44,422 bases of DNA from Cyanobium sp. (GTDB taxonomy: Bacteria > Cyanobacteriota > Cyanobacteriia > PCC-6307 > Cyanobiaceae), in NCBI GenBank assembly GCA_007135755.1, contig SLIG01000018.1, positions 1 through 44,422 on the forward strand. The letters run 5' to 3'. Below, one piece after another: positions 1 through 44,422 of the stretch (the first letter of the stretch is position 1; each line of letters starts with the position of its first letter). A program made the translations under genes and the position numbers. The notes under the pieces were generated by a model, which saw only the letters and a program-made list of their open reading frames with translations, was not told where the DNA came from and searched no databases.

Positions 1-276
1 CAGGATCGGCACCACGTCGGCCAGCAGGGCCCAGGGGGTGGCCAGGGTGTGAAACAGGGTGCTGCCCACGCCGATGGCCGCTGCCAGGGCGGCCAGGCCG
101 GCGAGGCCTGGATCACCGCCCAGCCCCAGCCGCCGGGCCCGGGCCTGGATCCACCAGGCCGCGAGCAGAAAAGCCGCGTTGGTCACCGCATTCACCGGTT
201 CGGCCAGCAGGCCGGGGCCCAGGCGTTCGCAGTAGTGGTTGAGGGTGGTCATCGGTTCAGTCATCGGCTCAGTCAT
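1..276 (-). CDS. Ceramidase-domain-like small membrane protein (N-terminal part; 3' end runs off the window)
   Basis: Minus-strand frame from ATG at 276 (alternatives 264, 252) is open to the window edge: MTEPMTEPMTTLNHYCERLGPGLLAEPVNAVTNAAFLLAAWWIQ...AAAIGVGSTLFHTLATPWALLADVVPIL; GSTLFHT..W..L.D..PI pattern resembles the alkaline ceramidase family. Confidence 0.65.
   Translation of the reverse strand, partial: MTEPMTEPMTTLNHYCERLGPGLLAEPVNAVTNAAFLLAAWWIQARARRLGLGGDPGLAGLAALAAAIGVGSTLFHTLATPWALLADVVPIL
253..276. repeat. 12-bp tandem duplication (1 mismatch) containing alternative start codons
   Basis: cggttcagtcat|cggctcagtcat; encodes MTEP|MTEP on the minus strand. Confidence 0.9.
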
Positions 277-3200
277 CCGCGTCGCCGAGGGCCACCAGGT
301 CCCGGAGCTGACCCATGTCCAGCCCCCCCAGCCACTCCTCGCCGGAGCCCACGATGTCCTCGGCCAGCCTCGACTTCTCGCGGATCATGCGGTCGATCCG
401 CTCCTCCACCGAACTGCTGGTGATGAACTTGTGCACGAGCACCCGGTTCTGCTGGCCGATGCGGTAGGCCCGGTCGGTGGCCTGGTTCTCCACCGCCGGA
501 TTCCACCAGCGGTCGATGTGGAACACGTGGCTGGCGCGGGTGAGGTTGAGGCCCACACCGCCGGCCTTGAGCGAGAGCAGGAACAGCTGCGGGCCGCGGG
601 GATCCTCCTGGAAGCGGTCCACCATCGCCTGGCGCTCGCTCTTGCTGGTGTTGCCGTAGAGGAAGGGCACCTCCTGGCGCCAGCGGCGCTGCAGGTGGGC
701 CTTGAGCAGGTGGCCCCACTCGGCGAACTGGGTGAACAGCAGGGCGCGATCGCCCGCCTCGATCACCTCCTCGAGGATCTCCTCCAGGCGCTGGAGCTTG
801 GCGCTGCGGGCGGCGAACTCGCCGCTGCCGTTGCCGGCCAGGACGGCATCGCTGGATTCGCCCAGGGCCAGGGCCGGGTGGTTGCACACCTGCTTGAGCT
901 TGGTGAGCAGGGCGAGCACCTGGCCGTGCTTCTGGCCCAGGGGCGCGCGGGCGATGGTGTCCAGGCTCTCCTCCACGGTGCGGGTGTAGAGCTTGCGCTG
1001 CTCGGCGCTGAGGCCCACCCACTCCTGCAGTTCCACCTTTTCGGGCAGGTCGGAGATGATCGATTTGTCGGTCTTCAGCCGGCGCAGGATGAAGGGGCCC
1101 ACGCGGGCCTTGAGATCGCGCAGCGAGGCCATGTCGCCATAGCGCTCGATCGGCAGCCGGTAGCGCTGGTGGAAGAAGGCCTCATCGCCGAGCACCATCG
1201 GATTGAGGAAGTCCATCAGGGCCCACAGCTCGCCCACCCGGTTCTCCACCGGCGTGCCCGTGAGCGCGATCCGGAAGCGGCTGCCGCGGCTGGCTCTCGA
1301 GCCCCTGCCGCCGCCGTTGCCCGCCCGTGCCAGGTCGCGGGCCGCCATCGACTGTTTGGCCTGGGGGTTCTTGATCGCCTGGGCCTCGTCGATCACCAGC
1401 CCCTGCCAGTCGATGCTCTCCAGCAGCTCGCTGTCGCGCTGCAGCAGGCCGTAGCTGGTGAGCACCAGATCCACCCCCTTGAGGGCCTTTTTGAGCGCAG
1501 CCTCGCTGGCGGCGCGCCGAGGCCCGTAGTGCTCGCGCACCCCCAGCTCGGGGGTGAACGCGGCCGCCTCCCGCTTCCAGTTGGTGAGCACCGAGGTGGG
1601 GGCCACCAGCAGCACCGGTCGCTTCAGTTCCTCCTCCGCCTTGAGGTGCTGCAGGAAGGCCAGCAGCTGGATCGTCTTGCCCAGGCCCATGTCGTCGGCC
1701 AGGCAGGCGCCCTGATCAAAGCGGTGCAGGAAGGCCAGCCAGCCCAGACCCCGCTCCTGATAGGGCCGCAGCTGGCCGGCGAAGCCGGGCGGGGCCGGCA
1801 GGGGATCGGGGGCCTTCTGCTGGTGGTATTGCTCCAGCACCGCCTGCAGCCGCGGGCCAGCGGTGAAGGCGTGCACCGGCAGGCGGTGGAAGGTGTCGCC
1901 CTCGCTGGCGGTGAGCCGCAGGGCGTCGTCGAGGCTGAGGCCGGGGTCGGCGGCGCAGAAGCGCTCGGCGTTGCGCAGGTCGCTGGGGCGCAGCTCGATC
2001 CACACCCCCCGGTGCTGCACCAGCGGGCTGCGCTTGGTCTGCAGCCGCTCCAGCTCGCGCAGGTTGAGGGTGACGCCGCCGATCATGAACTCCCAGCTCC
2101 ACACCAGGCTTTCGCCGAGGGTGAACCCGCGCGAGCGCTCCGGCAGCTCGGCCGTGACCGCCAGTCCCAGCCGGCTGGCCAGCCCGCCCGAGAGGCTGCC
2201 GGGCAGCACCACCCCCACGCCCACGTCCCGCAGCTGGGCGGCGGCGGTGCGCACCAGCACGAAGGCCTCGGCGGGGGTGAGCTGCATGCCCTCGGGGGTG
2301 GCCGAATCCAGGCCCCGCTCGATCGGCTCGAACACGCCCAGGGCCCGGCCCAGCCCCTCCAGCAGCAGTTCGCTGGGCTGGGGCACGGCTACCTCCCCGA
2401 GCTGGAGGGTGCGGTCGCCCGCATCCCAGGCCGCCGCCGCCGGCAGCCGCAGGCTGGGGTCGGCCTCCGCCTGCAGGCTGAAGCTGAGCTCCCAGAGCTC
2501 CTCCCCCTCGGGGGGGGTGAACAGCTCCAGGCAGGCCCGGGCCGGGGCCACCCGCCCCGCCACCGCCTCGCGCCAGTGGTGGGTGGCGATGGTGAGGCGC
2601 TCCAGCTCCTCCTCATCGAGCCGCAGGCTGCCGTCGCCCCTGCCCAGGCCCTTCTGCCAGGCCAGGAGCAGGGGGTCGAGACCCTCCGGCGCGCACTGAA
2701 ATCCGGAACGCAGCTGGCCGTCGAGCAGGGCCGCCAGCAGGCTGGCCACCCGCAGCCGACCACTGCCGGGCCGACGGCAGGCCAGGGCCGGGTCGCCCTC
2801 CAGACCGGCTGCCAGCGCGCAGGTGGCCACCTGGGGGATGCCCACGGCCAGCTCCTCCAGCCGCCGGCGGTCGCCCTCGCGGTTGAGCAGGGGCTGCCAG
2901 CGGGCCCGGCCGTCTTCGATCATCGGCAGCCAGCGGCCGCGGGCGGTCAGGCTCAGGGCCCAGCGCTGCAGATGGCTCCACCAGCGCAGCTCATCGGCCA
3001 TCTCCGGGTGACCGGCGGCCAGTGGCAGGCCGCTGAGCCAGTCGGCGGCCCCGGCCGGATCCAGGGCCCAGCCCTCCACCTGCCAGGGCCACCACTGCAG
3101 CTGTTTGGGGATCGGCTCGCCTGCCTGCAGGGGCAGACCGCTCCAGGGGCCGCCGCTGCGCCGTCCCCGGCCGGCCTGGCTGCGGCTGGGGAGGGTGAGG

Positions 3201-3409
3201 GTGGCGCGGGCCGGCCGCAGGGCCTCACTCCAGAGTTCGTTGTCGTCCAGCCAGTCGGCCACCTCGTCGGCGCTCAGGGCCAGGGGATGGGCCGGCGCCT
3301 CCCGCTCCGGTTCCACCGGACTGGCCACGCGCCAGGTGTCACCCCACAGGAACAGCCGGCCCCCGGGGCCGTCGGGGGGAAACAGCCAGGTGGCGTGCAG
3401 CAGGCTCAT
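269..3409 (-). CDS. SNF2-family DEAD/DEAH helicase
   Basis: 1046 aa ORF; motifs LADDMGLGKTIQLLAF, VIDEAQAIKNP, LTGTPVENRVGELWALMDFLNP, LLSLKAGGVGLNLTRASHVFHIDRWWNPAVENQATDRAYRIGQ. Confidence 0.95.
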   Translation of the reverse strand: MSLLHATWLFPPDGPGGRLFLWGDTWRVASPVEPEREAPAHPLALSADEVADWLDDNELWSEALRPARATLTLPSRSQAGRGRRSGGPWSGLPLQAGEPIPKQLQWWPWQVEGWALDPAGAADWLSGLPLAAGHPEMADELRWWSHLQRWALSLTARGRWLPMIEDGRARWQPLLNREGDRRRLEELAVGIPQVATCALAAGLEGDPALACRRPGSGRLRVASLLAALLDGQLRSGFQCAPEGLDPLLLAWQKGLGRGDGSLRLDEEELERLTIATHHWREAVAGRVAPARACLELFTPPEGEELWELSFSLQAEADPSLRLPAAAAWDAGDRTLQLGEVAVPQPSELLLEGLGRALGVFEPIERGLDSATPEGMQLTPAEAFVLVRTAAAQLRDVGVGVVLPGSLSGGLASRLGLAVTAELPERSRGFTLGESLVWSWEFMIGGVTLNLRELERLQTKRSPLVQHRGVWIELRPSDLRNAERFCAADPGLSLDDALRLTASEGDTFHRLPVHAFTAGPRLQAVLEQYHQQKAPDPLPAPPGFAGQLRPYQERGLGWLAFLHRFDQGACLADDMGLGKTIQLLAFLQHLKAEEELKRPVLLVAPTSVLTNWKREAAAFTPELGVREHYGPRRAASEAALKKALKGVDLVLTSYGLLQRDSELLESIDWQGLVIDEAQAIKNPQAKQSMAARDLARAGNGGGRGSRASRGSRFRIALTGTPVENRVGELWALMDFLNPMVLGDEAFFHQRYRLPIERYGDMASLRDLKARVGPFILRRLKTDKSIISDLPEKVELQEWVGLSAEQRKLYTRTVEESLDTIARAPLGQKHGQVLALLTKLKQVCNHPALALGESSDAVLAGNGSGEFAARSAKLQRLEEILEEVIEAGDRALLFTQFAEWGHLLKAHLQRRWRQEVPFLYGNTSKSERQAMVDRFQEDPRGPQLFLLSLKAGGVGLNLTRASHVFHIDRWWNPAVENQATDRAYRIGQQNRVLVHKFITSSSVEERIDRMIREKSRLAEDIVGSGEEWLGGLDMGQLRDLVALGDADD

Positions 3410-3419
3410 CCCAGGGTGT

Positions 3420-3920
3420 TCAGGGCCGGTGGGTGGAGGCCTGGGCGCCGGCGGCAGGGCCGGCGGTGCGCGAGGGCAGGACGCGTTGGGCGACCAGGCG
3501 GGCTCCGTGCAGCACCAGGGCGGCGCCGACCAGCGGCAACCAGGTGCGAATCAGCTCCATCATCACAGTCGGCGCGACCGCCATCACGGCGGTCGCCAGC
3601 GGGCTGTGGGCCGGCCAGTCGGCGAGGGCCGGTAGGCCCAGGCTGTGGATGCCGCACACCGCCCCCACCAGGCCCGCCTGCAGGTGGCTGTCGTCGGGAT
3701 CCACCCGCTGCAGGTGGAAGGCCAGCAGGCCGTAGAGCAGGCCGCAGCCGCCGGCGCGCAGGGCGGCCTCCAGCCCCAGCGGCAGGCCGAGCAGCAGGGC
3801 GGCGACGCCGGCCCCCAGCGCCCAGGCGATCGAGCGCAGGCGCAGCTGCTGGCGGGATGGCGCGGTGGCGGCCTGGCTCACGGTGACGCCCGAGGGGGCA
3901 GGGCCTCTGGGGGCGATCAT
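3420..3920 (-). CDS. Conserved hypothetical membrane protein
   Basis: ORF 3420..3995; likely start MIAPRGPAPSG (3920) or MADRQG (3941); several hydrophobic segments; just upstream of and co-oriented with the SNF2 gene. Confidence 0.55.
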   Translation of the reverse strand: MIAPRGPAPSGVTVSQAATAPSRQQLRLRSIAWALGAGVAALLLGLPLGLEAALRAGGCGLLYGLLAFHLQRVDPDDSHLQAGLVGAVCGIHSLGLPALADWPAHSPLATAVMAVAPTVMMELIRTWLPLVGAALVLHGARLVAQRVLPSRTAGPAAGAQASTHRP

Positions 3921-3939
3921 GCTCCCCTGCCGGTCTGCC

Positions 3940-5013
3940 ATGCCGCCCCAGCGCACCCTCCACCTCCACGCCGGCCCCCACAAAACCGCCAGCACCTATC
4001 TGCAGGCCCGCCTGCAGGCCAACCGCCGGGCTCTGGAGCGGCTGGGTCTGCGCTACCCCACCCCCTGGCGCGAACACTCCCACCGCCATCTGGCCCGGGC
4101 CCTGCGGGCCGGCCGGCGGGAGGCGCTCGATCAGCTGCTGCGGCGCCAGGGGCGCTGGAGCGGCGACCTGCTGCTCAGCGCCGAGCACTTCGTGCCCCTG
4201 CTGGAGCGGCCCGAGGCCATCGCGCAGCTGCGCCAGGCCGCCGCCGCCCACGGCTACCGGTTGCACGTGATCAGCGTGGTGCGGCCCCAGGAGGAGCTGC
4301 TCAACTCCTTTTACGCCCACGCCCTGGGCCGGCTCTACGGCAGCCCGGGCTTCCGGGCCTACGTGCGCGCCCAGCTGGCGGGACGGCGGGTGAGCGGTGC
4401 CGGCCGGCGCCGCTGGATCCACATGGCCCCCCTGGCGCTGGATTTCGAGCGGCGCTTTGCTCCCCTGCTGGCCGCCGACGGTGTGCGGGGCTCGTTCCTG
4501 CCCTTCCGCCCGCGCCAGGGGGACCTGTTCGAGCAGCTGATGGCGACCCTGGAGCTGCCCGCGGGCCCCTGGCGGCCGGCGCCGCCGGACCAGGCCAATG
4601 AGCAGCTCGGCCGCCGCGGGCTGGGGGTGGCCCTTCTGCTCAATCAGCGCCTCGATGGCCTGCCCCTGCGCCGCAACCGCCTGATCGCTGAGCACGGTCT
4701 CAACCGGCTGGTGGAGCGGCTGCGGGCGCGGGCCCGGCAGCGCGGCTGGGTGCAGGAGCGCTTCAGCGGCTGGGAGGCCGGGCTGCTGGAGCGGGTGCGC
4801 CAGCGCTACGGCGCCGCCAATGGGCGCTTCGCCGCCCGGGTGTGGGGGCAGCCCTGGAACGCCTGCTTCGCCGCCCCCGGTCCGGCCGACGCAGAGGCCA
4901 GCCCAGGCGTCCCCGCCCCGGCGGGGCTGGTGCTGGATGGCGAGGTGGAGCGGGAGGCCGAGCAGCTGTTCAAGGGCTATCGGCGACGGTTGCTGGCGGC
5001 GTCATCCCAATAA
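3940..5013 (+). CDS. Sulfotransferase-like protein
   Basis: MPPQRTLHLHAGPHKTASTYLQARL: N-terminal HxGPHKTxSTYLQ resembles the PAPS 5'-phosphosulfate-binding loop of sulfotransferase-like proteins; start set at ATG 3940 inside ORF 3865..5013. Confidence 0.65.
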   Translation: MPPQRTLHLHAGPHKTASTYLQARLQANRRALERLGLRYPTPWREHSHRHLARALRAGRREALDQLLRRQGRWSGDLLLSAEHFVPLLERPEAIAQLRQAAAAHGYRLHVISVVRPQEELLNSFYAHALGRLYGSPGFRAYVRAQLAGRRVSGAGRRRWIHMAPLALDFERRFAPLLAADGVRGSFLPFRPRQGDLFEQLMATLELPAGPWRPAPPDQANEQLGRRGLGVALLLNQRLDGLPLRRNRLIAEHGLNRLVERLRARARQRGWVQERFSGWEAGLLERVRQRYGAANGRFAARVWGQPWNACFAAPGPADAEASPGVPAPAGLVLDGEVEREAEQLFKGYRRRLLAASSQ

Positions 5014-5037
5014 TCTGTAGGCCCTGCTGGGGTCCCG

Positions 5038-7764
5038 ATGCGGCTCTTCTCGCGGTGGCCGGAACAGCAGGCCCACCTGCTGCGCTGGGTGCTGCTGCTG
5101 GGCTGGCTGGCCCTGATCGCCTCGTTGCTGAGTCCGCAGCTGAGTCCGCAGCTGGGTCTGCTGCTGAGCGGCCGGGCCCTGCGTCCGCCGCTCTGCCCCG
5201 AGGGCTTGGACTGCCACGGTCACGGGGGCAACCAGCTGTTCTGGGGCACCGTGGTGCCCAGCGGACTCCTCATCCTGGCGGCAGGCAGCCATGAGTTGTG
5301 GCGCAGGATCTGTCCGCTGTCCTTCGCCTCCCAGCTGTTCCGGGCCCTCGATCGTCAGCGCCGGGTGCCGGGCAGGAACGGGCGGCCCCAGGTGGCCAAG
5401 GTGGAGGCCGACTCCTGGCTTGGCCGCCATCACCTGACCCTTCAGTGGAGCCTGCTGATCGCGGGACTGTGCCTGCGGTTGCTGGCGGTGAACAGCAGTC
5501 CGCTGGGGCTGGGGCTGCTGCTGCTGCTGACCGTGGTGGCCGCGATCACCGTTGGCTGGGCCTACGCCGGCAAGGCCTGGTGCCAGTACGTCTGCCCGAT
5601 GGGAGCGGTCCAGCAGGTGGTCACCGGTCCCCGCGGGCCGTTGGCTGCGGCCGCCCACCTCGATTCCAGCCGCATCACCCAGTCGATGTGCCGCACCGTG
5701 GCCGATGACGGCCATGAGCGCTCCGCCTGCGTGGCCTGCCAGTCCCCCTGCCTCGACATCGACTCCGAGCGCACCTACTGGATGGGCCTGGAAGGCAAGC
5801 GGGGGCTGCGCTGGGCCTGGCTGTCCTATCCGGGGCTGGTGCTGGCGTTTTTTCTGCTCACCCGCCAGCAGGGGCCGGACGCAATCGAGATGCTGCGCAG
5901 CGGGCTGTGGGCCTTCGATGCCGATCTGCCCGCCCGCGCGCTCGACTTCTGGCCCCGTGCCGATGCGACCTGGGGCGTGCCGCGGCTGCTGGCCATTCCG
6001 GCGCTGCTGAGCGCCGCCGGTGCCGCCAGCGTGGCGCTGTTCAGCGGCGTGGAGACGGCGCTCCAGGCCAGACTGGCGGTGGATCACAGCGAGGAGCGGG
6101 CCCGGGCCATGGCCCGCTCCCGCAGCCGGCTGCTGGCCACCTTCCTGGCGGTGAACCTGTTCTTCTGGTTTGCCGATCCCAGCCTGGGCATCGCGGCGGG
6201 CAAGGTTGGCCAGCTGATCCGATCCCTGGTGCTGATCGCCAGTGCCATCTGGCTCTACCGGGGCTGGCCCCGCGACGCGGAGGTCTACCGCCGTGAGAGC
6301 ACCAGTGCCAGCCTGCGCTCCCAGCTCAGGAAGCGCTTCCCTGAGCTGGAGTCGTATCTCGATGGCCGCACGCTCGAGGAGCTCACGCCCGGCGAGGTGT
6401 TCACCCTGGCCAAGGCCTTGCCGGCCCAGCTCGCTGCCACCGGCCAGGCGCTCTATCGCGATGTGCTGGCCGATCTGTTCCGCAGCGGCCGCCTGGAGCG
6501 GGCCACCAGTGCGCTGCAGCTTGAGGAGCTGCGTGTCTCCCTGGGCCTGGAGGAGGCCGACCACCACGCCGCCATCCGCGAACTCGCCCTCCAGGACCCT
6601 CAGCTGCTGGAGCTCGATGCCCGCCAGCGGGCCAGCCGCAACCTGCGGGAGGACGCCGCGGCCGAGGCGATCCACGACCTGCTCCACCTGGCCGGCCAGC
6701 ATGACCTGAGGCCTGGCGTGCTCGATGCCTCCCAGGCCCGGCGGCTGGAGATGATCCGCCAGGACTCGGGCCTGGAGGACGAGGCCTGGCAGGCCCTGCT
6801 GCTGCGCTTCGGCCCCCGCTCGGCCTTCGCACGCCAGCGGCTCGAGGCCGGTCTCGAGCACCTGCGCGCCGAGCTGGCCCGCCGGGCCGCGCTGGCGGCC
6901 GTGGCTGAAGACGACGGCTTGCTTCGGCCCCTGCTGCCGGTGATCGACCTGCGCATCGTCGGCCGTCTGCTGCCCCTGCTGCCGCTGCTGGCCGAGTTCT
7001 CGGCCGACGATCCCCTGCTGCAGCAGTTCGCCGCCCTGCAGGTTCAGTTGCCCCCTGGGGTGACCGGTGAGGTGTTGCGCCGCGACCTTGCCCTGCTCCC
7101 CCATCCCGAGCTCCAGACCCCCCTGCCCCTGGGCCCCCTGCCGGATGCCTGGAGTGTGTTGGAGGACCTCTGGAGCGACCCGGACCCCGAGAACGCCTTC
7201 TGGGTGCTCTGGCTCCTTGACCGGCGAGACCCGGCCCGCGCGGCCCGCCTGCGGCGCACGCCCCGCACCGACCTGCCCAGCTCGGCCCATCTCGACGCGC
7301 TCCTGGCCGGCCAGCCGCCGGCCGAAGCGGAGCTGCTGCCCCTGCTGGTGCAGGTGCCGCTGCTGGCCGAGTTGTCGCCGTCGGCCCTGTTCAACGTGGC
7401 GGCCTGGGGCCAGCTGCGCGCCTGGCCGGCCGGGGCCACGATCCTGCGGGCCGGCGACGAGGCCACCTGGATGGCGATCCTGCTGCAGGGCTGGGCCCTG
7501 GTCAGCGGCGACGACTGGCAGGCGAAGGTGTCGGCGGGGGAGACCCTGGGTGAGATGGCCCTGCTCAGCGGCCGCGCCCGGGGTTCGGCCGTCACCGCAG
7601 GGGGCCCCGTGCGGGCGCTGGTGTTCGAGGCCGCCGCTTTCGAGCAGCTGCTGCACCAGTCCTCGGGCTTCGCCCGCAGCCTGCTGCGCCAGCAGACCCG
7701 TCGCATCGAGGGGTTCCAGGGGGAGCCGCCCGCCGGGCCGGTGTCGAACCCGGCAGGCCGCTGA
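5038..7764 (+). CDS. Polytopic 4Fe-4S binding protein (NapH/NosR/CcoG-like) with C-terminal cyclic-nucleotide-binding domain
   Basis: 908 aa; TM segments, WCQYVCPMGAVQQ and CVACQSPCLDID cysteine clusters; C-terminus GDEATWMAILLQGWALVSG...AGETLGEMALLSGRARGSAV resembles a cNMP-binding phosphate cassette. Confidence 0.8.
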   Translation: MRLFSRWPEQQAHLLRWVLLLGWLALIASLLSPQLSPQLGLLLSGRALRPPLCPEGLDCHGHGGNQLFWGTVVPSGLLILAAGSHELWRRICPLSFASQLFRALDRQRRVPGRNGRPQVAKVEADSWLGRHHLTLQWSLLIAGLCLRLLAVNSSPLGLGLLLLLTVVAAITVGWAYAGKAWCQYVCPMGAVQQVVTGPRGPLAAAAHLDSSRITQSMCRTVADDGHERSACVACQSPCLDIDSERTYWMGLEGKRGLRWAWLSYPGLVLAFFLLTRQQGPDAIEMLRSGLWAFDADLPARALDFWPRADATWGVPRLLAIPALLSAAGAASVALFSGVETALQARLAVDHSEERARAMARSRSRLLATFLAVNLFFWFADPSLGIAAGKVGQLIRSLVLIASAIWLYRGWPRDAEVYRRESTSASLRSQLRKRFPELESYLDGRTLEELTPGEVFTLAKALPAQLAATGQALYRDVLADLFRSGRLERATSALQLEELRVSLGLEEADHHAAIRELALQDPQLLELDARQRASRNLREDAAAEAIHDLLHLAGQHDLRPGVLDASQARRLEMIRQDSGLEDEAWQALLLRFGPRSAFARQRLEAGLEHLRAELARRAALAAVAEDDGLLRPLLPVIDLRIVGRLLPLLPLLAEFSADDPLLQQFAALQVQLPPGVTGEVLRRDLALLPHPELQTPLPLGPLPDAWSVLEDLWSDPDPENAFWVLWLLDRRDPARAARLRRTPRTDLPSSAHLDALLAGQPPAEAELLPLLVQVPLLAELSPSALFNVAAWGQLRAWPAGATILRAGDEATWMAILLQGWALVSGDDWQAKVSAGETLGEMALLSGRARGSAVTAGGPVRALVFEAAAFEQLLHQSSGFARSLLRQQTRRIEGFQGEPPAGPVSNPAGR

Positions 7765-7800
7765 GCGAACATGCCCCTCCAGGGCTTGAACATCCGCGCC

Positions 7801-10536
7801 ATGGCCGCCGCCACCCCCCGCACCGGTCGCTCCCAGGCCGCCCGCCCCCGCAGCGGCGCCGAGATCCGCGCGGCGTTTCTGGAGTTCTACGAACAGCGGG
7901 GGCACAAGCGCATGGCCAGCGCCTCCCTGGTGCCGGACGACCCCACGGTGCTGCTCACCATTGCCGGCATGCTGCCGTTCAAGCCGGTGTTTCTGGGGCA
8001 GCAGCAGCGGCCGGCGCCCCGGGCCACCAGCAGCCAGAAGTGCATCCGCACCAACGACATCGAGAACGTGGGCCGCACGGCGCGGCACCACACCTTCTTC
8101 GAGATGCTCGGCAATTTTTCGTTTGGCGATTACTTCAAGGAGCAGGCGATCCAGTGGGCCTGGGAACTGTCCACCGAGGTGTTCGGGCTTTCATCGAAGA
8201 ACCTCGTGGTGAGCGTGTTCCGCGACGACGACGAGGCCGAAGCGATCTGGCGCGAGCTGGTGGGCGTGAATCCCAAGCGGATCATCCGCATGGATGAGGC
8301 CGACAACTTCTGGGCCTCGGGCCCCACCGGCCCCTGCGGCCCCTGCTCGGAGATCTATTACGACTTCAGGCCCGAACTGGGCGACGACGGCATCGACCTG
8401 GAGGACGACAGCCGCTTCATCGAGTTCTACAACCTGGTGTTCATGCAGTACAACCGCGACGCCCAGGGCACCCTCACGCCGCTGGCCAACCGCAACATCG
8501 ACACCGGCATGGGCCTCGAGCGCATGGCCCAGATCCTGCAGGGCGTGCCGAACAACTACGAAACGGATCTGATTTATCCGTTGATTGAAACGGCGGCGGC
8601 TCTGGCTGGGGTGGACTACCGCGCCCTCGATGCGAAGGGCCAGACGAGCCTGAAGGTGATCGGCGACCACGCCCGCGCCATCACCCAGCTGATCGGCGAC
8701 GGCGTCACCGCCAGCAATCTCGGCCGCGGCTACATCCTGCGCCGGCTGCTGCGCCGGGTGGTGCGCCACGGCCGTCTGCTGGGCATCGACAAGCCCTTCC
8801 TGAGCGCGATGGGCGAGGCCTCGATCGCGTTGATGCAGGAGGCCTATCCGCAGCTGGTGGAGCGCCGGGAGCTGATCCTGGCCGAGCTGGCGCGCGAAGA
8901 GACCCGCTTCCTGGAAACCCTTGAGCGCGGCGAGACGCTGCTGGCCAACATCTTGGCGAACAAGCCCCGGCTGATCAGCGGCGCGCAGGCCTTCGAGCTC
9001 TACGACACCTATGGCTTCCCCCTGGAGCTCACCGAGGAGATCGCCGAGGAGCATGGGCTCACGGTGGACACCGCCGGCTTCGAGGCGGCGATGGAAGAGC
9101 AGCGCCAGCGGGCCAAGGCCGCGGCGGTGAGCATCGACCTCACCCTTCAGGAGGCGATCGATCAGGTGGCCGCCACGGCCGAGGCCACGGCCTTCAAGGG
9201 CTACGAGGCCCTGGAGCACCCCAGCTGCGTGCTGGCGTTGGTGGTGAACGGTGAGCCGGCCACCCAGGCCAGCGCCGGCGACAGCGTGCAGCTGGTGCTC
9301 GATTCCACCCCCTTCTACGGCGAGGGCGGCGGCCAGGTGGGCGACCGGGGTGTGCTGCTGGGGGGCGGCGACCAGACCAGCGTGGATGCGGGGGTGATCG
9401 TGAGCATCGAGGGGGTGTCGCGGAACCGCTCGGTGTTCGTGCACAGCGGCCAGATCGAGCGCGGCAGCGTGACGGTGGGCGACCTGCTCACCGCCCGGGT
9501 CGATGCCAGCTGCCGCCGCCGTGCCCAGGCCAATCACACGGCCACCCACCTGCTGCAGGCGGCGCTCAAGCAGGTGGTGGATCCGGGCATCGGCCAGGCC
9601 GGCTCGCTGGTGGACTTCGACCGCCTGCGCTTCGACTTCCACTGCTCCCGCGCCGTGACCCCCGCCGAGCTCGAGCAGATCGAGGCCCTGATCAACGGCT
9701 GGATCAGCGAGGCCCACGGCCTGGTGGTGCAGGAGATGGCGATCGAGGCCGCCAAGGCTGCCGGCGCCCTGGCGATGTTCGGCGAGAAGTACGCCGACGT
9801 GGTGCGGGTGGTGGACGTTCCCGGCGTGTCGATGGAGCTCTGCGGCGGCACCCACGTGGCCAACACCGCCGAGATCGGCGTGTTCAAGATCGTGAGCGAG
9901 AGCGGCGTGGCCGCCGGCATCCGCCGCATCGAGGCGGTGGCCGGCCCGGCGGTGCTGGCCTACCTCAAGGAGCGCGAGGCGGTGGTGAAGCCCCTGGCCG
10001 AGCGCTTCAAGGCCCAGCCCGGCGAGATCGTGGAGCGGGTGGCCCAGCTGGCCGATGAGCTCAAGGCCACCCAGAAGGCCCTGGCGGCCGCCCGCAGCGA
10101 GCTGGCGGCGGCCAAGGCCTCAGCGCTGGCGGCCCAGGCGGAAGCGGTGGGGGCTGCTGCCGATGGGGCGCCCTTCCAGCTGCTGGTGGCCCGCCTCGAT
10201 GGCGTGGATGGGGCCGGCCTGCAGGGGGCGGCCCAGGGCCTGGCCGACCAGCTCGGCGAGGGGGCGGCGGTGGTGCTGGGCGGGCTGCCCGATCCGGTCG
10301 ACCTGGGCAAGGTGATTCTGGTGGCGGCCTTTGGCAAGGCGGTGATCGCCGCTGGGCCCAAGGCCGGTGCCTTCATCGGCGGCGTGGCCAAGGCCTGCGG
10401 CGGCGGCGGCGGCGGCCGCCCCAACCTGGCCCAGGCCGGCGGCCGCGATGGCGGCGCCCTGGATGGGGCGCTGGAGCAGGCGCGCGAGCAGTTGCACACC
10501 GCCCTCTCTGGGGCTCCGGGCGCCGGTCAGGGGTAG
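7801..10536 (+). CDS. alaS: Alanyl-tRNA synthetase
   Basis: ORF 7771..10536; [86 protein letters not shown]. Start 7771 or 7801 unresolved. Confidence 0.97.
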
Positions 10537-10633
10537 TGGCCGCGACAGATCGCTCGTGGGATCGGCGCTGGGATCCTGAGCTGGACCTGGTGTTCGACTT
10601 GCGCTCTCCCTTCCTCTCCAGCAGGCAACTCCC

Positions 10634-12550
10634 GTGATCCATGTCAGGCCTCTTCGCTGGCTTCGCCGCCACCTGGTGTTCGTGGTCTGGGCCTCCGCCT
10701 GCACGGTGGGGTTTGCCGTGTTCGCCAACACCTACGACCAGTGGCAGCTGATGGTGGCCACCCGCACCCAGGAGCTGCGGGGACCCAGACAGCCGCCGGA
10801 TGGGGTGGTGATCGTCGCCATCGACGACCACAGCCTCGTGCAGGGGGCGAATGCCGATCTCAGTGCGGATCCCGAGCTGAGTCGGCTGGTGAGCTGGCCC
10901 TGGCCGCGCGCCATCTACGACCGCGTGCTGGAGCGCCTGTTCGCCGCCGGAGCGCTGGCGGTGGGCTTCGACCTTCTCTTCGATGGCCCCAGCAGCCACG
11001 GCCCCAACGACGACGACCGTTTCGCCCGGGCCCTGAGCCGTCATCAGGGCAAGGTGGTGCTTGGGGCCCAGGTGTTCGAATCCCGGGGACGGGTGGGGGG
11101 ACTGACCCTCAGCAGCCCGATCGACCAGCTCAGTGCCGCGGCCGGTGACGCCAGTTCCGGTCTGCTCAATGGCCTTCAGGACCCCGACGGTTACATCCGC
11201 CTCCGGCCCACCACCTATGCCGAACAGCTGCGCCAGAGCGGGGCGCTGGATGTGCCTCCCGGGCTGGCGGATCGGCTGATCGGCAAGGGCGCTCTCGAAG
11301 AACTGCCCCCACCCCGTCTGGTGGCCTCCTGGCGCCCCCTGGTCGACCTCTATGGACCCGCCCGCACCATCCCCACCATCTCCATCTGGGAGGTGCTGGA
11401 GACGGCCAGCTTCGAACGCCTGCTGGAGCGGGGTGATCTCAACGGCCAGGTGGTGCTGATCGGCCCCACCGCCAGTGTGTTGCAGGACATCCACCGCACG
11501 GCCTTCGCCGGGGCGGAGGGGATGCCGGGAGTGGAGATTCACGCGGCCGAGATCGCCAACCGACTCGAGGGCCGGGCCCTGTTCGTGCCCTTCACCTCAC
11601 CGCTGTGGGCTCCGCTGCTCGGCCTGGGGGTGCTGTTGCTGGGCCTGCTCTCCACGCGCTGGGAGCAACCCCAGGTGCGACTGGGCACCCTGGCGCTGAT
11701 CGCCGGTGTGTTGTTTCTGGTGGCCCTGATTCTGATCAGTTCCAAGGGAATGGGCATCGTGCTGGTGGGTCTGTCGGGGTTCACCCTCGCCACCGGCCTG
11801 GTGAGCGCGGGGGAGGCCACCGTGCGCCTGCAGCTCAACCGGCTGCGCCTGCGGCGCATGCTCGAGCGCTATCTGTCTCCGGCGGTGGCGGCCCAGATCG
11901 CCAGTCAGCCCGAGGAAGCCGATGAGCTTCTGGGCGGGCGGGTGTCCGAGGTGGTGGTGTTTCTGTGCGACGTGCGTGGCTTCACCCAGCGCACCACTCG
12001 CATGAGTCAGGAGGGGCGGGCCAGCGAATTGGTGGCTCAGCTGAACGAGTATTTCGCCGTGCTGGTGGGTGTGCTCCAGCGCCATGGCGCCACGATCGAC
12101 AAGTACATGGGCGATGCGGTGCTGGCGGTGTTCGGGGTTCCCCTCAGCCGGGGTCTGGAGAATGAAGTGCAGGCGGCTCTCGAGGCCATCACCGAGATTC
12201 AGGGCGCCTTCGCTGAGCTCAATCAACGCTGGATCTCCGAGGGCCGGGAACCCTGGGAGCATGTGTTGGTGCTCTCCGGTGGGCCTGTGATCAGCGGCAA
12301 CATCGGTTGCGCCAGTCGCATGGATTACACGATGATCGGCGACACCGTGAACATGGCCAGCCGTCTTGAGTCAGTCGCCAAGCAGGCGGACAGCGGCGTG
12401 GTGGTGAACCAGGTGGTGGCCGCTCAGGCCCGGGAGGAGTGGAACATTAAGCCCCTCGGCGACTACGAGATCCGTGGTCAGGGCAGCCAGGAACTATTCA
12501 CCCTGATCGGACGTGCTGCCCTCGATGCCGGCGCCGAACATGGCCCCTAG
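10634..12550 (+). CDS. CHASE2-domain class III adenylate/guanylate cyclase (copy 1)
   Basis: 638 aa; N-terminal TM + CHASE2-like region (VVIVAIDDHSLVQ...WPWPRAIYDRVLERLFAAGALAVGFDLLFDGPS), TM block, then VVVFLCDVRGFTQRTT...GATIDKYMGDAVLAVFG...MDYTMIGDTVNMASRLE. Confidence 0.92.
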   Translation: MIHVRPLRWLRRHLVFVVWASACTVGFAVFANTYDQWQLMVATRTQELRGPRQPPDGVVIVAIDDHSLVQGANADLSADPELSRLVSWPWPRAIYDRVLERLFAAGALAVGFDLLFDGPSSHGPNDDDRFARALSRHQGKVVLGAQVFESRGRVGGLTLSSPIDQLSAAAGDASSGLLNGLQDPDGYIRLRPTTYAEQLRQSGALDVPPGLADRLIGKGALEELPPPRLVASWRPLVDLYGPARTIPTISIWEVLETASFERLLERGDLNGQVVLIGPTASVLQDIHRTAFAGAEGMPGVEIHAAEIANRLEGRALFVPFTSPLWAPLLGLGVLLLGLLSTRWEQPQVRLGTLALIAGVLFLVALILISSKGMGIVLVGLSGFTLATGLVSAGEATVRLQLNRLRLRRMLERYLSPAVAAQIASQPEEADELLGGRVSEVVVFLCDVRGFTQRTTRMSQEGRASELVAQLNEYFAVLVGVLQRHGATIDKYMGDAVLAVFGVPLSRGLENEVQAALEAITEIQGAFAELNQRWISEGREPWEHVLVLSGGPVISGNIGCASRMDYTMIGDTVNMASRLESVAKQADSGVVVNQVVAAQAREEWNIKPLGDYEIRGQGSQELFTLIGRAALDAGAEHGP

Positions 12551-12578
12551 AATCGAATTCAATGATCATCGGCCGGCC

Positions 12579-12614
12579 TCATCCATGCGCATCCCCTCAT
12601 CCATGCGCATCCCA
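12579..12614. repeat. 18-bp tandem duplication (17/18 identical) duplicating the start codon of FecR copy 1
   Basis: tcatccatgcgcatcccc|tcatccatgcgcatccca. Confidence 0.9.
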
Positions 12615-13421
12615 TTGATGGGCGCCACCGTTGTCCGTTCTCTGCCATCGGGTCGGCGGTTCCGGCTCGGACAGTCCGGCGTCAGCGCTCTGGCCGCTGC
12701 CCTGGCCACGGCCATGCTCACCGCTACCGGCACCGCCATTGCTCCAGCACCCGCCCGGGCGGCGGTCATCCAGTCCGCCCAGGTGAAGCGCGTGATCGAT
12801 GGCAGTGAGGTGTTCATCAATGGCCGCACCGCCAAGCCCGGCAACGTTGCCCGTTCAGGCCAGCAGTTGCGCACCGGCCGCAGCCGTGCCGAGTTGCTCT
12901 TTGACGGCCGCACCGTGGGGTTCATGGGCCGATCAAGCGTGCTGAACGTGGGCAGTGAGTGCCTGCGGCTGGATCGGGGTGCGGTGCTCGTCAGCGGTCC
13001 TCAGAGAACCTGCCTGGGCACCAAGGTGCTGGGGGTGAAGGGCACCACCACGATCCTGTCGGTCCGGGAGGGACTGTTCAACGTGATCACTCTGGAGGGA
13101 GTGGCTCATGTGGGTGATCCCGGTGGCTTTGAGGAGCAGCGCCAAAGCCAGCCTGCTGGCTCTCCAGGCAGCGAGGCTGCCCCTGCGGCACCGCTGCCCA
13201 GGAGTTCAGCTGAGATCACCGATGGTGATCCCAGTGGACGGACCACGTATATCTGTGGCTGTGAGGTGGCCCAGTTCAGCCTCGATGGTGAATTCCAGCG
13301 TCAGGCTGCACTGAGCCGCACTCAGCTGTTGGCTGCTCTGAATCGCTTCACCGATGACAAGCTCGAACTGCCCCCTGGCGTTGCGGAGCGGATTCAGGAA
13401 TCCCTTGCCAACTGCCGCTGA
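12585..13421 (+). CDS. Secreted FecR-domain protein (copy 1)
   Basis: ORF 12513..13421, likely start ATG 12585 or 12603; signal-peptide-like N-terminus; VKRVIDGSEVFINGRTAKPGNVARSGQQLRTGRSRAELLFDGRTVGFMGRSSVLNVGSECLRLDRGAVLVSGPQRTCLGTKVLGVKGTTTILSV. Confidence 0.8.
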   Translation: MRIPSSMRIPLMGATVVRSLPSGRRFRLGQSGVSALAAALATAMLTATGTAIAPAPARAAVIQSAQVKRVIDGSEVFINGRTAKPGNVARSGQQLRTGRSRAELLFDGRTVGFMGRSSVLNVGSECLRLDRGAVLVSGPQRTCLGTKVLGVKGTTTILSVREGLFNVITLEGVAHVGDPGGFEEQRQSQPAGSPGSEAAPAAPLPRSSAEITDGDPSGRTTYICGCEVAQFSLDGEFQRQAALSRTQLLAALNRFTDDKLELPPGVAERIQESLANCR

Positions 13422-13456
13422 AGCCGGCAGTCCCGATCACGTCCACGGGAGCCTCG

Positions 13457-14935
13457 TCACCAGATCCGGGTGCTGAAGATCTGCTTCATGCGTTTCAGCA
13501 GTTGATTCTCCTGGGCGGTCTCAGCGTCGGTGTTGAGATCCTCCAGCTGGTCACGCCGGGCGGTGACCAGGTGCGCCAGTTCCTCCATCAGGGAGGGATT
13601 GCGCTGAATGAGGGGAGCGATGTGCTGCTGCGCCACCTCCAGCAGTACGCATTCGTTGATGGCCATGACGCTGGCGCTGCGCGGGCTGTCGGTGAGCAGT
13701 GACATCTCCCCGAAGATGTCGCCGGGGTGCAGTTGTGCCACCGCCAAGTCGCCATGGCCCGTTTGCTGCTTGCGCACCTCCACCTGTCCGATCACCAGCT
13801 GGTAGAGGGAATCGCCGGGATCGCCTTCCCGAACCACCGCTTCACCTGGGGAGAAGCGCAGGCAACGGGCCTGCCGCGCCAGGCTGGCGAGTTCCCCGTC
13901 GTTGAGATGGCCGAACAGGGGATTCTGAGCCAGAAGACTGATGCGTTCGTCGTCGGCCAGGCGTTCGGGATGGTTGCCATCGACGGGTGGGCGCTTGGGC
14001 CGCAGTTCCCGCACCGGGTAGGGCACGCTCTGACCAGCGCGCTCCAGGGCGTACCAGATCTGGCCGAGCAGCTCGCTGCGCAGGTTGAGCTGATCCGTGG
14101 AGTTGCCGGGTGGCTGGAACACCAGGATCTCGTAGTTGATCGCGCTTTCGCCGAAACTGTCCACCCGCACCGCAGGAGCGGGCCTGGGCAACACCCCTGG
14201 GTGTCGGTTCAGCACATCGAGCAGCAGCGAGCGTGCCTGGGCCGGCGGCAGCGCGTAGTCCAGGCCAAGGCTGAAGCGGTTGCCCATGCTGCCGAAGCGG
14301 CAGAAGTTCTTCACCACAGTCTCGGTGACCATGGTGTTGGGGATCACCACCAGCGAGCCGCTGCTGTCTCTCAGGCAGGTGTCGTGCCAGTCCACCGACA
14401 CGACCACGCCTTCATGCTCATCGCCTACCCGGATGAAGTCACCCACCTTGAACACGTCGTCGAACTGCAGTTCCACCCCAGCGAAGAGATCCTTGAGCGG
14501 TTCCTGCGCTGCCAGACCCAGCACGGCCGTGAGCACTGCCGATGTGGTCACCAGACCCACCACATCGAAGCGGGCCAGCTCCCAGAGCACGACCACCGTG
14601 GCCAGGGATGATCCGGCCAGCATCAACAGTTGAACCAGGATCTTGGGCTGCGGCTTCCGCCAACCCAGGGCCGGTGGCAGTTCCAGGGTGAGCCAGAGAA
14701 ACAGCCGGATGCCGAGGTAGCTGAACAGCAGCTTGTCGGCGATCAGGATCCAGGGCCGATAGGGATCGGAAGGCAATCCCTCCGGCAGGGATGCCACCAC
14801 GGCCCAGGCCAGCAGTGCCCAGGCCACGAGTCGCACGGGCAGGTCCGGGAGTCTCAGCCGGCGGGTCAGGCGCCGCAGGGGCAGCAGCAGGCTGAGGGCA
14901 ACGGTGGCGGTGAGCCACACCTGCGGCAGGAACAT
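13457..14935 (-). CDS. MscS-family mechanosensitive channel with C-terminal cyclic-nucleotide-binding domain
   Basis: 492 aa; TM helices, VLGLAAQEPLKDLFAGVELQFDDVFKVGDFIRVGDEHEGVVVSVDWHDTCLRD...VVIPNTMV (MscS), then PGEAVVREGDPGDSLYQLVIGQVEV...HPGDIFGEMSLLTDSPRSASV (cNMP). Confidence 0.93.
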   Translation of the reverse strand: MFLPQVWLTATVALSLLLPLRRLTRRLRLPDLPVRLVAWALLAWAVVASLPEGLPSDPYRPWILIADKLLFSYLGIRLFLWLTLELPPALGWRKPQPKILVQLLMLAGSSLATVVVLWELARFDVVGLVTTSAVLTAVLGLAAQEPLKDLFAGVELQFDDVFKVGDFIRVGDEHEGVVVSVDWHDTCLRDSSGSLVVIPNTMVTETVVKNFCRFGSMGNRFSLGLDYALPPAQARSLLLDVLNRHPGVLPRPAPAVRVDSFGESAINYEILVFQPPGNSTDQLNLRSELLGQIWYALERAGQSVPYPVRELRPKRPPVDGNHPERLADDERISLLAQNPLFGHLNDGELASLARQARCLRFSPGEAVVREGDPGDSLYQLVIGQVEVRKQQTGHGDLAVAQLHPGDIFGEMSLLTDSPRSASVMAINECVLLEVAQQHIAPLIQRNPSLMEELAHLVTARRDQLEDLNTDAETAQENQLLKRMKQIFSTRIW

Positions 14936-15086
14936 CCGGACGGCGAACGGCTACGGGAGTTGCGGTTGAACCTGCGGCGCAGCCCGGCTCGGCGGAACGT
15001 TAGGTGGATGTGCAGAAGCGGTGGTAGATCGATGGGTGTCTGCGGTTGACGTCGCTCCGGCTGTCCCCCCACACCTGCTTCGGCTC

Positions 15087-15824
15087 ATGCTTTTCATGTT
15101 TCCCATGCCGCCCCGGCCGCTGCTCCGCTCCGCCTTTCCCACCCTCGCCGGTGTTCTCAGCCTCACTGTCCTGGCCCAGCCCGTGCTGGCCCAGCAGGTG
15201 CAGCTTCGCTGCGATGGCACGCTCCTGGAAACCCAGGGCAGTGCTGAGCAGAAACGCAGCATCCAGCGCCTGCGCTTCAGCCTTGGGGTGGAGGCGCAAG
15301 CCCCTACGGCGGATGCTGCCCTCGGCGCGTTGCAGCAGCGGCTGGCCGCGGTGCGCACGGCCCTCCAGCGCCTCGAGGTTGGGGAGCTGGAGGTCACCTC
15401 CCCCAGCACCTTCAGCAGGCCTGCGGAGCGAGGACGTGCCGCCGTGACCAGCGCCAGCCTGCGGGTGAGCGGTGTGGTCGTGCCGGCGCGGCTCCAGGCT
15501 CTGGTGCGGGAGGTGGGGGGGCTGGAAGGGGTGCGCCTGGAGCCGGTGACACCCCAGGCCGACGCCGGCGCGGATGCCGCGGTGAGGCGGCAGCTGTTGC
15601 GAGCCGCCTATCAGGACGCCCTGGCCCAGGCCCGCGAGATGGTTGAGGCCGTGGGTCTGGCAGGGGTGCCGTTGCCCCTGCAGGTGCAGATCCTGTCCGG
15701 CTTCCGCCCCGTTCCCCTGGCCCGGATGGCGATGGAGGCGTCGGCTGCACCACCGTTTGATCCCGGCGAACTGCCCGATCCGGTGGATCGCCTCGAGCTC
15801 ACGGCGCGCTTCTGTGTCCGTTGA
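15087..15824 (+). CDS. SIMPL (DUF541) domain-containing protein
   Basis: Signal peptide-like MLFMFPMPPRPLLRSAFPTLAGVLSLTVLAQPVLAQQ; periplasmic domain with AYQDALAQAREMVEAVGLAGVPLPLQVQILSG typical of SIMPL proteins. Confidence 0.7.
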   Translation: MLFMFPMPPRPLLRSAFPTLAGVLSLTVLAQPVLAQQVQLRCDGTLLETQGSAEQKRSIQRLRFSLGVEAQAPTADAALGALQQRLAAVRTALQRLEVGELEVTSPSTFSRPAERGRAAVTSASLRVSGVVVPARLQALVREVGGLEGVRLEPVTPQADAGADAAVRRQLLRAAYQDALAQAREMVEAVGLAGVPLPLQVQILSGFRPVPLARMAMEASAAPPFDPGELPDPVDRLELTARFCVR

Positions 15825-15835
15825 GTGTCCGTTGA
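15814..15835. repeat. 11-bp perfect tandem duplication including the stop codon of the SIMPL gene
   Basis: gtgtccgttga|gtgtccgttga. Confidence 0.9.
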
Positions 15836-15947
15836 GAGGAGGTCGCGCGCGCCGGTCTCTGGAGATTCTCAGCTCCGGCTACAGTGGAATACCCTTTGCC
15901 CATGGGGCAAAATACGCTGATCACACCACTGATACCACCACCATTTG

Positions 15948-16331
15948 ATGACCAACCCCAGCGCTGATGTCCTGGCTGGGGCTCAGGTGTTCTTTCTCCT
16001 GGTGATGGGGCATTTCCTGGGGGATTTCGGCCTCCAGAGTGATCGTATGGCCGTGGAGAAGTGCCGCGGCAAGGCACACACCCTGCCTTGGCAGTGGTGG
16101 TTGACGGCCCACGCGGCCATTCATGGTTTTCTGGTGGCCATGATCACGGGTGTGGCTTGGCTGGGGCTGGGCGAATGGCTGCTGCACATGCTGATCGACC
16201 ACGGAAAATGTCGTCATCGTTACAGCCTTGGCCTCGACCAGATGTTGCACATCAGCTGCAAGGCCCTCTGGGTGGTCTTGATCCTGGTCAATGGCTGGCT
16301 GGGTAGCTCCGGCCTGCTGCGGGGGCTCTGA
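15948..16331 (+). CDS. DUF3307-type small membrane protein
   Basis: MTNPSADVLAGAQVFFLLVMGHFLGDFGLQSDRMAVEK...HAAIHGFLVAMITG...MLIDHGKCRHRYSLGLDQMLHISCKALWV; HFLGDF.LQ and DQ.LH motifs. Confidence 0.75.
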   Translation: MTNPSADVLAGAQVFFLLVMGHFLGDFGLQSDRMAVEKCRGKAHTLPWQWWLTAHAAIHGFLVAMITGVAWLGLGEWLLHMLIDHGKCRHRYSLGLDQMLHISCKALWVVLILVNGWLGSSGLLRGL

Positions 16332-16354
16332 GGAGGGGCGGCACCCCCGGGACG

Positions 16355-18376
16355 TCAACCCTCTTCGAGATAGGTCGTCTGCTCCAGGCTGGACCTGAGG
16401 TGGGCCATCAGCCGCCTGGCGTCGCCGATGCCCAGTCGGCCACTGGCGATTGCCGCTTCGCTGGCTACCCGCAGCCGCTCCAGCAGCAGATCGGGGTCGT
16501 GTTCCATCGCCTGCAGAACCTCGGCGTTGGTGTCACCGCGCACCACATGGTCCACCTGGTAGCCGCCTCCGGCCGCCAGACGGATGTGCACGGCATTGGT
16601 GCTGCCGAAGAGGTTGTGCAGGTTGCCCATCACCTCCTGGTAGGCGCCGCCGAGGAACAGTCCCATCCAGTAGGGCTCGCCGGGGCGCAGGTCATGCAGC
16701 TCCAGCAGTGGCTTCGCCTGGCCGCGGTCGATGAAGCGGGCCAGCTTGCCGTCGGAGTCGCAGGTGAGGTCAGCGAAGCTGCCCAGGCGCAGGGGCCTCT
16801 CGTGCAGGCGCTGCAGGGGCAGCACCGGGAAGAGCTGGTCGATGGCCCAGGTGTCGGGTGCGGAGCGGAACACCGACAGGTTGGCGTAGTAGGTGCCGGC
16901 CAGCACCGCCGGAAGGGCGCGCAGCTCCTCGGGCACGGGCGCACCCTCCGCCAGCGCCGCCAGGTGATCGGCGATCGCCTGGCAGCAGGCCCAGGTGAGC
17001 TGCTCGGCCCGTCCCCGCTCCGGCAGGCTCAGGTAGCCCAGCCGGAACGCCGCCAGGGCGTCATCGCGGAACTTGAGGGCGTCGTTCCAGGCCTCCTGCA
17101 GGTGCTCCAGGCCGCCGCTGGCGCGGTCGGCGGTGCCATCGCCTCTGCGTCCGTGCGCCGGCCAGCTCTCGATCGTCTCCAGCGTGTCGCGCAGGTTGCG
17201 CAGGATCAGGGCCTCCTCCGCCCCTGCCTCCGGCACCGAACCGGCCAGGGCAGCGGCCCCCAGCACGTTGAATACCAGCACCGAGAAGTGGCTGGCGATC
17301 GCCCGGCCGCTCTCGCTCACCAGGCTGGGCGGCGTGACGCCGTGGGGCTCGCAGCACTCGCGCACCGTGGCCACCACGTCGTTGGCGTAGTTCTGGAGCG
17401 AGTAGTTCCTGGAGGCGGCGGTGGCGGTGCGGCTGCCGTCGTAGTCGATCGCCAGGCCACCGCCGACATCGAGATAGCCCATCGGCGCCCCCAGGCGGGT
17501 GAGCTCCACATAGATCCGACCGGCCTCCTGCAGGGCGTCCTTGAGAACGGCGATGTCGTTGATCTGACTGCCGATGTGGAAGTGCAGCAGCCGCAGGTCG
17601 CCCAGCAGGCCGGCCTGATCGAGGGCCTCCACGCAGGCCAGCAGGTCTGGCACCGACAGCCCGAACTTGGCCCGCTCTCCCACCGAGCTGCCCCAGCGAC
17701 CGGTGCTGCGGGTGGCCAGTTTGGCGCGGATGCCGATCAGGGGGGCGGCTCCCAGGGCATGGCTGGCGGCGATGATCCGCGGCACCTCGTCGGCCTGCTC
17801 GATCACGACCACCGGCTGGCGACCCAGCTGGCGGGCCAGGATCGCGGTCTCGATGTAACGGCGGTCCTTGTAGCCGTTGCAGATCAGCAGGGCCTCGGGA
17901 TCATCCAGAAGCGACAGGGCGATCAGCAGCTCGGCCTTGCTGCCGGCCTCCAGGCCGAAGTGCCAGCGCTTGCCGCTCTCCACCAGCTGCTCCACCACGT
18001 GGCGCTGCTGGTTGCACTTCACCGGGAACACCCCCTGGTAGCGGCCGGGGTAGCCGTACTGGGCGATGGCGCGGGCGAAGGCGGCGTGCAGCCGCTCCAG
18101 CCGGTCCTCAAGGATGTCGTCGAAGCGGATCAGCAGGGGCAGGCTCAGGTCGCGGCCCTGCAGCTGCTCCACCAGCTCCACCAGATCCAGCGAGCCGCCG
18201 TGATCCCCTCGGGGCTGCACCATCACATGGCCGCGGTCGTTGACCGAGAAGTAGGGATCGCCCCAGCGATCCAGGCCATAGAGGGCGGCGCCATCGGCGG
18301 CGCTCCAGGCGTCGGCGGTGGCTGTGGGCTGTCCGGGCCGCGGCCGAACAGTGCCGGTGGGATCGGCGAGCACCAT
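16355..18376 (-). CDS. speA: Biosynthetic arginine decarboxylase
   Basis: 673 aa; PLLIRFDDILEDRLERLHAAFARAI, GVFPVKCNQQRHVVEQLVESG, GLEAGSKAELL, HFHIGSQINDI, LDVGGGLAIDYDG. Confidence 0.96.
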   Translation of the reverse strand: MVLADPTGTVRPRPGQPTATADAWSAADGAALYGLDRWGDPYFSVNDRGHVMVQPRGDHGGSLDLVELVEQLQGRDLSLPLLIRFDDILEDRLERLHAAFARAIAQYGYPGRYQGVFPVKCNQQRHVVEQLVESGKRWHFGLEAGSKAELLIALSLLDDPEALLICNGYKDRRYIETAILARQLGRQPVVVIEQADEVPRIIAASHALGAAPLIGIRAKLATRSTGRWGSSVGERAKFGLSVPDLLACVEALDQAGLLGDLRLLHFHIGSQINDIAVLKDALQEAGRIYVELTRLGAPMGYLDVGGGLAIDYDGSRTATAASRNYSLQNYANDVVATVRECCEPHGVTPPSLVSESGRAIASHFSVLVFNVLGAAALAGSVPEAGAEEALILRNLRDTLETIESWPAHGRRGDGTADRASGGLEHLQEAWNDALKFRDDALAAFRLGYLSLPERGRAEQLTWACCQAIADHLAALAEGAPVPEELRALPAVLAGTYYANLSVFRSAPDTWAIDQLFPVLPLQRLHERPLRLGSFADLTCDSDGKLARFIDRGQAKPLLELHDLRPGEPYWMGLFLGGAYQEVMGNLHNLFGSTNAVHIRLAAGGGYQVDHVVRGDTNAEVLQAMEHDPDLLLERLRVASEAAIASGRLGIGDARRLMAHLRSSLEQTTYLEEG

Positions 18377-18625
18377 GAAACCGGGGGCGATTCAGCCGAT
18401 CGTGTCGTGTCATTGTGAATGTAGTGAGCTCCCCACTGGCCTGATCCCGCCAGTCCGCCCCAGGCCTCCGCGGCACAGCCTGGGTCGTCAGACGCACCTG
18501 AGGTGTCCTGACGGCGACGTGCTGCTCAGCGCTCAGCTGCGCTGCCTGCTGACCGCTGAGCAGCCCTGTGCTTGCCAACCGGCAGGGCCGCCGCACACGA
18601 TGGCGCCATTCCTTTCCCGGCTTCC

Positions 18626-19084
18626 ATGACTGCTGAGCGAACCTTCATCGCCATCAAGCCCGACGGCGTGCAGCGGGGGCTGGTGGGGGAGATCCTGGGG
18701 CGCTTCGAGCGCAAGGGCTTCAAGCTCGTGGGCCTCAAGCAGCTCACCCCCAGTCGTGAGCTGGCTGAGCAGCACTACGGCGTGCACCGGGAGCGCCCCT
18801 TCTTCGCCGGCCTGGTGGAGTTCATCACGTCCGGTCCGGTGGTGGCGATGGTGTGGGAGGGCGATGGGGTGATCGCCAGCGCTCGCAAGCTGATCGGTGC
18901 CACCAAGCCCCTGGAGGCCGAGCCCGGCACCATCCGCGGCGATCTGGCGGTGAACATCGGCCGCAACGTGATCCACGGCTCCGACGCTCCTGAAACCGCC
19001 GAGTTCGAGATCGGTCTGTGGTTCCAGCCCTCTGAACTCAGCGACTGGAGCCCCGCCGATCAGGTCTGGCGTGTCGAGGGGTGA
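18626..19084 (+). CDS. ndk: Nucleoside-diphosphate kinase
   Basis: [38 protein letters not shown]...[30 protein letters not shown]; start ATG 18626. Confidence 0.98.
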
Positions 19085-19569
19085 CGGCGAATGAAGGCCC
19101 GGCGCAGAGGCCTGGAGAGCTGCGCTTGGCCTGCACCCTCCATGCCCGGCTCTCGGCTGTATCGCCGGCACTGGATGCTCTGGAGCGGATGCTGGTCGCG
19201 GCCGGAGCAGGTGCCGAGGAGCGCGGTGAGGTGCGGCTGATGGCTGAGGAGACCCTGATGAACATCGTCGCCTATGCCTTCGACACTGATGCGCCCGGCT
19301 CCATCGACGTCCGGTGCGTCTGCACGCCGGATCAGGTGTGTCTGGAGTTCCGTGATTCCGGCCGGCCCTTCAACCCCCTGGCGGTGCTCCCTCCGGATCT
19401 CAACCCCCCCCCTGAGGAGCGGACTGTGGGTGGTCTCGGCATCCATCTGATCCGAAGCCTGGCGGATGCCGTGGCCTATGACCATCTCCAGGGCTGCAAC
19501 GTGTTGCAGCTGACCCGACAGCGCCGGTCAGGGGGAATGGGTGGAGGTTGCACGGCTCCAACGGGCTGA
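19081..19569 (+). CDS. RsbW/SpoIIAB-like HATPase (anti-sigma factor kinase type)
   Basis: GTG start overlapping the ndk stop; [16 protein letters not shown] (N-box), [44 protein letters not shown]. Confidence 0.85.
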
Positions 19570-19642
19570 AGTGCCCATTGCTCCAGCGTGGATCAGCGGC
19601 TATGAGAGTTTTGGCTTCGATCACCGTGGACGGAACGTCGTC

Positions 19643-20026
19643 ATGGGCCTCTTGATCAGCATCGACGACACCCGCACCGGCACCAGGACCGTGGCCCTGA
19701 ACGGACGCCTCGACAATGAATCGGCGGCCGACCTCGAACGCCAACTTGACGAGCTCTGGCAGAGCCCGTTCGACGTGCTCGTGTTCGATCTCAAGCAGCT
19801 CAGCTACATCAGCAGCCTGGGGATCCGCTCCCTGTTCCGCGCCCAGAAGCTCATGCGCCAGCGGCAGGGAGAATCCCTGTTCCTGGATCCCCAACCCGCC
19901 GTGCGCAAGGTGTTCGACATCGTCATGGCGGTGGACCTTGCTTCAGTCTTCGCCAGTACCCAGGAGCTCGACGCCTATCTCGACTCCATGCAGCGCAAGG
20001 TGCTCGGCCAGGTGGAGGACGCCTAG
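19643..20026 (+). CDS. STAS-domain anti-sigma factor antagonist-like protein
   Basis: MGLLISIDDTRTGTRTVALNGRLDNESAADLERQLDEL...DVLVFDLKQLSYISSLGIRSLFRAQKLMRQ; start at ATG 19643. Confidence 0.88.
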   Translation: MGLLISIDDTRTGTRTVALNGRLDNESAADLERQLDELWQSPFDVLVFDLKQLSYISSLGIRSLFRAQKLMRQRQGESLFLDPQPAVRKVFDIVMAVDLASVFASTQELDAYLDSMQRKVLGQVEDA

Positions 20027-20093
20027 GAGAACGGGCCGACCGGAGGTCTCGGCTGCGCCCTGTCTCGCCTGCGCCCTGGGATCACTGAGGCGC

Positions 20094-21281
20094 TCAGCCC
20101 ACGCCCTCAGCGACCGGATCCCGCCTGATCGAGCTTGCAACGGTTTGCGCTGACGGATCCCAGTGCTCGAAGCGATCCCAGCGAAAGGCGCGGAGCAGCT
20201 CCTCCAGGCCCCTGTCGGCGGTGCCGGCCCCCGTCACCAGCCCGCTGGTCAGCTCGGCCGTGATCGCGGCCAGCAGCACGCCGTTGCGGTAGTGGCCGGT
20301 GGCCAGCCACAGCCCCTCGATCGCCGAGGGGCCCAGCAGCGGCGCCTGATCCGGCGTTCCGGGCCGGAATCCCCACCAACGTTCCATCGGCGGCCAGTGG
20401 ACGGCGGCGGGTAGCAGGGCCTCGATGCCCTCCTGCAGCTGACGCTGGCCCTGGGGGGTGAGGCCATCGCTGAAGCCCGCCTCGGGCTCACTGGTGGCCC
20501 CCACCACCAGCAGGCCGTCCCGGCGCGGCACCAGGTAGGTGCCGGGGCCGAACACCACCCGCCGCAGCGCCTCCCGTGGGCCCTGCAGCGACAGCATCTG
20601 CCCCTTGATCGGCACCACCGGGAGGTTGGGCAGCAGCCGCGCGCTCCAGGCACCGCCGCTGAGCACCGCCCGCCGGCTGGCGATGCGCTGCTCCTGCCCC
20701 TGCACCGTGCGCGTCCACACCCCGTCCAGTCGGCCGGTCGCGGTGTCCAGCCCCAGCACCTCGCTGCCTTCCTGAAAGCGCACCCCCAGGGCGGTGCAGG
20801 CCTTCTCCAGGGCCCGCATCAGGCTCCGGCGGTTGTCGATCTGGCCGTCCTGGGGAAACAGCACCCCGGCCCGCCAGCCGGGGCCGATGCCGGCCACCTC
20901 CCGCTCCAGGCCGGCGCGATCGAGGGGGACGCCGCGGCCGGCGGTGGGGTAGGCGTCGCGCTCCGCGGCGCTGGCGAAGGGCACCACGATGCCGCAGCGC
21001 CAGCGCCCGCAGGAGAGCCCGGCATCGGCCTCGATGTCAGCCACCCAGGCTGGGATGCGCTCGAGGCTGCGCCGCCCGAGCTCCAGCATCACCCCCTCGA
21101 GGCCCTCGGCATGGGGGGCGAGCATGCCCGCCGCCACGAAGCCGGCGGCCTCGCTGCGCCGCCGGCTGAGCACCAGCACCGATTCGCCGCGGCGCGCCAG
21201 GGCATGGGCCACGGCCAGGCCCATCAGCCCTCCGCCCAGCACCAGCACCGGTTCGCCGCCCGCTCCCGCCATTGCGTCCAT
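20094..21281 (-). CDS. thiO: FAD-dependent oxidoreductase, glycine oxidase ThiO-like
   Basis: VLVLGGGLMGLAVAHALARRGESVLVLSRR, AAGMLAPHAEG, VVPIKGQMLSLQGP, GTYLVPRRDGLLVVGATSE, GLWLATGHYRNGVLLA; start 21281 or 21272. Confidence 0.82.
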   Translation of the reverse strand: MDAMAGAGGEPVLVLGGGLMGLAVAHALARRGESVLVLSRRRSEAAGFVAAGMLAPHAEGLEGVMLELGRRSLERIPAWVADIEADAGLSCGRWRCGIVVPFASAAERDAYPTAGRGVPLDRAGLEREVAGIGPGWRAGVLFPQDGQIDNRRSLMRALEKACTALGVRFQEGSEVLGLDTATGRLDGVWTRTVQGQEQRIASRRAVLSGGAWSARLLPNLPVVPIKGQMLSLQGPREALRRVVFGPGTYLVPRRDGLLVVGATSEPEAGFSDGLTPQGQRQLQEGIEALLPAAVHWPPMERWWGFRPGTPDQAPLLGPSAIEGLWLATGHYRNGVLLAAITAELTSGLVTGAGTADRGLEELLRAFRWDRFEHWDPSAQTVASSIRRDPVAEGVG

Positions 21282-21321
21282 CCATAGGATTGCTCGGTCC
21301 AGCATCTCCGAGCGGCAGCAG

Positions 21322-22050
21322 ATGGCAGTTCCGCTCCACCTGGGTCCCCGGCCATGGGCCGCAGCCGCCCTGCTGCCCCTGCTGCTGGGTCTTGCCGCCG
21401 GTCCGGCCAGGGCTCGCCAGGGCGCCACAGTGCAGGAGATCCTCGATGGCCGCGAGCTCTACATCGACCAGCGCCAGGCACGGGTTCAGCAGCGGGCAGT
21501 GGCGCCCCAGGAGATCAGCACCGGCAGAAGCCGCGGCCAGCTGCTGTTCACCACCGGTGCCGCGGGCCGTCTCACCCGCTTCTCCCTGCTGCGTCTGGGC
21601 AGCGGCTGCTTCCAGCTCGACCGCGGCAAGATCCTGGTCTCCGGTCCCCAGAGCGGCTGCACGCGCTCGGCCCGCCTGAGCGTGCGGGGCACCAATTACG
21701 TGCTCGAGGTGGATGCGAATGGCGCCGCCGAGATCGCTGTGCTGGAGGGCAGCGTGGAGGTGGAGCCCCTGCTGGATGGGGAACCCACCGGGGAGGAGCC
21801 CACCACGGTGGAGGCCGGCCAGCGGCTCACACTCTCGCCGGAGGGAGTGGTGCTCACCTTGATTCGGTTGAGCGCCGGCGACTACAGGCGGATCCTCGGA
21901 GGGCCCCTGTTCGAGGGCTTCCGCACCCCGCTACCGGGCATCGCTTCGCTGGAGAGCTATCTGAGGCGATCGGTGCCCGGCGTGAATCTGCCCGCATCGC
22001 CGCTGAGGCCGGTCCTCCCTGGCTTCAACATGGTGCCGCGCCTCTTCTAG
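21322..22050 (+). CDS. Secreted FecR-domain protein (copy 2)
   Basis: MAVPLHLGPRPWAAAALLPLLLGLAAGPARARQGATVQEILDGRELYIDQRQARVQQRAVAPQEISTGRSRGQLLF...GSGCFQLDRGKILVSGPQSGCTRSARLSVRGTNYVLEV. Confidence 0.8.
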   Translation: MAVPLHLGPRPWAAAALLPLLLGLAAGPARARQGATVQEILDGRELYIDQRQARVQQRAVAPQEISTGRSRGQLLFTTGAAGRLTRFSLLRLGSGCFQLDRGKILVSGPQSGCTRSARLSVRGTNYVLEVDANGAAEIAVLEGSVEVEPLLDGEPTGEEPTTVEAGQRLTLSPEGVVLTLIRLSAGDYRRILGGPLFEGFRTPLPGIASLESYLRRSVPGVNLPASPLRPVLPGFNMVPRLF

Positions 22051-22084
22051 GCGCCGGTCTCGCCCCCCTCCTGTCCTGACGCCC

Positions 22085-23976
22085 ATGCGACCGCGCAACC
22101 AGGCGCCCATGGCCGCCATGACGGCGCTGCTCACCCTGGCGGCGGGGCTGCTGAGCGCATTCCCGCCGCAGGCGGTGCGCACCCTCGAGCGCGGGCTGGA
22201 GGCCCGGCTCCTGCGGTTGCGGGGGGCCAGGTCCGTTCCGGATTCGGTGGTGCTGGTGACCATCGACGACGCCACCCTGCAGCAGGGAGCCTGGTTCAGC
22301 GATGAGGGCAGCGCCGGTGAGCCGGTGCCGCCCTGGGCGGAGGGAATCCACACCCTGCCCTGGCCCCGGGCCCGCTACGGCGATCTGCTCGACCGGCTCA
22401 GGGAGGCCGAACCCGCCGCCGTGGGCATCAACCTTGTGTTCCAGGGGGCCAGCACCGGGGGGCGGCCGACGACGCCGCCCTGGCTGGAGCTCTGGAGCGG
22501 TCGCGGGGTCGGGTGGTCCTGGCCGCCGAGGTGCTCGACATCAGCGAGAGCGGCTTCGCCGGCCTGAGCCTGGTGCAGCCTCCGGAGATGCTGCTGGCTG
22601 CGGCCGGGCCGGCCAGCATCGGACTCTCCAACATCCTGCCGGAGCTGTCGGGCGAGGTCTCCCCTCGCCATCCCGAGGCCTTCAGCCGCTCCCTGGCGAC
22701 CGTGAACCCCCCCATGGCGTTGCCGTCCCTGCCCCGGGTGCTGCTGGAGCGGGCCGGGCGCCCCAGCCGCCAAGCCGATGCCGAGCGCAGCCTCAATGTG
22801 TATGGAGCCGAGGGCCGCTTTCCGCGGCTGGCGGCGTGGGAGGTGCTCGACCCCCAGCGCTGGAGCCACCACCCCCAGCGCAGCAGCATCCGCGGGGCGC
22901 TGGTGCTGGTGGGCCCGGTGGCGGCCCAGGGCGGCACCGGCACACCCACCCCCTTCGGCAACCTCTCGGGGCTGGAGGTGCTGGCCACGGCCACGGCCAA
23001 CTCGTTGCAGGGTGACGGCCTGCGCACCTGGCCTGCCGGGCCTGGGCCGCGGGGCCTGCTGGCGGCGGCGGCCGTGCTGGCGGCGGCCCTGCTGACCTTC
23101 GCGCGGGCCAGCCTGCGCTGGCGGCTCGGGGTCACCCTGGTGGCCCTGGGCCTGCTGTTCGGCGCCGCTCTCCTGCTGCTGTTCTCGCTGCATACCTGGC
23201 TTCCCCTGCTGGTGCCGGCCACGGGGCTGGTGACGCTGGGGCTGGTGCATGGAGGAGCGGCCTACCTCAACGAGGAGCGCGAGCGCCGCCGCCTGCGCCG
23301 CACCTTTGAGCGCTACGTGGCCCCCAGCGTGGTGGCCGAGATCCTCGCCGACCCGGCGGCGGCCGAGGGGATGCTGCGCGGGCGGCTGCTGCCGGTGACG
23401 ATCCTGTTCTCCGATCTCAAGGGTTTCACCCAGCTCACCAACCGGCGCAGCCGCAGCGGTGAGATCGAGCTGCACGTGCGTCAGCTCAACCAGTACCTGG
23501 CTGCCATGGTGGAGGTGATCACGGCCCACGGCGGCACGATCGACAAGTTCATCGGCGATGCGGTGATGGCGGTGTTCGGATCGCCCCTGAGCCGGGGGGT
23601 GGCCGCTGAGGCCGAGGCGGCGGTGCGCTGTGCTCTGGCCATGCGGCAGACCCTGCAGCGTCTCAATCGCCAGTGGGCCGAGGAGGGCAGCTGCGGCCTT
23701 GACAGCGGCATCGGCCTGGCCTCCGGGGAGGTGCTGGTGGGGCAGATCGGCAGCCCCCGCAGGATGGAGTTCACGGTGATCGGCGACAAGGTGAACCTGG
23801 CCAGCCGCATGGAGGGGCTCACCCGCCAGCTGGCCAGCCCGCTGCTGTTCGATGCCGCCACGGCTGACCTGGTGGGCGCCGGCCTGCCGGTGCGCAGCCT
23901 GGGGCGGAGCGCCATCAAGGGGATGGATCCCCAGCCCGTGTACACCTGCGACCTGGAGCGCACTGCCGCTCCATAG
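22085..23976 (+). pseudogene. CHASE2-domain class III adenylate/guanylate cyclase (copy 2), interrupted by an apparent frameshift near 22456-22462
   Basis: CHASE2 N-terminus in ORF 22085..22567 (VVLVTIDDATLQQG...AVGINLVFQGAS). Remaining CHASE2 + TM + cyclase in ORF 22513..23976 (VVLAAEVLDISESG...FSDLKGFTQLT...GTIDKFIGDAVMAVFG...MEFTVIGDKVNLASRME). Frame 1 upstream of the GTG at 22513 reads ADDAALAGALERSRGR, so the two parts join with one extra G. Confidence 0.85.
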
Positions 23977-24003
23977 GATCGCCTCACCGACCGCGCGACA
24001 GGG

Positions 24004-25488
24004 ATGGCAGGGCAGGCAGCTGGGCAAGCCGACTGGGAGGCCGTGATCGGCCTGGAGACCCACGTGCAGCTGGGCACCGCCAGCAAGATCTTCACCGGCG
24101 CCTCCACCACCTTCGGCGACGACCCCAACACCCACATCGATCCGGTGGTGTGCGGGCTGCCGGGCACCCTGCCGGTGCTGAATCAGAAGGTGCTCGAGTA
24201 TGCGGTGAAGGCGGCGATGGCGCTCAATCTGAAGATCGCCGAGCACAGCAAGTTCGACCGCAAGCAATATTTCTATCCCGATCTGCCCAAGAACTACCAG
24301 ATCTCCCAGTACGACGAACCGATCGCCGAAGACGGCTGGATCGAGGTGGAGGTGGCGGAAAAGGGCAAGGACACCTATCTGAAAACGATCGGCATCGAGC
24401 GCCTGCACATGGAGGAGGATGCCGGCAAGCTCGTGCACGCCGGCAGTGATCGCCTGGCCGGCTCCACCCACTCGCTGGTGGACTACAACCGGGCTGGTGT
24501 GGCCCTGGCGGAGATCGTCAGCAAGCCGGATCTGCGCACCGGCCGAGAAGCCGCTGAATACGCCGCTGAGATCCGCCGGATCATGCGCTATCTGGGCGTG
24601 AGCGACGGCAACATGCAGGAGGGTTCCCTGCGCTGCGATGTGAACATCTCGGTGCGGCGCGGGCCCGAGGCCCCCTTCGGCACGAAGGTGGAAATCAAGA
24701 ACATGAACTCGTTCTCCGCCATTCAGAAGGCGATCGATCACGAGATCCAGCGTCAGATCAAGGCCTACGAAACCGGTGAGCCGGTGGTGCAGGAAACGCG
24801 CCTCTGGGATGAGGGCAAGCAGCTCACCAGGAGCATGCGCTCCAAGGAAGGTGCCAGCGACTACCGCTACTTCCCCGATCCCGATCTCGGCCCGATCGAG
24901 GTGGGCGCCGAGCTGCGCGAGGGCTGGCGGGCCGAGTTGCCGGAGCTTCCGGCCGCCAAGCGCCACCGCTATGCCGAGCAGCTTGGCCTTTCCCAGTACG
25001 ACGCCCGCGTGCTCACCGACGAACGGCCGATGGCCGACTACTTCGAGGCCGTGGTGGCCGCCGGTGCCGATGCCAAGGCGGCGGCCAACTGGATCAGCGG
25101 CGACATCGCCGCCCATGTGAACGCCAACCGGCTTTCCTATGCCGAGCTGCCCTTCCGGCCCGAGCAGCTGGCGGAGATGGTGGGGATGATCGAGGGCGGG
25201 GTGATCAGCGGCAAGATCGCCAAGGAGATTCTGCCCGAACTGCTGGAGCTGGGCGGCTCCCCGAAGGCGATCGTGGACGAACGCGGGCTGGGCATGATCA
25301 GCGACCCCGCGGCGATCACGGCGATTGTGGCGGAGCTGCTGGCCGCCCATCCCGAGGAGGTGGAGGCCTTCCGCGGCGGCAAGACCAAGCTGCAGGGCTT
25401 CTTCGTGGGTCAGCTGATGAAGCGCACGGGCGGCAAGGCCGATCCCAAACTCGCCAACCAGATCCTCAACCAGCAGCTCAAGGGTTGA
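24004..25488 (+). CDS. gatB: Asp-tRNA(Asn)/Glu-tRNA(Gln) amidotransferase subunit B
   Basis: WEAVIGLETHVQLGTASKIF, CGLPGTLPVLN, FDRKQYFYPDLPKNYQISQYD, MQEGSLRCDVNIS, MRSKEGASDYRYFPDPDL. Confidence 0.98.
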   Translation: MAGQAAGQADWEAVIGLETHVQLGTASKIFTGASTTFGDDPNTHIDPVVCGLPGTLPVLNQKVLEYAVKAAMALNLKIAEHSKFDRKQYFYPDLPKNYQISQYDEPIAEDGWIEVEVAEKGKDTYLKTIGIERLHMEEDAGKLVHAGSDRLAGSTHSLVDYNRAGVALAEIVSKPDLRTGREAAEYAAEIRRIMRYLGVSDGNMQEGSLRCDVNISVRRGPEAPFGTKVEIKNMNSFSAIQKAIDHEIQRQIKAYETGEPVVQETRLWDEGKQLTRSMRSKEGASDYRYFPDPDLGPIEVGAELREGWRAELPELPAAKRHRYAEQLGLSQYDARVLTDERPMADYFEAVVAAGADAKAAANWISGDIAAHVNANRLSYAELPFRPEQLAEMVGMIEGGVISGKIAKEILPELLELGGSPKAIVDERGLGMISDPAAITAIVAELLAAHPEEVEAFRGGKTKLQGFFVGQLMKRTGGKADPKLANQILNQQLKG

Positions 25489-25536
25489 GTTCTGAGCTGG
25501 ATTCAGCCGGGCTGGATTCAGGCTGCCGCGTTCGTC

Positions 25537-25896
25537 ATGGCCGTGGTGCTGGGCCAGGGCTGGTGGCTCCACGGCGGTGATCCGGCCTGGGGGCGACTGG
25601 CCCAGTTCCCCCTCTTGGAGGCCATCGCCCCCGCCAACGCGGGTCCGGTGCTGCAGTGGCTGTCCACCGCCTGGCTGTGGAGCCAGTGGCTGGTGCACGA
25701 CCTGGTCACCATTTTTGTGCTGCTGCCCCGCCAGCTCCACGCCTGGCAGCTGGGACTCTCGGCCGCCGTGATCGGCGGCGGCCTGTGCGCCCTGGTGGCC
25801 TGGGGCTGGGGGCCGATCCAGCGGATGGTGCAGGACAAGGTGAACACCAGGAGCCTGGCGGTGGCGCTGCTGATCCAGCCCCTCAAGGCGCTTTAG
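25537..25896 (+). CDS. Small hypothetical membrane protein
   Basis: 119 aa ORF with several hydrophobic segments (LQWLSTAWLWSQWLVHDLVTIFVLLPRQLH); same frame as gatB, with no stop between the gatB TGA and this ATG. Slight resemblance to PiT-like transporter segments, not certain. Confidence 0.45.
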   Translation: MAVVLGQGWWLHGGDPAWGRLAQFPLLEAIAPANAGPVLQWLSTAWLWSQWLVHDLVTIFVLLPRQLHAWQLGLSAAVIGGGLCALVAWGWGPIQRMVQDKVNTRSLAVALLIQPLKAL

Positions 25897-27436
25897 CCCG
25901 ACCCGATGAATCCCGCCCCAGTCTCCGGTCCCTCAGCGCCCGCTCCACCTCCACCGCCAGCCGATCCGGCCCGCCCCGGTTGTCGATCACCCGATCGGCC
26001 AGGGGGCGTTTGCGGGCCAGGGGCCACTGGGCGGCCATGCGGGCGCGGGCCTCGCTGTCGCTGAGACCATCGCGGGCCACCAGCCGTTGCAGCTGCTGGG
26101 CTTCATCGCAGTCCACCAGCCAAACCTCGCTGCACAGCGATTCCAGCTCGGCCTCGAACAGCAGCGGGATCATCAGCACCACCGCCGGCGCCGCGGCCAG
26201 CCGCTGCAGCTCCGCGGCAAACCGCTCCCGCACCATCGGATGCACCAACCGCTCCAGCCACTGGCGCTCAACGGCATCGGCGAACACAATCCGTCCCAGG
26301 GCCGCGCGATCAAGGACAGGCGGCGCCACGTCGGCACCATCGCCCGGGCCCGGGGTCGCCAGCACCGGCTCCCCGTAGCGCGCCAGCACCGCCCGCGCCC
26401 CGGCGCTGCCGGGGGCCAGCGCCTCGCGGGCATAGGCATCGGCATCGAGCAGGGGTAGACCCCGGGCCGCCAGCAGCGCCCCCACGCTGCTCTTGCCGCT
26501 GGCGATGCCACCGGTGAGGCCGATGCGGCGCTGGCGGCCCGTCCAGCGCGGGCGGTTGAGGCGCTCCAGCATGGCGGGCGGCCCCAGCTGCTCGAGCCTG
26601 AAGCTGCTGCCGTAGCTGGGGGTGGGACGCTCCGAGTAGAAGCGGCTTCCCTGCGGAGGCCTCAGCCGCTGCCAGCGGTTCAGCAGCCGGCTGCGCAGCC
26701 GCAGGCCAGACCGCACCAGGTGGCGCAGCGCTGCGGGGGGCACGGGCCAGCCCAGGGGCTGGGCCAGCTCAGGCTCCACCACCGCCTCAAGCAAGCCCCG
26801 CACGGCGGGCCGCAGCGGCTCCGGCCAGTCCGACAGCAGCATCGCCAGCGTGGCGTCAGCCACGCGCCGGTTGCTGGCGGCCGGCCGGAAGAGCTCCCGC
26901 TCCACCCGCGCGTTGAGGGCCAGCAGGGCCTGCAGGGTGGTGGGAATGGCCGTGATCCCCATGCGCCCGCCCACATGGCGCCAGAAGCGGAACAGCGCCT
27001 GCTGCTCGTGTGGCTGCAGAGGGCGCCAGCCATAGCGCTCCAGCCAGCGGATCGGCTCGGCCACGAAGGTGCTGAGCACGTAGAGGAAGTCGTCGTTGGC
27101 GATGGCGTAGGCGACGTGGATCCGGTTCATGCGGCTGATCACCGCCGCACCGGCTGGGCTGTCAGGGCCGTGGCGCAGCAGTTCGGCCACCATCAGGCCG
27201 GTGTCGTCGTAGCGCTTGCGCGGCCGCTGTCCGAATTCGCCCGTGCGGCTGAGCAGCCCGGAGATCGAGGGCAGGCAGAAGGTCTTGAGCAGGGCCAGCT
27301 CCAGGGAGCGGGTGATGTCCCAGGGGAACAGCACGCCGGCCAGCCGCCGGCAGAGCGCCACCGCCTCGGCATCGAGCTCGTCATCGAGCCCTCCCTCCAG
27401 ATCGGCCCCCTGCCCGAGAGCGGCACGAGCATCCAT
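25883..27436 (-). CDS. coaE: Fused ORF: MpaB-like DUF2236 oxygenase domain + dephospho-CoA kinase (CoaE domain 25883..26572 if started at internal ATG)
   Basis: From ATG 27436 the frame is continuous: MDARAALGQGADLEGG...PWDITRSLELALLKTFCLPSISGLLSRTGEFGQRPRKRYDDTGLM... (DUF2236-like) into ...MLERLNRPRWTGRQRRIGLTGGIASGKSSVGALLAARGLPLLDADAYAREAL (CoaE P-loop). Confidence 0.85.
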   Translation of the reverse strand: MDARAALGQGADLEGGLDDELDAEAVALCRRLAGVLFPWDITRSLELALLKTFCLPSISGLLSRTGEFGQRPRKRYDDTGLMVAELLRHGPDSPAGAAVISRMNRIHVAYAIANDDFLYVLSTFVAEPIRWLERYGWRPLQPHEQQALFRFWRHVGGRMGITAIPTTLQALLALNARVERELFRPAASNRRVADATLAMLLSDWPEPLRPAVRGLLEAVVEPELAQPLGWPVPPAALRHLVRSGLRLRSRLLNRWQRLRPPQGSRFYSERPTPSYGSSFRLEQLGPPAMLERLNRPRWTGRQRRIGLTGGIASGKSSVGALLAARGLPLLDADAYAREALAPGSAGARAVLARYGEPVLATPGPGDGADVAPPVLDRAALGRIVFADAVERQWLERLVHPMVRERFAAELQRLAAAPAVVLMIPLLFEAELESLCSEVWLVDCDEAQQLQRLVARDGLSDSEARARMAAQWPLARKRPLADRVIDNRGGPDRLAVEVERALRDRRLGRDSSGRAKAP

Positions 27437-27532
27437 CGGTCGGTCCACTGCCCCTGTCGCTGCAGGCTCAGTCTGCGCAGCGGCGGCCCAGGCAGGTTTG
27501 GGATTCAGGATGGCCCCAGTGGCGGCCCTGCA

Positions 27533-28777
27533 TTGACCCACCCCTGGCACCCGATCCCCGGTGGCATCACCGCCCCGGCCGGCTTCCGGGCCGCGGCCGT
27601 CACCGCCGGCCTCAAGCCCTCCGGCAATCCCGATCTGGCCCTGCTGCTGGCCCCCGAGGGCGCCGTATGCGCCGGCACCTTCACCACGTCGCTGGTGCGG
27701 GCCGCCTGCGTGGATCTCTGCGCCGAGCGCCTGGCGGCCAGCGGCGGCCAGGCCCGGGCGGTGCTGATCAATTCGGGCCAGGCCAATGCCTGCACCGGCG
27801 AGCGGGGCCTGGCCGACAGCCTGCGCGCCACCGACGCCACCGCCGCGCGCCTGGGCCTGCGCCCCGAGGAGGTGCTGATCTGCTCCACCGGTGTGATCGG
27901 CGTGCCGATTCCCATGGACCGCCTGGAGGCGGGCCTCGATCCCCTGGTGGCGGCCCTCAGCCCCCACGCGGGCCCGGCGGCGGCCCGGGCGATCCTCACC
28001 ACCGACCTGGTGGAGAAGCAGATCGCCCTGGAGGCCACCCTCGGCGGCCGCGTGGTGCGCATCGGCGGCATGGCCAAGGGGTCGGGGATGATCCACCCCG
28101 CCATGGCCACCATGCTCGGCTACCTGAGCTGCGATGCCGGCGTGCCGGCCGAATGCTGGCGGGCCATGGTGCGGCGGGCGGTGGAGCGCTCCTTCAACGC
28201 GATCACGGTGGACGGCGACACCAGCACCAACGACACGTTGCTGGCCTTCGCCGCCGGCGAGCCCCTGCCTCCGGAGCACCTCGAGGCGTTGGAAACCGGC
28301 CTGACGGAGGCGCTGCAGCACCTGGCGCGCGCCATCGCCCGCGACGGTGAGGGTGCCACCTGCCTGATCGAGGTGCGGGTGGAGGGTGCGGCCGATGGGG
28401 CCGGCGCCCGCGCCATCGCCCGCACCGTGTGCGGTTCGTCGCTGGTGAAGTGCGCCGTGCACGGCCGTGACCCCAACTGGGGCCGGATCGTGGCCGCCGC
28501 CGGCCGGGCGGGTGTTGGTTTTGAGGCCACGGCCGTGGCCCTGTGGCTGGGAGACCACCAGCTGATGGCGGCCGGCGAGCCCCTGGCCTTCGATCGGCCG
28601 GCCGCCTCCGCCTACCTGCGCGAGCGCGCCGCCGGCACCTACCTGGGCGGCAGCGGCCCGGGCGGCGACACCGTGCTGATCCGCCTGCGGGTGGGCGACG
28701 GTCCCGGCCGGGGCGTGGCCTGGGGCTGCGACCTCTCCGATCAGTACGTGCGCATCAACGCCGACTACACCACCTAA
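27533..28777 (+). CDS. argJ: Bifunctional glutamate N-acetyltransferase/amino-acid N-acetyltransferase
   Basis: ITAPAGFRAAAVTAGLKPSGNPDLALLLAPEGAVCAGTFTTSLVRAACV, INSGQANACTG, GGMAKGSGMIHPAMATMLGYLSCDA, TVDGDTSTNDT; start uncertain (TTG 27533 fits THPWHPIPGG). Confidence 0.95.
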   Translation: MTHPWHPIPGGITAPAGFRAAAVTAGLKPSGNPDLALLLAPEGAVCAGTFTTSLVRAACVDLCAERLAASGGQARAVLINSGQANACTGERGLADSLRATDATAARLGLRPEEVLICSTGVIGVPIPMDRLEAGLDPLVAALSPHAGPAAARAILTTDLVEKQIALEATLGGRVVRIGGMAKGSGMIHPAMATMLGYLSCDAGVPAECWRAMVRRAVERSFNAITVDGDTSTNDTLLAFAAGEPLPPEHLEALETGLTEALQHLARAIARDGEGATCLIEVRVEGAADGAGARAIARTVCGSSLVKCAVHGRDPNWGRIVAAAGRAGVGFEATAVALWLGDHQLMAAGEPLAFDRPAASAYLRERAAGTYLGGSGPGGDTVLIRLRVGDGPGRGVAWGCDLSDQYVRINADYTT

Positions 28778-28786
28778 TCTCCCCCG

Positions 28787-29281
28787 ATGGTGAATCCAGC
28801 CCCGGTTCGCTCGTCTCGGCACCTGGTGTCCCAACCCTGGGCCATTCCCCTGCTGGCGGGGCTGTGTTTCGGGCTCGGCTATGGCGTGGTGCAGCGCCTG
28901 ATGCTGCTCGAGTTGCCCCGTCAGGGACAACTGGTGGAACCCTTCCGGATGAAGGAGTTTCCTGGCACCACCCTGGAGAGCCTGCGGCTGAAGGCGGGCG
29001 AGGAACCCCGCTCGATCCGCGGTGATCTCAGTGCCCTGGAGCAGGAGGAGCAGCAGCGCAAGGCCGAGACCGAGCGGCGCCAGCGGGAGCAGGAGCTGGA
29101 GGCCGAGCGGCAGCGCGAGCGCCTGGCGCCACCCCTCAGCCGCGAGCTGGAGCCTGCCCCCGCCGCCACCCCACCGCCGGCCCCAGCTCCACCGCCCGCC
29201 CCAGCTCCACCGCCCGCCGCCGACCCCCTGCCGCGCCTGGATCCGTCCATCACGCCACCGTTCGAGCCGCTCACTCCCTGA
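28787..29281 (+). CDS. Hypothetical single-pass membrane protein with charged coiled and Pro/Ala-rich tail
   Basis: 164 aa; TM PWAIPLLAGLCFGLGYGVVQRLM followed by EQEEQQRKAETERRQREQELEAERQRE and APAPPPAPAPPPAA. Confidence 0.6.
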   Translation: MVNPAPVRSSRHLVSQPWAIPLLAGLCFGLGYGVVQRLMLLELPRQGQLVEPFRMKEFPGTTLESLRLKAGEEPRSIRGDLSALEQEEQQRKAETERRQREQELEAERQRERLAPPLSRELEPAPAATPPPAPAPPPAPAPPPAADPLPRLDPSITPPFEPLTP

Positions 29282-29323
29282 AGCTTCCATCTGCCACAGT
29301 TCCCCCAGCTGCGGCCGGCCGCC

Positions 29324-29653
29324 ATGCCCGCTCCCCAGACCCTGATGCAGGCGGTGGTCGCCCGGCTGGGTGCCCGTCTCGGCAGCGGTCTGCTGGATGC
29401 GGCCGCCAACGCCGCCGTGGTGCTCCAGGACGCACCCGAGCAGGTGCGCCGCGAGTTGCGGTTGTTCTGGGATGAGGTGGAGCGGGAGGCCCAGCGGCTG
29501 GAGCGCGACGCGGCCCAGCCCTCCCCAGCCGCCGGCGCGAGGGTCGATGAGACGGACTCAGCGGTGGTCTCGGCCGCCGATGTGCAGGGACGCATCGATG
29601 GGCTGAGGGCCCAGGTGGCCGGGTTCAGCCGTCGCCTCGACCAGGTGCCGTGA
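29324..29653 (+). CDS. Hypothetical protein, overlapping start with ABC1 kinase gene
   Basis: 109 aa ORF ending at 29653 with ATP-grasp-free, helical composition; stop overlaps the start of 29650..31350 (translational coupling pattern). Confidence 0.6.
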   Translation: MPAPQTLMQAVVARLGARLGSGLLDAAANAAVVLQDAPEQVRRELRLFWDEVEREAQRLERDAAQPSPAAGARVDETDSAVVSAADVQGRIDGLRAQVAGFSRRLDQVP

Positions 29654-31350
29654 TCGCCCGGCCCCTCTCCCCTCGCCCCCTGTTCTGGCGCCCCCTGCGG
29701 ATCTGGTGGCTGGCCCTGCGCCTGACTCTGGGGCTGTGGTGGGACGGCCAGAACTGGACCTATCCCGGCGGCCCCACCCCCGAGCGCCGCTCCCGGCGGG
29801 CCCGCCGGCGCTCGCGCTGGCTCACCGCCGAGTTCCTGGCCCTGGGGTCGGCCTTCATCAAGCTGGGCCAGCTGCTCTCGGCCCGGCCCGATGTGCTGCC
29901 CGCCGAGCTGGTGGAGGAACTGGCCCTGCTGCAGGACAGCGTGCCCGCCTTCCCCTTCGCCGTGGTGCAGGAACTGCTGGAGGCGGAACTGGGGGAACGC
30001 TGCGCCGAGATCATCGATCTTGAACCCAGCCCCCTGGGGTCGGCGAGCCTGGCCCAGGTGCACCGCGCCAGCCTGCGCAGCGGCCGCCAGGTGGTGCTCA
30101 AGGTGCAGCGGCCGGGGCTGGAGCACCTGTTCCGCCTGGATCTGGAGGTGCTGCAGCAGGTGGCGGCCCTGGTGCAGCGCCATCCCCGCTGGGGTCAGGG
30201 CCGTGACTGGATCGGCATCGCCAAGGAATGCCGGCGGGTGCTGCTGCGGGAGCTCGACTTCCGCCTCGAGGCCGAACACGCCGCCCGTTTCCGCCAGCAG
30301 TTTCTCGATGACCCCGGCATCCGCATCCCGGCGGTGATCTGGGAGCTCAGCGCCCGCCGGGTGCTCTGCCTCGACTACGTGCCCGGCATCAAGGTGACCG
30401 ACCGCCAGGGGCTGCTGGAGAGCGGCATCGATCCGGCGGCGGTGGCCGAGAAGGGAGCCGCCAGCTACCTGCAGCAGCTGGTGCGCTTCGGCTTCTTCCA
30501 CGCCGATCCCCACCCGGGCAACCTGGCGGTGGCCGCCGATGGCGCCCTCATCTACTACGACTTCGGGATGATGGGCCAGGTCTCAGCGCGGCTGCGCTCG
30601 CGCCTGGGCCGGATGGTGCGGGCCGCCGCCGGCCGCGATGCCGGCGGCCTGGTGCAGGAGCTGCAGGCCGCCGGGGTGATTGCGGCGGGGGTGGATCCCG
30701 GGCCGGTGCGGCGCCTGGTGCGGGTGATGCTCACCGAGGCCCTGACGCCGCCGTTTTCGGCCAACGTGATCAGCAAGCTCTCCGGCGATCTCAACGCCCT
30801 GGTGTACGGCCAGCCGTTCCGGGTGCCCCCGGAGCTGATCTTCGTGATGCGGGCCCTGTCCACCTTCGAGGGGGTGGGCCGCAGCCTCGATCCCGGCTTT
30901 AGCCTGGTGTCGATTGCCCGCCCTTACCTGCTTCCCCTGATGACTTCAAGCGGCGGACCCGGCGGCGCTGGCGGCGGAGCGGGCGGCTCCGATCTCTTCG
31001 GTGAGCTCTCCCGCCAGGCCGCCGAGGTGGGCAGCCGCGCCCTGGGTATCCCGCGGCGGCTCGATGAGAGCCTGCTGCGCATCGAGCAGGGGGATCTGCA
31101 GGTGCAGATCCGCGCCGGTGAAACCGACCGGCTGCTGCGCCGTCTGGCCCTGGCTCAGCAGACCGCCGGCCAGTCGATGCTGCTGGCCGGTCTGGCGGTG
31201 GCGGCGGCCCTGCTGGCCAGCAGTGAGCGTCCCGCCCTGGTGGCCGTCCCCCTGGTGCTGGGCGCGCCGGTGGGGCTGAGCTGGCTGAAGCTGCAGGGCC
31301 GCCTCAAGCGCGACGGCCGCCTCGATCAGCTGCCGGGGGTGGGCGGCTGA
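29650..31350 (+). CDS. ABC1/AarF/UbiB-family atypical kinase
   Basis: FIKLGQLLSARPDVLPAELVEELALLQDSVPAFP, LGSASLAQVHRASLRSGRQVVLKVQRPGL, FFHADPHPGNLAVAADGALIYYDFGMMG. Confidence 0.95.
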   Translation: MIARPLSPRPLFWRPLRIWWLALRLTLGLWWDGQNWTYPGGPTPERRSRRARRRSRWLTAEFLALGSAFIKLGQLLSARPDVLPAELVEELALLQDSVPAFPFAVVQELLEAELGERCAEIIDLEPSPLGSASLAQVHRASLRSGRQVVLKVQRPGLEHLFRLDLEVLQQVAALVQRHPRWGQGRDWIGIAKECRRVLLRELDFRLEAEHAARFRQQFLDDPGIRIPAVIWELSARRVLCLDYVPGIKVTDRQGLLESGIDPAAVAEKGAASYLQQLVRFGFFHADPHPGNLAVAADGALIYYDFGMMGQVSARLRSRLGRMVRAAAGRDAGGLVQELQAAGVIAAGVDPGPVRRLVRVMLTEALTPPFSANVISKLSGDLNALVYGQPFRVPPELIFVMRALSTFEGVGRSLDPGFSLVSIARPYLLPLMTSSGGPGGAGGGAGGSDLFGELSRQAAEVGSRALGIPRRLDESLLRIEQGDLQVQIRAGETDRLLRRLALAQQTAGQSMLLAGLAVAAALLASSERPALVAVPLVLGAPVGLSWLKLQGRLKRDGRLDQLPGVGG

Positions 31351-31380
31351 TCGAGGCGTCGCTCGTCCGGGCCTGTGCGA

Positions 31381-32703
<1,323 letters not shown>

Positions 32704-32809
32704 CTATTGGTCACCCCGGGGGCTGTCGCAGTGCCGGAGGGCACCGCACGGGCCAACCGACACCCCAGCCACCCCCACCACAATGGGCAGATCTGCACAC
32801 CCCGTGCCC

Positions 32810-33208
32810 ATGCGATTGCTGCACACCATGCTCCGGGTGGGTGATCTGGAGCGTTCCCTGGCCTTCTACACCGAGGTGCTGGGCATGCGCCTGCTGCGCC
32901 GCAAGGACTACCCCGGCGGCCGCTTCACCCTGGCCTTCGTGGGCTACGGAGACGAGAGCGACCACACCGTGCTGGAGCTCACCCACAACTGGGACACCAG
33001 CCGCTACGAACTGGGCGATGGCTACGGCCACATCGCCCTGGGGGTCGACGACATCCACAGCGTGTGTGAGCGGATCAGCGCCAAGGGCGGCCGGGTGGTG
33101 CGCCAACCGGGGCCGATGAAGCACGGCAGCACCGTGATCGCCTTCGTGGAAGACCCCGACGGCTACAAAGTGGAGCTGATCCAGCTCTCTTCCCGAGCCG
33201 CCGCCTGA
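32810..33208 (+). CDS. gloA: Lactoylglutathione lyase (glyoxalase I)
   Basis: [49 protein letters not shown]...[15 protein letters not shown]; start 32783 or 32810. Confidence 0.93.
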
Positions 33209-33209
33209 G

Positions 33210-36053
<2,844 letters not shown>

Positions 36054-36102
36054 ACCTCAGCCGCTGCGTCGCGCCCAGCCTGTTCACCCAGCCGAGCCCG
36101 CC

Positions 36103-36426
36103 GTGGAGCCCGACTCCCCCCAATCCGCCACGCCCAGCTCCCCCCAGTCCCGACCGGAGGCCGCCACGGCCACCGAGACGGCACCGGAGGGAGCGGTCGA
36201 TGGAGCTGCGGGGACCTCAGCGGCTGCCGTTACCGACGGCGCCGCACCCCAGCCGGCCGGCTTCGCCGCCGCCACCATCGATGAGCTGCGCCGGGTGGTG
36301 TGGCCGAGCCGTCAGCAGCTGTTCAGCGAATCGGTGGCTGTGATCCTGATGGTCGGTCTGTCGGCCGCCGCCATCGCCGCCATCGACCGCCTGTTCGGCT
36401 GGGGCGCCTCCCAGGTGTTCCGCTGA
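36103..36426 (+). CDS. secE: Preprotein translocase subunit SecE
   Basis: C-terminal FAAATIDELRRVVWPSRQQLFSESVAVILMVGLSAAAIAAIDRLFGWGASQVF; upstream of nusG. Confidence 0.9.
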   Translation: MEPDSPQSATPSSPQSRPEAATATETAPEGAVDGAAGTSAAAVTDGAAPQPAGFAAATIDELRRVVWPSRQQLFSESVAVILMVGLSAAAIAAIDRLFGWGASQVFR

Positions 36427-36460
36427 GTCCGCCAATCCATAGCCGCCGATTGTTGTTCCC

Positions 36461-37150
36461 GTGAGCCCCGTGACCGAGTCCCTGCCCGAAAGCCCCCTCA
36501 GCCCCGCCCTCGCCGACGCCCCGACCCTTGAGCTCTCAGCAGCTGAGGCCAGCGAGTCGGCCGCCGCTGAGCAGGCCGAGAAGCGCCAGGTGGCCCGCTG
36601 GTATGCGGTGCAGGTGGCCTCCAGCTGTGAGAAGAAGGTGAAGGCCACCCTCGAGCAGCGGGCCGTGACCCTCGGCGTGGACAACCGCATCCTCGAGATC
36701 GAGATCCCCCAGACCCCCGGGGTGAAGATCAAGAAGGACGGCAACCGCACCAGCACCGAGGAAAAGGTGTTTCCCGGCTATGTGCTGGTGCGCATGGTGC
36801 TCGATGAAGACACGATGATGGCGGTGCGCAGCACCCCCAACGTGATCAATTTCGTGGGGGCCGAAGAGCGCCGCGCCACGGCCCGGGCCCGGGGCCACAT
36901 CAAGCCCCGCCCCCTGAGCCGTCAGGAAGTGGACCGCATCTTCAAGCGCGCGGCCGAGAAGAAGCCGGTGGTGAAGGTGGATCTGGCCGAAGGCGATCAG
37001 ATCCTGGTCACCGCCGGTCCGTTCAAGGACTTCCAGGGCGAGGTGATCGAGGTATCCGGCGACCGCAACAAGCTCAAGGCCCTGCTCTCGATCTTCGGCC
37101 GCGAAACGCCGGTGGAACTGGAGTTCTCCCAGATCAGCAAGCAGAGCTGA
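36461..37150 (+). CDS. nusG: Transcription termination/antitermination protein NusG
   Basis: [75 protein letters not shown]. Confidence 0.97.
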
Positions 37151-37170
37151 GGCCGCGGCCAAGGCTCAGC

Positions 37171-37195
37171 GGCCGCCTCCCTGCGGAGGGCGGCC
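37171..37195 (+). promoter_or_regulatory. nusG-rplK intergenic stem-loop of unknown function
   Basis: ggccgcctccctgcggagggcggcc: near-perfect GC-rich inverted repeat with a ctgc-type loop; no U-tract follows, so not a classical terminator. Confidence 0.4.
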
Positions 37196-37253
37196 GTCCC
37201 CGCAACCCCCGGCGATGGGGGTCATCCGCAGATCCGCCCCTCAGCCCCAGACG

Positions 37254-37679
37254 ATGGCCAAGAAAGTCGTTGCCGTTATCAAGCTGGCCCTCCAGGCCGG
37301 CAAAGCCAACCCGGCGCCGCCCGTGGGTCCTGCCCTCGGCCAGCACGGGGTCAACATCATGGCGTTCTGCAAGGAGTACAACGCCCGCACCCAGGACAAG
37401 GCCGGCTATGTGATTCCGGTGGAGATCTCGGTCTTTGAAGACCGCAGCTTCACCTTCATCACCAAGACCCCGCCCGCCTCGGTGCTGATCTCCAAGGCCG
37501 CCGGCATCGAGAAGGGTGCCGCCACCTCCTCCAAGGGGGCGGTGGGTGCCATCTCCCGCGCCCAGCTCGAGGAGATCGCCAAGACCAAACTGCCCGACCT
37601 CAACTGCACCAGCGTCGAGTCGGCCATGCGCATCATCGAAGGCACCGCCCGCAACATGGGCGTGGCCGTCAGCGACTGA
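37254..37679 (+). CDS. rplK: 50S ribosomal protein L11
   Basis: [76 protein letters not shown]. Confidence 0.98.
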
Positions 37680-37791
37680 TCCCGGCGGCCCACGGGCCGG
37701 CCCGATCCGTCACTGCTTCGCCACAGCTCCGTCACCGTTCTTTCATCACCACCGGGGGAGACCGCCAGGTCGCCCGTACCCCATTCCTGCC

Positions 37792-38499
37792 ATGCCCAAG
37801 GTTTCCAAGCGCTACACCGAACTGGCCGCCAAGGTGGCCGAGCAGGCCTACGCCCCGCTCGAGGCCCTCGAGCTGGTGAAGGCCAACGCCACCGCCAAAT
37901 TCGACGAGACGATCGAAGCCCACGTGCGTCTGGGCATCGATCCCAAGTACACCGACCAGCAGCTGCGCACCACCGTGGCCCTGCCCCACGGCACGGGCCA
38001 GACCATCCGCATCGCCGTGATCGCCCGCGGTGAAGCGGTGGCCGCCGCCGAGGCCGCCGGGGCCGACCTGGCTGGCGACGAGGATCTGGTGGAGTCCATC
38101 GCTCAGGGGCAGATGGACTTCGACCTGCTCATCGCCACCCCGGACATGATGCCCAAGGTGGCCAAGCTGGGCCGGGTGCTCGGTCCCCGCGGCCTGATGC
38201 CCAACCCCAAGGCCGGCACCGTCACCACCAACCTGGCCGGCGCCATCGCCGAGTTCAAGGCCGGCAAGCTGGAGTTCCGCGCCGACCGCACCGGCATCGT
38301 GCACGTGCGCTTCGGCAAGGCCAGCTTTGATGTGGCCAAGCTGCTCGACAACCTCAAGGCCCTGCAGGAAACCATCGACCGCAACAAGCCCAGCGGTGCC
38401 AAGGGCCGCTACTGGCGCTCCCTCTACGTCACCTCCACCATGGGCCCCTCGGTGCAGGTCGACTTCACCGCTCTGCAGGAGATCAAGCAGGAGGGCTGA
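37792..38499 (+). CDS. rplA: 50S ribosomal protein L1
   Basis: [88 protein letters not shown]. Confidence 0.98.
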
Positions 38500-38549
38500 G
38501 GCCAGGCCTGGGGTCGCGGTGTAAGTTATTGGAACGGGCACGCGCCCGA

Positions 38550-38640
38550 CCCCAGACAGCAGGTTGTCTGAGCGATCCGTCGACCGGTCCCCGGTCTTCT
38601 GATCGCTCAGGCGTAAGTCCCGCCGAGGTGAACGCGACAG
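38550..38640 (+). ncRNA. Ribosomal protein L10 leader (autoregulatory 5' leader of rplJ-rplL)
   Basis: ccccagacagcagg ... gtaagtcccgccgaggtgaa resembles the conserved L10-leader segments. Between them is a perfect 10-bp stem ctgagcgatc (38568-38577)/gatcgctcag (38601-38610) enclosing a gaccgg/ccggtc hairpin. Located between rplA and rplJ. Confidence 0.75.
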
Positions 38641-38775
38641 GTTTCAGCTTCCCGTGCGCCAGCGGCCTCCGGCCGTTGATCAGCGGATCGGCATCGGAAC
38701 ATGCAGCGGCCTCGAGCCCCCCAGGGGCCGTCCAGGGCCGCATGCCCAGCTTGTTCCCCCGATTCGTTCCTCCCT

Positions 38776-39309
38776 ATGGGCCGCACGCTCGAGAACAAGC
38801 AACAGATCGTCGAAGAGCTCAAGGGGCTCCTCGGTGAGGCCGAAATGGCGCTGGTTCTTGATTTCAAGGGCCTCACCATCAAGGAGATGTCTGACCTGCG
38901 GACCCGTCTGCAGGCCAGCAACGGCATCTGCAAGGTGACCAAGAACACCTTGATGCGCCGGGCCATTGATGGCGACAGCGCCTGGTCGGAACTCGATTCC
39001 CTGCTCACCGGCACCAATGCCTTCGTGCTCGTCAAGGGCGACGTGGGTGGTGCGGTGAAGGCCGTGCAGTCCTTCCAGAAGGACACCAAGAAGTCGGAGG
39101 TGAAGGGCGGCCTGTTCGAAGGCAAGCTCCTCTCCCAGAACGACGTCAAGGCCATCGGGGATCTGCCCTCCAAGGAGGTGCTCATGGCTCAGATCGCCGG
39201 TGCGATCAATGCCGTGGCCACCAAGCTGGCGGTGGGCATCAACGAAGTTCCCTCCGGTCTCGCCCGGGCCCTCAAGCAGCACGCCGATGGCGAGGGTTCG
39301 GCCTCTTGA
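38776..39309 (+). CDS. rplJ: 50S ribosomal protein L10
   Basis: [64 protein letters not shown]. Confidence 0.97.
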
Positions 39310-39389
39310 GGCTCTCCCCCCGCGATCGGATCCCGCCCGGCTCAATCGATCTCTCTGTCTGTCCACAGATCTGTTGCTGATTCCCAACC

Positions 39390-39773
39390 ATGACCGCTAC
39401 CACTGACCAGATTCTCGACCAGCTCAAAACTCTCTCCCTGCTTGAAGCTTCCGAGCTCGTCAAGCAGATCGAAGAGGCCTTCGGTGTGTCCGCCGCCGCC
39501 TCCGCCGGCGTGGTGATGGCCGCCGCTCCCGCTGCCGCCGCCGAGGCTGTTGAGGAGAAGACCGAGTTCGACGTGATCCTCGACGGCTTCGACGCCGCCG
39601 CCAAGATCAAGGTGCTCAAGGCCGTGCGCGAAGCCACCGGCCTCGGCCTGGGCGACGCCAAGGCCCTGGTGGAAGCCGCCCCCAAGGCGGTGAAGGAAGG
39701 CATCTCCAAGGACGATGCCGAAGCCCTCAAGAAGGCCATCGAAGAGGCCGGCGGCAAGGTCACCATCAAGTGA
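39390..39773 (+). CDS. rplL: 50S ribosomal protein L7/L12
   Basis: [33 protein letters not shown]...[49 protein letters not shown]. Confidence 0.98.
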
Positions 39774-39793
39774 TCCCCTGCCCCTGAGGCAGT

Positions 39794-39818
39794 GCCGGCC
39801 CCGCGGGGCCGGCTTTTT
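39794..39818 (+). terminator. Rho-independent terminator downstream of rplL
   Basis: gccggccccgcggggccggc + ttttt: perfect GC stem followed by a T5 tract, 20 nt after the rplL stop. Confidence 0.9.
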
Positions 39819-39867
39819 GATGGCCAGCCCATCCACCGGTCACAGGCGCAAGGCCGGCCACACGCGC

Positions 39868-39896
39868 AAAAAAAAGCCCCGCCGAAGGGCGGGGCT
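39868..39896 (-). terminator. Rho-independent terminator for the minus-strand DUF3747 gene
   Basis: Plus strand aaaaaaaa gccccgcc gaa gggcggggct; on the minus strand a GC stem followed by T8. Confidence 0.85.
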
Positions 39897-40031
39897 CAGG
39901 GTTTGGAACGGATCTCGGGAGTCTGTCCTCGTTTCGACCCCGGGATGGGCGTTCCGCACTCCTCACACCCCATGAAATTACGAAGGCTGACGGAGAGTTG
40001 CAACCGGCCGGGGACACTCCCTGAACTGGGC

Positions 40032-40862
40032 TCAGGGGCGGTAGGGCACCACCTGCAGGGCCACCACGCCGCCGGCCTCGCCCTCGGCGCTCGGCTGCTC
40101 CCAGGAGCGATTCTGGGAGCGCCCCAGACGCAGGCTCTCCAGCCGCGCCAGCCGTGAGCTGGCGGGCTGGGTGCGCGTGCCCTGGCCGCGGCTGGCGGCC
40201 AGGGCTGTGGCGGTCTCGATCGGGCTGGGCGGCGGCGGCGGGGTGGCCAGACCCAGCAGTTCTCCGCCACCGGCGTTGGCCCGGGCCAGCAACACCGGCA
40301 TGGGCTCAGGGTGGCTCACGTAGAGGTGGTTGAGGGCCCGGCCTTGGAAGGTCCTGCGCCCGAAGCTCCAGCCTTCGCTCAGCCGCAGTTCCACCAGTCC
40401 ATCGCCGGCGGCTTCGCCGCTGCCCACCAGCAGCGGCGTGGGTTGTTCAGGGCTGCTGGCGAGCAGCTCCAGGCGCGGGCCCCGGCTCTCCACCCGCAGT
40501 CGCCAGGGATGACTCAGGTCGTTGCCGGCGATACGCAGCGAATAGGCACTGCTCGAGGAGTAGAGCCCGCAGCTGCCGGCTGGCAGGTTTTGCTCGTAGG
40601 TGATCACCGAGCCGTCGTCGAAGCGCCGCCAGCAGGGGGGGGCGGCTTCCAGCTGCTCCATCACCACCAGGTTCCACCGGTTGCCACTCAGGGGCTGGGC
40701 CAGGGCGATGGTGCGCTCGGCATCCACGGGGGTGCTGTCGAACGGTGCGGCGGCCTTGGCGAACTGCTGGGGCAGCACAGCGGAACCGCTTGTGACCAGG
40801 GCCACTGCCCCGGCTGCCGCCAGGTAGGTTCGCTTGATCCCGGGCTTGTGGCTGAGGGTCAT
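40032..40862 (-). CDS. DUF3747-type secreted cyanobacterial protein
   Basis: MTLSHKPGIKRTYLAAAGAVALVTSGSAVLPQQFAKAAAPFDSTPVDAERTIALAQPLSGNRWNLVVMEQLEAAPPCWRRFDDGSVITYEQNLPAGSCGLYSSSSAYSLRIAGNDL; signal peptide; start at 40862. Confidence 0.75.
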   Translation of the reverse strand: MTLSHKPGIKRTYLAAAGAVALVTSGSAVLPQQFAKAAAPFDSTPVDAERTIALAQPLSGNRWNLVVMEQLEAAPPCWRRFDDGSVITYEQNLPAGSCGLYSSSSAYSLRIAGNDLSHPWRLRVESRGPRLELLASSPEQPTPLLVGSGEAAGDGLVELRLSEGWSFGRRTFQGRALNHLYVSHPEPMPVLLARANAGGGELLGLATPPPPPSPIETATALAASRGQGTRTQPASSRLARLESLRLGRSQNRSWEQPSAEGEAGGVVALQVVPYRP

Positions 40863-40934
40863 GGCGGTGCTCCCGGCCCCGAGGGGAAGTGGACAGATCG
40901 GGGGGAGTTCTAATCGAGATCGGAGCGTTGTCCA

Positions 40935-41714
40935 GTGGCGAATGAGCCGGTGAGGGTGGTGGCAGCGGCCTGCGACGGGGCCTGCAGCGGCAATCCCGGT
41001 CCCGGGGGCTGGGGCGCCCTGCTGCGCTTCGAGGACGGCACGGTGCGGGAACTGGGCGGCGCTGACGGGGCCACCACCAACAACCGCATGGAGCTCACGG
41101 CCGCCCTGGCCCTGATGGAGGCGCTGCGCGCGCTGCCGCGCCACCCCGAGCTGGCGATCCGCACCGACAGCCGCTACCTGATCGATGGACTGCAGCGCTG
41201 GATTCAGGGCTGGAAGCGCAAGGGCTGGCGCACGGCCTCCGGTGGCCCGGTGCTCAACCGCGATCTCTGGGAACAGCTTGACCGGGCCCGGCTGAACGAC
41301 GTCCCCCTGCGCCATGTGAAGGGCCACAGCGGCGATCCCGACAACGACCGCTGTGACGCCATCGCCGTGGCCTTTGCCCGTGGTCAGCGGCCGCGGCTGG
41401 CCGATCGCTCCAGCTCCAGCGCCAGTGCCGTTCCCGCCCCAGCCGCTGCTGATCCAGCCGCTGCTGATCCGGCCCCGCCGGAGCTGCAGCGCCTGCTCAG
41501 CCGCCTGGAGCTGGCCGACCGCCTGGCCGCGGGCGGCCACGGCCTCAGCCTGGTGGAGCTGGCCCAGTTGGTGCAGCAGCCCCTCAGCCGCCTCGAGCCC
41601 CGCAGCGGCCCCTGGACCTGGCGCGACTGGCGGGTGGAGCCCCTGGCCGATGGCCGCTGGCGCCTGCGGCGCGGGACGTCAGGATTGCCGCAGCAGGAGC
41701 AGGGGCAGGCGTGA
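40935..41714 (+). CDS. rnhA: Ribonuclease HI with C-terminal extension
   Basis: [96 protein letters not shown]. Confidence 0.96.
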
Positions 41715-42910
41715 ACGAGGGCACAGCGGCGCAGACAGCCACAGGGAGCGCGGCCGGCGGTGCCACCGGGCCCCTCTATGAGCGCCTGGTGGGGCCCCTG
41801 CTCAGCCGCGATGAGGGCGCCGATGCCGAGCAGCTCAGCCAGCTCACCCTGGCGGCGCTGGGCCAGGCGTCCCTGCGGCGCCAGTGGCCCGTGGTGAGCG
41901 GAGTGCTGGCGGGCCTCGGCGCCGAGCTGCGCCATCACGACCCCCGCCTGGAGCAGACGCTGTTCGGCTGCCGCTTCGCCAACCCGGTGGGCCTGGCGGC
42001 CGGCTTCGACAAGAACGGCGTCGCCGCCGCCATCTGGCACCTGTTCGGCTTCGGGTTCGCCGAGCTGGGCACGATCACCGCCCAGGCGCAGAGCGGCAAC
42101 CCGCGCCCGCGCCTGTTCCGCCTGGCGGCCGAGCAGGCGGCCCTCAACCGCATGGGCTTCAACAACCGCGGCGCCCAGGCCTGCCGCCGCCTGTTGGAGC
42201 GTCAGCGGCTGGAGGCGCCCGGCCAGCGGCCGGCGGTGCTGGGGATCAACCTGGGCAAGTCGAAGGTCACGCCGCTGGAGCAGGCCCCCGACGACTACGC
42301 CGCCTGCCTGGAGCTGCTGGCCCCCCTGGCCGACTACGCCGTGATCAACGTGAGCTCCCCCAACACCCCCGGTCTGCGCGACCTGCAGGACGAGGTGCTG
42401 CTGCGCCGGCTGGTGGAGCGGCTGCGGCGGCTGCCGGGCTGTCCGCCGCTGCTGGTGAAGATCGCCCCCGACCTGGAGGACGACGCCATCGACGCCATCG
42501 CCCGGCTGGCCTACCAGGAGGGCCTGGCCGGGGTGATCGCGGTGAACACCAGCCTCGACCGCCTGGGGATGGAGGGGCGGCGCCTGCCCCAGACGGGCCG
42601 CACCCTGGCCGAAGAGGCCGGCGGGCTCAGCGGCGCCCCCCTGCGGCAGCGGGCCCTGGAGGTGCTGCGGCGGCTGCGGGCCACCGCCGGCCCGGCCCTG
42701 CCCCTGATCGGCGTGGGCGGCATCGATTCGCCCGAAGCGGCCTGGGAGCGGATCACCGCCGGCGCCTCCCTGGTGCAGCTCTACACAGGCTGGATCTACC
42801 GCGGCCCGGCGCTGGTACCCCGCATCCTGGAGGGCCTCAGCCAGCAGCTCGACCGCCATGGCTTCGGCCACATTGGTGAAGCTGTGGGCTCCGGTGTGGC
42901 GTGGCGCTGA
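41711..42910 (+). CDS. pyrD: Quinone-dependent dihydroorotate dehydrogenase
   Basis: [111 protein letters not shown]. Confidence 0.97.
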
Positions 42911-42952
42911 AAGTCGGGTAGCTTTCACCCAAAGTTGAGGAGTGCCCCCTTG

Positions 42953-43831
42953 GTGCTGGCGGGACTTCAGGAGAAGTGGCTGCCGCTGCGGGCCGAGCTG
43001 TTTCCGCAGATCGTGCTGCTCGATCTCAGTCACCCCCAGCTGCTGATCGGCCAGACCCTCAAGGGCGGCAAGCCGGTGGAACCGCTCTGGACCGCGCCGG
43101 TACCGGCGCGCACCCTGCGGGATGGCATCCCGATCGTGCGCGATGCCCTGGGCGATTTCATCGGCGACCTGCTGCTGGAGCACAGCCGGCCCTACGCCGG
43201 GCTGGTGGTGGCCCTGCCCCGGGTCCTGGGCCAGTGGGGGGTCATCGAGTGGCCCGGCGGCCGTGAACCCAGCGAGCCCCTGGCGGCCCTGCGAGCCCGT
43301 GGCGCTGATCTGGGCTGGTCGTTCCCTCTCAACGAAGCCTGCCTCGACGTTCAACCCCTGCCTGGTGCCGGGTCGTGCTCGCTGGCGGCCGGCGCCTCCC
43401 GCCAGGCGGTGGAGGCCTGGATCGATGTGTTCGCCATCGCCGGCGGCACCCTGCGCCACCTGTTCCCATCCCAGGTGGCGCTGATGGCCGCCTTGCAGCC
43501 GGAGCTGGAGCAGGCCCAGCCCGGTGAGTTGGTGGCGTTGCTGCAGCCCACCACCAGTGATTGCCAGCTGGTGGTGTGGCGCGACGGCATCCCGGAATAC
43601 GAGCGCACCCTGCCCCTGGCGCTCGACCAGCTGGTGCCGGTGCTGCGCCAGGCCCTGGGCTTCTGCCGCAGCCGACTCGGGGCTTCAGGGGTGCGCCTGC
43701 TGCTGGCTGAACCGCTGGAGGGCAGCGACGCCATTGCCGAACAACTGGGGCTGCCGCTGGAAATCGCCGATCGGGGCGACTACGGTTCGCTGCATCTGCA
43801 GGGCCTGGGGCAGTTGGAGCTGGTGACATGA
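42953..43831 (+). CDS. PilM-like (actin-fold type IV pilus assembly-like) divergent protein
   Basis: ORF 42935..43831; gaggag SD-like sequence precedes GTG 42953. Located upstream of, and overlapping ATGA with, a PilN-like gene. Confidence 0.55.
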   Translation: MLAGLQEKWLPLRAELFPQIVLLDLSHPQLLIGQTLKGGKPVEPLWTAPVPARTLRDGIPIVRDALGDFIGDLLLEHSRPYAGLVVALPRVLGQWGVIEWPGGREPSEPLAALRARGADLGWSFPLNEACLDVQPLPGAGSCSLAAGASRQAVEAWIDVFAIAGGTLRHLFPSQVALMAALQPELEQAQPGELVALLQPTTSDCQLVVWRDGIPEYERTLPLALDQLVPVLRQALGFCRSRLGASGVRLLLAEPLEGSDAIAEQLGLPLEIADRGDYGSLHLQGLGQLELVT

Positions 43832-44422
43832 GCGGCACACCCTTCGACCTGCTGCAGGAGAAGCGTGAAGAACTGGGCCTGCTGGAGCCTGCTGAGGCCT
43901 CCGCCCTCACCCGCGAGACCCTGCTCAAGGGGGTGGTGATCGGAGCGGCGTTGCTCGGCCTCAGCCTCGGCATTGCGGCCCTGCTGGCGCTTCGCTCCAC
44001 CATGCAGGCTTCCAGGCTGGAGAAACTGGCCACGGTGGAGGCGGAGGTGGAGCAGTTTGAAACCCGCCTGCAGGGCGAGCGCGCCAAGCTCACCCAGCTC
44101 AACAGTGCCAACCAGGTGCTGGTGAAGGGCCTGATCGGTACCCGTTCCGGCTCGGCCCTGATGCGCGACCTGCAGCTGCGTGTTCCCCAGGGCATCCAGC
44201 TCACCGAGGCCACCGAGCAAGGCACGGCCCTCACGATCAAGGGCAAGGCCCGTGATCCCCAGGCCTTCGAGCGCATCAATGCCCTGCAGCTCGACCTCAA
44301 GCGCTCGCCGCTGGTGGATCCCAATCAGGTGCGGCTGGTGAAGGGCTCCCGCCAGCTGCAGGCCGCCAGCTCCGCTGGCCAGGCCAGCTCTGCCGACACG
44401 GTGGACTTCGAGCTGGTGGTGG
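43828..44422 (+). CDS. PilN-like type IV pilus inner-membrane protein (3' truncated by window)
   Basis: MSGTPFDLLQEKREELGLLEPAEASALTRETLLKGVVIGAALLGLSLGIAALLALRSTMQASRLEKLATVEAEVEQFETRLQGERAKLTQLNSAN...: short N-terminus, one TM, coiled coil. Confidence 0.65.
   Translation, partial: MSGTPFDLLQEKREELGLLEPAEASALTRETLLKGVVIGAALLGLSLGIAALLALRSTMQASRLEKLATVEAEVEQFETRLQGERAKLTQLNSANQVLVKGLIGTRSGSALMRDLQLRVPQGIQLTEATEQGTALTIKGKARDPQAFERINALQLDLKRSPLVDPNQVRLVKGSRQLQAASSAGQASSADTVDFELVV

Follow-up and report, generated by a model that had tools for sequence, protein, structure and literature searches.

A cyanobacterial family of NapH-related membrane iron-sulfur proteins with variable sensor tails, and a candidate link to bicarbonate uptake

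Does the open reading frame at positions 5038-7764 (+) of a Cyanobium contig encode a genuine fusion between a membrane redox module and a cyclic-nucleotide-binding domain (CNBD), and if so, what might such a protein do? The window analysed here, i.e., the whole 44,422-nucleotide stretch of DNA, had first been given a preliminary description that read this gene as a polytopic bis-4Fe-4S membrane protein gated by cAMP or cGMP and knew of no characterised function for the architecture. Our full-text search of open-licence papers bore out the last point, retrieving no characterised function and no paper that describes the architecture or tests any member of the family. The fusion is genuine and belongs to a sizeable undescribed cyanobacterial family; the observation was thus confirmed, while the interpretation attached to it was supported in part.

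The ORF is complete, begins with ATG, and yields a 908 aa product. A domain search and a structure prediction had been proposed as checks on the fusion, and both agreed with it. Per Pfam, Fer4_5 (PF12801) covers residues 162-197 with 29.9 bits, above its gathering cut-off of 22, and cNMP_binding (PF00027) covers residues 794-874 with 46.3 bits against a cut-off of 27.5 (E 4e-12). A C-terminus without any cNMP-binding domain, which had been named as grounds for abandoning the reading, was thus not what we found. The AlphaFold2 model of the 908 aa protein, generated with 60 homologues as input, has a pLDDT of 86 and a pTM of 0.63, and places strands and helices in the order of a CNBD at residues 792-895. 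This is not a chance ORF: homologues with 82-84% identity are present in three genomes of the same genus, and full-length homologues of ~930-1100 aa are spread over Cyanobacteriia. An antisense ORF of 1029 aa (5002-8091, -) spans the entire gene; it is a by-product of the ~73% GC content, and the protein on the + strand is the conserved one. Other long shadow ORFs of this high-GC window lie at 22375-25740 (-) and 25883-29290 (-).

The membrane core comprises residues 1-409 (5038-6264; this and the following features of the protein are all on the + strand), with eight predicted transmembrane (TM) helices and both termini predicted inside. Its cytoplasmic loops are positively charged; taken from the loop charges and the AlphaFold2 helices, the predicted topology has eight TM helices with a region of seven cysteines inside and the pair C53/C59 outside. 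Modelled separately, residues 1-440 gave a pLDDT of 87 and a pTM of 0.88, with the Fe-S loops under pLDDT 50. A structure search with the core alone retrieved no confident PDB match. The full-length Foldseek search proposed SLC9C1, which we rejected as a homologue, as the two share only the layout of TM region, linker, and CNBD, at an rmsd near 35 A.

The seven cytoplasmic cysteines are invariant in 60/60 aligned homologues. They comprise C92 in a C92-P93 motif (RRICP, 5311-5316), C182 and C186 in the C182-X3-C186-P motif of the Fer4_5 domain (5521-5628), and a four-cysteine set, C218, C231, C234, and C238, spaced C-x12-C-x2-C-x3-C (5689-5751). The motifs CQYVCPMG (C182, C186) and CVACQSPC (C231, C234, C238), from which two 4Fe-4S clusters had been proposed, are present, but these seven positions do not establish two clusters. 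One full four-cysteine site is well supported by the alignment, C218/C231/C234/C238 being the best candidate 4Fe-4S site; a second cluster would need the three-cysteine set C92/C182/C186 plus a non-cysteine ligand. On the predicted external side, the C53/C59 pair in the interval between TM1 and TM2 (5194-5214) was found in every aligned homologue that retains the segment, with the first cysteine shifted in three.

To which known proteins is this core related? When it was compared with eight NapH/YccM proteins using hhalign, a match with probability 91.6 (E 8e-7, 162 columns) was obtained, which lays C92-P and C182-X3-C186-P onto the two CX3CP motifs of NapH. The two groups share a TM core, two CP-containing cytoplasmic motifs between helices, and a cytoplasmic cysteine cluster that follows. 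Both CX3CP motifs are complete in NapH, which also has two ferredoxin motifs, whereas the cyanobacterial family has one complete CX3CP (the second), a single-cysteine remnant at the first (W-R-R-I-C-P), and one four-cysteine set; by sequence, the core is thus not a NapH but a reduced form remotely related to it. In addition, the cyanobacterial core has four more TM helices than NapH, the external cysteine pair, a long helical arm, and a sensor tail. Membership in NapH itself (TIGR02163) was rejected on these motif differences and on a score of 14.4 bits against a cut-off of 213.05; in NCBIfam, the NapH and CcoG matches of the window protein are sub-threshold only. The CX3CP motifs of NapH are needed for function, and RdhC/PceC and NosR likewise have a membrane module with CX3CP motifs proposed as electron carriers (PMC5928378), although RdhC/PceC and NosR are described with two intact CX3CP motifs and the window protein has one complete. 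The FMN-binding domain that is a trait of NosR and RdhC had no Pfam match in the window protein at E up to 1.

CcoG/RdxA/FixG proteins are also membrane Fe-S proteins of the Fer4_5 type, and they bear on a different reading of the core. Copper(II) is reduced by CcoG/FixG, and electrons are passed along thiol relays of the DsbD type; by analogy, the core could be a metal or thiol reductase, with C53/C59 or a metal ion receiving the electrons, instead of a conduit linked to quinone. The external cysteine pair, conserved in nearly all members and lacking in NapH at the corresponding place in the alignment made here, is in line with this reading, as are the reductase genes that adjoin the family gene in one subgroup. 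Against this, the CcoG model (TIGR02745) scores the window protein at 9.7 bits, below its cut-off of 316.7, and the genes that recur next to family members are those for an NAD(P)H reductase and for bicarbonate transporters, not for metal uptake. We consider a metal or thiol reductase an unlikely identity for the core. The proposal that the gene encodes a membrane redox core of some kind is supported by the remote NapH profile match, the invariant cysteines, and the NAD(P)H:2Fe-2S reductase gene that follows relatives.

The core is followed by a cytoplasmic helical middle without a Pfam family (residues 410-780, 6265-7377), whose first ~100 residues are strongly conserved, and then by the CNBD (residues 794-874, 7417-7659). 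In a phmmer search against the PDB, residues 769-882 aligned with the CNBD of MloK1, with E839 and R848 falling on the cassette Glu and Arg; Foldseek also matched the domain to MloK1 (1vp6; TM 0.79 of target, 2.3 A). The C-terminal GETLGEMALLSGRARGSAV that had been singled out beforehand is present, and its Arg848 is the residue that phmmer places on the MloK1 cassette Arg. The phosphate-binding cassette spans residues 838-850 (7549-7587) with G838, E839, and R848, and a Gly follows Arg848 where Ser or Ala is usual. The MloK1 CNBD and that of the MscS channel encoded nearby share the fold and the cassette Glu and Arg with the window protein, in which the CNBD is joined to a redox core and not to a channel as in MloK1 and MscS. 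Judged from these residues, the cAMP pocket of the window CNBD is apparently intact.

Across the family, the core is the constant part and the tail is the variable part. Tails occur as a canonical CNBD (in the clade of the window protein), as a CNBD without the Arg (in most members), as FHA plus CNBD, or not at all. In the window clade, 19 tails have the Arg, seven have another residue, and four are without a CNBD, i.e., the Arg is kept in 19/26 members with a scored CNBD state; the close relatives at 82-84% identity keep both Glu and Arg. In the larger clade, the Arg is mostly replaced, the preceding Gly is often Asp, and a strongly conserved alternative cassette, 'LDELEVLxHS', is found. One subgroup (Nostoc, Kastovskya) has an FHA domain ahead of a CNBD that contains the Arg; in the forms of 1095-1102 aa at L092 and L101, the inserted FHA domain comes directly after the helical middle. 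Many members of ~440-630 aa are without a CNBD, some of these short ones being cut off by contig ends.

This pattern raises the possibility that the CNBD is structural or dimerising in all members, including the window protein, and that the core carries out its redox function constitutively, with no nucleotide sensed. The loss of the cassette Arg in most homologues and the replacement or loss of the whole CNBD in several clades are as such a role would have it, and the strong conservation of 'LDELEVLxHS' in the cmp-linked members is what a contact with a protein or with a different ligand would lead one to expect. On the other hand, the window clade mostly keeps Glu and Arg, even in the 82-84% relatives, and the retention of both is not expected of a pocket under no selection. 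We thus hold a purely structural CNBD throughout the family to be doubtful. Homologues with a degenerate pocket, which had been listed beforehand as counting against gating, do make up most of the family, but they are not found among the close relatives of the window protein. Gating by cAMP or cGMP accordingly stands as plausible for the window protein, with Glu and Arg kept in its close relatives and CHASE2 cyclases nearby, and falls as a family-wide claim, given the missing Arg in most CNBD members and the absence of a CNBD in others. From the tail sequences, cAMP sensing is probable for the clade of the window protein only and is not a family trait.

The cyclases are part of the gene neighbourhood in the window. 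Downstream, alaS (7771-10536, +; named from sequence) begins 6 bp 3' of the gene by its longest reading, although its true start may be later, and 98 bp past alaS lies a gene for a CHASE2 and class III cyclase protein (10634-12550, +), whose catalytic motif DKYMGD...MDYTMIGD...NMASR reads as that of an adenylyl cyclase. A FecR-like ORF (named from sequence) overlaps after the cyclase on the same strand. These are followed by a convergent gene for an MscS channel whose CNBD is canonical (13460-14935, -) and by a second CHASE2-type class III cyclase (22513-23976, +). Two of the three PF00211 cyclase matches of the window genome fall within this 44-kb window; of eleven CNBD matches in the genome, ten exceed the cut-off. 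Genomic islands of marine Synechococcus and Cyanobium have been described in which adenylate cyclases lie near cNMP-binding proteins, e.g., CRP or cAMP-regulated MscS (PMC7522525). The alaS, CHASE2, and MscS-CNBD genes also lie in the vicinity of further clade members, in differing order, and this neighbourhood may be a matter of regional synteny and not of function. In both clades, genes for MscS-type channels are repeatedly found close to members (L126:12884-14692 and L167:11549-13237, besides 13460-14935 in the window). On the 5' side, 24 bp from the gene, a 382-aa ORF (3865-5013, +) has no Pfam family above cut-off, and its start reads like a sulfotransferase.

The core was detected in 82/195 sampled Cyanobacteriia genomes with completeness of at least 95% (roughly 40%) and in 22/146 genomes of the phylum sample. 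A relative is encoded in 334 candidate stretches from named genomes; among 60 relatives, 35 matched at E up to 1e-3, some of them through the CNBD only. The core tree, built by a quick method with SH-aLRT support only, places picocyanobacterial proteins, the window protein among them, in one clade and those of filamentous and other lineages in a second, larger one. Several picocyanobacterial genomes have one copy of each clade, e.g., Synechococcus sp. CCY 0621 (L083, L096) and GreenBA-s (L069, L141).

Among relatives, three genomic contexts recur: cmpABCD, sbtA, and a reductase with FHA, FAD, NAD, and 2Fe-2S domains; most family members outside the loci listed below have none of these next door. 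Genes of the sister group adjoin cmpABCD (BCT1) in several lineages and orientations. The family gene lies 3' of cmpD on the same strand at loci L119, L136, L113, L162, L163, and L164, and at L055 with one gene between; it is divergent from cmpA in Pseudanabaena and others, and 5' of cmpA at L048. Adjacency to cmpABCD or CmpA was also found in Chamaesiphon, Leptolyngbyaceae, G042, and G052. In the phylum sample, cmpABCD is directly upstream in 3/20 fetched loci from three families (P ~1e-6 to 1e-5, assuming an adjacency chance of 0.001-0.002). In the class sample, the family gene is divergent from and adjacent to cmpA in 8/62 genomes with both genes, of which seven belong to one genus and are thus not independent. 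CmpA itself co-occurs with the core in 62/82 genomes, compared with 50/113 genomes without the core (Fisher p 2e-5, phylogeny ignored).

NCBIfam names the adjacent ABC operon as a nitrate transporter (ntrB/ntrCD), an identity that we rejected by comparison with the solved CmpA and NrtA structures: CmpA (2i48) outscores NrtA (2g29) by ~130-310 bits in 7/7 sister-group loci tested. The operons named for nitrate that compare as BCT1 are those of L119, L115, L136, L055, L048, L163, and L164. The cmp operon of Pseudanabaena mucicola has a porin gene within it. The second transporter gene, sbtA (PF05982), adjoins the members at L111 and L137 and lies eight genes from the member at L141. The sbtA frame at L137 (1270-2178) overlaps the family gene by 4 bp and matches Sbt_1 positions 1-190/308, and it is possibly truncated. 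The repeated cmpABCD linkage in the sister group points to inorganic-carbon uptake. No CmpA was found in the window genome at the threshold used, and BCT1 is therefore probably not the partner of the window protein; this genome does have an ntrB-type permease and, elsewhere in the genome, one SbtA.

In the third context, the family gene of one subgroup is directly followed by a gene for a reductase with FHA, FAD_binding_6, NAD_binding_1, and Fer2 domains (e.g., L139:12969-14657), which lies on the same strand at a spacing of 20-145 bp in about a dozen loci from several lineages. This arrangement suggests real electron delivery to the core, and it argues, together with the homology to electron-transfer proteins, against a view of the core as a redox sensor only, in which the oxidation state of the cluster would set the conformation of a membrane signalling scaffold for transporters or channels with no redox flow. 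The free swapping of sensor-type tails (CNBD, FHA plus CNBD, none) and the recurrence of transporters and MscS channels as neighbours would suit such a scaffold, which nevertheless seems improbable to us.

We thus favour, at a probability of about 45%, the reading that the window protein transfers electrons at the membrane under the control of a sensor domain, and that the same core in the sister group works with bicarbonate uptake; both functions are inferred from sequence and gene context. Reduced ferredoxin would be the electron donor to the core on its cytoplasmic side, or, in relatives, the donor would be the FHA-FAD-NAD(P)H-2Fe-2S reductase encoded directly downstream. The electrons would then travel via the Fe-S site and the cysteines of the CX3CP motifs to the quinone pool or to the external cysteine pair, with the C-terminal domain setting the activity of the core. 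In the window protein, cAMP from the co-directional CHASE2 adenylyl cyclase would most likely bind the CNBD and switch the core. In the sister group, the core with its altered CNBD would serve BCT1 or SbtA, either reporting redox state to the transporter or delivering it. A more far-reaching proposal, which we regard as a long shot, is that the family is a plasma-membrane device conveying photosynthetic redox state and cAMP or another signal to BCT1 and SbtA, such that uptake is on in the light and off in the dark, and that the window protein is the version retaining a cAMP-sensing tail.

Cyanobacterial bicarbonate transporters are switched within seconds by a redox or light signal; a review called this signal and its sensor unknown, and considered thioredoxin-type control at the plasma membrane unlikely (PMC8438413). 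Cyanobacteria use cAMP to signal carbon status; SyCRP1 responds to it, and SbtB, which contains a redox loop, binds it as well as adenyl nucleotides (PMC13249358). These two regulators resemble the proposed role of the family in that they would couple those same bicarbonate transporters to cAMP or to the redox state (PMC13249358), but SbtB is a soluble PII-like protein and SyCRP1 a CRP-type regulator, both without a membrane Fe-S core. A membrane Fe-S family with swappable sensor tails beside cmpABCD is a concrete and testable candidate for a redox or cAMP input to bicarbonate transporters, and it widens the NapH-like fold to a form under signal control. The carbon-uptake link of the relatives, which was out of view of the preliminary description, is the most useful new lead; if it fails, there is still an uncharacterised redox family of wide occurrence in Cyanobacteriia.

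A few further observations concern the surroundings of individual members. In G002 (L171), an nrtABCD-like operon (by sequence) lies four to five genes 5' of a close relative and is adjoined by two long flavodiiron-like ORFs, also named from sequence; as the operon is non-adjacent, it was left out of the evidence. A gene for a ParA/NUBPL-like P-loop NTPase (L165:11346-12116) lies two genes 5' of the family gene, and L166 has an ORF of equal length (257 aa) at the corresponding place. Neighbours that recur at few loci are DAGK, PsiE, DUF6671, ParA-like, and speA (the last named from sequence).
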